Shown here: positions 1 through 64,000 of the stretch, piece after piece | Numbering within the stretch: position 1 is the first letter of the stretch | Layout: every line of letters starts with the position of its first letter | Assembly (NCBI GenBank): GCA_012729315.1 | Contig: JAAYDI010000028.1 | Span: 1 to 64,000 of the forward strand | Source of the DNA: Planctomycetaceae bacterium | Lineage (GTDB): Bacteria; Planctomycetota; Planctomycetia; Pirellulales; Pirellulaceae | Reading direction: 5' to 3' | DNA length: 64,000 bases | The notes under the pieces: generated by a model | What the model saw: the letters and a program-made list of their open reading frames with translations, nothing else | What the model was told of the DNA's origin: nothing | Database searches by the model: none | Made by a program: the position numbers and the translations under genes

Positions 1-2015
1 CCGGAGAAAATCGGCTGGGCATCTCCGTTCAAATGCACGGCCACCTGTTCGCCCCGGCGGACAAGGCGGACGTGGTTCCAGGTGCGGGGGGCAATGACCG
101 GGCCGCCGGAAAGCGATTCGTACCGCTCATTGCCATTGAAGAAGAACAGCCGACCGGCCGTGTCGGTTCCCTGGTCGGTGCCGCTGATCCCCAGATGGTC
201 GCCGGGGCACGTCTGGACACCGTCGGGGCCGAACGAAATCAGGTAGCCCGTGACACTGCGGGCGTCGTTGGGCAACCCGTTCCAGAACCAGAACTCGACC
301 GCGTAATCACGTCCTACAGCGAGCTGGGCTTTCATGCGTCCGCCGGCAAACTGCACCGCCCGCGGCAGCTCACCACCGCCGCGCAGGTCGTCGCGGTCAG
401 GACCGTCCAGGTAGAGGGCGTAGCCCGTTTCGTACGTCCCGTGATGGTCGTGTCCGGAGGCATCCCAGGCGCAGGCGCCTTCGATTTCGCCGAGCCGCCA
501 ATAGGCTGCCGGTTGCCGGGCCAGGGTCTGCGCGGCGGCCGGCCCCCGTGACAGGGTGATCTTGCGGCGCGGCCGGCCTGTCACCTCTTCGAACATCTCG
601 AGCAACTGGTTGACCATGATCGTCTCAATATCATGCTGCGTCGCCGTGTGCCGGGCGGGCCACGTGTTGTAGCCCCCCAGCGGACGCAGCTCCGGCGGCG
701 GAATGTAGCCGATCGACCCGTTGGCCAGTTCGATGTTGAACATCATGCTCAGCGGGCACTGCTGCTTGAGCTTCAGGCCGGTGATGGCGTAGACCTCCGC
801 CGGCAGAGCGGCGATCCCCAGATCGCCGATCCGGACGACCTGCAGTTTCCGCTCCGCCTGATGCATCTCTCTCAACAGCACGATCTCCCGCGCATAGACC
901 TCGGGCAACGTCTGCGGATCGCGACCGTTCATGGTGGCCATCATCTCGTCCGCCCAGGCCTGCGCCTCGGCAGCCGGCTGTTCCAGCTGGATGGTCAGTC
1001 GTCGCTCAGCCATCGCCAGCGGGACGGAGTCGTGGAACTCGATCCGCTGGTAAGCCCGCAAGGCCGCCTCCGCCACTGCAGTCGCGTACTGCACGCGGGA
1101 GATCTCCTGGGGCGGGTTTTCGTAGTCCTGCCACTGCTGATCGCCGCTGGTGCCGTGCGACATCATGGCGATGAACGAGTCATCGCCTGTGGCCAGCCGC
1201 TCGGAAATGATCCGCGCGAAGTCGCCGTAGTAGTCGGCCGAAATCGGCTCCGCACCGAAATAGTGCATCGAGTAGTTGGCCAGCAGCGCGATCGGTTTCC
1301 CTTCGGGCGTCTGCACGGCCAGGACGGAGACCTGCGGATCGGACGGACCGCACGGCCCGATGAACTGCGGATTCTGATGCCCCGGATGCATCATCGCCCG
1401 GACGTTCTGCCGTCCGAGCGGATCGTAATCCAGGCAGTCGGGGCGGCGGATGAACACGCGACAGTGGGTCCCGTCCGGGTGTTCCTCAGACGACCAGCCC
1501 ACGCGGGCCGGCCGCAGGTTCGCAGCCGCTTGCCTGATGCATTCGACCAGCTTGCCGGGCAGGAACTCACAGTAAGCAGGATCGGCCTTCGTGCCCAGGG
1601 CGCTGCTGACTGTTCCGCCCGAGTGGGTGTGGGTGGCTGCGATCAGCATCCGATCGGTGGGGATGCCGGTCGCCGTCGCGGCCGCCGCTTTCACGGCCTC
1701 CTGCATCTCATAGGGAATATCGATGGTATCGGCAACCATGATCAGCAGTCGCTGCGTACCGTCGTCCAGCACGAGGCAGCGCGCCAGCAGCCGATCGTGG
1801 ACCTCCGTGGCCGAGCGGCTCAGGAAGCCCCCGCAGACCAGCGCCGGGAACGTCTCCGGAGTAATGTCGACCTGCGCCGTTCCCGCGCGCAGCGACTGGC
1901 GGCCGGTACCCTCGTCCCGTCCGGCAACCGGCCCCGGCACGAGCGCACCGAGGCACGCCAAAGAGGCTGCCGACGTTTGACGAAGGAACGCACGACGGTC
2001 GGTCAACAGGTTCAT
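1..2015 (-). CDS. Neutral/alkaline ceramidase-like exported protein with LamG domain, 3' end outside window
   Basis: The frame is open from an ATG at 2015 to the window edge (671 codons, no stop), so the C-terminus is missing. The ATG follows a GAGGAG Shine-Dalgarno. The N-terminus has a twin-arginine motif (DRRAFLRQ) and a small hydrophobic stretch, suggesting Tat export. Residues about 40-460 resemble the neutral ceramidase superfamily: an early AQVDITP strand, a THTHSGG segment matching a zinc-binding His cluster, and a later SHGTSGDQQ segment. From about residue 500 the sequence (YWRLGE, AWDASGHDHHGTY, VEFWFWNGLP) is typical of a LamG/concanavalin A-like domain. The domain calls are by family resemblance; lipid amidase activity is inferred and the natural substrate is unknown. 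Large open frames on the opposite strand here are shadows. Confidence 0.75.
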   Translation of the reverse strand, partial: MNLLTDRRAFLRQTSAASLACLGALVPGPVAGRDEGTGRQSLRAGTAQVDITPETFPALVCGGFLSRSATEVHDRLLARCLVLDDGTQRLLIMVADTIDIPYEMQEAVKAAAATATGIPTDRMLIAATHTHSGGTVSSALGTKADPAYCEFLPGKLVECIRQAAANLRPARVGWSSEEHPDGTHCRVFIRRPDCLDYDPLGRQNVRAMMHPGHQNPQFIGPCGPSDPQVSVLAVQTPEGKPIALLANYSMHYFGAEPISADYYGDFARIISERLATGDDSFIAMMSHGTSGDQQWQDYENPPQEISRVQYATAVAEAALRAYQRIEFHDSVPLAMAERRLTIQLEQPAAEAQAWADEMMATMNGRDPQTLPEVYAREIVLLREMHQAERKLQVVRIGDLGIAALPAEVYAITGLKLKQQCPLSMMFNIELANGSIGYIPPPELRPLGGYNTWPARHTATQHDIETIMVNQLLEMFEEVTGRPRRKITLSRGPAAAQTLARQPAAYWRLGEIEGACAWDASGHDHHGTYETGYALYLDGPDRDDLRGGGELPRAVQFAGGRMKAQLAVGRDYAVEFWFWNGLPNDARSVTGYLISFGPDGVQTCPGDHLGISGTDQGTDTAGRLFFFNGNERYESLSGGPVIAPRTWNHVRLVRRGEQVAVHLNGDAQPIFS

Positions 2016-2233
2016 GGCGGTGCTCCTCATGCATTTCCCGATTGTTCTCTCCTGCTGGCCGCACAGATCAAGCCAACTGCTGCGGTCCCGTATCTGAGTG
2101 CGGTTGCCGCGTCAATCGTAACATGGTGTCAGCGCGTCGAGTAGACACTGCACACGTTTTATTCCGATCCAGGCTGTAATGTGTTGCCCTGCATCGTCAC
2201 GTCGGCTCGTCCCGCAAGCTCATCAATCAGCGG

Positions 2234-4618
2234 CTACCGCACACCCTGAAGCACGTTGCTCGTCGCCGCGCGCCAGGGATGGGCGTAAGGTCCGATCGCG
2301 TCGAGCGGGATCGGCGCCGCCAGGGTGGCTCCGAGACGTGGATCACCTGCGATGGCCGCGGCGTCCGTCATGACGCGTTCGTCGAAAGCACCGGCGACCG
2401 TGGCATTGAGCGCCGCGCGCTGGATGCCGCCGTCGCGCAGAAACAACTCGCCGCAGCGTACGAACACATTGCGGGTCACCCAGTTGATGTCGGCGTCGTC
2501 GGTCAATCGCGCGAGTTCCGGATAACGCTCAATATACGGCACTGTGCCGGCCTGCGGCAGAAACTTGGCGATGCCTTCCCGCCAGCGGTTCTCTCCCCAG
2601 CGTGAGAAGCTGATCCCCGCAAAGCAATCGACGAACAGGTTGTTGTCGACCACGTTCTCCTTGCCACCGTGGATCTGCACTCCACCAAACAGGACCGCTC
2701 CACAACGCTCGAAAACGTTTCCGTGGACCGTCACCCCCGAAATCATGTCGTCGAGGCGTACACCTGCGGCACCGCAGTGCGTGCCACCCGTGATGTCGCT
2801 CCATCTGTTCCAGCGGATCACCACTCCCCGGTAGAGCGGATTGCCGAACATGTCGATGCCCCCCTGATCGTCGGATTCCTGGACAACGTGCCGGATCACG
2901 TTAAGTTCGATCAGATGGTCGTTCCCTTCGACGCGCATTGCCGAGGAGGGGATTCGTTCGAAGTGATTGTGCGCGATCCGGTTTCCACAGCCGTCGAGGT
3001 GCACGGCCGGCGCATAGGTCCGCTTCAAACGCGCGATGTCCGCCACGAAGCAGTTCTCGATGACGTGGCCGGCCGCGGACAGGGTGGCCCGGTCGCCGCC
3101 CGCCACCCGCGCACCGCCACAGCCGAGCGTGTGCATTGTACAGCCGAACACCGTATGCTGCCGGCCGCCCTGCACGACGACCGCATCGCCGCCGAGCCGC
3201 TGGAGCGTACAGCCGGCGATCACGCAGTGCGCGCCACCGCGCACGTGGATGCCGTCCCCGCGCCCGTCTTCGATCGTGAGCCCGGCGAGGATCACGTGCT
3301 CTGCGTTATCCCATGCCACGAACGGAAGCGCGAAGACGCTGACCGTCGCGGTGGCCTGCGTCCAAGCCTCGCCCTCGGGCGGGAGCCAGTACAGCCTGCC
3401 GCGCTGGCGGTCCAGATACCACTCGCCAACACAGTCCAGTTCGCGCAGCACATTCACAGCCCGATACCGCTGGCCCGTACGGTAGCCATAGTGAGAGTAG
3501 GGCTTGGCAAGCGTGAACACGCGCGCGTCCGCATCGATGCCGGCAACCTGCTGGAACTCCTCGTACCAGTCCCAGAACCAGTAGCCGTAGAGGCGGACGT
3601 CCGGTTCATCGACCCATGTGCCGGGACGCTCCTCGACGTACCTGAACTTCCCGTCGCGGCAGCCCGGGATCGAGCCCCACACGGTGAAGGTGTCGGTGCC
3701 CAAGATTTCCCCGGTCGTCACAAAACCCTCGTCGGGCCAGCGGGCGAGCGTCTGCGGAACGCCGTCGATGAACAGCTCGGGCACGCAGCGCAAGTCGGTG
3801 GCATCGCCGAAATCGCGGACACCCAGTGCCGTGAGATCCGCTTCGCGCACACGGTCGCGCACCGCGGCAGCAAGCCGCTCCTTGATCGATGCGTCGGAGA
3901 CCGGCCGCCAGGAGTCAATCCGCACACCGCCGGTCAAGATAGGTGTCTCACCCGGCGCTGCCTCGTACACAATGGGGGCCGCGGCGGTACCGGAATCTTC
4001 TGCTGTCAGAGTAAACGTCTCGGAGCTCGAATACGTCCCGCCATGGATGATGATCCGCACACCACCCGCCGGAAGCGCGCCGCCGTTGTCAGCGCGCAGT
4101 TTTCGCACGGCGTTGCGCGCGCCAGCAAGCGTGGCCAGCGGCGCCGCCTCACCGCCGCCGGCGGCATCGTCACCGTGCGGCGCAACGTGCAGCACCGCGC
4201 CGGGATCCGGCAGCACGGGCAGTGCTGTGCGGTACTCCACACCGTCTCCGGCGGGCAGCTCCTGCGCCGGACGCTGTGCGCCGGCCATGCGGCGCCGAGC
4301 CTCGTCGCGGTAGCCCTGCGGGGCCGTGGCATCCGCTGCCAGACGATCCCACAATGCCGCGGCTTCCTCAGCTGATCCCGCGGTCTGTGCTGCGCCCAGC
4401 AGTGCCAGTGCGCGGACGTGAGCCGGCGCGGCGGCGTCCTGCGCGACTGCGAGCAACGCCTCGTGGCGCGTCGCGCCGCCGGACGCAGCGCTCTCCAACG
4501 CCGGCCACTCAGGTGCCGGCGGACTCTGCGGCGCATCGGCCGCCAGCCGGTCCGCGATACCACCTGCCACGAACCACAGCACCACGAACGCAACATGTCT
4601 GATCGGATTGATCTGCAT
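2234..4618 (-). CDS. Secreted right-handed parallel beta-helix protein
   Basis: 794 residues starting with a hydrophobic signal peptide (residues 1-27). The start has a purine-rich Shine-Dalgarno (GGGGAGAGG). Residues about 35-115 are alanine-rich and helical, resembling a TPR/HEAT-like segment. Next comes a motif common in pectate-lyase-like proteins (PLATLAGARNAVRKLR) and a GGTYSSSETFTL segment that opens the beta-helix. Short repeated coils rich in N, G, V and I (for example VIENCFVADI, RVEGNDHLIELNVI, VTHGN-like turns) fill residues 400-720. Such proteins in this phylum are usually polysaccharide lyases or glycosidases, but I see no catalytic set that fixes a family. It lies 218 bases upstream of the ceramidase-like gene on the same strand, with no clear evidence of co-transcription. 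Confidence 0.8.
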   Translation of the reverse strand: MQINPIRHVAFVVLWFVAGGIADRLAADAPQSPPAPEWPALESAASGGATRHEALLAVAQDAAAPAHVRALALLGAAQTAGSAEEAAALWDRLAADATAPQGYRDEARRRMAGAQRPAQELPAGDGVEYRTALPVLPDPGAVLHVAPHGDDAAGGGEAAPLATLAGARNAVRKLRADNGGALPAGGVRIIIHGGTYSSSETFTLTAEDSGTAAAPIVYEAAPGETPILTGGVRIDSWRPVSDASIKERLAAAVRDRVREADLTALGVRDFGDATDLRCVPELFIDGVPQTLARWPDEGFVTTGEILGTDTFTVWGSIPGCRDGKFRYVEERPGTWVDEPDVRLYGYWFWDWYEEFQQVAGIDADARVFTLAKPYSHYGYRTGQRYRAVNVLRELDCVGEWYLDRQRGRLYWLPPEGEAWTQATATVSVFALPFVAWDNAEHVILAGLTIEDGRGDGIHVRGGAHCVIAGCTLQRLGGDAVVVQGGRQHTVFGCTMHTLGCGGARVAGGDRATLSAAGHVIENCFVADIARLKRTYAPAVHLDGCGNRIAHNHFERIPSSAMRVEGNDHLIELNVIRHVVQESDDQGGIDMFGNPLYRGVVIRWNRWSDITGGTHCGAAGVRLDDMISGVTVHGNVFERCGAVLFGGVQIHGGKENVVDNNLFVDCFAGISFSRWGENRWREGIAKFLPQAGTVPYIERYPELARLTDDADINWVTRNVFVRCGELFLRDGGIQRAALNATVAGAFDERVMTDAAAIAGDPRLGATLAAPIPLDAIGPYAHPWRAATSNVLQGVR

Positions 4619-4973
4619 GGTGTTTACCTCTCCCCATCTCCCACAGTCACGGTATACTGCTTCGTTCTGCGCCCCGCACCGCGTCAGCCCAGAGCTGGCA
4701 CACTCCGCCCCAGCCTCCCAGCCCCCAGACTAACAGGTGACGAACCGCTCGCACAATAATGCCGGCCCTCAAAAAGAATCACCGGCATCCAGCCGCCTGA
4801 CGTGGCCCGGCCATGTCCCGCATTGATGTCCCGCATGATGCACCAGTTGCTTGCAATGAACCGTCCGTATGCGATACTGCGATACTCACGGGCACACAGA
4901 ATACACTCACCGGCACTCAGTAGAAGCCAGTTGTAGATTATCCCCTCAGCAATATATAAAGGATCAGCCGACT
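4619..4973. other. Divergent intergenic region with short tandem duplications
   Basis: This 355-base spacer separates the minus-strand beta-helix gene from the plus-strand Gfo/Idh gene, so it should hold both promoters. Two direct duplications are visible: ATGTCCCGCAT at 4813 and 4826, and GCGATACT at 4871 and 4879. A frame on the plus strand can be extended upstream of 4974, but it has no ribosome binding site and no family-like sequence. No RNA gene or operator was recognised. Confidence 0.6.
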
Positions 4974-6269
4974 ATGAAGAACTCCTTCAACCGCCGCCAG
5001 TTCGTGGTCCGCGGAACTGCCGCTCTGGCCAGCACCTTCGCCCTGCCCATGTACATTCCCCGCACGGTGTTCGCTCAGGGGGATCGGCCCGGCGCCAACG
5101 AGCGCATCATTGTCGGGGCCATCGGGTGCGGGTTCCGGGCTCGCTTGCTGTTGGATCAGCTCCCTGCCGCCGCTCAACTGGCTGCGGTGGCGGACTGCAA
5201 TATTGACCAGGCGTTCGCGTTCCGCAAGGAACGCCACGGCACATGGGACATCTACGGCGGCCATTATCCGATCGTGGACCGCCAGGACATCGACGCCGTC
5301 CTGATGACAGGCCAGGAGTTTCAGCGGGCATTCCCGTGCATTCAGGCGGTGCAGTCAGGCAAGGACGTCTACGCGGAAAAGCCCTTGACCCTGTATATCC
5401 AGGAAGGCCGCGCGATGGTGGAACACGTGCGGAAGTGTCAGGCGGTGTTCCAGGTCGGCTCGCAGCAGCGGTCGATGGAAATGAACCGGGTCGCTTGTGA
5501 ATTCGTCCGCAACGGCGGGCTCGGCAAGATCACCAAGGTCCTGGCCGTCAACTATCCAGGCAGCGAAGAGACGCCGGAGATTGAAGCCGAAGGCGCCGGA
5601 AGCATCCCTCCGGGCTTCAACTGGGACTTGCATCTGAACCAGAGCGTGTGGCGTCCTTATGTTCCAAACGCCATTGCGGGACGCAACTACTTCGGCGGCG
5701 AGATGACGAACTGGGGCGCTCATGGAGTGGACCAGATCCAGTGGGCACTCGGCAAAGATGACACACTGCCCACGGAATTCAAGCTTGTGAGTCCTGGCAA
5801 GGACGGGCAGGTTGTCGCCACCTACGCCGATGGCACGCAGGTCTCGTTTGAGCTTCCGACGACCGGCCCCATGGGTGGAGCGATCTTCATCGGTGAAAAA
5901 GGCAAGCTGGAGATCAACCGGAACAAGTTCACGTCCAACCCACCCGACATTCGAGAAGAGCTGCTCAAGAAGGTGAACGAGTCGGAGGAGGAGGTGAAAT
6001 GGTCCGATCAGACAGCCCTGTGGCAGGCCCGCTGGCACATGCAGAACTGGCTGGACTGTATCCAGTCCCGCAAACGGCCCAACGCCGACATCGAGATCGG
6101 ACACCGCTCCATCGCCTTCTGTCACCTGGCCAACATTACGCGATACGTCGGCAGAGTCGACGAACCATTGCGGTTCGATCCGAAGTCGGAACGCTTCATC
6201 GACAATGATGAAGCCAACGCCTGGAACGATCGGCCGCGGCGCGCCGGGTACGAACTACCCCCGGTGTGA
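4974..6269 (+). CDS. Tat-exported Gfo/Idh/MocA family oxidoreductase
   Basis: 431 residues. The chosen ATG has an AAAGGA element upstream and begins a twin-arginine signal (NRRQFVVRG followed by AALASTFALP); the upstream in-frame ATG at 4869 would bury it. After cleavage the Rossmann segment begins IIVGAIGCGFRARLL. The conserved EKPLTLYI element (about residue 140) carries the Lys characteristic of the family, and the GGEMTNWGAHGVDQI segment matches the C-terminal sheet domain. Family members interconvert alcohols and ketones on sugars or inositols with a tightly held NAD(P). Export with cofactor in place explains Tat use. The substrate cannot be read from the sequence. Confidence 0.9.
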   Translation: MKNSFNRRQFVVRGTAALASTFALPMYIPRTVFAQGDRPGANERIIVGAIGCGFRARLLLDQLPAAAQLAAVADCNIDQAFAFRKERHGTWDIYGGHYPIVDRQDIDAVLMTGQEFQRAFPCIQAVQSGKDVYAEKPLTLYIQEGRAMVEHVRKCQAVFQVGSQQRSMEMNRVACEFVRNGGLGKITKVLAVNYPGSEETPEIEAEGAGSIPPGFNWDLHLNQSVWRPYVPNAIAGRNYFGGEMTNWGAHGVDQIQWALGKDDTLPTEFKLVSPGKDGQVVATYADGTQVSFELPTTGPMGGAIFIGEKGKLEINRNKFTSNPPDIREELLKKVNESEEEVKWSDQTALWQARWHMQNWLDCIQSRKRPNADIEIGHRSIAFCHLANITRYVGRVDEPLRFDPKSERFIDNDEANAWNDRPRRAGYELPPV

Positions 6270-6409
6270 CCCGGTGCCGACGCGCATCGGTTGAGAGGTA
6301 TGAGAGGTATGCAGGGCGCGACTTGTGCGTCTCCAGCTCCCGATGCTCCTCGACCATGAATCAACCAGATCGACGGAGGTGACATTTCACCGGCTTGCAC
6401 GAGCCCCCA

Positions 6410-6439
6410 GAGCTGGACGCCATGGACGCCGTCCAGCTC
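6410..6439. terminator. Hairpin between convergent genes
   Basis: A perfect 10-bp stem (GAGCTGGACG at 6410-6419, complement at 6430-6439) with a 10-base loop lies between the stops of the Gfo/Idh gene and the convergent FG-GAP gene. A second pairing (CGACGGAG at 6371 with CTCCGTCG at 6437) overlaps it. No T-run follows on either strand, so termination is plausible rather than certain. Confidence 0.45.
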
Positions 6440-6480
6440 CGTCGAATCGCGATCCAGCCTCAGATCGGCGCACATGTCCG

Positions 6481-7830
6481 TCAGTACAGCGTGTAATTCA
6501 GTCCTGTACCTGCCGGTCGATCGCGGCGTGCAGAGCCGACGATCTCGTTCCGGTAGAGGTAGACCTTGTATGTGTCCTGCCCGACGGTCGTGAGCATGAC
6601 GTCCCGCATCCCGCATCCGGTGAGGTCGACGGCGTCAAACAGCATTGGGCGTTCCCCTTCGCCTACCGCGAAGCTGCACACGCGTCGGCCGTAACCGTCA
6701 AAGAGCCCTCGTGGCTCAGCAGAACCGATTTCCTGCAGACCGTCTCCGTTCCAGTCCACCAGCGCGTGATGGCGTGTGTAGTCGGTGTTGATGCGGCCCA
6801 CCTCACGCCCTTTTTCGCTGAACAGGCAGAGCGGCATTGGAGGCGCGGGAAGATGATCGATGTCGACAACCAGTTCCAGGCCGGGAATGTCGTCGCGGAT
6901 CTCGCCCACGTCCACGGATTCGTAGTGGCAACCGGATACGCGCCACACAAGCTGGCCAAGGCCGTCCGTCATGACCAACGCCTCGCCACCGCACATGGTC
7001 ATGACCAGTCGAGTATCTTCGGGCCGTTGAGCCACGCGCACGACTCGCCAGCAGTCAGCATGCCCGCCGTTCTTGTGTCCCTTCTCCACTTCCAGGACCC
7101 AGCGGATGGAACCGTCGGAGTTAAGTGCCGCGTAACCAGCCAGGATTTCATCACGGCCGTCCCCGTCGAGGTCCACCGGAAATGGCTGATGTGAGGTCGG
7201 GTAACCGCCCGGTTCCTGTACGGTCCAGAGCAGACGGCCATCGGCCGCATACGCCCAGATCTTCCCATAACGCGTCTTCACCAGAATCTCCCCAGGCCAG
7301 CCCTGGCCTGACAGGTCGGCGAAGACGATACAGTCACTGGCATACTGCTCGATCGGAAAGACAACCTCGGGCTTGCCCGAGCGTCCGTCGAGGACCACCA
7401 GTTGCCGATCGCCAGCCACAATGACCTCGTTCGTGCCATTGTGATCCAGATCATGGATCTGGCATGCCACGTCATGGTGCAGCTCGCGGCGCCCGATTTG
7501 CGGATCACCCCAGCGCCAGAGAATACTGCCGTCAAGTTTCTGCACCACCACGGACGATGTGTAGTGATCGTCAACCTCGTTGCAGTTCCGTGCAGAGACG
7601 ATCTCAACTTCACCGTCGCCGTCCACGTCGCCGACCACGACCCATTGGCCGCCATACTCGGCATCCACGGTGATGGTCTTCCAGGGGGCAACCAAGGGCA
7701 CGTCGGCGGGAGGAATGCCGCATGCATCGGTTTCAAACCGCTCGTCAGGACCCGTGCCCAGCGCTGCCGCACCGTACAGGATACACCACGCTGCTAACAC
7801 CAGGCCCAGAGTCCTGCGATCAATCGTCAT
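6481..7830 (-). CDS. Secreted FG-GAP/VCBS repeat protein
   Basis: 449 residues. The ATG at 7830 follows a GGAGG motif; a longer in-frame start at 7923 lacks one. A signal peptide occupies residues 4-25 (LGLVLAAWCILYGAAALG). The rest is a row of repeats with calcium-loop cores such as DVDGDGEVEI, DLDHNGTNEV, DLDGDGRDEI and DWNGDGLQEI, spaced about 50-60 residues apart. This predicts a beta-propeller of about six or seven blades like integrin alpha or rhamnogalacturonan lyase propellers. No catalytic residues were recognised; a binding or lyase-associated role is possible. It is convergent with the upstream oxidoreductase and divergent from the rhomboid gene. Confidence 0.8.
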   Translation of the reverse strand: MTIDRRTLGLVLAAWCILYGAAALGTGPDERFETDACGIPPADVPLVAPWKTITVDAEYGGQWVVVGDVDGDGEVEIVSARNCNEVDDHYTSSVVVQKLDGSILWRWGDPQIGRRELHHDVACQIHDLDHNGTNEVIVAGDRQLVVLDGRSGKPEVVFPIEQYASDCIVFADLSGQGWPGEILVKTRYGKIWAYAADGRLLWTVQEPGGYPTSHQPFPVDLDGDGRDEILAGYAALNSDGSIRWVLEVEKGHKNGGHADCWRVVRVAQRPEDTRLVMTMCGGEALVMTDGLGQLVWRVSGCHYESVDVGEIRDDIPGLELVVDIDHLPAPPMPLCLFSEKGREVGRINTDYTRHHALVDWNGDGLQEIGSAEPRGLFDGYGRRVCSFAVGEGERPMLFDAVDLTGCGMRDVMLTTVGQDTYKVYLYRNEIVGSARRDRPAGTGLNYTLY

Positions 7831-8094
7831 GTCCGCAGCCTCCACGAAAACGCCACCACCTGATACCTTCCCAACCCGACTTCCCCGAGGACAATCCGCC
7901 GCGGACTCACTGCCAGCTATCACCCTTCACAGTCTATCCGTTCGAGTGGCACGCGGCCACGCGTCTCCATAGAGAAGGGCAGGGGGGAGGGCGCCGTTGG
8001 CCTCGTTCAGCAGTATGATGTTGTCTGATGATGGTGAATTTGCGGCTGGCCTTTTCCTACGCTACAGACTGCGCCCGACCTGGGAGACTCCGGC

Positions 8095-8910
8095 ATGATT
8101 CCTCTGCGCGACAACATTCCCTCTCGCACGACCCCGCTGGTCAACTACGCCCTGATCGCCGTCTGTACGCTGGTCTTCCTGACGCAACTGACAGACCAGC
8201 GGGGTGGTGGCTCGATCCTGGTGGAGCGTTACGGGATGATCCCGAAACGGGTATTCCATCCCGATCAGGTGCTGGTCCGCGCGGAGCGTGTGGCCTTGGT
8301 TGACAACTTCGGGCGCGTGGTGAAGGTGGTCGAACGTCCCCGCGAACTGGCTCGCACACCATTCACGCCGTGGCTCACGGTGCTCACCTGCATTTTCCTC
8401 CATGGCGGCTGGATGCACTTCCTGGGGAACATGTGGTTCCTGTTCATCTTCGGCGACAACGTGGAGGATCGCATCGGGCATTTCGGCTATCTGCTCTTCT
8501 ATCTGGTCAGCGGCGTGGCGGCGAGCGTCGTCCACTTGATGTCGGATCCCGCGTCGCAGGTCCCGACCATCGGCGCCAGCGGTGCGATTGCCGCCGTGAT
8601 GGGCGCCTACAGTCTGCTCTACCCCCGCGCGCACGTGATTTCCCTGATCCCCCTGTTCTTCTTTGTCGAGGTCATCGTGCTGCCAGCCCCTGTGTTCCTC
8701 GGCATCTGGTTCTTCCTGCAGTTCTTCCAGGGCGTCTGGTCCGTCACCTCGACGCAGACTGCCGGTGTGGCCTGGTGGGCACACATCGGCGGGTTTGCCT
8801 TCGGGTTCCTCATCGCAGGCCTGCTGCGAACCACCGGAAAGACCCGCCCGCCGGTGGAGCAGACCCGCCCCCGCGCCGACCACATGATGGCCTACCGATA
8901 CCAGCGTTAG
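8095..8910 (+). CDS. Rhomboid family intramembrane serine protease
   Basis: 271 residues, multispanning. The N-terminal segment PLVNYALIAVCTLVFLTQL is transmembrane helix 1. The catalytic serine is S162 in IGASGAIAAVMGAY, the GxSG motif of rhomboids, and the catalytic His is H230 in WWAHIGGFAFG. The HGGWMHFLGNMWFLFIFGDNVED segment (positions about 102-124) matches the HxxxxHxxxN region lining the active site. A soluble insertion of about 60 residues lies between helices 1 and 2, as in many planctomycete and actinobacterial rhomboids. It would cut transmembrane substrates within the inner membrane; no partner is encoded nearby. Confidence 0.92.
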   Translation: MIPLRDNIPSRTTPLVNYALIAVCTLVFLTQLTDQRGGGSILVERYGMIPKRVFHPDQVLVRAERVALVDNFGRVVKVVERPRELARTPFTPWLTVLTCIFLHGGWMHFLGNMWFLFIFGDNVEDRIGHFGYLLFYLVSGVAASVVHLMSDPASQVPTIGASGAIAAVMGAYSLLYPRAHVISLIPLFFFVEVIVLPAPVFLGIWFFLQFFQGVWSVTSTQTAGVAWWAHIGGFAFGFLIAGLLRTTGKTRPPVEQTRPRADHMMAYRYQR

Positions 8911-8970
8911 GAGACCCGGGAGGGACATCCCGTGGCTGGTGGCCACTGCAATTGGAATTCCGGTTACAAT

Positions 8971-9010
8971 GCCTGTCAATGAGACTGGGGGCCTGTCAAT
9001 GAGACTGGGG
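8971..9010. repeat. Perfect 20-bp tandem duplication
   Basis: The 20-base unit beginning GCCTGTCAATG occurs at 8971-8990 and again at 8991-9010 with no mismatch, followed by two more matching bases. It lies in the 200-base spacer ahead of the GH-like gene. One of many short direct duplications in the accessory spacers. Confidence 0.95.
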
Positions 9011-9112
9011 GCTACAGCCGGGCGATGTATCGCCGCGATGTCGATTCATCGCCGGGATAACAGGCGTTCCGCAGAGGAGTCGTTCCGCAAAAGGAGTAAG
9101 GAGTATTGTGTG

Positions 9113-11248
9113 ATGAACCACCCGTTGCTCGGCATCGCGAGCTGCGTTGCTATGTTTGCGTTCGGATCACTGCATGCCGACCAGGCCGACCAGGCCGACC
9201 AGAGGAGTTATCTCGCTCCCGAGTCGTTCGCATCCGGGCTGGAAGGCTGGGAGCCGGTTGGCGAAGCGTCATTTCTTGTCGACGCCGCGGTACGGCACGA
9301 CGACCTGAACTCAGCATGTATCCGCATTCAGCCGGCGGGCGCGCTCGGCTACCAGCAGCTTCGCCGCGAGTTTTCGGATGACATCCGGGAGGGTGACGAG
9401 TTGAAGGCGACTGTGTGGGTCCGGTCCGAGGGAGTCCATGAGAATCCAGGCGCGTATCTGGCGCTGGAGTTCGTCGGGGCTGACGGCTCACGAGCTGGCA
9501 TCGCACACAGCCGCGGTTCGGCTGCCAACGGCGCGAATGGCTGGGATCGGCTGGAAGCCTCCGGTTCAGTACCGGCCGGGACACATGTCGCGCGTCTGAG
9601 TCTGATCCTGCACGCGCACGGCACAGCGTGGTTCAGCGGCCCAGCGCTGGAGCGTCTGAGCCGGCAACCGGCCTGGCCCGACCTGGGTGACCGAGTGCGT
9701 CACATTGCAGTGACTGCCGCTGACGTTGCCAATCCAGATTTCGGCGGCGTCGGGTTCCATGCGTTCCACCACATTTTCCCCACGACTGAAGAGGATTTGA
9801 ACGAGGTCATTTTCAAGCGCTGGCGCGAGCTCAATCCCTCGTTTGTTCGTCTCAACGATAACTGGGATTACGACCGGCCCACAATGGAGCGCATCGCCCG
9901 GCACATGGTGATGATGCAGAAGACGGGTACGGAGATCTACCTGACCTCGTGGAACCCGCCCGACGTGCGCGACGACGCCGAGCTGGCCGCCTGGGCGCGC
10001 CGTGTGGCAGACAACCTCGAGTTCTATGTGCGTGCCAAGGGCCTGACCAATATCCGAACCTACTGCATGACCAACGAGCTGTCGCTCGCCGGATGGGGCC
10101 GCCTGACCGGCGACCTGCCGCGCTTCCGCCAGTATCATCAGGTTCTCGCCACGGAGTTCAAACGCCGCGAGCTCCCCGTCGGGCTGCTGGCCACTGATGC
10201 GTCCCCCGTGGACTACTGGCATACGATTGCCTGGGCTGCGGAGAACATGGACGAGATCACTGCCGTCTACGGCGGGCACCACTACTTCAACGACCAGGGC
10301 CCCGACGATGAACGCTTCTACCCATGGTTTTTGCGCAAGCTCGAATGGGGTGTCGGCGTCGCGCGCGACAGGAACAAGCCATTCATTCTGGGCGAGTTCG
10401 GCGCGAAGCAGGATGGTCGCACCGTGGACGGCATCCGTCTCGACCGCTGCGTCTACTTCGAGACGCCGCTGGAACCGCTGGTGACCCTGCAGCTTGCCGA
10501 GGCCGCCATCGCTTCCATCAACGCGGGTGTCCATGGCCTGGGCTACTGGACGTTCATGGACCTTGTGGACGACTTCAGTCCGGGTTACCTGAACCGCTGG
10601 GGCACGTTCCGCGCCAGTGGCGCTGACCGATCCACGCGTGCCATCTACTACGGCTACGGTCTGCTCACCCGCTACTTCCGCGGTCCGTCGACGGCCTATC
10701 GCGTCGCCACCGACGATCCGCGGCTGCGAGCTGCCTCCGTGCACCACCGTGACGGCTCGTGGAGCATCGCCGTTGTCAACCGGAACACGCGCGCAACCAC
10801 GTTCGAGCTGGCCGTGCCCGAGCAGCGGGACAGCGTTCCGATGCGGACCTATGCGTACGACCCCGACGCGGTGCGCCACCATCCGCATGGCGACCTGCCG
10901 GGACCGTCGGGCAGCGTCACGCTTCGGGCCGGCAAGCTCCGCGATACGGTCGCCCCGATGTCGCTTGTCGTCTACACGAGCGGATTCGATGACACGGCCC
11001 CGCCCGCCGTCGAGGACGTCCAGCACACCTCATCGGACGAAGGGGTCCGGGTGTCCTGGCAACCGGTGTCTGTACCAGACCTGTGTTATTACCGCGTGTA
11101 CCGGCTGCACGGAGACGCGAGAACGCAGATCGGTTCCACGATCGCCACCGCGTTGCTGGACCGCACGCCAGTGGCGGGCGCCCGTTATGCTGTGACCGCC
11201 GTGGACATGTCGGGCAACGAGGGTCGCCAGACAGCGCACGGCAACTGA
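9113..11248 (+). CDS. Secreted glycoside hydrolase (GH5/GH39-like) with CBM-like and FN3 domains
   Basis: 711 residues. The ATG at 9113 follows AAGGAGTAAGGAG and starts a signal peptide; an upstream in-frame extension to 8939 has no signal character. Residues about 30-190 look like a CBM4/9-type jelly roll (SFASGLEGWEPVGEASF). The TIM-barrel domain has a probable acid/base Glu at residue 322 (CMTNELS) and nucleophile Glu at 428 (LGEFGAK), the clan GH-A arrangement. Residues about 620-711 form a fibronectin type III domain (VRVSWQPVSVPDLCYYRVYR). Just after the signal peptide three 9-bp units encode a repeated ADQ tripeptide (9176-9202). An exo- or endo-glycosidase on a beta-linked polysaccharide is likely; the exact family is not assigned. 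Confidence 0.8.
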   Translation: MNHPLLGIASCVAMFAFGSLHADQADQADQRSYLAPESFASGLEGWEPVGEASFLVDAAVRHDDLNSACIRIQPAGALGYQQLRREFSDDIREGDELKATVWVRSEGVHENPGAYLALEFVGADGSRAGIAHSRGSAANGANGWDRLEASGSVPAGTHVARLSLILHAHGTAWFSGPALERLSRQPAWPDLGDRVRHIAVTAADVANPDFGGVGFHAFHHIFPTTEEDLNEVIFKRWRELNPSFVRLNDNWDYDRPTMERIARHMVMMQKTGTEIYLTSWNPPDVRDDAELAAWARRVADNLEFYVRAKGLTNIRTYCMTNELSLAGWGRLTGDLPRFRQYHQVLATEFKRRELPVGLLATDASPVDYWHTIAWAAENMDEITAVYGGHHYFNDQGPDDERFYPWFLRKLEWGVGVARDRNKPFILGEFGAKQDGRTVDGIRLDRCVYFETPLEPLVTLQLAEAAIASINAGVHGLGYWTFMDLVDDFSPGYLNRWGTFRASGADRSTRAIYYGYGLLTRYFRGPSTAYRVATDDPRLRAASVHHRDGSWSIAVVNRNTRATTFELAVPEQRDSVPMRTYAYDPDAVRHHPHGDLPGPSGSVTLRAGKLRDTVAPMSLVVYTSGFDDTAPPAVEDVQHTSSDEGVRVSWQPVSVPDLCYYRVYRLHGDARTQIGSTIATALLDRTPVAGARYAVTAVDMSGNEGRQTAHGN

Positions 11249-11318
11249 AATGAGCTATTACGGGAATGACAATTCCTACATGCTCGACATGATGCGCACG
11301 TACCCCGGCGTCTTCGAC

Positions 11319-11475
11319 CGTCGTCTTGAGCCGCAACGCGGCGACACTGACACAGCCCGGGGTAAGCCGCGCGGCGCCACCCGTGGGTACGCGTGCCCGA
11401 GAACATGCCGGTCGAGCCGCAGACGCCGCGCGGCGCCGGCGGTCTCCGAGACCGAAAACAGCCGCGGCTGGCGTG
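11319..11475. repeat. Dispersed intergenic repeat, module A (copy 1)
   Basis: This block begins GTCGTCTTGAGCCGCAACGC and includes CCCGGGGTAAGCCGCG, GCGGCGCCACCCGTGGGTAC and CGTGCCCGAGAACATG. It recurs at about 29791 and 36242. It fills most of the 296-base spacer between the GH-like gene and the sialidase-SGNH gene. Small open frames across it are repeat artefacts. Confidence 0.85.
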
Positions 11476-11544
11476 GTGCGCACAGGCATGCCGCCGAGAT
11501 CAGAGATCCGGCACCGCGCTGACGCGTGCAGCTTGTCTTCGCGA

Positions 11545-13365
11545 TCAGTGCAACTGTTCTCGCAGGACCGGCATCAGCAGGTCGGTGATGATCTGGTGCC
11601 CGGCGTCGTCGGGGTGAACGCCATCGAGCAGCACCTGGTCCACGTCTGGGGTGTTCAGTGCGGCATACACATCCACCAGCGGCACCGCCAGTTCGGCCGC
11701 GAGCCGGCGTACGACCTGGTTGTAGCCGGCAAGCACGGGGGTGTCGAGGCCGTCGACCTCGTCCGGACGGTAGGGCGGCCGGCCGTAGAGCTGGCGGAGA
11801 TGCGACGTCCAGCGCGTCGGGTTGGTCGTCATCAGCACGGGCCTGACGTGCTGCGCGCGCAGCGTGTCGATCATCCAGCGCAGGTTCTGCTCGTAATCAG
11901 CCAGGGACACACGTGCGGCCGTGGCGGGCGGGTCCTTCCATACATCGACGGACGCGTCGTTGAGGCCGAACTGGATGACCACCACGCGCGGCTGGTGGGC
12001 CAGCACATCCTGCGCGAAACGCGCGCGGGCGTCCTGCGTCGTGTTGCCCCCCACGCCGGCATTATGCACCGACAGCGTCAGACCTGCGTTCCGCAACGTT
12101 TCCCGCACCCGCACGGCATAGACTTTTTCCACTGCTCCCGGTCGCTCCGCGGTTGTTGAATCGCCGAACATGACGATTCCGCCCGGCTGCGGCGGCGGCT
12201 CGTACACCGGGATCGTGCCGCGTTCCAGGTCAGCCACGTTGATCATCATGCGCAGGCCGCCTTGCATCGTCGTGATCCACAACTCGCCAGGCCGGCGTTC
12301 GTAGAGATAGGGATACGAGACCCGGCCTCCATCGCCGTAGCTGGCCGCGACAACCTGCGGCGGAGACCACGTCGCGCACTCGTCCGACGAGAACGCGATG
12401 GACAGCTCTTCCCGGCTGTGGCCACTGTCTGGGCAGTGGCGCGGCGGATGGTTCCACAGCAGCGCGATGCGCCCGTCTGCCAACCGCGCCAGTTGCGCAC
12501 AGCACGTCACAGACTTGACCGACGACTGCTGGAAATCCTCCCACCACAAGCCGCCGTTGTGCGAGACGGCCTGGTATAGCCAGCCGGTCTCCGTGCGGAT
12601 CAGTTGATACAGTGAACCATCGCTGCGTTCGACGACAGTGCCTTCACAGGAACCTGCGTGATCGTGCTGGCCCTGGCCGATGTCCAGCACGTTGCTGCGC
12701 TGCCACGTGCACCCCTGATCGTCGGACACGAACACGACCGTGGCATGACGCCAGGCCGGAATAATCTCCTGCCCCACCAGTACGATCCGGCCGGTCCTGG
12801 TTTCAATCAACGAGTGAATACACCCACACCAAGGCCTGTTCAGACAGACCGGTTCCTCCCAGGTCTTCCCGTCGTCCAGACTCCGGCACACGTAGATGGG
12901 CAGCACGAAATCCTGCCACCGCGTGTCTTGCTCCCCCCAGTTCCAGTCCGGCGGGGATGCCTGCTCCTTCAAGTTCATCCACGCGGCGATGATCACGCCA
13001 TCACGCGTACGCAACAGCGCCCGCTCGTTGCTGATGCTGTACGTCTGCTCGTCGCGGAAGATCGGTGTGGAGGTCCAGGTCTGGCCTTCATCGGCGCTGT
13101 GCAACGCCTGCTGCGTGTCGGCGCACAGTACGCCGCCATCGCCCGTGGTCACAAACGGCCCCTGATGCGTGAATGGCAACGGCACGGCATAAGGATGCAG
13201 CGTCAGCGGTCGGTCCGCGGCGTACCCGTTTCCGGCCCACAGAGCCGGCACCAGCATGGCGGCCGACAACATGACAGTGAGCGCGTTCGTGCTGCGCACC
13301 ACAGTCCCCACGCCTGCCGCCACCGACGGCAGAATTCCTGTCACAGGTCGATTGATCGTTTGCAT
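11545..13365 (-). CDS. Secreted sialidase/BNR-propeller protein fused to SGNH/GDSL esterase
   Basis: 606 residues; the ATG follows AAGGAG. A hydrophobic signal segment lies near residues 28-46. Residues about 60-390 are a BNR-type six-blade propeller (DEGQTWTST, DDGKTWEEP, DDQGCTWQR Asp-box repeats) of the sialidase superfamily. Residues about 395-606 are an SGNH hydrolase: Ser403 in MFGDSTTAERP (block I), the GNTTQD Asn block, GLNDAS (block III) and Asp581/His584 in DGVHPDDAGH (block V). All four SGNH blocks are present, so esterase activity is likely. The pairing suggests removal of an acyl group and then, or together with, a terminal sugar. Divergent from the M14-like gene. Confidence 0.87.
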   Translation of the reverse strand: MQTINRPVTGILPSVAAGVGTVVRSTNALTVMLSAAMLVPALWAGNGYAADRPLTLHPYAVPLPFTHQGPFVTTGDGGVLCADTQQALHSADEGQTWTSTPIFRDEQTYSISNERALLRTRDGVIIAAWMNLKEQASPPDWNWGEQDTRWQDFVLPIYVCRSLDDGKTWEEPVCLNRPWCGCIHSLIETRTGRIVLVGQEIIPAWRHATVVFVSDDQGCTWQRSNVLDIGQGQHDHAGSCEGTVVERSDGSLYQLIRTETGWLYQAVSHNGGLWWEDFQQSSVKSVTCCAQLARLADGRIALLWNHPPRHCPDSGHSREELSIAFSSDECATWSPPQVVAASYGDGGRVSYPYLYERRPGELWITTMQGGLRMMINVADLERGTIPVYEPPPQPGGIVMFGDSTTAERPGAVEKVYAVRVRETLRNAGLTLSVHNAGVGGNTTQDARARFAQDVLAHQPRVVVIQFGLNDASVDVWKDPPATAARVSLADYEQNLRWMIDTLRAQHVRPVLMTTNPTRWTSHLRQLYGRPPYRPDEVDGLDTPVLAGYNQVVRRLAAELAVPLVDVYAALNTPDVDQVLLDGVHPDDAGHQIITDLLMPVLREQLH

Positions 13366-13413
13366 GCCGTTCTCCTTGCCAGGTACATCTTGACGGTAGG
13401 ACTCGTCAGCTCG

Positions 13414-13443
13414 GACCTTTCACACCACGACCTTTCACACCAC
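13414..13443. repeat. Perfect 15-bp tandem duplication
   Basis: GACCTTTCACACCAC occurs at 13414-13428 and 13429-13443 without mismatch. It lies in the divergent spacer between the sialidase-SGNH gene and the M14-like gene, where promoters for both must lie. Confidence 0.95.
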
Positions 13444-13546
13444 GGGTTCTGGCAACGGGTGCAATTCTGGTTGATAATCGGGCGTGGAGCCCCGGACCAG
13501 AGAACTGCAGTTTTCTTACACCGTCACTCCCAACCCGGAGACCCTC

Positions 13547-14791
13547 ATGCGCGCATTGATTCGCTTCCTGGGTATTCTGCTGGCACTGATGGCCGCCACT
13601 GGCCGTGCCAGTGAGATTCAGATTGACACGGGGCCCGGTGGGAATATAACCGTCCAGCGCATCGTCGACCAGACCGCGTGGGTCGCGCCGGATCAGCGGG
13701 ACATTCAGGCGGGACAGTGGTGGTTCTACTGGAGTTTTCGTCTGAGAGCGCCTGCCGAGACGCCCGTCAAGATCGTCTTCACGGGCCAGAACCCGTTGGG
13801 TGTGCGCGGACCGGCGTACAGTCTGGACGGTGGCGCGACCTGGCAGTGGCTTGGAGGCGACAAGGTAGAGTCCTTCCGGCACGAGGACCAGCCGGCGTGG
13901 TCATTCGAGGCGTGCGTGCCGCAGGCGGCCAGCGAGGTGCTGTACGCCTTCTGCCCGCACTACCGTGCAGCCCATCTTCACGCCTGGCTGGAGCAGCAAA
14001 CCCCGGCTTCGCCCCTGGAGGTCGGCGAACTGTGCCGTAGCCGCCAGGGCCGCGTGGTGGAACTGATCCGTGCCGGGTGCCTCGATCAGGCACGTGCCCG
14101 CGGCACGGTGCTGCTCACCTCCCGGTCCCATGCCTGCGAGGCAATGGCCACGTATGCGCTGGAGGGGTTCCTCTCCGCCGTGCTGGCCGACGACGCCTGT
14201 GGCCGCCAGTGGCAGCAGAACTGGGAAGTGCTCGCTGTTCCATTCCTCGACAAAGACGGCGTCGAAAACGGGGATTCCGGCAAGAACCGCGCGCCTCACG
14301 ACCACAACCGGGACTACAACGAGCAGCCACTGTACCCGGAGATCGCAGCGTTGATGAAGCGAGGCGCGGCACTGCAAGATCGCATCGTTGCGGTGCTCGA
14401 CCTGCACTGCCCCTGGATTCGGGGTGAGTGGAACGATCGCGCGTATTTCGTCGGCCCGAATCACGCGGAGTTCTGGAACAAGCAGCGCCGGTACGCGGCG
14501 ATCCTGGCACGCGCCCAGACCGGCCCGCTGCGATTCCGAGAAGAGGACTGCCTGCCCTTCGGCACCGCATGGAACACGGGCAGCAACTGGCAGCAAGGCA
14601 AGTCCTGTGCGGACTGGGCGCGCGAGGCTTTCCCCCGCGCTGAGCTGGTCACCAGCCTGGAACTCCCGTACGCCGATGCTTTGGGCGCCGAAGTCAACGC
14701 CGACAGCGCCCGCGCGTTTGGCCGCGATCTGGCCCGCGCGCTGGTCGAAATGCTCGACCAGCAACGGATCGCTCCACTGGAAGAACCGTGA
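13547..14791 (+). CDS. Secreted M14-family zinc carboxypeptidase-like protein
   Basis: 414 residues; the ATG at 13547 has a GGAG element nine bases upstream and opens a signal peptide (LIRFLGILLALMAATGRAS). Residues about 25-150 are a beta-rich N-terminal domain found with bacterial M14-like peptidases. The HxxE zinc motif is H195-x-x-E198 in SRSHACEAM. It is followed by PHDHNRDYNE (the substrate-carboxylate region) and DLHCPW, where the third zinc His is expected. The order and spacing fit the M14 succinylglutamate desuccinylase/carboxypeptidase clan. Catalytic Glu near the C-terminus is probably in TSLELPY. It likely trims peptides or glycopeptides outside the cytoplasm. Confidence 0.8.
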   Translation: MRALIRFLGILLALMAATGRASEIQIDTGPGGNITVQRIVDQTAWVAPDQRDIQAGQWWFYWSFRLRAPAETPVKIVFTGQNPLGVRGPAYSLDGGATWQWLGGDKVESFRHEDQPAWSFEACVPQAASEVLYAFCPHYRAAHLHAWLEQQTPASPLEVGELCRSRQGRVVELIRAGCLDQARARGTVLLTSRSHACEAMATYALEGFLSAVLADDACGRQWQQNWEVLAVPFLDKDGVENGDSGKNRAPHDHNRDYNEQPLYPEIAALMKRGAALQDRIVAVLDLHCPWIRGEWNDRAYFVGPNHAEFWNKQRRYAAILARAQTGPLRFREEDCLPFGTAWNTGSNWQQGKSCADWAREAFPRAELVTSLELPYADALGAEVNADSARAFGRDLARALVEMLDQQRIAPLEEP

Positions 14792-15029
14792 CACGCTGGT
14801 CCGCCACTGGACTGGCCGCCCGCCTTTCGACACCCAACCGCCAGGCTGCTCGACTCACCGGCGTGAACCGCCCATCGCAGTGTGGCACACCTGGTGAAAT
14901 CGTGCACTGGCCACATGTCCCACTCCCATTCCATGCGCGCTCTTTGTGTGGGACAATACGTGCGACAGTGTGTGAGACAATGCGGGTTGAGAAACGGTCA
15001 CTTTCTTGACAGCTGGAGGAGCAGGAGCA

Positions 15030-16580
15030 ATGCGCGCGCAAGTACGACGAGTCAAAGCGATAGGTGTGTTGGCGGTCTTGGGCCTGATGTTCGGTGGCCT
15101 CCCGGCACAGGCGGATGTCACGCTCCCACACGTCATCGGTTCGAACATGGTGTTGCAGCGAGACGCGCCGATACGTTTCTGGGGGTGGGCAGCGCCGAAC
15201 GAGAAAGTGACGGTGACCTGTGCGGGGCTGGAAGCGAGCGCGACTGCCGACTCGCGCGGCGAGTGGCAGCTGAGCCTGTCTCCGCTTGCGGCCGGCGGAC
15301 CACACACCGTGACGGTGCGCGGCACCAACACGATCGAACTCACGAACGTTCTGGTCGGTGAAGTGTGGGTGTGCTCGGGCCAGTCCAACATGGAGATGGG
15401 AATCGGTGTGTGTTTCGATGCCGAGCAGGAGATCGCGAAGGCGGACCACCCTGAGATCCGGCTCTTCGACGTCCCCAAGGTGCCGGCAGGTGAGCCGGCG
15501 AAGGATGTCGACGCGGCGTGGAAAGTGTGCAGTCCGGCGACGGTGGCCGAGGGTGGTTGGGGTGGCTTCTCGGCCGTGGCCTATTATTTCGGGCGCCAGA
15601 TCCACCAGGAACTCGGCGTACCCGTCGGCATCATTGATACGTCCTGGGGCGGTACGCGGATCGAGCCCTGGACGCCGCCGGCGGGCTTCGCTGCCGTGCC
15701 CGCGGTCCAGAATGTCCTCGACATCATCGCCCAGGCCAACGCAGACTACCGCACGGCCCTGTCGGCGGCGACCGATGCGATTGCAGAGTGGGTGCCCGTG
15801 GCGCGCCAGGCACTCGCAAGTGAAGGACAGGTGCCGGCACCGCCCGCGTGGCCCAACCACCCGCTCAACAACCCTGGCCGGCCGACAGGATTGTACAACG
15901 GAATGATCCACCCGCTCGTCCCCTTCGCGATCCGCGGCGCAATCTGGTACCAGGGCGAAGCCAACCGGGCGGACGGGATGCTGTACCACGAGAAGATGAA
16001 GGCGTTGATTGCCGGCTGGCGCTCCGTATGGCAGCAAGGCGACTTCCCCTTCTACTACGTTCAGCTTGCGCCGTTCATCTACGGGAATGATGACCCGGCG
16101 ATTCTGCCCCGTTGCTGGGAGGCGCAGACAGCAACCCTCGCGGTCAAGAACACCGGGATGGCTGTAACGGTCGACATCAGCGAGTTGCGCGATATACACC
16201 CGCGCAACAAGCGTGATGTTGGAAAGCGTCTGGCCTTGTGGGCGCTGGCCAAGGACTACGGCAAAACCGATCTCGTCTATTCAGGCCCTCTCTACAAGTC
16301 GATGGAGGTGGCGGGCGACAAGGTACGCCTCTCCTTCGACCACACCGGAAGTGGACTCGTCTCGCGCGACGGCAAGGATCTCTCATGGTTCGAGATTGCG
16401 GGAGCCGACAAGGTGTTCGTCCCGGCGAAGGCCGCGATTGACGGCGCCAGCGTCCTCGTCTGGAGCGACAAAGTCGCCGCGCCAGTGGCGGTCAGATTCG
16501 GGTGGTCCCAGGAGGCCGAACCGAACCTCAGCAACAAAGAAGGCTTGCCCGCCTCGCCCTTCCGCACAGATCAGTGGTGA
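15030..16580 (+). CDS. Secreted sialate O-acetylesterase
   Basis: 516 residues; ATG at 15030 directly after AGGAG, with a signal peptide ending near PAQA (residues 20-27). The family block I is VCSGQSNMEM with catalytic Ser119. Further SASA-family hallmarks are the GIIDTSWGGTRIEPW segment, GMIHPLVPFAIRGAIWYQGE and the ELRDIHPRNK segment supplying the Asp/His pair. An N-terminal beta domain (LPHVIGSNMVLQRD, FWGWA) is typical of the family. It removes O-acetyl groups from sialic acids or acetylated polysaccharides. The next gene downstream, 61 bases away, is a sialidase, so an esterase-sialidase pair is likely. Confidence 0.93.
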   Translation: MRAQVRRVKAIGVLAVLGLMFGGLPAQADVTLPHVIGSNMVLQRDAPIRFWGWAAPNEKVTVTCAGLEASATADSRGEWQLSLSPLAAGGPHTVTVRGTNTIELTNVLVGEVWVCSGQSNMEMGIGVCFDAEQEIAKADHPEIRLFDVPKVPAGEPAKDVDAAWKVCSPATVAEGGWGGFSAVAYYFGRQIHQELGVPVGIIDTSWGGTRIEPWTPPAGFAAVPAVQNVLDIIAQANADYRTALSAATDAIAEWVPVARQALASEGQVPAPPAWPNHPLNNPGRPTGLYNGMIHPLVPFAIRGAIWYQGEANRADGMLYHEKMKALIAGWRSVWQQGDFPFYYVQLAPFIYGNDDPAILPRCWEAQTATLAVKNTGMAVTVDISELRDIHPRNKRDVGKRLALWALAKDYGKTDLVYSGPLYKSMEVAGDKVRLSFDHTGSGLVSRDGKDLSWFEIAGADKVFVPAKAAIDGASVLVWSDKVAAPVAVRFGWSQEAEPNLSNKEGLPASPFRTDQW

Positions 16581-16641
16581 CGACTCGTGTTCCGCATGAC
16601 CTTGATCTTGTGTCCGCGTGACCTGGATAAGGAGTGGCAAG

Positions 16642-17784
16642 ATGAGACTGGTAGCCATAGCCGGTGCATTGGCGTTGGTCGCGTGTTCGGCAAGTCGTCC
16701 TGACGCGGCAGAACCGGAATACGCACCGCCGCAGTATGTCGGTCCGCCGACGGAATCCCGCGCGGTGACCAACCGCGCGTTCGTGGGCATTCCCAGCATC
16801 GCCGTCACTCCCGCCGGCCGCCTGTGGGCGACCTGGTATGCCGGAGTCACTGCGGGCGAAGACCACAACAACTACGTTGTACTGAGCACCAGCGGCGACA
16901 ACGGCAAGACCTGGAAGGAAATCCTGGTCGTTGACCCCGATGCGGACGGACCCCGTCGCACCTTCGATCCGGAGCTCTGGATGACGCCCAACGGAACGCT
17001 GCGTTGGAGCTGGTCGGATCGGGAACGCGGGGACCCGAAGACGGACGGCCTGTGGATGATCGAGTTCTCCGATCCGGAGTCGGAACAGTCGCCGTGGAGC
17101 CAGCCGGTCCGCCTGACGACCGGCGTGATGATGTGCAAACCACTGGTGCTGACGACTGGCGAATGGGTGCTGCCGGTCTGCACGTGGTTCACCGAGCAGA
17201 GTTCAAAGATGGTCGTCTCGACGGACTCTGGCAAGACGTGGTCCCTCCGCGGCGGCGCAACGTTACCCGAGGAAGACCGGTTGTTCGACGAGCACATGTT
17301 CGTGGAACGTCACGACGGCTCCCTCTGGCTCTTGTCGCGCACCAAATACGGAATTGCCGAAAGCGTCTCGACGGATCGCGGCGTAACCTGGCCCGCGATG
17401 CAGCCGTCCAAGTTGAAGCATCCGTCCGCGCGGTTCTTCATTCGCCGTCTGTCGTCGGGTAACCTGCTGCTGGTGAAACACGGACCGCTTTACCAGCAGA
17501 CCGGTAGATCGCACTTGACGGCCTATGTCTCCCAGGACGACGGCGCGAGCTGGCTGGGGGGGCTCATGCTCGATGAACGCGACGGCGTTTCGTATCCGGA
17601 CGGCCAGCAGGACGAGACCGGGCTGATCCGCATTATCTACGATTACAGCCGGACCGGCGAACGCCTTATCCTGATGGCCTCGTTCCGTGAAGAAGATGTT
17701 CTTACCGGCCGAGCCGACTCGGCGAGCGTCCAACTGCGACAGCTTGTGAGCCAGGGCACCGGCGGTCGGCAGGAGCACAACTGA
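16642..17784 (+). CDS. Sialidase-family (BNR repeat) lipoprotein
   Basis: 380 residues; ATG at 16642 after a GGAG element. The N-terminus MRLVAIAGALALVAC is a lipoprotein signal with Cys15 as the lipidation site, so the enzyme is probably membrane anchored. Asp-box/BNR motifs are visible: SGDNGKTWKE, STDSGKTWSLR, STDRGVTWP and SQDDGASW, spaced as propeller blades. A FVGIPSIAVTPAGRLWATWY start to the propeller matches exo-alpha-sialidase relatives. It lies 61 bases after the sialate O-acetylesterase, probably co-transcribed. The exact glycosidic bond is inferred. Confidence 0.85.
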   Translation: MRLVAIAGALALVACSASRPDAAEPEYAPPQYVGPPTESRAVTNRAFVGIPSIAVTPAGRLWATWYAGVTAGEDHNNYVVLSTSGDNGKTWKEILVVDPDADGPRRTFDPELWMTPNGTLRWSWSDRERGDPKTDGLWMIEFSDPESEQSPWSQPVRLTTGVMMCKPLVLTTGEWVLPVCTWFTEQSSKMVVSTDSGKTWSLRGGATLPEEDRLFDEHMFVERHDGSLWLLSRTKYGIAESVSTDRGVTWPAMQPSKLKHPSARFFIRRLSSGNLLLVKHGPLYQQTGRSHLTAYVSQDDGASWLGGLMLDERDGVSYPDGQQDETGLIRIIYDYSRTGERLILMASFREEDVLTGRADSASVQLRQLVSQGTGGRQEHN

Positions 17785-17849
17785 GATCCCGGCGCTGCGT
17801 CGCCGCTGCAACAGTCCTCGCGGTCGCTCCATGCCCGCGTGCCGCGCGG

Positions 17850-19589
17850 TTATTTGGCGGCCGCTTTTCCGTCGATGCGCCGGTCGGCCGCGCCAACGTA
17901 ATGCCCGGTCTTCGGATCCAGGCCGATCAGATGCGCGTCGCCCTGCTTCGACGACTGCAACTTGAAGTGGTGCCCCATGTCGGTCAGCCGCTCGACGGCC
18001 GATGCGTATTCCGGGCGGTCAATTCCTTCAAAGCCGACCTCGTCGGGAAACCACTGGTGATGCAGCCTTGGCGCATCGACGGCCTGGCGCGGGTCCATAC
18101 CGAAATCAACGACGTTGAGGATCGTGCAGAGCACGGTGTTGGTGATCGTGCGGCCGCCGGGGCTGCCCGTCACGAGGACCAGGCGGCCGTTTCGGACGAC
18201 CAGGGCAGGCGTTTGCGAACTCAGCATGCGCTTGCCCGGGGCGATCACGTTGGCCGGCGTGCCGATCAAGCCCGTCCGGTCCGTATGGCCGGGAACACGG
18301 TTGAAATCGGTCATCTCGTTGTTGAGCAGGAATCCCCCGCCTCGGACCACGACACGGCAGCCGTAGGAATTCTCCAGCGTGTAGGTGTTCGAAACGGCCA
18401 TCCCGTCGGCATCGACGATCGAGAAGTGCGTCGTCTCGAGCGACTCGTCGGCGAGTGGGATGTCCGGCGCGATCGCTTCGCTCGGCGTGGCCTTTTCCGG
18501 ATCGATGGAGGCGGCGAGCTTCTTGGCGTACTCCTTCGTGGTCAAATCCGGCGGGATACAGACGAAATCGGTGTCGCCCAGGAATCGGGCGCGATCGCAG
18601 TAGGCCCTGCGCATGGCTTCGATCACCAGGTGCATCGCCCGAGGCGGCCACGGGGCCGGCCCGACCGTGGCTGGCGGTCGTAGGGAATCCTCATCGAGCT
18701 GAAAGTGTTCCAGGATATTGAGCGTTTGGATGAGGCAGATTCCGCCGCCCGAAGGCGGCGGCGGCCCGTACACATCGTAACCGCGATAGACCCCATGGAT
18801 TGGCCGGCGCAGCCTGGCCTCGTACTGCCGGAGGTCTTCTTTCGAGATCAGGCCGCCTCCGGCCTCCATTTCCGCGACGATCAGGTCGGCAATCGGACCG
18901 CGATAAAACGCGTCGCCCCCGCCGTCGGCAATGTATTCGAGGGTCCGAGCCAGGTCAGGCTGCACGAACCGATCACCCGCCTGCCACCTCTCTTTTCCAG
19001 GCGGCCGGTAAACCCGCTGGAACTCAGCGAACTGCTGATTCGCAGACAGTACATCGTTGAGCGAGCTTGCCAGGGCATCGTTGACGGCGAATCCTTCCCT
19101 GGCCAGCCGCACGGCCGGCATCACGAGATCGCGCCACGGCAATGAACCAAATTCCTTATGGGCCAGAACCAGGCCAGCGACCGTGCCCGGCGTCGCGGCC
19201 ACACGGTGCCCATCCATCCGAAAATCCCGGGTGAGCATGTCGGGCGTGGCCGCCGCGGGCGCCGTCTCGCGGTACTCGACGCACACCGGCTCCTGCTCAC
19301 GCCCGGCGTAGACCATCATGAATCCGCCGCCGCCGATGTTCCCGGCGGAAGGCCACGTGACTGCCAAAGCGAAAGCCGTTGCCACGGCCGCATCCACCGC
19401 GTTGCCGCCACCGTTGAGCGTCGCCAACCCCACGTCGCTTGCCGGCGGCGAGACGGAAACCACAATGCCGCCGGCCCCTTCGGCCGCGCCCGCGGTGGCC
19501 GCCATCGGCCCGACGCAGACTCCCGAAACCATGACCAGTACCGCCAGGGCCGCCAGGGGTGTCCCCCAGCGCGAAATCGCGAGTCTCAT
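17850..19589 (-). CDS. ggt: Gamma-glutamyltransferase precursor
   Basis: 579 residues; adjacent ATGs at 19592 and 19589 follow GGAGGAG, and the second has better spacing. A signal peptide covers residues about 12-36. The proenzyme self-cleaves before the first Thr of TTHFSIVDADG (about residue 386), giving large and small subunits; that nucleophile and the following GGGFLLNNEMTDF and GSPGGRTI segments are intact. The N-terminal SVSPPASDVGLATLNGGGNA and NIGGGGFMMVY blocks are standard. It hydrolyses or transfers gamma-glutamyl groups from glutathione and related peptides in the periplasm. Convergent with the sialidase gene, 65 bases apart. Confidence 0.93.
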   Translation of the reverse strand: MRLAISRWGTPLAALAVLVMVSGVCVGPMAATAGAAEGAGGIVVSVSPPASDVGLATLNGGGNAVDAAVATAFALAVTWPSAGNIGGGGFMMVYAGREQEPVCVEYRETAPAAATPDMLTRDFRMDGHRVAATPGTVAGLVLAHKEFGSLPWRDLVMPAVRLAREGFAVNDALASSLNDVLSANQQFAEFQRVYRPPGKERWQAGDRFVQPDLARTLEYIADGGGDAFYRGPIADLIVAEMEAGGGLISKEDLRQYEARLRRPIHGVYRGYDVYGPPPPSGGGICLIQTLNILEHFQLDEDSLRPPATVGPAPWPPRAMHLVIEAMRRAYCDRARFLGDTDFVCIPPDLTTKEYAKKLAASIDPEKATPSEAIAPDIPLADESLETTHFSIVDADGMAVSNTYTLENSYGCRVVVRGGGFLLNNEMTDFNRVPGHTDRTGLIGTPANVIAPGKRMLSSQTPALVVRNGRLVLVTGSPGGRTITNTVLCTILNVVDFGMDPRQAVDAPRLHHQWFPDEVGFEGIDRPEYASAVERLTDMGHHFKLQSSKQGDAHLIGLDPKTGHYVGAADRRIDGKAAAK

Positions 19590-19840
19590 CATCCGGCTCC
19601 TCCAGATCGGAACGGTGGAGTAGTAAAACTGCCCTGTCTCTCCCGCCTGTCTCACGATGAGCAAAGCGTGAAGTACCTCGCAGGGCAACGCGGCAGTACA
19701 CAGCTCATTGTGCCATATACCTATCAGCTGATCCAACCAGTGAGACCTAATCGCCGACGGTTTTTTTGCGCAGCCTTCCCGGTCGTTCAGGAGTTCAGGA
19801 GCGATGTACCACTCTCCTTTTCACACCCGGACAAGACACA

Positions 19841-21268
19841 TCAGCTGTTCGGCAGGAAGGCACCGACAGCTTTCAGACGGGCTTGCAGTTCGGGCACCGG
19901 GACACCTCGCGTGTCCGTGCCTTGCTCGAGGGCAATCGTTGCAGCCACACCAGCAGCCTGGCCCGTGATGAAACAGCCGGGCATGACACGAATCGAACTC
20001 TGGATGTAACGATCCGAGCTGACACAGCGGCCCGCCACCAACACGTTCGACAGTCCTTTCGGAACCAGCACACGGTAGGGTACTCCGTAGCTCTCCCCCC
20101 GGCCGTACCGCAAGCTCTTGAAGTCCCTGGCGTATTCTTCGTAACTGGCCTGATCCGACCTGGCTGCGTGAATGTCTACCGGATAACAATAGCGTCCAAT
20201 CTCGTCATCAAACACGGCACGCCGTTTGAAGTCATCCAGGTTGAGTACATAGTCCCCCATGATCCGGCGGCTTTCGCGGCAGCCCAATTGCGAGGCGGTG
20301 GCCACCAACTCCATCTGGCTGAAGCCCTTGAGGTATTCCTTATAGTAGCGTTCGTATTCCACGAGTGACCTGCGGGCCCAGATCAAGGCTTCGGTCAGCG
20401 ACCATTCGTCAGTCGCATCCACACCGAACGTATGGCCGATATTGCCGCCGCCCAGACGGCGTCCCACGCGAAACATGCCGGGCAAATGGCGATCCTGGAT
20501 TGTGAACACGTTGTCCCGGAACGCATCCTCCAGGCGGCTCTCATCGGATGGGCGCCCCCCTTGATGCACTTTGTCCCAGTCGACGTCGGCCCACAGGCTG
20601 CACAGCGTCCCGGCCATCATCTTCCCATCCGCATCACCCTTTTCGAAAGGCGCCCCGGCCCACGCCGCCAGATCGCCATCGCCGGTACAGTCGATGAACA
20701 GGCGAGCGCGGACGGCAGACAAGCCGCTCTTGCCTGCCAGAACCACGTGAGCAACCTTGTCCGCGGCGGTTTCGACGGCGACCAGAGAGGTCCCAAACGT
20801 GAACTTCACACCTGCCTCGATCAGCAGGTCGTCATACACTCGCTTGAGCACTTCGCCGCGGATTGTCATGCCGTCATCGGGTCCCGTGCCACCCGCCTGC
20901 CGGAGCCGCGTGAGGATGTCCTGGCCGACGCCGCTCGCCACCGTATTCACGCCATCACTGAACGTCATGAATACGGGCAGCATTCCGGCAGTGCCCATAC
21001 CACCCAGGCAGCTGTTCTGTTCGGCCAGGAACACGTTGGCCCCTTGCCGCGCGGCACTGACCGACGCCGCCACGCCGGCTGGTCCGCCTCCCGCCACGAA
21101 CACGTCCACCTCATGCCGGACCGGGACCTCGCGCTGAAACGTGACCTGCTGGCCGGCTGACGGCGTGTCCGCCGATGTCACCGAACCCGACACCATGCCG
21201 CCCAACGCGGCGGCCAGCGAACCTGTCAGCAGACTGCGTCGATCGAATGCGGGCGATTGTGCACACAT
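19841..21268 (-). CDS. Exported FAD-dependent oxidoreductase (FAD_oxidored family)
   Basis: 475 residues. The N-terminus has twin arginine (FDRRSLLTGSLAAALGG), indicating Tat export of the folded flavoprotein. The FAD-binding motif is canonical: VDVFVAGGGPAGVAAS near residue 53, followed by ACLGG-like NSCLGGMGTAGM. ARLFIDCTGDGDLAAWAG is the family's second FAD-contact motif, and PGCFITGQAAGVAA near the C-terminus closes the fold. Family substrates are mostly unknown; alcohol or sugar oxidation is a guess. It starts 18 bases after the stop of the upstream TIM-barrel gene, so the two form an operon. Confidence 0.88.
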   Translation of the reverse strand: MCAQSPAFDRRSLLTGSLAAALGGMVSGSVTSADTPSAGQQVTFQREVPVRHEVDVFVAGGGPAGVAASVSAARQGANVFLAEQNSCLGGMGTAGMLPVFMTFSDGVNTVASGVGQDILTRLRQAGGTGPDDGMTIRGEVLKRVYDDLLIEAGVKFTFGTSLVAVETAADKVAHVVLAGKSGLSAVRARLFIDCTGDGDLAAWAGAPFEKGDADGKMMAGTLCSLWADVDWDKVHQGGRPSDESRLEDAFRDNVFTIQDRHLPGMFRVGRRLGGGNIGHTFGVDATDEWSLTEALIWARRSLVEYERYYKEYLKGFSQMELVATASQLGCRESRRIMGDYVLNLDDFKRRAVFDDEIGRYCYPVDIHAARSDQASYEEYARDFKSLRYGRGESYGVPYRVLVPKGLSNVLVAGRCVSSDRYIQSSIRVMPGCFITGQAAGVAATIALEQGTDTRGVPVPELQARLKAVGAFLPNS

Positions 21269-21286
21269 GGGTACCAGCCTCCTTCC

Positions 21287-22636
21287 TTATTGATGGTGCC
21301 GCGGACCACTGCCACGCGTGTCCGCTCGAAGACGTTCCGACATCGCTTTGAGCAACGCCATGTTACCGGGGGGGAACTCGAAGTTGGCCGCCTCATGCAC
21401 GTCAACGCCGTCAAAGCCGTATTTGCAGGTCATTTCGGCGAAGAACCGCGTGTTGGTTTCGATGTCCGACAGCCATTCGGAGAACAGAAACAGCTGAGTT
21501 TTGCCTGCACAGTAAGGCTGGTATTCCCGAGCCGCCCAACTGAATAGATCCTCCCCGTTCAGACGCGCCACCTCGGGCTTCGCAGTCCAGTATGCATGAC
21601 CGGGCTGCGACATGATCTCATAGTCACCAATCACGAACGCATCGGCGATTCGAGCGTCGACCAGGTCCTTCCAATGATTGGTGAACCGCGCCACCACATT
21701 CGTGCTGAAGTGCGGATCGACCGGGAATTGCGTGTAGCGTCCGATTTGCAGGCCAATCCACAGTTCCTTGCCGCGGTCGTGGCAGAGTGCGGCGAGTTCC
21801 CGATAGAGCTGCACCATCGCCTCGCCCTTCAGGTCGTGCCACGCCGCTCTGTCAAAGTCCGCAGCGGTGCGGATATCGACGCCATATTTCGCCTGGAAGG
21901 CATCCACGATCGGCTGGCTGTAGCCGTAGTAGTCAGTCTCGTGCGTGTTGGGCAGATGGCGGCAATGGCTGCTCGTGGAACAGTGCACGCCATCGGCCCC
22001 GAGCTCCAGAAGTTCTTTTGCCTGCGCGACGCGGAACGATCGCGCCTCAGGCCAGGAATAGTCCATCAGTCCCTTGAAGTACGTCTTGCCGTCCCGGCCA
22101 ACCCATTGACAATGCGGATGTTCGTCCAGAAACTTCGACCGAAAACCAGGGTACCCATCGTCGAAGATGTCGAGCCACACGAGCACTTTCATGCCCTGAG
22201 CATGGCATGCGCGGATGAAGACCTCAGGCGGATTCAGGTTGCGCAGCGTCTCGGCGTAGCGGTTGCACCAGTTCGTGCCGTGGGCCAGGTACTCATCGAG
22301 CGCGCCAAGGAAGGGGGCGAAATTCTCGCGCGCATGATCCACATCGAAATGCACCGGGTATGATAACTCCGTATGGTAAGGGAGCAGTCCCAGGAAACCG
22401 CAACGGACCAGCAGCGTCTCGCACCCGTGTTCCTTCAACTGGGCGACCAGAGTCCGAATGTCATTCTCTGTGAGTGGCTGTGGACGCTGGTAAACCTCAT
22501 CGTTCACATCCACGTCAACAATCAACTTCGGAACATCACGCACCGCGGCATCCTGCGCACTTGTCTGCGCACTTGTCATTGCCACACTCCAGACCGCGGT
22601 AACTACAAACAGTACACTCAGTAAGGAGCGTTGCAT
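21287..22636 (-). CDS. Secreted GHL10-like TIM-barrel protein
   Basis: 449 residues; AAGGAG precedes the ATG and a signal peptide covers residues 1-28. A 12-bp tandem duplication at 22553-22576 duplicates the SAQT tetrapeptide after the cleavage site. The fold looks like a family-10-type glycosyl-hydrolase-like barrel: NDIRTLVAQLKEHGCETLLVR (early strand/helix), AQGMKVLVWLDIF, ELGADGVHCSTSS, and KELWIGLQIGR strands in series. The putative function is poly- or oligosaccharide hydrolysis, but no pair of catalytic acids is certain. It is the first gene of a two-gene operon with the FAD oxidoreductase. Confidence 0.7.
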   Translation of the reverse strand: MQRSLLSVLFVVTAVWSVAMTSAQTSAQDAAVRDVPKLIVDVDVNDEVYQRPQPLTENDIRTLVAQLKEHGCETLLVRCGFLGLLPYHTELSYPVHFDVDHARENFAPFLGALDEYLAHGTNWCNRYAETLRNLNPPEVFIRACHAQGMKVLVWLDIFDDGYPGFRSKFLDEHPHCQWVGRDGKTYFKGLMDYSWPEARSFRVAQAKELLELGADGVHCSTSSHCRHLPNTHETDYYGYSQPIVDAFQAKYGVDIRTAADFDRAAWHDLKGEAMVQLYRELAALCHDRGKELWIGLQIGRYTQFPVDPHFSTNVVARFTNHWKDLVDARIADAFVIGDYEIMSQPGHAYWTAKPEVARLNGEDLFSWAAREYQPYCAGKTQLFLFSEWLSDIETNTRFFAEMTCKYGFDGVDVHEAANFEFPPGNMALLKAMSERLRADTRGSGPRHHQ

Positions 22637-23250
22637 AAGACGGTTCTCCTTCTGTGATTCAGTTCAGTTCCCCCCCCCGGGCAGTCGTGGCCGCCTGCCA
22701 TTCACAGGACGGTGCCCGCAGAACGGCGCACAGCGGGGAACGGATACGGTCACACTACCCTGCCGGGCGTTCAGTTTCAATCACCACAGAGTTCGACAGC
22801 GCCCGGAGAGTACGACGACGTCCGGCTCTCGGTCGTCAATACAACGGGATCCGTGGCAAGGTTGATCGTCGCTGCACATGTCGTGACATGTCGTGGCGAC
22901 GCTGAAGCCCGCCAATAGCAGACGACGAGCGAGCGAAGCAGCAGAATCGGCCGGACGCGCTGCCGCGACGGTCCTGATTGCCCTGGGGAGCGCTGAAAAT
23001 CCGGTCGATAATGTCCCGCCGGAGAACTTATTGCCCCCTTTGCCGACACCATGCACGGCGTGTTACCATGGGGGACAGTGAAGAACAACCCCCAGCCTGG
23101 ACACTCCACCACCAGCATCCTGCGGTTCGAACGCGTTGGCGACCAACACTGCCAACTGCGACACAACACAACCGCGGCACAACACGCCCGTGGTGAGTTG
23201 CTGGACGATCCATGTCGTTGATTAACACTCCTGATTGAAAGGCTCCTATC
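22637..23250. other. Gene-free divergent region with nested palindrome
   Basis: 614 bases between the TIM-barrel gene and the esterase gene. It opens with a run of nine or ten C near 22669 on the plus strand. I find no coding signal on either strand: open frames lack ribosome sites and family-like sequence. The one structured element is the palindrome at 22868-22900, listed separately. Promoters for both flanking genes are expected but none stands out. Confidence 0.65.
22868..22900. repeat. Tandem duplication inside a nested palindrome
   Basis: ACATGTCGTG is duplicated at 22876-22885 and 22886-22895. Each ACATGT is itself a palindrome and the pair can fold on each other; the outer arms GTCGC (22868) and GCGAC (22896) close the structure. 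Could be an operator or simply a slippage product. Confidence 0.7.
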
Positions 23251-24615
23251 GTGAGAATGCCAGCGTTGTCGGCCCACAGAAGTCCTTTCCTCCGAATTAG
23301 GCACGTCGTCGTGTTCCTGGCTCTCATCGCCACTGTCAACCTCCAGGCGGCTGAGCCCACCTACCAGATCACGGTAGTCACCGACCGCGAGGATGCACTC
23401 TACGACGCGGGCGAGCAGGCGCAGTTCCTGATCAGCGTGCTGAAGGATGGCGAAGCCGTAAGTGAGGGAACCGTCTCATTTGCGGTCGATGACTTCGTTA
23501 CGGAGTACCCGCCCAAGAGCGACTTTCCCGCGGGGATTCGCGACCTGACAGGCGAGGTGGTGGCGATTGCGGTTACCTCCGACAAGCCCGGTTTCCTGCG
23601 CTGTGTGGCGAGCTATACACCGCCTGGTGGCGAAATGATACAGGCATTGGCTGGCGCGGGTTTCTCCCCACTGCAGATTGGACCGAGCCTGCCGGTGCCT
23701 GAGGATTTCGATGCGTTCTGGGACGAACAGAAGCGGAAACTGGCCGAGATACCATGGGAGCCGACGCTGACACCTGTCGAACAGGAGGACGGAGCGATCG
23801 CGTGTTTTGATGTGCAGATCCCCTGCCTGGGCGACGTGCCAGTATCAGGCTATTTCGCCAGACCGACGGTCGCCGCCGCCAAGAGTTTGCCGGCGATCCT
23901 CTGGGTGCAAGGAGCGGGCGTGCGCGGTTCGATCCTCGGCAACGCCCTCCGCGGCGCCAAGGAAGATATGCTCTCGATGGATATCAATGCCCACGGGATT
24001 CCCAACGGCAAGCCCGATGAGTTCTACGCCGAACTGAGTTCCGGCAGGCTCGACAACTATCCGCAGGCGGGACGCGAGAGTCGCGACACAATCTACTTCC
24101 GCGGGATGTTCGTTCGGTTGATCCGGGCCATCGATTTCCTGACTTCGCAGCCCGAATGGGACGGTGAGCATCTGATCGTCGTGGGGCACAGTCAAGGCGG
24201 CGGTCAAGCATTGGCAGCCGGCGGACTCGACTCGCGCGTAACGCTGATCGCCTCGGGTGTTCCCGCCATTTGTGACCATGCGGGGCGCGCCGCGGGGCGA
24301 GTCAACGGATGGCCCAAGCTGGTGCCCACCCGCGAAGATGGTACTCCAGACCCGCAGATACTCCAGGCCGCCCAATACGTGGATGCGGTCAACTTCGCCA
24401 GCCGCTGCCACGCCGAGGCGATCATGAGCGTGGGATTCATTGACATGGTCTGTCCGCCATCGACCTGTTATGCGGCATACAACCTCCTGCGGGGCCACAA
24501 ACAAATGGTCAACGTGCCGCTCATGGGACATGCCGTAACTCCCCAGATCGATGCGGCGTTCTGGGAGCGGATCCTCGAGCACGCTGGCAAGGTGCCTGTG
24601 GAAAGCGGGAAGTAA
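23251..24615 (+). CDS. Secreted acetyl xylan esterase / cephalosporin-C deacetylase family hydrolase
   Basis: 454 residues with a GTG start at 23251 placed eight bases after GAAAGG (ATG at 23257 is the alternative). Signal peptide spans residues 16-33. Residues about 35-125 form an immunoglobulin-like N-terminal domain. The AXE1 alpha/beta-hydrolase domain follows, with the triad Ser314 (VVGHSQGGGQ), Asp398 (GFIDMVCPPST) and His427 (LMGHAVTP). The FIDMVCPPSTCYAAYN segment is a strong family signature. It would remove acetyl groups from xylan-type or other oligosaccharides. Convergent with the serine hydrolase gene across a clear terminator. Confidence 0.92.
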   Translation: MRMPALSAHRSPFLRIRHVVVFLALIATVNLQAAEPTYQITVVTDREDALYDAGEQAQFLISVLKDGEAVSEGTVSFAVDDFVTEYPPKSDFPAGIRDLTGEVVAIAVTSDKPGFLRCVASYTPPGGEMIQALAGAGFSPLQIGPSLPVPEDFDAFWDEQKRKLAEIPWEPTLTPVEQEDGAIACFDVQIPCLGDVPVSGYFARPTVAAAKSLPAILWVQGAGVRGSILGNALRGAKEDMLSMDINAHGIPNGKPDEFYAELSSGRLDNYPQAGRESRDTIYFRGMFVRLIRAIDFLTSQPEWDGEHLIVVGHSQGGGQALAAGGLDSRVTLIASGVPAICDHAGRAAGRVNGWPKLVPTREDGTPDPQILQAAQYVDAVNFASRCHAEAIMSVGFIDMVCPPSTCYAAYNLLRGHKQMVNVPLMGHAVTPQIDAAFWERILEHAGKVPVESGK

Positions 24616-24636
24616 CAGCCAGGGGTTCACCCCAGT

Positions 24637-24665
24637 CGCCGGTCAGCTGCACAGGCTGACCGGCG
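24637..24665. terminator. Bidirectional terminator hairpin between convergent genes
   Basis: A perfect 11-bp stem, CGCCGGTCAGC at 24637-24647 and its complement at 24655-24665, with a 7-base loop. It lies between the stops of the convergent esterase (24615) and serine hydrolase (24729) genes. A short TT follows on the plus strand. Confidence 0.75.
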
Positions 24666-24728
24666 GTTGCCACTGAACGAATACTCTCGTGGCACGCAGG
24701 AAATCACCGGCCCCAACCTGAAGAACGC

Positions 24729-25955
24729 TCACTGTGGCAGCTGTGACGCGATGTCCTGGAATCGTTTGCGCATGTCGGAGTCGTCGGCGTTGGGAAAATT
24801 CGTGCGTTGCACCATCACGATGTAAACACGACCTCGGACAGGGTCGAGCCACGCCTGCGTTCCAAACGCGCCACCATGCCCGTAGGAACCGGGAGACAGC
24901 GCGCTGGTTGCCCCTTGCGGTGCCCGGATCACACACACCCCCACGCCCCATGCGTTCCCCGTTGTGAAACCGGTCACCAGATCCCGAGTGCTGGGTGTGC
25001 GGAGTGTCAGCACCGATGCTTCGAACAGCACGCGATGGCCCTCAAAGCTCCCGTTTCCCAGCAACATCTGACAGAACCTGGCGTAATCCGTCGCCGTCGA
25101 GAACAGACCACCGTTAGCAGCCGGCATGCGGTGGCGGTCGGTGGGCTCTTTGCCTGCGAGCAGGAAGATCGGTGCCGGTTCCAGCTTCCCGTCTGAAGTC
25201 CGGCGGTAGCTGGTCGCCAGACGCGAAGCCTGTTCGGCCGTGAGATAGAAGCCTGTATCCACCATGCCAAGCGGTTCAAACAGGAAGCGGTGGGCATACT
25301 CGTCGAACGTCAGACCGCTGATGACTTCGACAATACGCGCCGCCGTATTGATGCTGGTCTGACTGTACTGCCATTTCGTGCCGGGCGGGAATTGCACACC
25401 CGCGCTGGCGTACAACAGGCTGGCTGCCGCCAGCGACGGGTGGCCGTAAGGGTCTCGCAGCTCGCGCATGCCCGACGTGTGATTGAGCAGCTGCCGGATG
25501 GTCACGGTCACCCGGTCACCCGCGTCATTCTTGAGTTCCCGCATTTCCGGCAGGTAGCGATCGATCGGATCGTCCAAGGACAACTTACCCTGATCGACCA
25601 GCTGCATGACACACACACCAGTAACCGGCTTCGACATCGAGGCAATCCAGAAGATGGAATCGACGCGCATCGGTTCTGCAGTGTCGGTCGGCGCACCTTG
25701 CAGTTTCGCATCCCCAACCGCTCCGAGATGAAGAATGCGCTCCGCGTCCGCGACCAACGTGACGGCTCCGGCAATCTCGCCACTGCGGACAAAGGTCTCC
25801 ATGCAGGCGTCAATCGACCGCACATTGGCGACCGTTGGCTGCGCCGCATCCGGTGCATTGCCCGTGGAGACGGACGCGTCCTGGGCCTGAGCGAAAGAGA
25901 TCAAGGCCGGGAACAGAAACGTCCCATACAACAACAAGGTGCTGCGCATACACAT
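24729..25955 (-). CDS. Secreted serine hydrolase, beta-lactamase fold (class C/EstB-like)
   Basis: 408 residues. ATG at 25955 follows GAGGAG at good spacing; a second ATG two codons later and an upstream frame extension are less likely. Signal peptide runs to about AQAQ (residue 25). The active-site motif S106-M-S-K109 (IASMSKPVTG) is followed by YSQTSINT at the YxN position and GHGGAFGTQ at the KTG/HxG position. This is the pattern of penicillin-binding-protein-like esterases and D-aminopeptidases rather than true beta-lactamases. A 10-bp tandem duplication (TATCCACTGA) sits just upstream at 25974-25993. Confidence 0.9.
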   Translation of the reverse strand: MCMRSTLLLYGTFLFPALISFAQAQDASVSTGNAPDAAQPTVANVRSIDACMETFVRSGEIAGAVTLVADAERILHLGAVGDAKLQGAPTDTAEPMRVDSIFWIASMSKPVTGVCVMQLVDQGKLSLDDPIDRYLPEMRELKNDAGDRVTVTIRQLLNHTSGMRELRDPYGHPSLAAASLLYASAGVQFPPGTKWQYSQTSINTAARIVEVISGLTFDEYAHRFLFEPLGMVDTGFYLTAEQASRLATSYRRTSDGKLEPAPIFLLAGKEPTDRHRMPAANGGLFSTATDYARFCQMLLGNGSFEGHRVLFEASVLTLRTPSTRDLVTGFTTGNAWGVGVCVIRAPQGATSALSPGSYGHGGAFGTQAWLDPVRGRVYIVMVQRTNFPNADDSDMRKRFQDIASQLPQ

Positions 25956-25973
25956 GACGGACTCCTCGTCAGT

Positions 25974-25993
25974 TATCCACTGATATCCACTGA
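25974..25993. repeat. Perfect 10-bp tandem duplication
   Basis: TATCCACTGA at 25974-25983 and 25984-25993, within 20-40 bases upstream of the serine hydrolase start. Confidence 0.9.
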
Positions 25994-26281
25994 ATTCGTG
26001 ATCACACCACTCCCGGTTCGGCAAGCTGCTTGTCAGGATTCCGATCGGAATCATACCACATTCCGACCGCCACGCCATCGTCGTCCTTTTCAGGTGGTAC
26101 AGCACGGATGTGTTTTATTTGCCTTCCACTCGTGTTACACTTGCCTGTGTGGTCAGCGGATGCCGTGTGTTTCCGTCTGCGGTGTTCGGGGGAATGAGCC
26201 AAATAAGCCTGATAAGTCTGATGCGGCCGGTACCCCATCGCCAGAGGACCGGTGCGATATTGCCGGGGAAGAGGAGCAGTG

Positions 26282-27823
26282 ATGGATGCATCCATGTCTT
26301 ACGGGAAGCACGTCTCGCGCCGCGACGCCTTGCGTGCCGCCGGGATGACCGGTGTTGGCGCCCTGTTGCATGCCTCGGGGGTGACGCGCGGCGAAGCTGC
26401 CAGCGCGTCGGAGCCGTCTGCGCAAGCCGGTTCCGCGCCTCAGCCGGAGAAGACGGCGGTTTCCACGGCAACCCTCCGCGAGGAAGCGCGCGACATTCCG
26501 GTGGTTGAGGAGTGCGACGTATGCGTAATCGGCGGGAGTTGCACCGGTGTGTTTGCGGCCGTGGCGGCCGCACGACTCGGGGCACGCGTCTGCCTGGTCG
26601 AGAACCTGGGCTACCTGGGCGGCGTGGCTACCGCGTCGCTGGTGAATATCTGGCACTCGATCTACGATACCGCCGGCAAGCAGCAGATTATCGCCGGGCT
26701 GACCACCGAACTGATCAACCGGCTGAAACCGCGCGGGGCCGTGATCGCCCATGAGCCCAGTGCGAGCCGCCATTTCGTGTTCAACAGCGCGGAAATGGCC
26801 ATCGAGCTGGACGCGTTGGTGGCCGAAGCCAAGGTGCGTCCTTTCCTGCACACGCGGTTTGTCGTTCCCATCACCCGCGAGCGACGCGTGGTCGCCGCGG
26901 TCATCGAAGACAAGACTGGGCGACGCGCGATTTGTGCGCGGTACTTCATCGATGCCAGCGGCGATGGCGACCTCGTGGCTCGAGCCGGCCTCCCCACGCG
27001 CCGCGACTCCGAGATCCAGCCGCCCACGACGTGCGCGATCCTCCTTGGTCTCGATGAGGTGGCCAGGCGGAACCAAGGATTCAGTCTCGACCGGGAGGTG
27101 TTCAATTCCCAGTATCCGAATGCCTTGGCCAACGGCTTTCTCTGGAGCGCCGAGGTGCCGGGCATTCCCGGGGCCACGATGGTGGCCGGCACGCGTGTCC
27201 ACGGTGCCGACTGCAGCGATGCTGATCAACTCACGCGCGCTGAGATCGAAGGTCGCCGGCAGGTCCGCGCCATCTGCGATATCCTGCGCACGAACCTCCC
27301 CGGCGGTGACGCGGTAGGCCTGGCCGCCCTGCCCGCCAGACTCGGCATCCGCGAAAGCCGCCACGCCCAATGCCTGCATACCCTGACCGAAGCCGAGGTG
27401 CTGGGGGGCAAACGATTCCCCGACGCGATCGCCAACGGCACCTACCGCGTGGACATTCATTATCCGGACCGCCCAGGACTGATCTTTCGCTACCTCGACG
27501 GCACGGAGGAGTACGCTGTGCCGGGCCAGCCCACGAAGCGGAGCCGGTGGCGCGAGAAGACCGACGAGGATCCCACCTTCTACCAGATTCCCTATGCCAG
27601 CCTGGTTCCGCGCGGCAGCGTGAACGTCCTGGTTGCCGGCCGCGTCCTGGATGCCGACCGAGGTGCATTCGGCGCGGCCCGCGTGATGGTCAACTGTAAC
27701 CAGATGGGCCAGGCCGCCGGCACAGCTGCCTGGCTCGCCTTGCGCGATGGCGTCGGCGTGTCCGAAGTGTCGCCCGAAATGCTCCGCCAGACGCTGGCCA
27801 GCCAGGGAGCGGCAATCGTGTGA
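26282..27823 (+). CDS. Tat-exported FAD-dependent oxidoreductase with divergent nucleotide motif
   Basis: 513 residues; ATG at 26282 preceded by GAGGAG. The N-terminus carries twin arginine (HVSRRDALRAAG) and a weakly hydrophobic stretch, so Tat export is likely. It is a paralogue of the oxidoreductase at 19841-21268: both have the LGG-x-A/GTA turn after the first Rossmann unit, a FIDASGDGDLVARAG motif and a closing NQMGQAAGTAAW helix. The dinucleotide motif reads VIGGSCTGVFAA, so the middle glycine of GxGxxG is Ser. The same variant may be common in this subfamily. Substrate unknown. Confidence 0.87.
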   Translation: MDASMSYGKHVSRRDALRAAGMTGVGALLHASGVTRGEAASASEPSAQAGSAPQPEKTAVSTATLREEARDIPVVEECDVCVIGGSCTGVFAAVAAARLGARVCLVENLGYLGGVATASLVNIWHSIYDTAGKQQIIAGLTTELINRLKPRGAVIAHEPSASRHFVFNSAEMAIELDALVAEAKVRPFLHTRFVVPITRERRVVAAVIEDKTGRRAICARYFIDASGDGDLVARAGLPTRRDSEIQPPTTCAILLGLDEVARRNQGFSLDREVFNSQYPNALANGFLWSAEVPGIPGATMVAGTRVHGADCSDADQLTRAEIEGRRQVRAICDILRTNLPGGDAVGLAALPARLGIRESRHAQCLHTLTEAEVLGGKRFPDAIANGTYRVDIHYPDRPGLIFRYLDGTEEYAVPGQPTKRSRWREKTDEDPTFYQIPYASLVPRGSVNVLVAGRVLDADRGAFGAARVMVNCNQMGQAAGTAAWLALRDGVGVSEVSPEMLRQTLASQGAAIV

Positions 27824-27847
27824 AATGGGCGTGTGGCACGGCCATTG

Positions 27848-27866
27848 TTTGCCGCGAAGCGGCAAA
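27848..27866. terminator. Compact GAA-loop hairpin after FAD oxidoreductase
   Basis: TTTGCCGC at 27848-27855 pairs perfectly with GCGGCAAA at 27859-27866 across a GAA loop, 25 bases after the oxidoreductase stop. It resembles a terminator, though a U-run follows only if read on the minus strand. Confidence 0.5.
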
Positions 27867-27970
27867 ATACAGAGCAGGAGACAGGAGAGAGAAGAAAACA
27901 GAACAAAGAAGACAAAGCTCACCACTCTCTACTCGCTCCTGCGGTCTCCTCTCTACTTTCTCCTCTCTTG
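27867..27970. other. Polypurine tract followed by polypyrimidine tract
   Basis: About 50 bases almost entirely A and G (27871-27917, with AGAGCAGGAGACAGGAGAGA) are followed by about 50 bases almost entirely C and T (27918-27970). The two halves are partly complementary: GGAGAC and GCAGGAG recur in the reverse complement of the second half. The composition is unlike the surrounding DNA. Part of the 518-base gene-free spacer 27824-28341. Confidence 0.8.
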
Positions 27971-27993
27971 TACCGCCCCACGCGTGGAGGCCG

Positions 27994-28013
27994 GGAGTCA
28001 GAGTGTCTGTTTC
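27994..28013. repeat. Dispersed repeat module B (copy 1)
   Basis: GGAGTCAGAGTGTCTGTTTC. The same element with one or two changes is at 28940 and 36465, and a weaker copy at 29911. The rest of the spacer up to 28341 has no gene; a 12-bp unit TCCACGTCTATT is repeated at 28302 and 28315 just before the next start codon. Confidence 0.8.
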
Positions 28014-28341
28014 TGGTTTTCATGTCGCGTAGTCTCCAGATCCCCCACACTTGACAGGGCGTCCCGTCGAACGACGACCTTGGCGACAACCTTGCCCAGA
28101 CTACCCCAACACCGAGAACCGCGCTTTTATGCGAGGTCATTCGGGCATGCCGACAGTGGAATTTGACCAGGATCGCGAGAACGACGAACGAAAATCAATT
28201 CGCTGTTGATTTTGTCCGAAATAACAGGTGCAACGCGATCCGTCGGTTCGCTGCGCGCAGGCCGAGCGCTGGGCTCCGGCACTCGACTCGTCTTCCGCGG
28301 TTCCACGTCTATTGTCCACGTCTATTTAAGGTGAATGGAAA

Positions 28342-28863
28342 ATGAACAATCGATGGTCATCCTGGGCAGTGGGTGCGTTACTTGTCGCCACAGTGGTCCT
28401 GGTACCCAGCCGCTGTTCGGCGGTCTTCTTTCCGCTGGGTCCGTCGAGCGACGAATGGGGAGTGAAATACGAGGTGGAGGTCACCGCCGCGAGCAACGAT
28501 GAGCTGAATGTCGCGTTCACGCTTGCGGACGGTGGGAGACTGAAGCCCATCTACTCAGTCACCGTGGTTGCATTCACCAAGGTGCGTCCCGATGGCGGTC
28601 GTGCGTATCTTGTCAAGGAGCCCATCAAATTGAAACCGACGACGGACGGGAAGGCCGCGGGGCAGGTGAAGATTCCCAAGGGGTACGCGGACATCGCTAC
28701 GCTGCGGGTCCTCACCCTGAACCTCGATGGCCGGCGGCAAACGGCCGGCGCTGTCTACTATGACATCCCGCTGAAGAAGTTCCTGGACAAGACCCCGGTG
28801 GCGACTTCATCCCAAACGCCACCCTCGGTTGCGGCGCCGCCGGCATCGAAGTCCGTCCGGTAG
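28342..28863 (+). CDS. Small secreted protein of unknown function
   Basis: 173 residues with a signal peptide (residues 8-26, WAVGALLVATVVLVPSRCSA). The mature part is a beta-rich domain: KYEVEVTAASNDELNVAFTL, SVTVVAFTKV, and paired strands to about residue 145, then a Pro/Ser/Ala-rich tail. The alternation suggests an immunoglobulin-like or jelly-roll fold. No family was recognised. Codon use looks like that of its neighbours and a purine-rich AAGG element precedes the start, so it is probably a real gene. Confidence 0.7.
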   Translation: MNNRWSSWAVGALLVATVVLVPSRCSAVFFPLGPSSDEWGVKYEVEVTAASNDELNVAFTLADGGRLKPIYSVTVVAFTKVRPDGGRAYLVKEPIKLKPTTDGKAAGQVKIPKGYADIATLRVLTLNLDGRRQTAGAVYYDIPLKKFLDKTPVATSSQTPPSVAAPPASKSVR

Positions 28864-28939
28864 TGCCGCTGACGAACACACCCTCCAGCCGCAACAAACC
28901 GCGCGTGACGTAGTGCGCGGCACGCGCCGCAGGCCGGCC

Positions 28940-28959
28940 GGAGCCAGAGTGCCTGTTTC
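28940..28959. repeat. Dispersed repeat module B (copy 2)
   Basis: GGAGCCAGAGTGCCTGTTTC, differing from the other module B copies at one or two positions. It lies in the 180-base spacer between the small secreted protein and the convergent RpiB-like gene. Confidence 0.8.
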
Positions 28960-29043
28960 CGATCGTCTGTTTCCGCCGAGGGTCGGTGATCCCCGCTCCC
29001 AACCCTCGGGGCGGCTTGCACGGCACGGCGCAGGCGAGGCGTG

Positions 29044-29613
29044 TCACTCCGGCTTTTTCTCGAGCTTGAGCGGGACGTTGCCGAGGTAGTTGAGCTTGAA
29101 GCCGTTCTTCTTGTACGCCTCGTAGTCAAACGCCTCCAGCTCGTCCATCGCGAGCTTGTGGAATTCGTAGAAGTTGGTCCACCACTCGTAATCGGAACCC
29201 AGTTCCGCGCCGAGGTAGGCATCGGCGATATCACAGCCCATCTGGGGCGCCACATAGAAGGCACCCATGGCCAGCACGTTGACGCCGTTGCCGGTGATGG
29301 CGCGCCGGGCCGCGGGAACGCTCTCCACGACACCCGCATGGACGCGCGGGCATCTGGACGCCGCAATGTGGATGCCCATGCCGGTCCCGCAGAACAAGAG
29401 GGCACGCTCGAATTCGCCCTCGGCGATCTTCGCGCCCACGCGCAGGCCGACGCGGTGAAACATGTTCTCCGGATCGTCGATGCCCGGATCCGTGACCCCC
29501 AGATCCGTAATCGTCCACCCCTTCCCCCGCAGATGCGCACACACCACCTCTTTGAGCGGAAATCCCGCGAAGTCGGCTCCGACGACGATTTGCTTGTCCT
29601 TCACTCTCTTCAT
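29044..29613 (-). CDS. RpiB/LacAB-family sugar-phosphate isomerase-like protein
   Basis: 189 residues from the ATG at 29613; the frame continues upstream to 29772 without family sequence. The core fits RpiB: an early Asp loop (VVGADFAGFPLKE, residues 10-22), the catalytic Cys75 in LLFCGTGMGIHIAASR and NVLAMGAFYVAP. Two histidines usual in RpiB differ: the one in the DHxGF motif is Phe here, and the HND segment before TNVLAFG is TGNG. A 45-residue C-terminal extension ends in a Lys-rich segment. RpiB normally interconverts ribose- and ribulose-5-phosphate in the cytoplasm; this protein may use another sugar or not be an isomerase. No signal peptide. Confidence 0.82.
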   Translation of the reverse strand: MKRVKDKQIVVGADFAGFPLKEVVCAHLRGKGWTITDLGVTDPGIDDPENMFHRVGLRVGAKIAEGEFERALLFCGTGMGIHIAASRCPRVHAGVVESVPAARRAITGNGVNVLAMGAFYVAPQMGCDIADAYLGAELGSDYEWWTNFYEFHKLAMDELEAFDYEAYKKNGFKLNYLGNVPLKLEKKPE

Positions 29614-30100
29614 GACAGTCCTACCCTTTCCGGCTCGACCCACCTCTTGGAAATGCCCACGCGGCCTTTCGTCCGTATGGATCGACACATTGTGCACTGA
29701 TTCCCTCGGTTTCCGCAACCACACTCGCACCTGCCGCCCGCTCGATCTGTCTTCGAGGTCGGTGGAACCCAAGGGTGCGCCACGCGAACTGTCGTCTTGA
29801 GCCGCAACGCGGCGCTACTATCACAGCCCGGGGTAAGCCGCGTCTCGCGGCGCCACCCCGGGTACGCACGCCCAAATGCAGTTGCATGTAGTTGTGGTCG
29901 CTCGCGAACGGCGAAACCAGAGTGTCTGCATTCTCCGCGCCGTGCCATCTGCTGCGGAACTATGGTCGGCCTGAGCGGCGTCTGGGTTCTGGGTAGAGGA
30001 TGGAAACACAACGCTGATTATAGTACCTTGTGGTTTCAGGCATTACTACGACACATGCAAGTACAGTACATGCAATCGTCCCAACCAGGAGAGCATCATA
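29614..30100. repeat. Repeat-rich divergent spacer: modules C, A and B adjoining
   Basis: Within this 487-base gap lie a short module C piece (GGAACCCAAGGGTGCGCC at 29764), module A (GTCGTCTTGAGCCGCAACGC from 29791 to about 29873) and a weak module B (CCAGAGTGTCTG at 29917). The order differs from the other loci, so the modules assort independently. ACATGCAA is repeated at about 30053 and 30068. No gene was found. Confidence 0.75.
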
Positions 30101-32695
30101 ATGTCGCCATCTCATCGTAGACAACGTCAGACTACTCGCCACAGACATCATAATATTCTCCTCCTTCTCCTCCAGACAGTCATCGTCAGCATGGTGCTGG
30201 GAGGGCAAATCATCACAGCTTCGATTGCAGCGACCATCACGGTCTCGCCCGATGAGATGGCCGTGGCGAAGCGCTGGGCCGTCAGCATGTTTGAAGGCAA
30301 AGCGGTCGATCCGTCCCTGCAGCCGGGCTTGGAGATCGTCTCCAATCATGACCCCGTCCAGAAGAACGCCCGATTTGGAAAGCCGTTGAAACTGGCAGGC
30401 ACCTGTTATGCACACGGCCTGTTCTGCCACGCACCGAGCACGATCATCGTCCACTTGCCGTCGCCTGGCCGGACCTTTGAGGCCGTCGTGGGCGTAGACG
30501 ACAACTCGCAAACCGCCAATGGTCGCGGTAGTGTTGTCTTTGGTATCGAAGTTGGCGGCCACAAGGTCTTCGAGTCGGCCGTGCTGAAGCAAGGGGTCGC
30601 CGGCGTACCTGTGAAGGTCGACCTTGCAGGCGCAACGGAGTTTACGCTCCTGGCTGGCGACAGCGGCGACGGTATCGCCTGCGATCATGCTGATTGGGCT
30701 GACGCGATAATCACGCTGGCCGATGGCAAGACTCTTAAGCTGGCTGATTTGCCGATGGCCGGCGGTCCGGCGGTCGTCGATCCGCAGACACCGCCGTTCT
30801 CGTTCATCTACGGCGGCACACCCTCGTCCGAGTTGCTGAACACCTGGGAGGTTGAGCGCTCGTCGCATGAGCTCGATTCACGGCGCGTGCAACATACGAT
30901 CACTTATCGCGATCCGGCCACCAATCTCGTGCTTCGCTGCGTCGGCGTCGTGTACAGCGACTTCCCGACGGTCGAATGGACCCTCTATTTCAAGAACGAC
31001 GGTCCGGAAGCGTCACCGATTCTGGAGAACATTCAGGCCCTCGACATGCGATTCAACCGCGTCGGGTATGGAGAATACCTTTTGCACAACGCCGTGGGCA
31101 GCCCCTGCATGATCAACGATTACCAGCCGCTGGAGACTCCGCTTCCGCCTAAGTCAGAGAAACGCATCGGGGCCGCCGGCGGACGTCCGACCAACTCCGA
31201 CTGGTCGTATTTCAACCTCGAGGTGCCGACCGGCGAGGGCGTGATCGCCGTGGTGGGCTGGCCCGGACAGTGGTCGTCGATCTGGACTCGCGACGACGAT
31301 GTTGGACTGCGGCTACAAGCCGGCCAAGAGCTGACGCACTTCAAACTATTGCCCGGAGAGGAAGTGCGCAGTCCTCTGATCGTCCTGCAGTTCTACCGGG
31401 GAGACTGGCTCCGCTCGCAGAACATCTGGCGGCGCTGGATGATCGCACATAACCTGCCGAAACCGAATGGGAAGATACCGGCACCGTGTTTGTTGGGATG
31501 CAGCTCATATTGCTTCGACAACATGGTGACGGCTACCGAGCAAGACCAGATGACCTTCATCAACCGCTACGTGGAGGAGGACATTCCCATCGAGTATTGG
31601 TGGATGGATGCCGGCTGGTATCCTTGTGACGGCAACTGGACGAAGACCGGCACATGGGAAGTAGACACGAAGCGATTCCCCCGAGGACTTCGCGCCATCA
31701 GCGACCTCTGCCACACGAATAACATAAAATCGCTGGTCTGGTTCGAGCCGGAACGCGTTGTACCCGAAACCTGGATCACGGAGAATCATCCAGAATGGGT
31801 CTTGGGCGGCAAGGATGGCGGCCTGTTGAATCTCGGCAACCCCGAGGCGTGGCAATGGCTGGTTGAACACATCGACAAGCTGATGATCGATGAGGGCATT
31901 GATCTGTACCGGCAGGACTTCAACATGGATCCGCTGACCTACTGGCGCGATGCCGATGCCCCGGATCGGCAAGGCATCACGGAAATCAAGCACGTCACGG
32001 GCTATCTGGCCTACTGGGACGAACTGCTCAAACGCCATCCCGACATGTTCATTGATTCATGCGCCTCTGGCGGGCGTCGGAACGACTTGGAAACGATGCG
32101 CCGCTCAATTCCGCTTTGGAGCAGCGATTACACGTACACGTCAAGTACCTTGTGCGAACCGGTTGGCGGGCAATGCTGCAGCTACGGCATTTCGCTCTGG
32201 CTGCCGCTCTACGGAACTGGTTGCGCCAACTACGAGCATCCCAGCGGGTTTCATTCCACCATCGATGTCTACCAGACTCGCAGCACCATGGTTCCTTTCA
32301 CGAACCTGCTGTTCGACCTCCGCGACAAGAACCTGAACTACGGCGTGCTTCGCCGCATGATCGGCCAATGGCGGGAGTTGGCGGCATGTTACCTGGGCGA
32401 CTTCTATCCGTTGACACGTTACAGCACCGGCGACGATGTTTGGATGGCATGGCAATACAATTGTCCCGAGGAAGGCAAGGGCGCCGTGCAGGCGTTCCGA
32501 CGCGACAATTGTGTTTTCGACAGCGGCCGCCTCAAGCTGTTCGGTCTGGAACCGGACGCCACATACGAAATAGTCGACGTAGACGTGGATGAACGACAGG
32601 AAATGAGTGGACATGAGTTGATGGCCAACGGGCTCCGCGTAACCATCGCTGATCAGCCCGGCGCCGTTATCATGCTGTATAGCGTGAAACAGTGA
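30101..32695 (+). CDS. Secreted alpha-galactosidase: NPCBM domain plus GH36/GH27-type barrel
   Basis: 864 residues; AGGAG precedes the ATG and a signal peptide covers residues 20-44. Residues about 48-205 form an NPCBM (novel putative carbohydrate-binding) domain (AVVGVDDNSQTANGRGSVVF). The melibiase part has an N-terminal beta domain and a barrel with WWMDAGWYP, the nucleophile Asp606 in YRQDFNMDPL, the family motif DSCASGGRRNDLE and the probable acid/base Asp676 in WSSDYTYT. A C-terminal beta domain ends the chain. It should release terminal alpha-galactose from oligosaccharides or galactomannans. Only 30 bases separate it from the DUF4838 gene, suggesting co-transcription. Confidence 0.93.
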   Translation: MSPSHRRQRQTTRHRHHNILLLLLQTVIVSMVLGGQIITASIAATITVSPDEMAVAKRWAVSMFEGKAVDPSLQPGLEIVSNHDPVQKNARFGKPLKLAGTCYAHGLFCHAPSTIIVHLPSPGRTFEAVVGVDDNSQTANGRGSVVFGIEVGGHKVFESAVLKQGVAGVPVKVDLAGATEFTLLAGDSGDGIACDHADWADAIITLADGKTLKLADLPMAGGPAVVDPQTPPFSFIYGGTPSSELLNTWEVERSSHELDSRRVQHTITYRDPATNLVLRCVGVVYSDFPTVEWTLYFKNDGPEASPILENIQALDMRFNRVGYGEYLLHNAVGSPCMINDYQPLETPLPPKSEKRIGAAGGRPTNSDWSYFNLEVPTGEGVIAVVGWPGQWSSIWTRDDDVGLRLQAGQELTHFKLLPGEEVRSPLIVLQFYRGDWLRSQNIWRRWMIAHNLPKPNGKIPAPCLLGCSSYCFDNMVTATEQDQMTFINRYVEEDIPIEYWWMDAGWYPCDGNWTKTGTWEVDTKRFPRGLRAISDLCHTNNIKSLVWFEPERVVPETWITENHPEWVLGGKDGGLLNLGNPEAWQWLVEHIDKLMIDEGIDLYRQDFNMDPLTYWRDADAPDRQGITEIKHVTGYLAYWDELLKRHPDMFIDSCASGGRRNDLETMRRSIPLWSSDYTYTSSTLCEPVGGQCCSYGISLWLPLYGTGCANYEHPSGFHSTIDVYQTRSTMVPFTNLLFDLRDKNLNYGVLRRMIGQWRELAACYLGDFYPLTRYSTGDDVWMAWQYNCPEEGKGAVQAFRRDNCVFDSGRLKLFGLEPDATYEIVDVDVDERQEMSGHELMANGLRVTIADQPGAVIMLYSVKQ

Positions 32696-32725
32696 CCTTT
32701 CCATTCCCACCGAGCGAGAACCGCC

Positions 32726-34969
32726 ATGAAGACCATCCTGCCCTCACTATTCTGCCTGCTCTGTTTACCGGCCGCGGCGCATGCCGCCACCTTGGCCACC
32801 GACGGCACAACCACCTGGAAGATCGTCCTGCCCGACGAACCGACCGTTGTCGAGAAGACTGCCGCGCGCGAGCTTGCGGACCATTTGCAGCTCGTGACCG
32901 GCGCTCAGTTCCAGGTCGTTGCCGAGCAGGACATCGCGGCCGATGCGGCATCGTTGATCTTTGTCGGCAACACGGCGAAAGCGCCGGTGAAGGAGTACCG
33001 CTTTGACGAGATCATCATCAAGATCGACGGCGGCAATCTGATTCTCGCCGGGCACGAGAAGCGGGGCTGCCTGTACGCGGTGTACTCGTTCCTGCAAGAC
33101 GTCGTCGGTGTGCGCTGGTGGACTGCCGAGGCGACGTTCGTCCCGAAGAAGCCCACGCTCGAGGTGCCGGACGACCTGGCCATTTCCTATGCGCCGCAGA
33201 TGATTTCGCGCGAAATGTACCACCGCGATGCTCAGCCGACCGTGTTCTCGGCCCGCATGAAGGGCAACGGGTCGTTGACCCCCGAGTACGGCGGCGCGGT
33301 GCGGATCGTCAATTTCGTGCATTCCTTCTACAAGTACCTGCCGCCCGATAAGTATTTCTCCGCTCATCCCAACTGGTACTCGGAGATTGACGGCCAGCGG
33401 AAGCATGAACACGCGCAGCTCTGTCTGACGAACGACGAGATGACTCAGGAACTGATCAAGAACGTGCTCGAAGCGTTGCGCGCCCAGCCCGACTCCAAGA
33501 TCATCGACGTTTCCCAGAACGACTGGTACGGATTCTGCACCTGCGCCCAATGCAAGGCCGTCGACGAGGCCGAACAGAGCCAGGCGGGAACGCTGCTGTT
33601 GATGCTCAACAAGGTGGCTGAGGCGGTTGAAAAGGAGTTTCCTGACGTTCTGGTCGAATCGCTGGCATATCAGTACACGCGCAAGCCTCCCAAGACGATC
33701 AAGCCGCGCGATAACGTGCTGATTCGTCTGTGCACGATCGAGTGCTCCTATATCCAGCCGTTGAGCGGCGAACAGAACGCCAGCTTTGCCGCTGACCTCG
33801 AAGGCTGGAGCAAACTGGCCAAATACCTGTTCATCTGGGACTACACGACCAATTACAATGACTATCTGGGACCGCATCCGAACCTGCTGGTTCTGGCTCC
33901 GAACGTTCGCTACTTCGTCGAGCACGGCGCCATCGGCCTGTTCGCGGAGGGGGAAGGAGACGACTTCTGCGAGCTGAAGAACTGGCTTCTGTTGCGACTC
34001 ATGTGGGAGCCGCATCTCGACGGCGACAAGTTGATCGACGAGTTCCTCCGCGGCTACTACGGGGAAGCGGTGGCCCCGTTCCTCAAGCAATACTGGGACG
34101 TTCTCATCGCGCGGGCAGAGAAGGAGAAAATCTACCTGGGCTGTTTCGGGGTGACGTCTGAGAAATGGCTCGACCTGGCCACCCTCAACCAGGCGACCGA
34201 TGCCATGAACCAGGCAGTCGAGAAGGCAACGAGCGTTTACGGTCCCGAGTCAGCCGAGCTGGCCCGGTTACAGAAGTCGAAGATGGGCATCGACCACGTA
34301 TGGCTGAGCCGGTACTATCCTCTGCGTGTCGAGGCCCGCGACCAGAATCTGCCGTTCCTGGGCCCGGATGACCCGTTGCGGGCCGCTGAGGATTTTGCGG
34401 CGCGTGCCCGGCGATTCAAGACTAGCGCGGCGACCATTTCGCAGGAGGCGAACTTCGAAGCATACCTGGAAAACCTCCAGGCACAGTTTCTGGCGCAGCA
34501 GTACCCGCCTGAAATATGTAAGGATCTTTCACCCGATGCCTGGATCGCCTTCGATGCCCTGTTGTTCAACAACGTCAACAACGCGGCCACGATTGTCACC
34601 GACCCAGAGGGCTGGAACGGCAAGAGCGTGCGCATGGACACCAAAGTGGACTGGAACACCAACTACACGCCGCCGGTTCGTGGAAAATACCGGATTCTCG
34701 CCTCGCTCCGCTGCGACGGTACGATGCAGGAAGGCCGACTCGGCTCCTGGGGCGTCTATGATCCGCAGGGTAAGAAGTCGATCGAGACCATGGAGCTCAC
34801 ATCAGATCAGTTCACGACGGACAATGGCTCGTTCGATCCCAAGTTCCGCTGGATCGACCTGGGCGTAGTCGATTTCGTCGCCGGCGCGTATTTCTGGTTC
34901 GCCCACGGCCATGACCCGGCGCTCGACGCGATATACGTCGACCGCGTGGTGTTCATCGCCGCGGACTAG
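32726..34969 (+). CDS. Secreted DUF4838-domain protein, alpha-glucuronidase-like
   Basis: 747 residues with a signal peptide ending AAAHAA (residues 1-20). Residues about 25-130 match the GH67-type N-terminal domain (EKTAARELADHLQLVTG), and 150-520 the DUF4838 region: SREMYHRDAQPTVFSARMKG, FVHSFYKYLPPDKYFSAHP, VSQNDWYGFCTCAQC and WDYTTNYNDYLGPHPN. The last is a frequent marker of this family. The C-terminal part (about 600-747) is a beta-sandwich, possibly carbohydrate binding. DUF4838 proteins sit in polysaccharide-degradation loci; a glucuronidase-like activity on side chains is a family inference, not shown. Follows the alpha-galactosidase closely. Confidence 0.85.
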   Translation: MKTILPSLFCLLCLPAAAHAATLATDGTTTWKIVLPDEPTVVEKTAARELADHLQLVTGAQFQVVAEQDIAADAASLIFVGNTAKAPVKEYRFDEIIIKIDGGNLILAGHEKRGCLYAVYSFLQDVVGVRWWTAEATFVPKKPTLEVPDDLAISYAPQMISREMYHRDAQPTVFSARMKGNGSLTPEYGGAVRIVNFVHSFYKYLPPDKYFSAHPNWYSEIDGQRKHEHAQLCLTNDEMTQELIKNVLEALRAQPDSKIIDVSQNDWYGFCTCAQCKAVDEAEQSQAGTLLLMLNKVAEAVEKEFPDVLVESLAYQYTRKPPKTIKPRDNVLIRLCTIECSYIQPLSGEQNASFAADLEGWSKLAKYLFIWDYTTNYNDYLGPHPNLLVLAPNVRYFVEHGAIGLFAEGEGDDFCELKNWLLLRLMWEPHLDGDKLIDEFLRGYYGEAVAPFLKQYWDVLIARAEKEKIYLGCFGVTSEKWLDLATLNQATDAMNQAVEKATSVYGPESAELARLQKSKMGIDHVWLSRYYPLRVEARDQNLPFLGPDDPLRAAEDFAARARRFKTSAATISQEANFEAYLENLQAQFLAQQYPPEICKDLSPDAWIAFDALLFNNVNNAATIVTDPEGWNGKSVRMDTKVDWNTNYTPPVRGKYRILASLRCDGTMQEGRLGSWGVYDPQGKKSIETMELTSDQFTTDNGSFDPKFRWIDLGVVDFVAGAYFWFAHGHDPALDAIYVDRVVFIAAD

Positions 34970-35116
34970 AGAAGATACGACAAACGGGACCGATTGGATC
35001 CACCACCGCTCGGCAGTCAACCGTCCCGCGGACATCGTCCTCCTGTAGTACCAACCGACCTGGCGCTGTTCACCAATGGCAGCTTTCCTGTTTACTTTTC
35101 CAGGACACCGTGTGCT

Positions 35117-36010
35117 ATGAACCGAATCCAATACCAATACCAATACTATTCGATGGCAGTCCTCTTCCTGCAATGCCTGGTGGTGCCCGCCACATTCAAC
35201 CCGGCTTCGGCTGAGGAGCAGGCACCGCGGACCTATCCCATGCAGGCTCTCGCCCCGACGGTCGCGACGATCCTGAACGTGCCGGTTCCCAAGCAGGCGG
35301 AAGCGCCGCCGATCGAAGCGATCGTGAACGACCTGCAAGGATCGAAGAAGGTGGCGGTCCTCGGCATCGATGCCTTCGGGGACGCCATCTGGGCTCAGAC
35401 GCGCGACCGGACGCCGTATCTCAACGGTCTTGCTCAACCGAACAATCGGGCCCGGCTTCGCTCCGTTTTGCCCAGCGTCACGTGCGTGAATTTTGCATGC
35501 ATGATTACCGGTGGTTCTCAAACGACAACAGGCATCGAAACCTTTGACTCGAAACTCGCCTGCGAGGACCTCTTCAGCGTACTGCGGGCGCAAGGGTTAA
35601 AGAGCGGTGGCTTCGGCATCAAAGACTGGACCGGCGACCGGTTATTGGGCCGTTACGCCGACTTGTCGGTGCGGGACAAGGCCAACGATGAGGAAGTGCT
35701 CGCCGGCCTGATGGAGATTGTCGAGGAGGAGAAGCCGGAGTTCATCATCGTGCAATATGGCGAGACGGACGCGGTGTTCCATCGCCATGGACCGTCGTCC
35801 GACGAAGCCAGGGCAGCATGCGGGCGGGCGGACGCCTGGCTGGCACGAGTGGTTCCCTGGCTGCGGTCCCGTGGTTACGCGATCATCATCACGGCCGACC
35901 ATGGTCAACACGACGTCCAGAATGAGTCTGGAGAAACCAGCGGCCAACATGGATCGGACAGCGACATCGATTGCCTCGTGCCACTGGTGTGGCTGCGCAG
36001 CGGCGACTGA
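35117..36010 (+). CDS. Exported alkaline-phosphatase-fold protein (nucleotide pyrophosphatase/phosphodiesterase type)
   Basis: 297 residues from ATG 35117; the frame continues upstream to 34994 without a signal peptide, whereas here MAVLFLQCLVVPA (residues 13-25) is one. Motifs of the superfamily: VAVLGIDAFG (first metal Asp), a Thr-containing VTCVNFACMITGG (position of the nucleophile), YGETDAVFHRHGP and TADHGQHDV (metal Asp/His). The last is followed by QHGSDSDI. Short for the family, about 300 residues, but all core blocks appear present. It could cleave phosphodiesters or pyrophosphates. Three copies of CCAATA (35128-35145) encode a QYQY run in the signal peptide. Confidence 0.8.
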   Translation: MNRIQYQYQYYSMAVLFLQCLVVPATFNPASAEEQAPRTYPMQALAPTVATILNVPVPKQAEAPPIEAIVNDLQGSKKVAVLGIDAFGDAIWAQTRDRTPYLNGLAQPNNRARLRSVLPSVTCVNFACMITGGSQTTTGIETFDSKLACEDLFSVLRAQGLKSGGFGIKDWTGDRLLGRYADLSVRDKANDEEVLAGLMEIVEEEKPEFIIVQYGETDAVFHRHGPSSDEARAACGRADAWLARVVPWLRSRGYAIIITADHGQHDVQNESGETSGQHGSDSDIDCLVPLVWLRSGD

Positions 36011-36754
36011 TCGCGGATCGCACAAATGACGGGCTGGATGTAGAGCTGCTCATCACATGATCCGCAGGTTGGTGAATGGCACGAGCCACTTGTCGGAATG
36101 AGCGCGGGGCTGGGATACCCCTCCAGTTGCATTATTTGCGCCACATGCACGAGAAAAGCAACTGGTATCGTGGCAGCAATCGCGTTTTGTTCGTGTGTCG
36201 ATAGAAGTCACGTTTCGTGACCTATGCGCGCCACGCGAACTGTCGTCTTGAGCCGTAGCACGGCGCCCCTAACACAGTCCGGGGTAAGCCGCGCCTCGCG
36301 GCGCCACCCGTGGGTACACGTGCCCGAGAACATGTTCGTCGAGCCAAAGATGCCGCGCTGAACCGGCGGCCTCCGAGACCGAGATCAAAAGCAGCCGCGG
36401 CCGCGCTTCCGCGGGCCCGGCCGGCAAGGTGCGGCTCGTGGCGGGCAGACTGGAGTCAGAGACTGGAGTCAGAGTGCCTGTTTCAGATCGGGCGGCACCG
36501 ACGGTATCCCTTTGTGAAACGCCTTCGGCGTATCGTGCGACAATCGGTACGGAACCCAGGGTGCGCTGCTGCGCAGCAACCTATGGGCTGCGGAGTGCAA
36601 CCGCTTCGCGGTAGAGAACAGCGTGGCGGTCGTTGTCAGTTTCCTGCCGTTCTGATACGCTGACTTGGCGTGTTGCTCAACGCGTCTGGCGGCCAGCGCT
36701 GGCAATGGCCACCACTGGCCGGCTCGCCTTGTTTCTGAGAGAGGAATCCGCCTG
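36011..36754. repeat. Gene-free spacer carrying modules A, B and C and a 13-bp duplication
   Basis: 744 bases without a supportable gene. Module A copy 3 begins GTCGTCTTGAGCC at 36242 and runs to about 36403. A perfect 13-bp tandem duplication (AGACTGGAGTCAG) occupies 36447-36472 and runs into module B (36465-36484). Module C, including ACCCAGGGTGCGCTGCTGCG and a GCTGCGGAGTGCAACCGCTT stretch, covers 36551-36611. A short inverted repeat GTCACGTTTCGTGAC is at about 36208. Reading frames across these modules resemble frames at the other copies only because the DNA is repeated. Confidence 0.8.
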
Positions 36755-37264
36755 ATGAGACAGCCGATTGCCGGAGTGACGCCGGCGGAGGTGGCAGAGA
36801 GCCCGATCACGACGGTCTGGCCGTCGATTGCGGTATACACGTCCGGTCAGTTTCTGGGACGGCTCTACAGCATCGCCTGGCCCGGCATTTACTTTTTTCG
36901 GCTGGGCAATCTGCTGGCGCTGCTGTCGTCCCCCTATGCGGCCTGCCTGTACTTCTGTCGGATCGCGCCGGCGATTGGCGTGCGGTACCTGATCACCAAT
37001 CGGCGGATTGTGGTACAGCACGGGATGCGGGCCACTGAAACGCGGTCGATTGCGCTCAGCGCGTTTGACGAGATCCAGATTGACGTGCGGCCGGGGCAGG
37101 AGTGGTTTGACGCGGGGGACCTGGTTTTCCGCCAGGCGGGGAAAGAGGTGTTCCGGCTGGATGGCGTGCTGCACCCCGAGCCGCTGCGGCAACTGTGCGC
37201 AAAGGCGCGGGGCGCGTATCTCGGGGTACAGCAGGCGCACGCGAAGCAACTGCAGGTCGTGTGA
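36755..37264 (+). CDS. PH-domain membrane protein (bPH2-like)
   Basis: 169 residues from ATG 36755, which has GAGAGGAA upstream; an in-frame ATG at 36665 lacks one. Two hydrophobic segments (about 33-55 and 58-78: LYSIAWPGIYFFRLG, LLALLSSPYAACLYFC) are followed by a bacterial PH-like domain: YLITNRRIVVQHGMRATETRSI, then AFDEIQIDVRPG and a DAGDLVFRQAG strand. This arrangement is typical of DUF304/bPH2 proteins, which are membrane associated with unknown ligands. It is convergent with the pyroglutamyl peptidase gene. Confidence 0.82.
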   Translation: MRQPIAGVTPAEVAESPITTVWPSIAVYTSGQFLGRLYSIAWPGIYFFRLGNLLALLSSPYAACLYFCRIAPAIGVRYLITNRRIVVQHGMRATETRSIALSAFDEIQIDVRPGQEWFDAGDLVFRQAGKEVFRLDGVLHPEPLRQLCAKARGAYLGVQQAHAKQLQVV

Positions 37265-37306
37265 GGTGTACCGGGGCCGATTCCGAGTGTGGCAGGCGCC
37301 CCGCGA

Positions 37307-37906
37307 TCAATCGCCCAGCTGCTGCAGGATCAGTTGCAGGGCATCCGCGGCCATGGCGCTGGGCATGGACGGCGGCTGGTGCGCGCTGGTGGTATGAATG
37401 GCCTGCGAGACGGTCAGTGGCAAGTGGATGAACGTCGCGCGGACCGGCCAGCCGTGTTTCTCGCACAGAAAGTGCGTCAGGTAGAGGGTGGCGTTGCAGA
37501 GATACGTCCCCGCGTGATACGAAACGCGCGCCGGGATGTCTGCCTCGCGCAGCCGGCCGGCCCAGGCCGCCAAGGGCAGCCGGCTCTGGTAAGCAATGGG
37601 GCCGTCAGACACCAGCGGCTGAGGCTGATCCAGGTCCTCCACCGAGGCTGCCTTAACATTCACACCGATAGACTCCAGCTGCACGCTGGTCGAACCAGGC
37701 GCCTGGCCCAGGTGGATGGCATAGTCGTGCCCGGGGAGGTCCTGCAGCAAACGCTCCCGCACGGCCGCCAGATCAACTGGATAGAGCCGGGTAGTGACTT
37801 CCGGCGCTGAGGGCAGGCTGCGCGTCAACTCGACCAGTGCCAGCCAGCTGGAGTTCTCCACCCAGCTCCCGTAGGGCCCGAATGCCGTGATCAGAACGCG
37901 GGACAT
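37307..37906 (-). CDS. pcp: Pyroglutamyl peptidase I
   Basis: 199 residues; GAGGAG precedes the ATG. This cytosolic cysteine peptidase removes N-terminal pyroglutamate. The triad appears intact: Glu78 in VQLESIGVN, Cys137 in HAGTYLCNATLY and His161 in RATFIHLP. The opening VLITAFGPYGSW matches the family's substrate loop (usually GFGPF). The chain is shorter than the usual 210-220 residues but lacks no core block. It lies next to tRNA-Glu on the same strand; no functional link is implied. Confidence 0.93.
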   Translation of the reverse strand: MSRVLITAFGPYGSWVENSSWLALVELTRSLPSAPEVTTRLYPVDLAAVRERLLQDLPGHDYAIHLGQAPGSTSVQLESIGVNVKAASVEDLDQPQPLVSDGPIAYQSRLPLAAWAGRLREADIPARVSYHAGTYLCNATLYLTHFLCEKHGWPVRATFIHLPLTVSQAIHTTSAHQPPSMPSAMAADALQLILQQLGD

Positions 37907-37928
37907 CCGCCCTGCTCCTCGTCAGAAA

Positions 37929-38001
37929 TGACCCCAACGGGACTCGAACCCGTGTTGCCGGCGTGAAAGGCCGGTGTCCTAGACCACTAGACGATGGGGC
38001 C
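37929..38001 (-). tRNA. tRNA-Glu (UUC)
   Basis: Read on the minus strand: a 7-bp acceptor stem (GGCCCCA with TGGGGTC, containing one G-T pair), D-arm with AGTGGTCTAGGAC, anticodon loop CTTTCAC with anticodon TTC, and a T-arm closing around GGTTCGAGTCC. Discriminator base A at 37929 is followed by TTT, so CCA is not encoded and must be added after transcription. The sequence matches bacterial tRNA-Glu closely. Confidence 0.97.
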
Positions 38002-38035
38002 CAAACCGGGCGCGCTGATACGCCGGTCATGTCAG

Positions 38036-38065
38036 GGTATACCGGTAGCGCTACAGATTCGTCAA
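38036..38065 (-). promoter_or_regulatory. Sigma70-type promoter for tRNA-Glu
   Basis: On the minus strand TTGACG (38060-38065) and TATACC (38036-38041) are separated by 18 bases and lie about 35 bases upstream of the tRNA 5' end. Both hexamers are close to consensus. Confidence 0.7.
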
Positions 38066-38175
38066 GGGGACTGAATGCAAAGAGGCCCAGGCAGCAGGCG
38101 TTCGAGCCGCAGCCTCGGTCATTTCAGACGGGCATTCGGGAGGAAGGTCGCGGCACGACGCAGGAAACGTGCCAG

Positions 38176-38388
38176 TTATTCCGCTGCACCCGCTTCGCTG
38201 GCGGCGTCCTTGTCCCGTGCCATTTCATTGCGTTTGATCGCCTCATACACCTCGCGTCGATGCACGGGGACCTCCTTGGGAGCCTCAACCCCCAACCGCA
38301 CCTTATCCCCGCGGATCTCGACGACCACGATCGTAATGTCATCGTTGATGACAATACTCTCGTTCTTCTTGCGCGAAAGCACTAACAT
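38176..38388 (-). CDS. csrA: Carbon storage regulator CsrA (first paralogue)
   Basis: 70 residues beginning [14 protein letters not shown], with an AAAGGA ribosome site. CsrA is a small dimeric RNA-binding protein that blocks or aids translation by gripping GGA motifs in mRNA leaders. The key Arg of [19 protein letters not shown] (equivalent to E. coli Arg44) and the N-terminal LVLSR strand are present. The C-terminus is extended by about 10 residues rich in Ala and Glu. This copy stands alone, far from the flagellar locus; its leader has a GGA-bearing hairpin described separately. A second csrA lies at 59564-59782. Confidence 0.96.
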
Positions 38389-38431
38389 TGGACCATTCCT
38401 TTGACTATTCGGCGATCGTTCTACGATGCCT

Positions 38432-38462
38432 GGACTCGCTTTGCTCCATCTCGAGCGAGTCC
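38432..38462 (-). promoter_or_regulatory. Hairpin with GGA in its loop in the csrA leader
   Basis: On the minus strand GGACTCGCT pairs perfectly (9 bp) with AGCGAGTCC around a 13-base loop containing ATGGAGC. It lies 44-74 bases upstream of the csrA ATG. A GGA in a hairpin loop is the classical CsrA binding context, so autoregulation is possible. Confidence 0.55.
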
Positions 38463-39130
38463 CTCAATTCTCCATGCCGTTGCAGTTGAAACCTACGGTG
38501 AGTTAACTGCTTAGACGCACTAAACTCCTTCCCTTCACTCTACGTGCTCGTTTGTCTGAGTCAAGCAACGAGCCATTGGCGGGCTAGATTTTCGCGGGAA
38601 TTTCGTCGATTTTATTCGCACGACCGATACGGACGGCCATTTTTTCGCGAACACACAACTCGCCGACCATCCTGGCGACACCCCCAAACACGCCACAACC
38701 ACTTACCACCACACACGTTACGCATTACGCATCCAGTCTTCCCGGCCCGCGACACATTAGTATTCGGCCGCAGATGGGAGTTGACGCGTGGTCAATCGCC
38801 CTCAGCGGGTGGGCTGCTCCAGCTCCGGACCGCTCCGCCAACAGCCAATCGGCACAAAACAGGACAGTGTGTGCGTTGTGACTTCAGCGCGGTCTGGCGC
38901 GCGAGCGCACGTGGTCATGGCCGGCCGGTGTGGCGCGCGCCGATACCGTTATGACTGCGTCCCGGTCGGGTGTACGGTGTGGTGAGTCGGTGTGGTTGCG
39001 GGGTAGCGGGTGCCGTCTATAATCCAAGTAGCACTAACGCGTTTCTCGGTCGTTTTCTGAATCGGCGGCCCCAGATCGTTGAGTGTGGCTGGGCGGCGGC
39101 GTGCTTCGAAGGCAGAGAAGGCAGGTGGCG
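38463..39130. other. Divergent spacer upstream of the nuo operon
   Basis: About 670 bases between the csrA leader and nuoI. The part near csrA (38480-38750) is relatively AT-rich for the window, with ATTTTCGCGGGAATTTCGTC. Apart from the nuo promoter candidate at 38996-39023 I see no gene, RNA or repeat module. Confidence 0.6.
38996..39023 (+). promoter_or_regulatory. Sigma70-type promoter candidate for the nuo operon
   Basis: TTGCGG (38996-39001) and a perfect TATAAT (39018-39023) are separated by 16 bases and lie about 108 bases before nuoI. This is the only good match in the spacer. Confidence 0.5.
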
Positions 39131-39658
39131 ATGCTCGGTTGGCTGCGAAATGTCTGGTTGGCCGTTTACACCGTCGGCCGTGGGCTGTGGGTGACATTAC
39201 GTTATTGGTTTGCCACCTATCGTCCGGGTCGCAGGACGTTCACGCACCGATTCGAGTATCCGGAGAAACCGCTCGTCGTAGCGCCGCGTTACCGGGGTTT
39301 CCACCGTTACGACCTGACGACGTGTATTGGATGCGAACGGTGTGCGCGTGCCTGCCCGGTGGACTGTATTTACATCGGGAAGGAGCGGGTGACGCAGGGC
39401 AAGGGATTCCGCATCACAGGTTATGCAGTCGACTACTCGAAGTGTATGTTCTGTGCGCTGTGCGTGGAGCCCTGTCCGGTCGACTGTATTTTCATGGGCT
39501 CGACTCACGATCTGAGCTGTTACAGCCGGGACGGCTGTATTGTGGATTTCGCCCGGTTGCCGCTGGAGGTGGCCTGGGGTCGTGCCACGCTCAATCCTAC
39601 AGCGGTGGCGGAGTCGAAGGTGATCGTAGAACCCGTGCATGGTGGACCGAATCAATGA
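39131..39658 (+). CDS. nuoI: NADH-quinone oxidoreductase subunit I
   Basis: 175 residues from ATG 39131 (the in-frame start at 39083 has no role). NuoI carries two [4Fe-4S] clusters, N6a and N6b, that pass electrons to NuoB. Two CxxCxxCxxxCP motifs are seen: C65 ([12 protein letters not shown]) and C105 ([12 protein letters not shown]), each with the following VDC. An amphipathic N-terminal helix ([15 protein letters not shown]) anchors it to the membrane. It is the first gene of this operon, an order different from the E. coli A-to-N layout. Its stop overlaps the DUF2203 start. Confidence 0.96.
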
Positions 39659-40113
39659 TGGTGCAAGCCTCCAACCCCAGTCGCATCTTTACGCCGACCG
39701 AAGCCAACGCGATGCTTCCCCTGGTGCGAGCCATCACGCGGGATCTGGTGCGGTTATCGCGTGAAGTGATTGAGCGTCATCAGCGTGTGGAGCATCTGAA
39801 GGCGGGGCGGAGCATCTCCTTCGGCGATCCGTACGACGAGGAGCTGGCGCAGATCGACGAGGAGTTGACGAAGGACCGGCAGCGTCTGCACGAGTATGTC
39901 CAGGAGCTGCGTCAGCTGGGTGTCGAGCCGAAGAGCAGCGTCGACGGGATCGTGGATTTCCCGGCCATGCTCGACGGAGAGCTGGTGTATCTGTGCTGGA
40001 AGTATGGCGAGCCCGAGGTTGCGCACTGGCACATGCTCGACGGTGGATTTTCAAACCGTCAGCGTCTGACCGACGCCGCGTTGGCGAGCGGTGCGGCCCC
40101 TGGCGTGAACTAG
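39655..40113 (+). CDS. DUF2203 family protein
   Basis: 152 residues. Start ATG 39655 overlaps the nuoI stop (ATGA); ATG 39658 is equally possible. The chain is [20 protein letters not shown], a long charged helix pair, then [20 protein letters not shown] and [12 protein letters not shown]. This is the DUF2203 signature, a small cytoplasmic protein of unknown function often found beside iron-sulfur or respiratory genes. Its translational coupling to nuoI suggests a role linked to complex I, for example in assembly, but that is inference. Confidence 0.85.
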
Positions 40114-40250
40114 CGCGCCGCGCCGTCGTCCACCTTGTCACTGTGCGTTCGCAACCGCGCGCCGGTGGCAACGCCCGCTTGCAAAGCTTCCAGGTCGTCT
40201 TAAAATGCGGGTTCATTTGTCGCTGCTTCCATATCCACAGCGAGCCCGAC

Positions 40251-40931
40251 ATGCTGGATGCTGTCACTTCTTCATTGGGGATCGTGGCCTACTTGGCGCT
40301 GTTCGCGACGACAGGCATCGTGTTCGTGCTGGCTGCGCTGGTCGCAGGTCGCCTGGTGCGTCCGCAGAACCCGATCCCGGAGAAGCTCGACAGCTACGAG
40401 TGCGGCGAGCCGGCGGTGGGCTCGAGTTTCGTGCAGTTCGATCTGCGGTTCTATGTGATCGCGCTGTTATTCATCATTTTCGACGTGGAAGTGGCGTTCT
40501 TCTTCCCGTGGGCGACCGTCTTCGGGAAGGCGCACCACCTGTCGGACACGCGTTCCGGCGCAGCGGTGGTCGCAGCGTCTGATGGGCGTCTGGAGCTGGC
40601 GCCTCGCGCGATCGGCCTGTACCAGGAGCTGGGCGTGCATGAGCCGCTGGTGCCGCGCGACGTGCCGGCCAGTTTGCGGGATCAGGTGAGGGCAAGTGCG
40701 TCGGAGGCGGAGCAGGCCGCGCAAATCGTCCAGCAGGGTGGGCGGCAGCTGGCGCTGGTGGCGCTCGTCGACATCGGGGTCTTCTTCGCGGTGCTGCTGG
40801 TGGGCTTCGCCTACGTCTGGAAGCGCGGCGATCTCAACTGGGTGCGTGCCTACTCCCACCACGACGCGGGCGGCGGCCAACCCGATTCTGCGAGTGATAC
40901 CTGGGATCTGGAGCAGGTGTTGTCCGCGTAG
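40251..40931 (+). CDS. nuoA: NADH-quinone oxidoreductase subunit A, with enlarged loop
   Basis: 226 residues; typical NuoA is about 120-150. TM1 is residues 9-32, the conserved YECGEPAVGSSFVQFD quinone-channel loop follows, and TM2 contains FYVIALLFIIFDVEVAFFFPW. A charged insertion of about 70 residues (from about 92 to 165, KAHHLSDTRSGAA to QQGGRQ) precedes TM3 (LALVALVDIGVFFAVLL). A polar tail ends the chain. No clear ribosome site precedes the ATG. It forms the membrane-arm base near the quinone site. nuoB, usually next, is absent here. Confidence 0.93.
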   Translation: MLDAVTSSLGIVAYLALFATTGIVFVLAALVAGRLVRPQNPIPEKLDSYECGEPAVGSSFVQFDLRFYVIALLFIIFDVEVAFFFPWATVFGKAHHLSDTRSGAAVVAASDGRLELAPRAIGLYQELGVHEPLVPRDVPASLRDQVRASASEAEQAAQIVQQGGRQLALVALVDIGVFFAVLLVGFAYVWKRGDLNWVRAYSHHDAGGGQPDSASDTWDLEQVLSA

Positions 40932-40967
40932 GAGGCAGGGCATGAAGCACGGCATGAGGCACGGAAA

Positions 40968-41501
40968 ATGGTAGCGGACGCAACGCTCGTGGACAGGCTC
41001 CGACATCGATTCGGGGATCATATCGTCAGCGCCGAGTTGGAGACCATCGACCCCTGGGTGGAGGTTGCGCCGGAGGGGTTGGTGGACATCTGCCGCTACC
41101 TGCGCGACGAGCCGGGGCTGCAGTACGACATGCTCAACTGCATCTCGGGGGTCGACTACCTGCACACCGATCCGAAAAAAGCGGCGCAAGCCGCCTGGCA
41201 ACCGCACCTGGTGGTCGTCTACCACCTGTCGAGCACGATCACCCGGCAGCGGCTGGTGCTGAAAGTGACGACCAGCCGCTGGCGGCAGGATGTGGCCGGC
41301 GAGTTGCCGGAGGTTCCCAGCGTGTCGGGGGTCTGGCGGGGAGCAGACTGGCACGAGCGAGAGGTCTACGACTTGATGGGAGTCCGGTTCACCGGGCACC
41401 CCGACCTGCGGCGGATCCTGTGTCCGGAGGACTGGATTGGCCATCCGTTGCGAAAGGACTATCAACCGCCGGAGTACTATCACGGCATCCGTGACCACTG
41501 A
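40968..41501 (+). CDS. nuoC: NADH-quinone oxidoreductase subunit C
   Basis: 177 residues; the 30-kDa subunit of the peripheral arm, beside NuoD near the quinone site. Family segments: [34 protein letters not shown] and the signature [24 protein letters not shown]. The C-terminal GHPLRKDYQ motif is conserved. The gene starts 36 bases after nuoA; the gap contains a near-perfect 12-bp duplication (GGCATGAAGCAC / GGCATGAGGCAC at 40939-40962), the only such event seen inside the operon. Confidence 0.96.
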
Positions 41502-41533
41502 GGTCGCTGCCGACGCCACGAGGAATGTGACGC

Positions 41534-42736
41534 ATGTCCATCATCAATGATCCGCGCGTAGTCGAGTTCAACATACGCACGGACGAAATGCTCATCAACA
41601 TGGGCCCGCAGCATCCGAGCACGCATGGCGTGTTGCGGCTGGTGTTGCGGACGGACGGCGAGGTGGTGTTGGGCGCGGCGCCGCACATCGGCTATCTGCA
41701 CCGCTGTGCGGAGAAGATCGGTGAAAACCTGGCGCCGCGCCAGTGGGTCCCCTACACCGATCGCATGGATTACCTGGCCAGCATGAACATGAATCTCGGC
41801 TGGGCGCTCGTGGTCGAGAAACTGCTGCAGTTGGAAGTCCCCGAAAAGGGGCGGCACCTGCGCGTGCTGGTCGCGGAACTCAACCGCATCGCCAGCCATC
41901 TGGTGGCGATGGGCACATACGGGCTCGACCTCGGCTCGTTTACACCGTTCCTGTACGCTTTTCGTGAGCGTGAGAAGATCCTGGACCTGTTCGAGCAAGT
42001 CTGTGGCGCGCGGCTGACGTACAGCTACATCGTGCCGGGGGGGGTGACCGGCGACCTGCCCCAGGGCTGGCTGCAGAACTGCGCACAGTTCCTCCAGGAG
42101 CTGGAGCCGGTCGTGGACGACTACCACGCGCTGCTGACAAGCAACGCGATCTTCATCAAGCGCACGGCCGGCGTCGGTGTGCTGCCGGGCGAGATGGCGG
42201 TCAACTATGGATGCACCGGCCCGGTCCTGCGTGGCAGCGGCATCGACCAGGACCTGCGACGGGACGGCGAACCGTGGTATACGTCGCTCTACGACGGCTA
42301 CCAGTTCGCGGTGATCGTGCAGAAGGAGGGGCACTATCCGCAGGATCACGACTACCCGGCGGTACCGGCTGAGGCAGTGCTGGGGGACTGCTGGCACCGG
42401 TTCTACGTGCGGATGCTCGAGGTCGTGCAGTCGATGGACATTGTGCGACAGGCGCTGGACAAGTACGCGGCTGCCGCCGGAGACTGCGGGACACCCATCA
42501 AGCTCAACCACAAGCTGCCGCCGGGCGAGGCCTACCTGGAGACGGAGGCGCCCAAGGGGCAGATGGGCTTTTACCTTGTGACGGACGGGTCGGCCATTCC
42601 CTGGCGCGTGCGCGCGCGCAGCAGCTGTTTCGCCAATGTGTCGGTGACGTCGGAGTTGTGCCGCGGCTGCCTGCTGGCCGATGTGCCGGCCATCGTCGGC
42701 TCGTTGGATATTGTGCTGGGAGAGATAGACCGGTAA
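41534..42736 (+). CDS. nuoD: NADH-quinone oxidoreductase subunit D
   Basis: 400 residues; the 49-kDa subunit that lines the quinone cavity. The motif MGPQHPSTHGVLRL holds the His of the quinone-binding loop. YTDRMDYLASM and the C-terminal DIVLGEIDR end are also typical. NuoD folds like the large subunit of [NiFe] hydrogenases without the metal-binding cysteines. It is separate from NuoC (in E. coli the two are fused). The NuoD-NuoH gap is small, consistent with a single transcript. Confidence 0.97.
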   Translation: MSIINDPRVVEFNIRTDEMLINMGPQHPSTHGVLRLVLRTDGEVVLGAAPHIGYLHRCAEKIGENLAPRQWVPYTDRMDYLASMNMNLGWALVVEKLLQLEVPEKGRHLRVLVAELNRIASHLVAMGTYGLDLGSFTPFLYAFREREKILDLFEQVCGARLTYSYIVPGGVTGDLPQGWLQNCAQFLQELEPVVDDYHALLTSNAIFIKRTAGVGVLPGEMAVNYGCTGPVLRGSGIDQDLRRDGEPWYTSLYDGYQFAVIVQKEGHYPQDHDYPAVPAEAVLGDCWHRFYVRMLEVVQSMDIVRQALDKYAAAAGDCGTPIKLNHKLPPGEAYLETEAPKGQMGFYLVTDGSAIPWRVRARSSCFANVSVTSELCRGCLLADVPAIVGSLDIVLGEIDR

Positions 42737-42817
42737 CTGCGTGAGGTGGTGCGGGAACGGTTCCCGGACCAGGTACGGTACGCAAGTTGTGTGGAACACG
42801 TGATTGAGAGTGCCGCT

Positions 42818-44140
42818 GTGGCCGAGTTCCTCGTACATACCCTGTCGCTTCCTGCTCCGCTGGCGTACCTGCTGGCCGCGCTGATTCACTGTGGGTTCAT
42901 TCTGGGGCTGGTCGCGGCCGGTGCGGTCGTCTTCATCTGGGCGGAGCGGAAGGTTTCGGGGCGGATCCAGGATCGCCTCGGCCCGACACGGACGGGGGGC
43001 AAATTCGGCTGGCTGCAGTCGCCCGCCGACGGGATCAAAGTGCTGGCCAAGGAGGACCTGATTCCGCGGGCCGCCGACCGGCTGCTGTTCCGAGCCGCCC
43101 CCTATGTCAGCTTCAGCTCCAGCTTCACCGCTTATCTGGCGCTGCCATTCGCCGACGGCTGGGTCGCCTTCGACACGAACGTGGCGGTCTTCTTCATCCT
43201 GGCCGTGCTCGGTCTGGAAGTGTTCGGCGTGATCCTGGCCGGGTACGCGTCCGGCTCCAAGTGGTCTCTGTTCGGGGCGATGCGCGAGGCGGCCCAGGTG
43301 GTCAGTTACGAAGTGCCCCTCGGTATCTGTGTCGTAATCCCTGTGCTATTGACCGGCACGATGAATCTGACGACCATCGCCAACATGCAGGCCGGCTGGT
43401 GCAGCAACTGGCTGATCTTCCATGATCCCTTCACATTCGCGGTGTTCTGGATCTACGCAACCTGTGCGCTGGCCAGTGTCAACCGCGCGCCATTCGACCT
43501 GGCGGAGGCGGAGAGCGAGCTGGTGGCCGGGTTCATGACCGAGTATTCCGGCATGCGGTGGAGTCTCTTCTTCATGGCCGAGTATAGTTCCATGCTGCTG
43601 GTGAGCTGCCTGGCGGTGATCCTGTTCTTCGGCGGCTGGCACGGTCCGATACCGGTGTTTGACTGGCTGGGCTGGGCATACCCGGGGGGCGCGAGCAGTT
43701 GGCAGCTAACCGGTTTTCTGGCGAATCTGGCCGGGTGCGTGAACTTCATCACCAAGGCGGTGATCGGCGTGACGGTGATGCTATGGATTCGCTGGACCCT
43801 GCCCCGGCTGCGGATCGATCAGGTCATGACCATGTGTCTGAAGTACTGCGTGCCGCTGGCCGCCATCTGTTTCATCGGCGCGTTGTGGTGGCAGGTGGCA
43901 GGCTGGTGGAGTCCCAACCACTGGCTGCCGCTCCGGCCGGACGGACCTGGGGGGATGCGGGAGACCTGGGTGGTGGCACCGGAGGCCGCGTGTGGCGAGG
44001 TCGCGCGGCGTCTGCCGTGGGCGGACAGCGCGCCGCCGCACGGCGCAGCCCGCCGCACACTTCCCGGCTGTGGCCTGGCGGGGCCACCGGCCGGCTGGCG
44101 GACAGGCTCACCGGCGGCAGCGCGAGGAGGTGTGCAATGA
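42818..44140 (+). CDS. nuoH: NADH-quinone oxidoreductase subunit H
   Basis: 440 residues from GTG 42818, preceded by a GAGAG element; the frame is open back to GTG 42746 but those residues are hydrophilic and lack family likeness. NuoH anchors the peripheral arm and forms the entrance of the quinone tunnel. Blocks: VFIWAERKVSGRIQDRLGPTR, PFDLAEAESELVAGFMTEYS and FFMAEYSSMLLV, with eight to nine membrane helices. The C-terminus has an unusual Gly/Pro/Arg-rich tail of about 60 residues after the last helix. Its stop overlaps the nuoJ ATG. Confidence 0.95.
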   Translation: MAEFLVHTLSLPAPLAYLLAALIHCGFILGLVAAGAVVFIWAERKVSGRIQDRLGPTRTGGKFGWLQSPADGIKVLAKEDLIPRAADRLLFRAAPYVSFSSSFTAYLALPFADGWVAFDTNVAVFFILAVLGLEVFGVILAGYASGSKWSLFGAMREAAQVVSYEVPLGICVVIPVLLTGTMNLTTIANMQAGWCSNWLIFHDPFTFAVFWIYATCALASVNRAPFDLAEAESELVAGFMTEYSGMRWSLFFMAEYSSMLLVSCLAVILFFGGWHGPIPVFDWLGWAYPGGASSWQLTGFLANLAGCVNFITKAVIGVTVMLWIRWTLPRLRIDQVMTMCLKYCVPLAAICFIGALWWQVAGWWSPNHWLPLRPDGPGGMRETWVVAPEAACGEVARRLPWADSAPPHGAARRTLPGCGLAGPPAGWRTGSPAAARGGVQ

Positions 44141-44778
44141 CCATCTGGGCGGCAACCGACTGGTACGCGTTCTTTTTCCTGCTCTTTGCCCTGCTGGCTT
44201 GCGGCTTTGCGGCCGCCGTGTTGTTTACCAGCAACATCGTGCGGATGGCGTTCTACCTGACGCTGTCGTTGGGAGCGACTGCCGGGCTGTTCTTCCTGGC
44301 GGGTGCCGAGTTCGTGGGGGTGATGCAGCTGATGATCTACGTCGGCGGCACGCTAGTGCTGCTGGTCTTCGGCGTCATGCTCACCGCCCGCGCGCCGTTC
44401 CTTTCGCTGCGCCCGCGCAGCGGCGAGTGGATTGTGTCGCTGATCGCCGGCGGCACCTTGTTGTTCCTGCTGATCGCCAGCGCTTTCGGCGTGCGCAACT
44501 GGCGCACGGCGTCGGACAGCGGGCCGCTGCCGCTGGCGGAGGCACAGACCGCGACGGCGGTCGGTGCCGGGTTGACGGGGGTGCGGGTCGACCGCCTGAA
44601 CAGGGACGCCGCGGGCCACGCGCTCTCCCAGCTGCCCCACACGGATTCCGGTTACCTGCTGCCATTTGTCATTGTGTCGGTTCACCTGCTGGTGGTGCTG
44701 GTGGGCGCCGCGTATCTGGCGCGCGCGAAGGTGAGGCGGCGCAGCGCCACGGAGAGTACGGCTTCCGTAGAGGGTTAG
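44137..44778 (+). CDS. nuoJ: NADH-quinone oxidoreductase subunit J
   Basis: 213 residues; ATG 44137 overlaps the nuoH stop (ATGA) and follows GAGGAGG. Five membrane helices; the TM3 pi-bulge region involved in coupling reads LMIYVGGTLVLLVFGVML. A polar loop of about 45 residues (from SDSGPLPLAEAQ to SQLPHTDSGY) separates the fourth and fifth helices and is longer than in E. coli. Membrane-arm subunit of complex I. Confidence 0.94.
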   Translation: MTIWAATDWYAFFFLLFALLACGFAAAVLFTSNIVRMAFYLTLSLGATAGLFFLAGAEFVGVMQLMIYVGGTLVLLVFGVMLTARAPFLSLRPRSGEWIVSLIAGGTLLFLLIASAFGVRNWRTASDSGPLPLAEAQTATAVGAGLTGVRVDRLNRDAAGHALSQLPHTDSGYLLPFVIVSVHLLVVLVGAAYLARAKVRRRSATESTASVEG

Positions 44779-44791
44779 GAGGATATCCCAC

Positions 44792-45127
44792 ATGTGCGGG
44801 CTGCTCGCGCAGATCACGGTTTCACATTACCTGGTTGTCGGTGCCGTGCTGTTCGTCACCGGCGTGCTCTGCATGGCGACCAAACGCAATGCGCTGGGGG
44901 TGCTGATGGGCATCGAGCTGTTGTTGAACGGTGCCAACGTGAATTTTGTGGCGTTTGGCAGCAAATTGCTGCGGGCCGATGCCTTGGGGCTCGACGGGCA
45001 GCTGATTCCCCTGTTTGTAATTGTGCTGGCGGCCGCCGAGGCGGCGGTGGCGCTGGCCATCGCACTCAACTTCTACAACAACCATACGACGGTGGACGTC
45101 GACAAGGCGGAAGAGCTGAAAGGCTGA
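44792..45127 (+). CDS. nuoK: NADH-quinone oxidoreductase subunit K
   Basis: 111 residues, three membrane helices, preceded by AGGAGGATAT. Conserved membrane glutamates are present in GVLMGIELLLNGANVNFVAF (residues about 31-50) and in LAAAEAAVALAIAL. The MrpC-like NuoK carries protons between antiporter-like modules. Its stop and the nuoL start share a base (TGATG). Confidence 0.96.
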   Translation: MCGLLAQITVSHYLVVGAVLFVTGVLCMATKRNALGVLMGIELLLNGANVNFVAFGSKLLRADALGLDGQLIPLFVIVLAAAEAAVALAIALNFYNNHTTVDVDKAEELKG

Positions 45128-47499
45128 TGGACACTTCGCTGTTACCGATACTGCTGGGGATAGCCGTCCTCCTGCCACTGATCTCGTTCTTCGTGATCCT
45201 GGCGGTGGGGCGCTGGTGGCGACCGGTCCTGGGCGGCTATCTGGCGACCGCCGCGATCATGGCAGCGGGGCTGCTGTCGCTGACGAGTCTGGCTATCTGG
45301 CTGTCTCACCATCCGGTCGGCGCGGCAGGGCACCACGCGGCGGACCAGGCCGGACCGTACGTCGGGGACTACTATGTGCTCGGACAGTTCGGCGCGTTGC
45401 GGATCACGATCGGCTATTACATTGACTCGCTGACGATCGTGATGTGCTGCCTGATAACACTGATCGCCACGTGCATTCATGTCTACGCGCTGGGATACAT
45501 GCACGAGGAGCTGCACCCCGTGACGGACCACGAAGTGACGCTCCCAGACGGATCGCCGCTGCGGCGGCCGGGTCGCTTCTCGAACTTCTTCCAGTACATG
45601 TCGCTCTTTTGCTTCAGCATGCTCGGGCTGGTCCTGGCCGGCAACGTGGCGATGGTGTTCGTGTTCTGGGAGCTGGTCGGGATCTGTTCGTATTTCCTGA
45701 TCGGGTTCTACGTCGAGCGGAAGAGCGCTTCGAACGCCGCGAACAAGGCATTCATCGTCAATCGCATCGGCGACTTCGGCATGCTCGTCGGCATGATGGC
45801 CTTGTGGGGCGGCATGGGGACCTTCGCCTTCGGGGATGCCGATCTGAACGGGAATGGGAGCATTGAGCGCTCGGAACGGGGCCTTTTCAGCCTGGTGCGT
45901 CCGGCGGCGCGCGAGCACCAGCTGACCACGCCCGAGGGACTGGTGCTGGCTGACGCTCACGAGGAGCTCCAGCGGTGGGCGTTGGCGCACCCGACCGCGA
46001 CGCGTGGCGACTTCGAGTCGTATGTGGCGGGGGAGCTCGACGACCTGCGCGACGGAGGTCCTGACGGGTCGGGGCGGCGCTACGGCTACTGGCTGTTGGT
46101 GCTGGCGGGCATCGGGATCTTCTGCGGGTGCGTGGGCAAGAGCGCGCAATTCCCGCTGCACGTCTGGCTGCCCGATGCGATGGAGGGTCCCACGCCGGTG
46201 TCGGCGCTGGTCCATTCGGCGACGATGGTCGCGGCGGGCGTCTATCTGGTTGGCCGCTTCTATCCGGTGTTCGCGCCCGAGGTGCTGCTGGTGATCGCCG
46301 TGACGGGGGGCATCACGCTGTTCCTGGCGGCCACCATCGCGCTGACGGCGACGGACATAAAACGGGTCCTGGCATATTCGACGGTCAGTCAGCTCGGGTA
46401 CATGATGCTGGCGCTGGGAGTGGGCGGCTGGCTGGCTGGCATGCTGCACCTGGTCACGCACGCGTTCTTCAAGAGTCTGCTGTTCCTCTGTTCCGGGTCG
46501 GTCATTCACGCGTTGCATTCCAACGAGATGACGGTGATGGGCGGCCTGCGCAAGAAGATGCCGATCACGGCCGCCACGATGCTGGTCGGCTGCCTGGCGA
46601 TCACCGGCCTGAGCATTCCGTTTGTCATCGGCCTGAGTGGCTACTACTCGAAGGACATGATCCTGGAGCAGGCGTTTTCATTTGCGCGGGAGAATCCGGG
46701 GTTATTGGGGGACGGATTCTTCATTGTGGCCGCGGGGGGCGCGGCGATGACCGCCTTCTACATGTTCCGTTTGTGGTTCCTTACATTCGCCGGGGAGCCG
46801 CGGGACGCTCAACGGTACGCGCACGCGCACGAGTCCCCCCGCGTGATGTACGTGCCCCTGATCATCCTGGCGGTGTTCGCAGCGGGGGTGGCGTGGCCGG
46901 CGCCGTTCGGTTGGCCGTCGCTGCAGGGGCTGCTCGAACAGGCCCGCCCAGCCGGAACCGCTGTGACCGCGGTCAGCGCGCACGTGCCGTTCGTGTGGCC
47001 GAGCGAATACATCGCGCACGACGCGGCCAACTACTGGTCGATCGTCGTGCCGGTCACGTGGCTGGCCTTCCTCATGGCCGTCGCCGGGCTGCTGGTCGCC
47101 GTCGCCATGTACGTGACCGGGCAACTCAGCGCGCGGGAGGTCAGCCGGCAGTTCGCGCCGCTCCACCGCTTCCTGCTGCACAAATGGTGGTTTGACGAAC
47201 TGTACGATCTCCTGTTCGTGCGGCCGTTGTACGTGGTGGCCGGTTGGTGCGCCGCGATCGACCGACGCTGGATCGACGGGCTGATCGACCACTCGGCGCG
47301 ATGGACAGCGCGACTGGCGGCGTGGTCGCAGTGGCTGGGCGATCACACCCTGATCGACGGTTTCGTCGATCGGCTGGCTGCCTGGACGTATCGCGTGGGG
47401 GTCTCGTTGCGCAGTCTCCAGACGGGGAGCCTGCGCCAGTATGTCTTGTTCCTGGTCATCGGTGTCGTGGCCGTGTTCCTTATCAGCAGTTTCCTGTGA
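45127..47499 (+). CDS. nuoL: NADH-quinone oxidoreductase subunit L with EF-hand-like insertion
   Basis: 790 residues versus about 610 in E. coli. NuoL is the distal antiporter-like proton pump, with the long lateral helix. Family core: FVFWELVGICSYFLIGFY, GKSAQFPLHVWLPDAMEGPT, PVSALVHSATMVAAGVYL and LAYSTVSQLGYMMLALG. An insertion of about 75 residues (about 235-315) in the loop before GKSAQ contains DLNGNGSIERSE at 239-250, a full EF-hand loop. The C-terminal part (from about 590) holds the lateral helix and anchors (KWWFDELYDLLFVRPL). Starts on the last base of the nuoK stop. Confidence 0.95.
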   Translation: MDTSLLPILLGIAVLLPLISFFVILAVGRWWRPVLGGYLATAAIMAAGLLSLTSLAIWLSHHPVGAAGHHAADQAGPYVGDYYVLGQFGALRITIGYYIDSLTIVMCCLITLIATCIHVYALGYMHEELHPVTDHEVTLPDGSPLRRPGRFSNFFQYMSLFCFSMLGLVLAGNVAMVFVFWELVGICSYFLIGFYVERKSASNAANKAFIVNRIGDFGMLVGMMALWGGMGTFAFGDADLNGNGSIERSERGLFSLVRPAAREHQLTTPEGLVLADAHEELQRWALAHPTATRGDFESYVAGELDDLRDGGPDGSGRRYGYWLLVLAGIGIFCGCVGKSAQFPLHVWLPDAMEGPTPVSALVHSATMVAAGVYLVGRFYPVFAPEVLLVIAVTGGITLFLAATIALTATDIKRVLAYSTVSQLGYMMLALGVGGWLAGMLHLVTHAFFKSLLFLCSGSVIHALHSNEMTVMGGLRKKMPITAATMLVGCLAITGLSIPFVIGLSGYYSKDMILEQAFSFARENPGLLGDGFFIVAAGGAAMTAFYMFRLWFLTFAGEPRDAQRYAHAHESPRVMYVPLIILAVFAAGVAWPAPFGWPSLQGLLEQARPAGTAVTAVSAHVPFVWPSEYIAHDAANYWSIVVPVTWLAFLMAVAGLLVAVAMYVTGQLSAREVSRQFAPLHRFLLHKWWFDELYDLLFVRPLYVVAGWCAAIDRRWIDGLIDHSARWTARLAAWSQWLGDHTLIDGFVDRLAAWTYRVGVSLRSLQTGSLRQYVLFLVIGVVAVFLISSFL

Positions 47500-47504
47500 A
47501 CGCT

Positions 47505-49244
47505 ATGAACGCATCCGTATTGTGGCTGAGCCTGATCGTCTTCCTGCCCATGGCCGGCGCGCTGGTGATTGCGTGTCTGCCGCGGGCGCGCGTGGAGTTC
47601 CTGCGATATGTCGCCCTGCTGATAACCGCGGCGACGTTCCTGATCTCCCTCGGCGCACTGCTGTGCCCCGAGTCGGAGGTCCACTTCCAGACGAACCTGG
47701 GAACGATGCAGAACGCGTTCGTGCTCGACTGGATCCCCTCGTTCGACATTGCCTACGCGTTGGGCGTCGATGGGATCAGCCTGCCGCTGGTCATCCTCAC
47801 GACGTTCATCAGTCTGCTGGCCATGGCGGCCAGCTGGTCGGTGACCAAGTACGTCAAAGCGTACTGCATCCTGTTCCTGATCCTGGAAACCGCGATGATC
47901 GGCGTCTTCCTGGCGCTCGACTTCATCCTGTTCTACGTGTTCTGGGAGGTGATGCTGCTGCCGATGTACTTCCTGATCGGCGTCTGGGGGGGGCCGCGGC
48001 GCGAATACGCGGCAATCAAGTTCTTCCTGTACACGCTGGTCGGCGGCGTGCTGATGCTCATCGCGATCCTGATGCTGTATTTCAAGAGCGACCTGCGTGC
48101 CGTGGCCGAGGTATCGGACCTGCTGGACAAGACCCCGCACCCAGTGGTCACCTGGAGCGATCTGCACGTGTCGGACGCGGTGACAGCGCAGCTGCGGGAG
48201 GATCCCACCAACGGCGGCCAGCCGCTGCACACATTCAACATCCTGGCGTTGGCGGCCATGGGGCAGCACACCGAGGTATTCAGCCACCAGTGGCAGTGGT
48301 GGGCGTTTCTGCTGTTGTTCATCGGGTTTATCATCAAGGTCCCATCGGTACCGCTGCACACGTGGTTGCCCGATGCGCACGTGGAGGCCCCGACGCCGAT
48401 CTCGATGATCCTGGCGGGGGTGCTGCTGAAGATGGGGGGCTATGGCATCATTCGCTTCTGTTATCCCATCTGCCCCTTCGGCGGCTACGACCTGGCGTAT
48501 GTCGTGTGTGCCATCGGCGTACTCAGCATGGTGTATGGCGGGTTGGCCGCACTGGCGCAGGCCGATTTCAAGCGACTGGTGGCGTACAGCAGCGTGAGTC
48601 ACATGGGATACGTGGTGCTGGGACTGGGCGTGTGGTCGGTGACCTTCCCCGGCTACAACGCCGACTACTGGAACATGGGGGTCCAGGGAGCCATGTTCCA
48701 GATGGTGGCGCACGGGATCAGTTCGGCCGGCATGTTCTTTATGGTCGGCGTTGTGTACGACCGCGTGCACCATCGCCAACTGAACGAGTTCGGGGGGCTG
48801 TTCGGTCGGATGCCGGTCTACACGGCGCTGTCGATTGGCATCTTCTTCGCAGCCCTCGGGCTGCCCGGGCTGTGTGGCTTCATCGGGGAAGTGCTCGTGG
48901 TACTGTCGGTGTGGAATTTCGACCGGATCCTGGCGGTGGTGGCGGCGTCGGTAATGGTGCTGACCGCTGGCTACATTCTGTGGACGATTCAACGTGTGTA
49001 CCTGGGGGCCGAGTACCGCGGCCCGCACGTCGAGGCGTTGCGGCCCAGCACGGTGCGGGAGAACTTGATCGCCGGAGCATTGTTTGTGCTGGCCATCCTG
49101 CTGGGGGTGTTCCCGCAGACGTTCGTGCTGCGGTACACGGACCGCACGATCGGCCGCCAGGTTGAGTCGTTGGCACAGTGGACGGAGCGTGTGGCCACAC
49201 CCCAGATGGTGTCGGCATCGCCGCAGACGAATCCCGTGGACTAG
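47505..49244 (+). CDS. nuoM: NADH-quinone oxidoreductase subunit M
   Basis: 579 residues; ATG 47505, with a GTG at 47496 overlapping the nuoL stop as alternative. Antiporter-like subunit with about 14 helices. Conserved: FWEVMLLPMYFLIGVWGGPRR, HTWLPDAHVEAPTPISMILA, LVAYSSVSHMGYVVLG and GLPGLCGFIGE. A loop of about 60 residues (SDLLDKTPHPVVTWSDL to HQWQWW) is longer than in E. coli. Membrane-arm proton channel. Large minus-strand frames here are shadows. Confidence 0.96.
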   Translation: MNASVLWLSLIVFLPMAGALVIACLPRARVEFLRYVALLITAATFLISLGALLCPESEVHFQTNLGTMQNAFVLDWIPSFDIAYALGVDGISLPLVILTTFISLLAMAASWSVTKYVKAYCILFLILETAMIGVFLALDFILFYVFWEVMLLPMYFLIGVWGGPRREYAAIKFFLYTLVGGVLMLIAILMLYFKSDLRAVAEVSDLLDKTPHPVVTWSDLHVSDAVTAQLREDPTNGGQPLHTFNILALAAMGQHTEVFSHQWQWWAFLLLFIGFIIKVPSVPLHTWLPDAHVEAPTPISMILAGVLLKMGGYGIIRFCYPICPFGGYDLAYVVCAIGVLSMVYGGLAALAQADFKRLVAYSSVSHMGYVVLGLGVWSVTFPGYNADYWNMGVQGAMFQMVAHGISSAGMFFMVGVVYDRVHHRQLNEFGGLFGRMPVYTALSIGIFFAALGLPGLCGFIGEVLVVLSVWNFDRILAVVAASVMVLTAGYILWTIQRVYLGAEYRGPHVEALRPSTVRENLIAGALFVLAILLGVFPQTFVLRYTDRTIGRQVESLAQWTERVATPQMVSASPQTNPVD

Positions 49245-49255
49245 AGAGTACGCGT

Positions 49256-51052
49256 GTGAACCTTCACGATCTTGTCAGCCAGTTGATCATCGATACCACG
49301 GGCTCGCCGGGCGGGGGCATCTGGCATGCCACGTGGGATTCGAGTCTGGGAGTGTTCCGTCCCGAGTTGGTCCTCTGCGGGACGATTCTCCTGGTGTTGT
49401 TGTGCCGCCTGTTCCGCGCGACGCGGTGGGTGGACGCGGCCTGGATCGCGTGCGCGGGGGCAGTGCTGGCGCTGTGGTGGGCCGCTCCCTGGCGCCTGCT
49501 GACTGACCCGGCGCCGTTCGCGCGGATGGAGATCTTCACGGGCATGCTCGTGTACGACGGCTTCACGGCGCTGATGCGGGGGGTGTTGCTGACCTTCTTC
49601 GTCCTGTTCGTCATCCTGACGAAGCTGTCGGGGGTCCCGGCCCGGGAGGACGGCCCCGACGTGTACGTCCTGGCGCTCGGTGCCACGCTGGGTTTCTGCC
49701 TGATGGTGGCGGCCAATCATCTGATGATGGTGTTTCTGGCGGTGGAGATGGCCAGCGTCCCGTCCTATGCGTTGGCCGGCTTGCTGCGGCGCGATCGGCG
49801 TTCGAGCGAGGCGTCGCTCAAGTACGCCGTCTATGGAGCCGGGGCGGCCGGGATCATGCTCTACGGGATCAGCTTGATCGCCGGGCTCGTCAATGCAGTC
49901 CACCTGCCCACGGTGGCGTTGCGGCTGTCCCAGGCCCTGCCTGCGATGAACATCGACGAGCTGACCGTCCTGGGGCTGGCCTGCCTGCTGATCACCGTGG
50001 GGCTGGCGTTCAAGTTGTCGGCGGTCCCGTTCCACTTCTGGTGTCCGGACGTATTTGAAGGGGCCACTGCGGAGATCGGCGCTTTCCTGAGTGTCGCCTC
50101 GAAGGCCGCGGCCTTGGCGCTGCTGGTGCGGGTGGTAGTTGGCCTCGGCTGGCTGAGCCCCACCGGCTTCATGCCTGGCGAACGGACCCTGGCCGCCGGC
50201 GCGGCGGCCAACCAGGTGTCGCTGGCGGGCGGATTCCTGTCGGTTGCAGATGCGGTGCCAGGATCACCGGCCGGTGGCGGACAGGCCGGGTTACCGCCGG
50301 ATGCTGACCGCCTGGACCGGGCGGCCTGCAACAGCAATCTGGCACCGCTGCGGTCCGTGGTGAGCCGGTTAGTGGCGTTGCTGGCCATCGTCACCTGCAC
50401 CTTCGGCAATCTGGCCGCTTACGGTCAGACGAACATGAAGCGTCTGCTGGCGTATTCGACGATAGCGCATGCGGGCTACATGATGATGGCCGCGCCGCCG
50501 ATCCTTGCGCTGCTCGGATCGGACGCGCACGGAGCCCAGGGAGGGGTGGCAGCGCTGGTCCTGTATATCACGGTCTACCTGTTCATGAATCTCGGCGCGT
50601 TTGCCGTCGTCGCCTTGCTGCGTGAGGCGATGCACAGCGAGGAGATTGCGGACTATGCCGGCCTGCTCCGCCGCTGTCCCGGCGTAGCCATCTGCTTTGC
50701 GTTGATACTGTTGAGCCTGATCGGCCTGCCACCGCTGTCCGGCTTCCTCGGTAAGCTGGCCGTCTTCGCCGCACTGACCGATGCCTTCCGGACGACGGGC
50801 AGTGCCTACCTGATGGTGGTGCTGTTCGTGGGCGGCCTGAACACTGTCCTCAGCCTGTTTTATTATCTCCGTATTGTCCGCTTGATGACGATGGTGCCGG
50901 AACCGGAGTCACGTGTACCGTTCGCGCTTCCCCTGGCGTCGCTGCCCGGCGCGTATCTGCTGGTCATAACGCTCCCCACAGTGCTGCTGATCCTGGGCTG
51001 GGAGTACGTGAGCGCTTTGGCGCTGGCCGCGGCGCGATCGCTCTTCGTATGA
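49256..51052 (+). CDS. nuoN: NADH-quinone oxidoreductase subunit N
   Basis: 598 residues from GTG 49256, 11 bases after the nuoM stop and preceded by AGAGAG. Third antiporter-like subunit. Motifs: FLAVEMASVPSYALAGLLRRD, PFHFWCPDVFEGATAEIGAF, KRLLAYSTIAHAGYMM and GLPPLSGFLGKLAVF. A Gly/Ala/Pro-rich insertion of about 70 residues (from GERTLAAGAAAN to NSNLAPLRSV) interrupts the loop after the fifth to sixth helix pair. Last gene of the nuo operon. Confidence 0.95.
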   Translation: MNLHDLVSQLIIDTTGSPGGGIWHATWDSSLGVFRPELVLCGTILLVLLCRLFRATRWVDAAWIACAGAVLALWWAAPWRLLTDPAPFARMEIFTGMLVYDGFTALMRGVLLTFFVLFVILTKLSGVPAREDGPDVYVLALGATLGFCLMVAANHLMMVFLAVEMASVPSYALAGLLRRDRRSSEASLKYAVYGAGAAGIMLYGISLIAGLVNAVHLPTVALRLSQALPAMNIDELTVLGLACLLITVGLAFKLSAVPFHFWCPDVFEGATAEIGAFLSVASKAAALALLVRVVVGLGWLSPTGFMPGERTLAAGAAANQVSLAGGFLSVADAVPGSPAGGGQAGLPPDADRLDRAACNSNLAPLRSVVSRLVALLAIVTCTFGNLAAYGQTNMKRLLAYSTIAHAGYMMMAAPPILALLGSDAHGAQGGVAALVLYITVYLFMNLGAFAVVALLREAMHSEEIADYAGLLRRCPGVAICFALILLSLIGLPPLSGFLGKLAVFAALTDAFRTTGSAYLMVVLFVGGLNTVLSLFYYLRIVRLMTMVPEPESRVPFALPLASLPGAYLLVITLPTVLLILGWEYVSALALAAARSLFV

Positions 51053-51122
51053 CGGATCCGGGCGATCGTGTGGGAGGACGCGTGCGGGGGAGGAATGCCG
51101 ATCCAGGCAGGAAAGGAATCGT

Positions 51123-51590
51123 ATGAGTATCACAGCGACCACCGACATCCTGAACCGTTTGTTTATGATCCACTCCTGGTCACTGCCCGTCTTCCTGGCG
51201 GAATCGTACCCCACCTGGCGGAACCGGCCGACGCGGGCGGCGGAAGTGCTCGCCGACATCGTGGACGACCAGCGGGCGATCGCGGCGGGCGCGGGCCGGC
51301 TGATTGTAGATCAAAACGGCGTCGTCGCGGCGAGCCAGTTCCCGGCGCGTTTCTCGTCCTTTCACGATCTCTCGTATGACTTCCTGCTGTCACAACTGAT
51401 CGGCTACCAGGACCAGACAATCGTGGCCATCACGCGGCTCGTGGCACAGCTGCCCCCCGACTCGCCTGCTGAGACGCTGGCCCAGGAAGCGTTGGGCATG
51501 GCCCGGGCCCACCGCGACGCCTTGGGTGAGCTGCAGGGGGCGTCGGCCGGCGGGCGGCCCGGCCACCGGCCAGACACGGCCACGCAGTGA
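51123..51590 (+). CDS. Conserved-looking helical protein of unknown function
   Basis: 155 residues; GGAAAGGAA precedes the ATG. It is acidic and mainly helical (RAAEVLADIVDDQRAIAAG, SYDFLLSQLIGYQDQTIVAITRLVAQL), with a polar tail. The bundle-like pattern could suit a DinB- or ferritin-like fold, but metal-ligand spacing is not evident, so I do not assign it. It lies 70 bases downstream of nuoN and 71 bases before the TatD gene, on the same strand, and may be in the same transcript. Confidence 0.7.
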   Translation: MSITATTDILNRLFMIHSWSLPVFLAESYPTWRNRPTRAAEVLADIVDDQRAIAAGAGRLIVDQNGVVAASQFPARFSSFHDLSYDFLLSQLIGYQDQTIVAITRLVAQLPPDSPAETLAQEALGMARAHRDALGELQGASAGGRPGHRPDTATQ

Positions 51591-51661
51591 GGTCGCACAG
51601 TGACGCACCGCGCTGACACCCGGCACACCGACCCATCCGCCGGCAGCATCCGTGCAAGGCT

Positions 51662-52441
51662 ATGGAACTCTTCGACACACATACGCACCTGGATGACGAG
51701 CAGTTTGGCGGCGATGTAGGCGACGTGATCGAGCGGGCCGGCCAGGCGGGAGTGACTGCGCTCCTCACCGTCGGGACGACGCGGGCGTCGAGCGAGGCGG
51801 CGGTCAGCATCGCGCGGGCGCACCCCCGGTCGGTCTGGGCGGCGGTAGGCATTCAGCCCAATTACGGCCAGGCGGCATCGTCCGAGGACTGGGACAGTAT
51901 CGTCGCCCTGGCCCGCGCACCGCAGGTGCGTGCCATCGGTGAGACCGGTCTGGATGCGTACTGGGACTTCACTCCACTGGAGGTGCAGCAACGCCTGTTC
52001 GCCGCGCATCTGCAGCTGGCCCAGGCGTTGAACCTGCCGGTGATCGTCCACATGCGCGACTGCGAACAGCTGACCCTCGGCATGCTGCGCGAGGCAGCAG
52101 CGCGCGGGCCGCTGCGCGGCGTCATGCACTCGTTCTCCGGCACACCGGACCTGGCGCAGCAGTGCCTGGCGCTGGGATTCCACCTCAGCTTTGCCGGCAT
52201 GGTAACGTTCAAGAAGTCCGACGCGCTGCGCGAGATCGCCCGCACGATCCCCGACGACCGACTGCTGCTGGAAACCGACGCGCCCTATCTCACCCCACAT
52301 CCACACCGGGGCCGGCGGCCCAACGAGCCGGCGTTGCTGGTACACACGGCCGAGTGCGTGGCGCGTGTGCGCGGCGTGCCGCTCGCAACGCTGGCCGACA
52401 CGACCCGGGACAATGCGCGGCAGCTGTTTCTGGGCCAGTAG
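51662..52441 (+). CDS. tatD: TatD-family metal-dependent nuclease
   Basis: 259 residues. TatD enzymes are TIM-barrel deoxyribonucleases/hydrolases using two or three metals. Ligand motifs: FDTHTHLDDEQF (His6 and His8 region), ETGLDAYWDFTP (Glu), VIVHMRDCE (His), GVMHSFSGTP (His) and LLLETDAPYL (Asp). Start ATG 51662 has no strong ribosome site (TGCAAGGC). The protein is cytoplasmic. Convergent with mqnD; 45 bases separate the stops. Confidence 0.94.
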   Translation: MELFDTHTHLDDEQFGGDVGDVIERAGQAGVTALLTVGTTRASSEAAVSIARAHPRSVWAAVGIQPNYGQAASSEDWDSIVALARAPQVRAIGETGLDAYWDFTPLEVQQRLFAAHLQLAQALNLPVIVHMRDCEQLTLGMLREAAARGPLRGVMHSFSGTPDLAQQCLALGFHLSFAGMVTFKKSDALREIARTIPDDRLLLETDAPYLTPHPHRGRRPNEPALLVHTAECVARVRGVPLATLADTTRDNARQLFLGQ

Positions 52442-52486
52442 CCGGCGGTCTCTTGCAGTGCCTGTAACGCAGCACCTGTGCCGTGC

Positions 52487-53347
52487 TCAGTCGACGAACT
52501 CCGGCACGACCTGCTGCGGCACAACACCGGCCTGGAATCCCCGGTCGAGCAAGGTCGCCACCGCCTGCCGCCCGCGCGGGCCGAAATCGAGCGTCCAGTC
52601 GTTGACGTACATGCCGACGAACTTGTCGGCCTTGTCGCGGTCCAGCCCGCGGCCGAAGCCGAGCGCGTAGGTGAGGGCCTCCGGACGGTGTTCCAGCCCG
52701 TGGCGGATGCTGGCCAGCAGGAGCCGATTCACGTCGCGGATGCAATCCGGACCAAGATCCTTGCGGATCGCATTGGCGCCCAGCGGCAGCGGCAGGCCGG
52801 TGTCCTGCATCCACCACTGGCCCAGGTCCACGACCAACTGCAGCTGGTCTTCCTCGTAGGTCAGCTGCCCTTCATGAATCACCAGCCCCGCATCGACGCG
52901 CTGCCCCTGATACTGGCCAGCGCGCGTCACGGTGAGAATCTCGTCGAACGGCACCAGCACATACTCGAAGGCGCGTCCCAGGCACAGGCGCAGCGCCAGG
53001 TACGCCGTCGTCAGCGTACCGGGGATGGCGATCGTGCAGCCGGCCAGCTGTTCGCGTGTGAGCGCCTCCCGGGCCACCACCATCGGGCCATAGTTATCCC
53101 CCACGCTGGCGCCGCACGGGCAGAGGATGTACTTGTCGGCCAGGTAGGCGTACGCATGCAGGCTGACGGCGGTCAACTCGAGTTCCCCCTGTTGCGCTCG
53201 GCGATTCAAGGTCTCGATGTCCACCAGCTCATGCTCGAACCGGTAGCCGTTGGTATCGATCTTGTTCCGGGCCAGGGCATAGAACATGAACGCATCGTCA
53301 GGATCCGGGCTGTGGCCCACTCGGATCAGTCGCTTGGTCTCAGTCAC
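52487..53347 (-). CDS. mqnD: 1,4-dihydroxy-6-naphthoate synthase, futalosine pathway
   Basis: 286 residues from GTG 53347. The protein has a periplasmic-binding-protein-like fold without a signal peptide, as MqnD does. It converts cyclic de-hypoxanthine futalosine to 1,4-dihydroxy-6-naphthoate on the way to menaquinone. Signatures: RVGHSPDPDDAFMFYALA, ELTAVSLHAYAYLADKY, GPMVVAREALT and AGQYQGQRVDAGLVIHEGQL. MqnA is a close relative; the PDPDDAFMF opening and length favour MqnD. The presence of a futalosine gene implies menaquinone as the quinone of complex I in this organism. Confidence 0.86.
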   Translation of the reverse strand: MTETKRLIRVGHSPDPDDAFMFYALARNKIDTNGYRFEHELVDIETLNRRAQQGELELTAVSLHAYAYLADKYILCPCGASVGDNYGPMVVAREALTREQLAGCTIAIPGTLTTAYLALRLCLGRAFEYVLVPFDEILTVTRAGQYQGQRVDAGLVIHEGQLTYEEDQLQLVVDLGQWWMQDTGLPLPLGANAIRKDLGPDCIRDVNRLLLASIRHGLEHRPEALTYALGFGRGLDRDKADKFVGMYVNDWTLDFGPRGRQAVATLLDRGFQAGVVPQQVVPEFVD

Positions 53348-53531
53348 AGAGCAACACCTTTCTCCCCGCGTCCAGGCCGCTCTCCAGCGTCAGTCGGGCG
53401 GGGACCTCTACCACGTGCAGCTCCGGCGAGCTGGACCGGCAGTTCGATCTGGAGAGCAACTCCCAGGGCCCGTGTCCTTGCGGCGGCACGGCCCCACAGC
53501 TCACGAGTGTACCACAGGGGCGCGTGCGCGT

Positions 53532-54011
53532 TCAGGCCTCGAGCGAGAATCGGTCGGGCGCGGGCGAGATCGGCACGTGCGGTGCCGTGATTTCCTGGCA
53601 GCCCAGCGGGACGGACGAGCGGTCGCGGGCGGGCGGTTCCGGCATCTGCATGCAGAGTTGCTGCCAGGTTTCCCGCTCTTCCTCCAGCACGCTGAGCACA
53701 TCGCGCACCTTGCCGGCATCGTGCGAGAAGGAGGCGTCCGCCAGCTGCTGGAAGAGGAACAGATAGATGGCTTTGACCTGGTGGGCGACCGGGAAACCGT
53801 CGGTCTTGATCGTGGCGCAGAGTTCGGACACGATGCCGCGGCACCGCGACAGCGCTCCGCGGCATGCCTCGCGCTGCGCCGCGTCGTCCCACAGCTCCAG
53901 ACTCCGCCGGGCGAACCGCATGGCCCCTTCGATGAGCATCAGGCGAAGCCGCTGCGGGGTGGCGGTCCGGACTTGGGCCTCGAGATACGCGTCGCGTACG
54001 TTGCGTGACAT
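53532..54011 (-). CDS. fliS: Flagellar export chaperone FliS
   Basis: 159 residues; ATG 54011 preceded by GGAAGG. FliS binds the C-terminus of flagellin in the cytoplasm and delivers it to the export gate. Family features: AYLEAQVRTATPQRLRLMLI at the start and LFLFQQLADASFSHD later, in a four-helix bundle. Longer than most FliS (about 130) because of a Pro-rich tail. It follows fliD by 27 bases. The 184-base gap to mqnD beyond it holds nothing I recognise. Confidence 0.92.
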   Translation of the reverse strand: MSRNVRDAYLEAQVRTATPQRLRLMLIEGAMRFARRSLELWDDAAQREACRGALSRCRGIVSELCATIKTDGFPVAHQVKAIYLFLFQQLADASFSHDAGKVRDVLSVLEEERETWQQLCMQMPEPPARDRSSVPLGCQEITAPHVPISPAPDRFSLEA

Positions 54012-54038
54012 GGGTTTCACCTTCCTGGTTGCCGTCGA

Positions 54039-56789
54039 CTAGCCCCGCCTGGAACGCCCGATGAACAGTTCCATCGGCTTGATCCCTTCCACGATCGACA
54101 GGTTGGACTGGATCTTGGCGACGGCCAGTTCGAGTTTGTAGTAGTATGAGAGGTAGTGCTCGCGTTGCCGTTCCAGTTTGGCATCGAAGAACGCGATGCG
54201 ATCGTTCTGTGCGTCGATGATGCGTTGCAGCGTATCGTTGCGGGTGACGAGCAGCGACTGGCCTTCGCCGGCAATCGACTCGATCACCGCATCCAGCCGC
54301 GCGGCGAACCCTGACTCCTCATCCAGGAAATACCGCTGCACCGCGTCCGGGTCTGACGCGAACGCTGCCTGCAGTCTGGTCTCATCCAGCTTCAGCTGCC
54401 CTTCGCCGTCCAGGCTCAGCCCGAGCTGTTCGAGCGATCCGATCGCCCCCAACCCGTAGGTCCGGCCGGTGAACAGGCGGGACAGCTGCGACTCGATCTG
54501 CAGCACTTCGCGCGAGCCGAACAGAATGCCGGTTTCTTCCGACCTGGCGTTGAAGTAGGTCAGTTCGTCGATCTTGTCGCGCAATTTGTTGTACTGCGTC
54601 ACGAGCAGCCTGGCGTTGCTGACCAGACTATCGTCGGTCGACTGGACGTCGATCGTCACCGGTTCGTCCGAGCTGCCGGCCACGGTCAGGTCGAGCCCCT
54701 CGACCACCTTCGAGAAGCGATTCGTGCTGGAGGTGGCCAGGATACCGGCCCCCGGTATATCGGCCGCACCGACCATCAGCACGGCGTCGCGGGCGGGCGA
54801 CAGCTCGCGAAATGTCAGGCCCAGCTCCGCACCGTCGAGCAGCATGGCTCCGCGGGTGCCGGGCACACCGCTGGACAACACCAGCCGGAAGGGCGTCACA
54901 CCGCTCCCGCTCTCAAACACGCTGGCCGTCACCCCCAGCTCGCGCTCGTTGATCTGCCGCGCCACGTCCGCCAGCGTCGCCTCCGCGTCGAACGTGATCG
55001 TGGTGGTCGTCGTCCCGTCGATGACCTGGGTGGGCGTTCCGCCGACATCGACCACTTGGGCAGTACCCGCGAGGCCCAGATCCGCGGCCGCTTTGCCGTT
55101 CCCCGTGTCAATCACGGTCAACGTTCCACCGCCCCTCGCCGTGTCGACCAGCAGGATGCCGTCCCCCGTGTCGTTGATGCGGGCCTCCACGGCAATGCCC
55201 AGGCCATTGATCAATTCCAGGACGTCCCCGACGGTTTCCACGGTGGACGTCCGCAGATTCACGGCACCCGTCTTGCCCATCGTGTCCACAATGGTGAACG
55301 AGCCGGTGCGGACGCCCTGCCCGTTCCGGAGCGCGTCCAGACGCATGTGCTCGTGGAACACCTGCAAGTCGAGTGACCCGCTGTTGACGCTGTCGGCAGC
55401 GCCGTCGAACGTCAATCCCAGCTGGTCCGCCGTGTTGGTGGCGTCAGCGTTGGCGATCACCAGATTGCCGGCCGTCGCGCCGGTCTGGTCCTGCACGACG
55501 ATGCCGTTGCGGGCGCTGTTGACCGATACGGTGAGGCCGAGTCCTGACGCGTTGAGCCGTTCGACGACGTCGCCGAGTGTCTCGGTGCCGGCCAGGTCGA
55601 CAGTGGCCGACGCGCCGCTGCGGTCGGTCAGACTGATTTGTCCGAGCGTGCCGAGTCCCTGTCCCCCGTGCAGACTGCGCAGCAAAGGACTCTTCAGGCC
55701 GCTGAGCAATCGCCCGCCGGTGAGCACGCCTCCGGTGGCGCTGCCTGTCAGCCCGAGGTCCTCTGCCAGGGTGCCTCCCAGTGCGCTGGAGACGGCGAAA
55801 GTGCCCCCGGCATCGGCCGTCAGATCGGTCAGGACCAGACGCTTGCCATCGGCGCTCAGCGCAGCCTGCAGGCGGTCCGGGTCGGCCGCGTTGAGCGCGT
55901 CGAGCAGATCGCCCACGGTGCTGACGTCGTCGCGCGTCAGGTCCACTTCGAGCGTGCTTCCATCGCGGAAGCGGACCTCCAGGTCGGGCAGTTCGTTGCG
56001 GATACTCAGCCCGTTACCGTCGTTGAGTTGCCCCACCTCCAGTTGGTTGAACAGCCGCACGAGGTCCTGGCCGGTGGCTCCACTGGCCGCCACGTCGATC
56101 CCGGCCAGGCCCAGATCCGCCGCGGTGCTACCGCCGTTGACCTCCTGGACTTTGAGATTGGTAATGGCAAGTCCGGTTTCGTCTACCAGCCGGATGGCGT
56201 CGCCGTCGGCCAGTGCCGTGACATTGATGTCGTCATTGGCGTTGATCCGGTCCAGCACGTCGTCGACGGTGACGGCGAAACGCAGGTCGATCACGGCGCT
56301 GGCGCCGCTGCGATCCGTGATACGTATCTTGCCCCGTTCCACACCGGCTCCGCCGTTGAGCAGTTCGAGGTCCAGGCCCTGGTCGAGGAACCCGCCGAAG
56401 CGGAGCTTGAACGCCCCGCCCCCCAGCGCTTGATCGCTGCTCGCGACGCCGCCACTGATCAGTTGATGGCTCTGCGCGGTCCGGACCGGCGTGAACGAAT
56501 AGGTGCCGGTCGCCGGAGTGCCGGTCACCGTGGCGGCCAGGAGCGTGTCGTTGCTCGAGGTCGTTTTCACCTGCTGGAACACCCTGGCTGAGGCCAGCCG
56601 CTTGACGGACAACTGCAGACCAATGCTCAGTGCCGTCAGTTCGCCGACCGCCACCTGCTGTTCCTGCAGACCGGCCACGCGGGTGGCCAGCGTGTCTCGG
56701 GGTCGCGAGGCCAACGACATCAACTGGTCGACCGTCTCGGCGATATTGATGCCGGTGATCAGTCCGACCGACGAGGAAAAGGTTGCCAT
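54039..56789 (-). CDS. fliD: Flagellar hook-associated protein 2 (filament cap) with tandem flagellin-IN-like modules
   Basis: 916 residues, about twice the usual 450. ATG 56789 starts MATFSSSVGLITGINIAETV, the typical FliD N-terminus; an upstream in-frame ATG at 56855 has none. The C-terminus is FliD-like (IESQLSRLFTG, then helical coiled coil LLVTRNDTLQRIIDAQNDRI, FDAKLERQREHYLSYYYKLE). Between them are four or five modules of about 85 residues, each with an ITDRSGASA-type strand pair, an ETLGDVVERLN helix and an ending like AADLGLAG. FliD caps the growing filament and aids flagellin folding. Preceded by a sigma28-like motif and a terminator. Confidence 0.95.
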   Translation of the reverse strand: MATFSSSVGLITGINIAETVDQLMSLASRPRDTLATRVAGLQEQQVAVGELTALSIGLQLSVKRLASARVFQQVKTTSSNDTLLAATVTGTPATGTYSFTPVRTAQSHQLISGGVASSDQALGGGAFKLRFGGFLDQGLDLELLNGGAGVERGKIRITDRSGASAVIDLRFAVTVDDVLDRINANDDINVTALADGDAIRLVDETGLAITNLKVQEVNGGSTAADLGLAGIDVAASGATGQDLVRLFNQLEVGQLNDGNGLSIRNELPDLEVRFRDGSTLEVDLTRDDVSTVGDLLDALNAADPDRLQAALSADGKRLVLTDLTADAGGTFAVSSALGGTLAEDLGLTGSATGGVLTGGRLLSGLKSPLLRSLHGGQGLGTLGQISLTDRSGASATVDLAGTETLGDVVERLNASGLGLTVSVNSARNGIVVQDQTGATAGNLVIANADATNTADQLGLTFDGAADSVNSGSLDLQVFHEHMRLDALRNGQGVRTGSFTIVDTMGKTGAVNLRTSTVETVGDVLELINGLGIAVEARINDTGDGILLVDTARGGGTLTVIDTGNGKAAADLGLAGTAQVVDVGGTPTQVIDGTTTTTITFDAEATLADVARQINERELGVTASVFESGSGVTPFRLVLSSGVPGTRGAMLLDGAELGLTFRELSPARDAVLMVGAADIPGAGILATSSTNRFSKVVEGLDLTVAGSSDEPVTIDVQSTDDSLVSNARLLVTQYNKLRDKIDELTYFNARSEETGILFGSREVLQIESQLSRLFTGRTYGLGAIGSLEQLGLSLDGEGQLKLDETRLQAAFASDPDAVQRYFLDEESGFAARLDAVIESIAGEGQSLLVTRNDTLQRIIDAQNDRIAFFDAKLERQREHYLSYYYKLELAVAKIQSNLSIVEGIKPMELFIGRSRRG

Positions 56790-56840
56790 GGTGGCTGTTC
56801 CAGCACGGTAATAGAGCGGATGGCTGCTGCGCCTGTATCT

Positions 56841-56848
56841 GTATCGGC
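56841..56848 (-). promoter_or_regulatory. Sigma28-like -10 element upstream of fliD
   Basis: On the minus strand GCCGATAC matches the FliA -10 consensus GCCGATAA at seven of eight positions and lies about 50 bases before fliD. A TCAAA at 56866-56870 could be the -35, but the spacing is two bases too long. Confidence 0.4.
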
Positions 56849-56980
56849 GCGGCAAGCGGTGCCCATTTGACTGTCTTTGCGGAAAATCCGGCGTGGGGGG
56901 AGTTGATGGCCGCCGATGCGCTCACGCCAGCTCGCTCCTGGCCGGCGCCGCCTTGGACAGGTGGCACCAGGCTGGAAACA

Positions 56981-57015
56981 CCGCCGGCTCGCACCTGTCA
57001 GGTCCGAGCCGGCGG
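56981..57015 (-). terminator. Strong hairpin terminator after flagellin
   Basis: CCGCCGGCTCG at 56981-56991 pairs perfectly with 57005-57015 (11 bp); the loop itself contains an ACCT/AGGT pair. On the minus strand it is followed by TGTTT. It lies 30 bases after the flagellin stop and separates flagellin from fliD. Confidence 0.78.
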
Positions 57016-57044
57016 GTGGATGATCGCCTGCGAACGGCGGACGG

Positions 57045-59087
57045 CTACTGCAGCAGCGTCAGCACGCTCTGGGGGTTGTTGTTGGCAATGGCCAACACGG
57101 ACGTACCGGACTGGACCAGAATCTGGGCTCGCGTCAACGCCGACGACTCCTTGGCGAAATCGGCATCGCGGATCGAACTTTCCGCCTCGGTCAGGTTGAC
57201 CAGGGTGTCGTTCAGCGACGCGATGTTGGTTTCGACCGTCGTGCGTTGGAACGCACCCAGCCGACCTCGCAGGCCGGTGATCTTGCTGATCACTTCGTCG
57301 ACCACTCTGAACGCGCTGTTCGGGTCGGTCGCCAGGGCCTTCGAGCCGCCCGAAGCCAGCTCGTGCAACCGGCCGCTCGCACCGCCCAGCTTGGCCGTGT
57401 TCAGGCTCTGGATGCCCATGCGTGCCTGCTGGTTGCTGACCACGTCCGGACCGAGCTGGAACAGGGCTCCCCCCCCCGTGATCTCGAACTGGAAGTTCGT
57501 CGAGCTGCCGTCCTCGACGGTGATGGTCATGTCGAGCGTGGCCGTATTGATGCTGAACGAGTTGCCGTCGCCCGCCGCGTTCACGCCGTTGATCGAAGCA
57601 ACGATGTCGGTGCCTTCGGCCCGGGCCGCACTCATCCCCGACTCGAATGTCCCGCCGGTGCCCTCGCTGATGATCTCCGTGTCGATGATCGCGGACGACC
57701 CGTAGGAGGTCGAATTGAGCGTCAGGCCGGTAGTGGCGGCATACGACGCGGCCACCCCAGTGGCGTCCGCAACGAGGTTGATGGCGGCCGCGATCTGCCC
57801 CGCCGATGCCCCCTGCTCGAAGCTGAACACTTCACGCCCGGTCGAACCGCCGATCGAAATGACCAGGTCGGCGTTGAGCACGCGGCCACCGCTGTTGCCC
57901 GTGTTGTCCGTGACACTGGTATCGTCGCTAGCATCGCTCGTGTCGACAAAGCCGGTACCAACGGCCGTGGCCGTGAACTGGCCGGCCAGGTCGGTGTTGA
58001 TCTGCGTCACGATATCCGCCAGCGTCTGTGGAGTCGTCGAATTGACGGTGACCGTCACGATCTTCTGACTCGCATTGTACGACGCGGCATTGGCTGCCCC
58101 CGACACGACGTTGACGGTGACGTTGTTGAAGTCCGACCCGGCCGCGTCGGCCTGCAACTGGATCTTCCCGATGCTCGTGGTCCCCGTGATAGAAGCGTCT
58201 CCGGCCGCCATGGCGCCGTCCGCACCTTCCAGAGCCGCGCGGAACTGAGTGGTCTGGTTGTTGATCGCGTCTACCACAGCCTGGGCGGTGACCGTCGTGG
58301 TGGCGGTCAGGTCGGTAGTGATGACCAGGGTCGATGACGTGGGTGTGTACACGGCGGTGGTGGCGGCATCCTCACCGCCGTCCACGAACGAAATCGCCAC
58401 GGCATCTTCGGCCGTGCCAGTTGCCGTCGCACTGATATTCAACTTGGCATTGGTGAGTTCCACGGTGGCGCGCGCCGAGAATTCCAGCGTGGCAGTCGCC
58501 TGGGTCGCGTCGGAGAAGCCGGCGGCGTTCGTGATCTTGGCCTGCGTGGCGGCAGCGGCAATCGCGACGTCCACCGAGGCGCGGCCGGCGGTTCCCAGGT
58601 TGGCTTGATCAATCTGCGCGTCCTTCACCGACGCGACGGAACCGAGCGTGGAACCGAAGTCCAGGCTGCCGTCCAGCAGCCGGCGGCCCTGGAAGGTGGT
58701 GGTCTGGGCGATGCGGTTGATGGCCTCCAGAGACGAGTCGACTTGCAGCTGATTGGCGGCAATCTGTTCCTCGCTCAATGCGCCTGTGTTGGCGGCTTCC
58801 ACAACCAGACCGCGGATATCGTTCAACAGCCTGCTCACCTGCCCCAAAGCGCTGTCGGCCGTGGCGATCACCTGGTTGGCCCGCTCGCTGTTCGTCACGG
58901 CCTTCTCAATACTCGTAATGTCGCTGCGCAGCGCTTCGCTGGCGATCAATCCGGCCGGATCATCCTTGCCGACATTGATCCGCAAGCCGGTGCTCAAGCG
59001 CGTCAACGCCTGCTGCAGGTCAGCGGCGTTACGGGCTAGTTTATTCTGGGCGATCAAAGAGCTAACGTTCGTGTTGATCCGGGTCAT
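57045..59087 (-). CDS. fliC: Flagellin
   Basis: 680 residues, large for a flagellin. N-terminal D0/D1 is typical: MTRINTNVSSLIAQNKLARN, LSTGLRINVGKDDPAGLIAS, ERANQVIATADSALGQVSRL. C-terminal D1/D0: SIRDADFAKESSALTRAQIL then NNNPQSVLTLLQ at the very end. The central residues about 170-530 are surface domains rich in Thr, Ala and Asp with weak internal repetition (TVTAQAVVDAIN, TLADIVTQINTDL, SAGQIAAAIN), resembling the modules of FliD and FlgL. It follows a 210-base leader if the sigma28-like promoter is used. Exported by the flagellar type III system with FliS. Confidence 0.96.
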   Translation of the reverse strand: MTRINTNVSSLIAQNKLARNAADLQQALTRLSTGLRINVGKDDPAGLIASEALRSDITSIEKAVTNSERANQVIATADSALGQVSRLLNDIRGLVVEAANTGALSEEQIAANQLQVDSSLEAINRIAQTTTFQGRRLLDGSLDFGSTLGSVASVKDAQIDQANLGTAGRASVDVAIAAAATQAKITNAAGFSDATQATATLEFSARATVELTNAKLNISATATGTAEDAVAISFVDGGEDAATTAVYTPTSSTLVITTDLTATTTVTAQAVVDAINNQTTQFRAALEGADGAMAAGDASITGTTSIGKIQLQADAAGSDFNNVTVNVVSGAANAASYNASQKIVTVTVNSTTPQTLADIVTQINTDLAGQFTATAVGTGFVDTSDASDDTSVTDNTGNSGGRVLNADLVISIGGSTGREVFSFEQGASAGQIAAAINLVADATGVAASYAATTGLTLNSTSYGSSAIIDTEIISEGTGGTFESGMSAARAEGTDIVASINGVNAAGDGNSFSINTATLDMTITVEDGSSTNFQFEITGGGALFQLGPDVVSNQQARMGIQSLNTAKLGGASGRLHELASGGSKALATDPNSAFRVVDEVISKITGLRGRLGAFQRTTVETNIASLNDTLVNLTEAESSIRDADFAKESSALTRAQILVQSGTSVLAIANNNPQSVLTLLQ

Positions 59088-59128
59088 GCCAGTTCACCCC
59101 TTACTCGTTTGAAATGTTCCAGTCGTGT

Positions 59129-59159
59129 CCAATCGGATGTGGGGAGTGCTCCGGATTGG
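59129..59159 (-). promoter_or_regulatory. Hairpin in the flagellin leader
   Basis: CCAATCCGG and CCGATTGG (minus strand, one-base bulge) can pair, enclosing a loop of about 14 bases; GGA occurs at the stem edge. It lies about 42-72 bases upstream of the flagellin start. The leader also holds four other GGA triplets, which is not above chance. Confidence 0.45.
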
Positions 59160-59303
59160 CATGGCTGCTCGGCTCGAGGGGCACTCACCCCGCGTCGTAA
59201 CGCAGCCCTTTCAAATGTACTATTGCATTCACTTTCACAACGGGCCAATCCGAATCATCTGGATCCGGAGTTTTTCCCGAGGCCATAAGCTGGTCTACAG
59301 CAA

Positions 59304-59331
59304 ACATCGTCGCGACAACATGAGCACTTTA
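59304..59331 (-). promoter_or_regulatory. Sigma28-like promoter for flagellin
   Basis: On the minus strand TAAAGT (-35, from 59331) and GACGATGT (-10, 59304-59311) match the FliA consensus TAAA and GCCGATAA partly, with a spacer one base longer than standard. The start of transcription would be near 59297, giving a leader of about 210 bases. Confidence 0.5.
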
Positions 59332-59563
59332 GGTAATCAGCTGTGATTGCCCCACCCGCAAACTACTCATTGTGAAAGATATGCCGACTGGACAGGCTGA
59401 CGCGGTTGTACGGAGGCGCGCCCCACTCCTGGCAGCGACCCGGCAGCAGTGCGGTACCCACGATCGGCACTGCGGAGCTGGCAGATGTCCACGTCGTGCG
59501 GCGTTCCGCAAACTGAGCGCACCGTCGTCTGCGGCCACGCGGCGCGACAGCGCCGGCGGCCGA

Positions 59564-59782
59564 TCAAGCCTGACCGACGTCCCGCGTTTCGCTGGGCTGA
59601 ATCTGCCCCGCCTTGCGATTCTCACGCTGAATCGCCTCGTACACCTCCTGGCGGTGCACCGGGATGTCCTGAGGTGCATTGATGCCCAAACGGACCTTGT
59701 CGCCGCGGATGTCAACGATGGTCACGACGATCTCGTCGCCGATCATGATGCTCTCGTCACGATGTCTCGACAGAACCAGCAT
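59564..59782 (-). CDS. csrA: Carbon storage regulator CsrA (flagellar-locus paralogue)
   Basis: 72 residues from ATG 59782, preceded by GAAGGAG. MLVLSRHRDESIMI and VRLGINAPQDIPVHRQEVYEAIQ are standard CsrA, with the RNA-contacting Arg intact. The tail is polar (RKAGQIQPSETRDVGQA). It lies between fliW and flagellin, exactly the arrangement in which CsrA represses flagellin translation and FliW, when flagellin is scarce, titrates CsrA. It differs from the first copy (38176-38388) at roughly a third of positions, so it is not a recent duplicate. An inverted repeat CGATCA/TGATCG lies in its leader near 59805. Confidence 0.96.
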   Translation of the reverse strand: MLVLSRHRDESIMIGDEIVVTIVDIRGDKVRLGINAPQDIPVHRQEVYEAIQRENRKAGQIQPSETRDVGQA

Positions 59783-59978
59783 CGTTGGCTCCTTCCTCGA
59801 TCCGCCTCGATCATCGAGTGATCGACGTATTGCCGTACAGGATGGACTGCTTGAGCGAGTCGAGCCAACACGCGAGAGAGTGGCGACGCCGACTGCTTGC
59901 TGCAAGTATCGGTAGTCGCGCGGCAACAGGTCCAGCGTGCTTCCGGGCGTTGGTATTATTCGGACCGCAACGGCTGTA

Positions 59979-60419
59979 TCAGGCGCTTTTCTGCAGCCAG
60001 GCCGCAGGTCTTGTCAAGGGCATCTGGAGCGGCTGATCGTCGATGGTGATCACCTGGCATCCCAGCCGGCGATCGAGATTGACCAGCACGGGGGCGCGCA
60101 GGTTCATCACGCAGGTGCCGTCCTGTTTGCTCAACACGCACAGGGCGTAGAACCGGTCCCGTTCGGACAGAGCCAGGCAGTACAATTGGCCGCGCGCGAC
60201 GCGGATGCGGTAATCGGCGACGAACCGCCGCGGGCTGACGACGGCCAGCGCGGTTGCCGGCCGGTCCGCACTCTGCAGCCAGCCGACCGCGTTATTGGCC
60301 GGATCGGCCAGCAGGATCCAGTGCTGGCAGTCTTCAAACCCGACGATCCCGTGAGGAAAGTGAATCAGGTCGTCGACATCCACGCACAGCGTGCCGAACC
60401 GTGTAGTACTGATCTGCAT
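59979..60419 (-). CDS. fliW: Flagellar assembly factor FliW
   Basis: 146 residues. FliW is a small cytosolic protein that binds either flagellin or CsrA, relieving CsrA repression of flagellin when flagellin is exported. Features: STTRFGTLCVDVDDLIHFPHGIVGFE at the start, WLQSADRPATALAVVSPR and a C-terminal VLVNLDRRLGCQVI strand. GAGGGT precedes the ATG. It follows flgL by 113 bases and precedes csrA by 196 bases, and a GCCGATGA element lies about 65 bases before it. Confidence 0.95.
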   Translation of the reverse strand: MQISTTRFGTLCVDVDDLIHFPHGIVGFEDCQHWILLADPANNAVGWLQSADRPATALAVVSPRRFVADYRIRVARGQLYCLALSERDRFYALCVLSKQDGTCVMNLRAPVLVNLDRRLGCQVITIDDQPLQMPLTRPAAWLQKSA

Positions 60420-60532
60420 CGGGGAAGACCCTCATCGTTGCCGCGCTTGGCGGAGAGTGGGACGGGACCAAGCCGTCTAGGTATCATCGGCAGGCGCCCG
60501 CCACTGCGAACAGCAAAATCGCTACAATCGGT

Positions 60533-62482
60533 CTACATGTAATTCAGCAGGGACAGGCTGTGCAGGTTGGCGATGCTGTTGAGGGCCGCTTCATAGGCGG
60601 CCTGCCGCATGACGTAGTCGGTCGCGGCCTGCGCTATGTCCATGTCGATTTCCACCGAAAGGGCGGACTTGAGTTCCACCTGCTCGTCCTTGTTCCGCCT
60701 GGTCAGGGCCTCCAGACTCTGACCGCGCGTCCCGATCTCAGCGCGAGCGAAAGTCAGCCGCTCGGAATCCACGTCCAGTATCTGGGTGATACGTTCGATT
60801 TCGGTGATATCGAAGCGTTCGATCGCGTCGCGCAGGCGAATGAGCGTGTTGAAAATACCCTGCGTTTCCAGTGGATTCGGGTCACTCCCGGACAACGTCG
60901 CCGGCGTACCGTCGGCGGTCGTGACGTCGGTATCGCGCGGCAAGAGTCCGAGATCCCAGGCGGCCAGGCTGAAGTTGGTCCGGATCACACTCAGCTGGCC
61001 GCCGCCCGCCGGATGGTCTTCGATCAGTTCCAGTCCGTTCCCCACGGGGCGCAGGCGCGCGGTGACCGCCGTCGCCGGGTCCAGATTGTCGGGGTGGTTG
61101 TTGATCAGGTCGATGACGTCTCCGATCGTCTGGGCTGACGACACGTCGATCGCCAGTTCCACGTCATCGGTGCGGCGGATCGTGAAGTCGGCCCCGGAAA
61201 CGGTGGTCACCCCCCGCCGATGGTTGAGCGCCGCGAGGCGGGTCTCGTGCGTCAGCGAACGGAGGCCCAGGTCGGTGGCGGTAGTCCCGCCGTTTTCGCC
61301 GATGGAGAAGTCACCGCCGCTCAGGCGTGAGCGGACGCTGATCCCCGTCCGCGTGGCATTTATCTCGGCCAGCACCATGGCCTCGGAGCTGTTGAGGATG
61401 TTGAGCAGGTCCTGGATCGTTTCGGCCGCCTGCAGATCGATCACGTGGGTCTCGTCGCCGTTGGTGATCCGGAGCCCGGAGTCCTGATCCCATCCACCCA
61501 GGATATCGTCGAGCGACGTGGTGGCGGACAGCACGGGATCGAGATCACTGCCCTCAATCGGTTCGGCTGCGGTCCCCGTGGTGCGCAGAATGCCGAGCTG
61601 CGCGGCCGTCCTCCCCCCCTGCTCATCCCGGATAGTGAAATACCCGCCGCCGGCCGCGTCCATCTCCAGGCGCAAGCCGCGCGCGCCGATCGTGACGTGG
61701 ATCTCCCGCCCCTCCGGCGGATTGCTCTCCAGCCGCCGCACGACATCCCCCACCGTCTCCGCGCCGACCAGCGACACCTTGCTCGTGCGGGACCCGTCCG
61801 AGATGACCAGCGTGCCCGGCGTGATGCCGAGTCCTCCCCGCAGATCGGCCAGCCGCGTATGGGCCGTCAGCATCGGGTCGAGATCCCCCCCCTCGACTTC
61901 CGACGACACCGCGCCGAACAGCTCCTGCCCCGGCACATTGGTGTCAAACAGCAGTTCCTGATCGGCATACGTGCGCAGCGCGGTGTCGTTGCCGCGGTAC
62001 GCCACATAGTTGTTATATGTGTCGAATGGGCGCGTGGTCGTAGCCGAGCCGGCAAACAGGTAGCGCCCGCGATACTGTTCGTTCCCGACATTGAGCAACT
62101 GGTTGAGGGTGGCCTGGACCTCTAGCGCCATGGCATCGCGTTCGGTTTGGTTGGTCGTGTTGTCGGCCGCGCGCACAGCCATCCCGCGCACGTTGTGCAG
62201 CAGATCGGCGACGCTCGACAACGCCCCATCGGTGGCGTCCAGAAACGCCTGACTCGTCGACAGGTTCGTCTCCAATTGCGCTTTCGTTTCGAGCAACCGC
62301 TGCAGGGCCACGGCCCTGTTGGCCGCGGAAGCGTCTTCGCTGGCCAGCTGGATGCGCCTCCCCGTGCTCAGCTGCTGTTCAACGGTCATCAACCGTTTCT
62401 GAATGTTCTGTAACTGGTTCATCATGCGGCGGGTGACTAGCACATCGCTGATGCGGCCAGTGGGGATCGGGTAAATCGCCAT
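60533..62482 (-). CDS. flgL: Flagellar hook-associated protein 3 with flagellin-IN-like modules
   Basis: 649 residues, against about 300 in E. coli; ATG 62482 follows a GAGGTG element. N-terminal D0/D1: IPTGRISDVLVTRRMMNQLQ, LSTGRRIQLASEDASAANRA and ALSSVADLLHNVRGMAVRAA. The C-terminus is typical (SVEIDMDIAQAATDYVMRQA, then ALNSIANLHSLSLLNYM). Three modules of about 85-100 residues lie in the middle, each with an ETVGDVV-type helix and a DLGL-like ending, alike to the modules of FliD. FlgL joins hook to filament. 44 bases downstream of flgK. Confidence 0.95.
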   Translation of the reverse strand: MAIYPIPTGRISDVLVTRRMMNQLQNIQKRLMTVEQQLSTGRRIQLASEDASAANRAVALQRLLETKAQLETNLSTSQAFLDATDGALSSVADLLHNVRGMAVRAADNTTNQTERDAMALEVQATLNQLLNVGNEQYRGRYLFAGSATTTRPFDTYNNYVAYRGNDTALRTYADQELLFDTNVPGQELFGAVSSEVEGGDLDPMLTAHTRLADLRGGLGITPGTLVISDGSRTSKVSLVGAETVGDVVRRLESNPPEGREIHVTIGARGLRLEMDAAGGGYFTIRDEQGGRTAAQLGILRTTGTAAEPIEGSDLDPVLSATTSLDDILGGWDQDSGLRITNGDETHVIDLQAAETIQDLLNILNSSEAMVLAEINATRTGISVRSRLSGGDFSIGENGGTTATDLGLRSLTHETRLAALNHRRGVTTVSGADFTIRRTDDVELAIDVSSAQTIGDVIDLINNHPDNLDPATAVTARLRPVGNGLELIEDHPAGGGQLSVIRTNFSLAAWDLGLLPRDTDVTTADGTPATLSGSDPNPLETQGIFNTLIRLRDAIERFDITEIERITQILDVDSERLTFARAEIGTRGQSLEALTRRNKDEQVELKSALSVEIDMDIAQAATDYVMRQAAYEAALNSIANLHSLSLLNYM

Positions 62483-62526
62483 GCCCTGTTCACCTCGCGG
62501 AACGCTGACTGTTCCGGTTGCTCGCC

Positions 62527-64000
62527 TCACAGACTGGTCAGGATATCAAGCAACTCGCTGATCGTGGATATCACCTTGGCGGAGACCTGGAACGTCTGCT
62601 GGTAGACCATTATGTGGACCGCATCCTCATCCAGGTTGACGCCGCTGACCCCCAGGTGTTCACCCTCGAGCGTCGAGTGGAAGGAGCGGTAGCCTTCGGC
62701 CACGGCCTGGGCCAGGGCGGAGGCCTGTGCCGTCTCGCCCATCCACCGTTCGTACATCTGGCTGAGCGACACCTGCCCAGTCGACTCGACGGGCGTGGTC
62801 AGCAGTGCGGCGAGCGATTCGCCGTTCCGCGCGTCGACGCCGATGCCCCCGCCGCTGAAGGCCAGCTTGCTCGCGTCGTTCAGCAGGCTCTCGTGGAGCC
62901 GCATGTTGTACCCTTTGGTACCGGTGAAGAAGGTGTTGATCCCCAGTGCCGCCAGTGTCCCGCTGGTGTCGCGGGCGAACGAGAACTCCAGCACGGGCGA
63001 TTCGCTCTCCAGCCGTAACTGCCCGTCGACCGTGACCTCGGCCGACAGGCCATCAATGGCATCCAGGGCCGCGGTCAGGCTGGCGAGCGTCGTGTCGTCG
63101 TCCAGACCGTCGAGCTGCACGAATATGTCGTGGACGGTGTGCGTCCCCGTCTGCCGGTTGTGGATCTCCACCTGGAAGGAGCCGTGCACCGGCGTGAACG
63201 CCAGCCCCGCCTCGTCGAGTGGCAACTGGATGTCTGCAACCGCGTGTTCGCTGAGCAGTTCCTGGTAGCCCGACAGCCCCTGGCCGGAGGAGTGCACTTT
63301 ATTGAACTCGTTGATCAGCGCCCCGACGAAGGTGTCCAGCTGGTCCAGGAAGCCACCCAGGACGTCGTCGCGCGCGGCGATCAGCCCGGCGATCTCCCCC
63401 GAGCTGACCCGCAGCAGGCCGTCCGACCGGCTCAGCCGCAGCTCCACGCTGATCAAACCGCGATCGGCGTATTGGACCGTCTTGACCATCTGCGTGACCC
63501 CGTCGAACACGAGGTAGTCTCCGCCGACAAAGACGTTGACCGAGCCGTTGGTCTGTTCATGGACCGTGATATTGACCAGCGACGCGAGCTGCTTGAGGGC
63601 CAGGTCGCGTTCGTCGCGCAGCCCGACCGCATCGCTGACGATGTAGCCCCCCTTCTCCACCTCGACGATCCGCACGTTGAGTTCGGCAATCTGCTTCACC
63701 AGCTGGTTGATGTTGTCCACGTCGCCGATGATCTGTTCGTTCGACTCCTTGCGCAGCGCGCGCACGCGGCTGTCCAGGCTCCGGACCTGGGCGGTGAGTA
63801 CATCACCGGCGAGGATCGCCATATTTCGCACGGCCGGGTCTTCCGGCTGGTTGAGCACGTCGTGGAGGCGGTTGAAGAATGTCGTCAGGGCGGTGCTCAG
63901 GTCGCTGTCGGTCAACTCGCCGATGATCGATTCCAGCTCGATGAAGTACGCCTCCTGCGCCTCGCCACTGGCCTTATCACTGCCAGCCGCCCGCAGTCGC
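62527..64000 (-). CDS. flgK: Flagellar hook-associated protein 1, 5' part outside window
   Basis: The frame is open from the stop at 62527 to the window edge (about 490 codons); the N-terminal D0 domain lies outside. The visible start includes FFNRLHDVLNQPEDPAVRNMAILAG and VDNINQLVKQIAELNVRIVEV, the FlgK D1 helix. The C-terminal GVSGVNLDEDAVHIMVYQQ and VISTISELLDILTSL match FlgK strongly. A TTG at 63915 is only an internal codon, not the start. FlgK is the first hook-filament junction protein; the order flgK-flgL is conserved in bacteria. Confidence 0.94.
   Translation of the reverse strand, partial: RLRAAGSDKASGEAQEAYFIELESIIGELTDSDLSTALTTFFNRLHDVLNQPEDPAVRNMAILAGDVLTAQVRSLDSRVRALRKESNEQIIGDVDNINQLVKQIAELNVRIVEVEKGGYIVSDAVGLRDERDLALKQLASLVNITVHEQTNGSVNVFVGGDYLVFDGVTQMVKTVQYADRGLISVELRLSRSDGLLRVSSGEIAGLIAARDDVLGGFLDQLDTFVGALINEFNKVHSSGQGLSGYQELLSEHAVADIQLPLDEAGLAFTPVHGSFQVEIHNRQTGTHTVHDIFVQLDGLDDDTTLASLTAALDAIDGLSAEVTVDGQLRLESESPVLEFSFARDTSGTLAALGINTFFTGTKGYNMRLHESLLNDASKLAFSGGGIGVDARNGESLAALLTTPVESTGQVSLSQMYERWMGETAQASALAQAVAEGYRSFHSTLEGEHLGVSGVNLDEDAVHIMVYQQTFQVSAKVISTISELLDILTSL

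Follow-up and report, generated by a model that had tools for sequence, protein, structure and literature searches.

Calcium loops of the Dx[DN]xDG type recur by convergence in unrelated folds and in many non-EF contexts, and according to Rigden and Galperin (PMC3123361) some of them lie in inserts and most are extracytoplasmic, where calcium is abundant. The same paper describes a single Dx[DN]xDG loop which, set between two beta-strands of CD2, sufficed for a Ca2+ site. Bacterial complex I is also already known to contain calcium: in NuoG of Escherichia coli a Ca2+ ion stabilises a lineage-specific loop, and divalent ions increase the activity and stability of this complex (PMC8357420). The initial annotation of the DNA considered here had called calcium on bacterial complex I unusual, a statement that needs qualifying in view of NuoG, although this subunit belongs to the peripheral arm (PMC8357420). 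In the open-licence literature, no paper was found on a calcium site in the membrane arm of complex I, and the two papers containing both NuoL and EF-hand, judged by titles and counts, comprised passing mentions only.

In this study, we analyzed an EF-hand-like loop in the NuoL protein encoded in a 64,000-nucleotide stretch of a Planctomycetaceae genome (the window, meaning the whole stretch that was analyzed), which its named relatives assign to Pirellulales, Planctomycetota. The loop is probably a structural calcium loop of the Dx[DN]xDG type in a new setting, an antiporter-like subunit of complex I.

The nuoL gene and its TM6-TM7 insert

The nuoL gene of the window sits in a complex I cluster, nuoI-A-C-D-H-J-K-L-M-N, the neighbours having been scored by family. 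Its product scored 587.6 bits against the 556 cut-off of the NCBIfam equivalog model NF005141, as expected of a NuoL, and the top 50 fold matches were all NuoL, NdhF or ND5 chains. The solved NuoL/NdhF/ND5 structures (e.g. 8qby_L, 6hum_F and 3rko) share with it the fold and the conserved channel residues, and G337, K338, S339, A340 and Q341 occupy invariant alignment columns. The features are listed in Table 1.

Table 1 Features of the window nuoL gene, and EF-type loops at the homologous site
Feature	Positions	Strand	Basis
nuoL, NADH-quinone oxidoreductase subunit L, 790 aa	45127..47499	+	ORF; NCBIfam NF005141; Pfam Proton_antipo_M/N
Lineage-specific insert, TM6-TM7 loop, residues ~232-320, predicted periplasmic	45820..46086	+	gap in phmmer alignments to solved NuoL/NdhF/ND5; model; topology
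EF-type 12-residue loop DLNGNGSIERSE, NuoL residues 239-250	45841..45876	+	translation; same-site matches in 11 relatives; shuffle test
RGLFSLVRP, conserved stretch with short helix right after the EF-type loop	45877..45903	+	alignment; DSSP helix 253-257
GKSAQ on TM7, with conserved proton-channel lysine K338	46135..46149	+	invariant columns
EF-type loops, part 1: G000 DLNGNGSIERSE, G001 DRDGNGTIEPAE, G116 DASGNGTIEKAE, G023 DANSNGTIEADE
EF-type loops, part 2: G222 DANGDGKVEGTE, G019 DRNGDGTIAASE, G085 DRNENGTLEPNE, G084 DRNGDGKLDPHE
EF-type loops, part 3: G086 DRNADGKLDANE, G229 DLNKDGQIDQSE, G096 DADKSGSIEPAE, G050 DLDKDGTIAQSE

In an AlphaFold model of NuoL, TM6 spans residues 199-230 and TM7 residues 321-338, and the insert joins the two. 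The phmmer alignment with Thermosynechococcus NdhF (6hum_F) stops at residue 237 and restarts at 325, corresponding to 207 and 227 in that chain, and the other solved chains align only on either side of the insert. Because 87 residues (238-324) here face about 19 (208-226) in 6hum_F, the insert was estimated at ~65-70 residues, rather than the 75 given in the initial annotation. The EF-type loop is placed at the start of the insert and, as had been noted, ahead of GKSAQ (239-250 vs 337-341). Between NRxGD and GKSAQ, the 162 distinct Pirellulales segments span a median of 122 residues, versus 67 for 52 segments from elsewhere, and in this sequence sample the insert is specific to the Pirellulales lineage. 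A G[IL]FSxVRP stretch equivalent to that following the loop is also found in relatives without the EF loop.

NuoL has its N-terminus outside. Given this topology and the positively charged TM5-TM6 loop of the window protein (YVERKSASNAANK), the TM6-TM7 loop is predicted to be periplasmic, so that the insert and the EF-type loop should be on the periplasmic side, in agreement with the outward-facing position proposed initially.

Several other peculiarities of length and composition were recorded. In NuoM (47244-49244), a second antiporter-like subunit, the equivalent TM6-TM7 loop is enlarged too (EVSDLLDKTPHPVV...GQHTEVFSHQW); in NuoN (49178-51052) a long extra stretch, at about residues 323-390 of the ORF, divides the family matches in two; and in the NuoA-type ORF (39993-40931) the NuoA match covers residues 97-179 of 312, the C-terminal part beyond it being unmatched. 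Among other Pirellulales NuoL proteins (L030, L049, L048, L181 and L044), there are open frames of 994-1077 aa that have also grown in places other than the TM6-TM7 loop, and some of these relatives carry His/Asp/Glu-rich inserts that look metal-binding, e.g. HEDGEHADEHGEGHTDGD in L044. The genome of the window itself (G000) contains two further NuoL/M/N-like antiporter sets (C25:15581-20364 and C90:69978-74107); the EF pattern is absent from the NuoL-like protein of C25, whose TM6-TM7 loop is unrelated.

The EF-type loop and its distribution in Pirellulales

Translation of the loop confirmed the initial reading that its residues satisfy the 12-residue ligand pattern of EF-hands. Window frames of at least 100 residues (65,161 residues in total) contained a single match to the strict pattern D-x-[DNS]-x-[DNS]-G-x-[ILV]-x3-E. 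Among 225 NuoL-like sequences (170,659 residues), 13 strict matches were obtained. Twelve of these share a homologous position; the thirteenth, DGDESGLFSQME in G256, lies out of register (offset 26) and was taken as chance. When residues were shuffled within the loops, a mean of 0.007 matches and a maximum of 1 was reached in 2000 rounds, as against the 12 observed. On this sequence evidence the EF-type loop is not a chance match.

The full 12-residue loop thus occurs at exactly the same position in 12 of the 162 distinct Pirellulales TM6-TM7 segments, which come from an evenly drawn, non-exhaustive sample including many MAGs, with regions taken mostly from better-scoring matches. Positions 1, 6 and 12 are D, G and E in all 12, positions 3 and 5 are only N, D or S, and positions 2, 4, 7, 10 and 11 are variable, the constancy of the ligands being partly due to selection on the pattern. 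Likewise, pairwise identity is 71% at positions 1, 3, 5 and 12, versus 25% at non-ligand positions and 29% in the rest of the insert, a contrast partly built in because the set was picked by pattern. Loops of the Dx[DN]xDG class follow D-x-[DN]-x-D-G, now and then with Asn, and add a main-chain ligand at position 7 and an acidic ligand further on. Position 5 is Asp in 6 of the 12; in the window loop (DLNGNG) positions 3 and 5 are both Asn and E250 is present, and with so few charged ligands its affinity would probably be low.

Retention within genera is not part of the pattern selection: every NuoL found in three genera has the loop (2/2 in g1, 4/4 in g19 and 2/2 in g23), including two g1 proteins that are ~0.5 changes per site apart. 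No NuoL was found in the second genome of the family of G050. The initial annotation had made conservation among relatives decisive for the site, and here the outcome was divided, since the ligand spacing is exact in 12 sequences while the letters between the ligands change, and 150 of the 162 Pirellulales segments (~93%), including the nearest sisters G062 and G025, are without the loop, which is therefore optional. No EF loop was found in NuoL of other phyla (52 distinct segments).

The loop site is especially prone to changes in length, from 0 to 25 residues, and most relatives have shorter or hairpin-like turns around xDG there. Among 41 loops of length 15 (some EF loops being printed with an extra leading FG, i.e. 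17 letters), 12 are EF-type and 29 hairpin-like, e.g. DAQVAGPDGSVVTTP. In G021, G049, G299 and G262 the same site has a shortened DxDxDG turn that lacks Glu at position 12, and near-versions of the loop such as DTDGDGTAEPG and DADGDGTPEPG were also recorded. Judged by their sequences, such shortened turns may be intermediates in the gain or loss of the motif.

A tree was built from the core columns, excluding the insert; it came from a quick search, with 58 of 140 branches open and uneven support. On this tree the 12 sequences fall at about five places, and the EF label requires 6 changes compared with 11.6 after shuffling (0 of 500 shuffles as low), indicating that the loop is clustered. The starred branches alone force at least 4 gains or losses; at this level of sequence evidence, gain and loss of the loop are not firmly separable on the tree. 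From alignment and tree together, the EF-type loop is real and recurs in some Pirellulales, with a patchy distribution and without conservation across the group.

Predicted structure and interpretation of the loop

The AlphaFold model was built with 74 relatives, and a second, separate model covered residues 224-336. The insert had a pLDDT of ~90-97 in the blocks covering 231-310 and the EF-type loop ~91, values to be read with the possibility that AlphaFold reproduces memorised EF loops. Both models agree on a coil at 231-247 with one bridge residue, a helix at 248-250, a break at 251-252 and a helix at 253-257. As in EF loops, the exiting helix begins at position 10 of the loop (residue 248); no helix directly enters the loop in the model, in which TM6 ends at residue 230, eight residues earlier. 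No further EF pattern exists in NuoL with which the loop could pair. The 13-position EF-hand pattern places a hydrophobic residue after the loop; it is matched by only 2 of the 12 loops, the window protein having R251 there. With Pfam EF-hand_5 (PF13202) the full protein scored 11.5 bits, its insert 14.6 and the best relative 20.3, all below the 25.9 cut-off, and true EF-hand matches are present elsewhere in the host genome.

Searches with the whole insert by Foldseek and VIA gave weak HMG-box-like or other helical matches (best E 5, Z 4.6) and no EF-hand, which for a single loop speaks neither for nor against such a fold, and the insert profile had zero matches against PDB sequences. When a 34-residue piece was compared with PDB sequences, all 14 matches were by name EF-hand or dockerin-type calcium proteins; these were weak (best E 0.013) and, in the alignments shown, in phase. 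By these tests, membership of the EF-hand family was rejected for lack of an adjacent helix pair in the models, of a second hand and of a Pfam score near the cut-off, the fold searches having listed no EF-hand either. In the predictions, the EF-like geometry anticipated initially was borne out for the confident loop followed by a helix from position 10, and not for the helix pair.

Calcium binding by this loop, in the manner of an EF-hand though outside the EF-hand family, is plausible, and the membrane side fits calcium chemistry. We infer metal binding, the identity of the metal and a stabilising role, and favour, at a probability of roughly 0.6, a Ca2+ ion serving as a structural staple at the base of the periplasmic insert. 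The loop, whether gained or retained at the entrance to the Pirellulales-specific insert, would hold one periplasmic Ca2+; the proposed ligands are D239, N241 and N243, together with S245 through its main chain, E247 through a water molecule and E250 through two oxygens. The bound ion would stiffen the turn between TM6 and the insert, hold in place the short helix that begins at position 10 of the loop and so act as a staple on the subunit's outer face.

The main rival, which we consider unlikely without dismissing it, is a metal-free surface turn rich in Asp, Asn and Gly, at a site that tolerates hydrophilic turns of varied length, some of them resembling EF loops. The variation in length, the predominance of hairpin-like turns among the length-15 loops, the absence of the pattern from most relatives and the shortened near-versions would all agree with it, whereas such a turn would hardly account for a pattern that shuffled loop residues almost never yield, for spacing kept exact through Glu12 in 12 sequences at about five places on the tree, or for a loop kept by all members found of three genera.

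Two further readings accept a metal. The initial annotation had suggested tuning of the membrane arm, and a regulatory site, at which periplasmic Ca2+ would alter the linker between TM6 and TM7 and thereby adjust the proton pumping of NuoL, could draw on the position of the loop between TM6 and the TM7 helix carrying K338. This proposal found no support and appears improbable: there is one unpaired loop, no connection between the insert and the proton path is apparent, most close relatives have the same core without the loop, and no periplasmic calcium signal is known. Binding of another divalent ion, Mg2+ or Mn2+, instead of Ca2+ seems the most remote of the readings. EF-type loops poor in acidic ligands can bind Mg2+, and the effect of divalent ions on E. 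coli complex I mentioned above points the same way, whereas Glu12, present in all 12 loops, is the residue that binds Ca2+ in bidentate fashion in canonical EF loops, and Mg2+ selectivity is usually accompanied by Asp12.

Comparison with known calcium sites

The canonical EF-hand (PF00036/PF13202, calmodulin-type) resembles the window loop in the 12-residue loop, Gly6, Ile8, Glu12 and the helix from position 10; it differs in that the window loop is unpaired, has no adjoining entering helix, has R251 at position 13, where a hydrophobic residue would be expected, and scores 11.5-14.6 against 25.9 in Pfam. The Ca2+ site of E. coli NuoG is similar in that its calcium, like the one proposed here for NuoL, stabilises a lineage-specific loop within bacterial complex I; it differs in belonging to the peripheral arm on the cytoplasmic side, with ligands far apart in sequence (D617, Q632, E647 and D731) and no EF pattern (PMC8357420). 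That several Pirellulales lineages independently built a periplasmic EF-like site through which Ca2+ from outside would stabilise the membrane arm or modulate it, the first EF-type site there, is a reading that we regard as doubtful.

If calcium is bound, a Dx[DN]xDG loop would be evolving inside an essential respiratory pump, and a calcium-dependent stability of complex I should be measurable in these bacteria. The hairpin turns, shortened DxDxDG turns and full EF-type loops at one homologous position may form an intermediate series, of the kind which Rigden et al. sought and found hard to study (PMC3123361).

The contexts named in the available text of PMC3123361 include no respiratory complex I subunit, and the window loop differs from the loops described there in its Asn5 and in the putative nature of its binding. 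The likenesses are the D1-x-N3-x-x5-G6-x-I8 spacing with a later acidic ligand, and a lineage-specific insert in an extracytoplasmic loop, sporadic within its family. The Dx[DN]xDG class is the best fit for the window loop, whose site, membrane side and patchy spread all agree with it.
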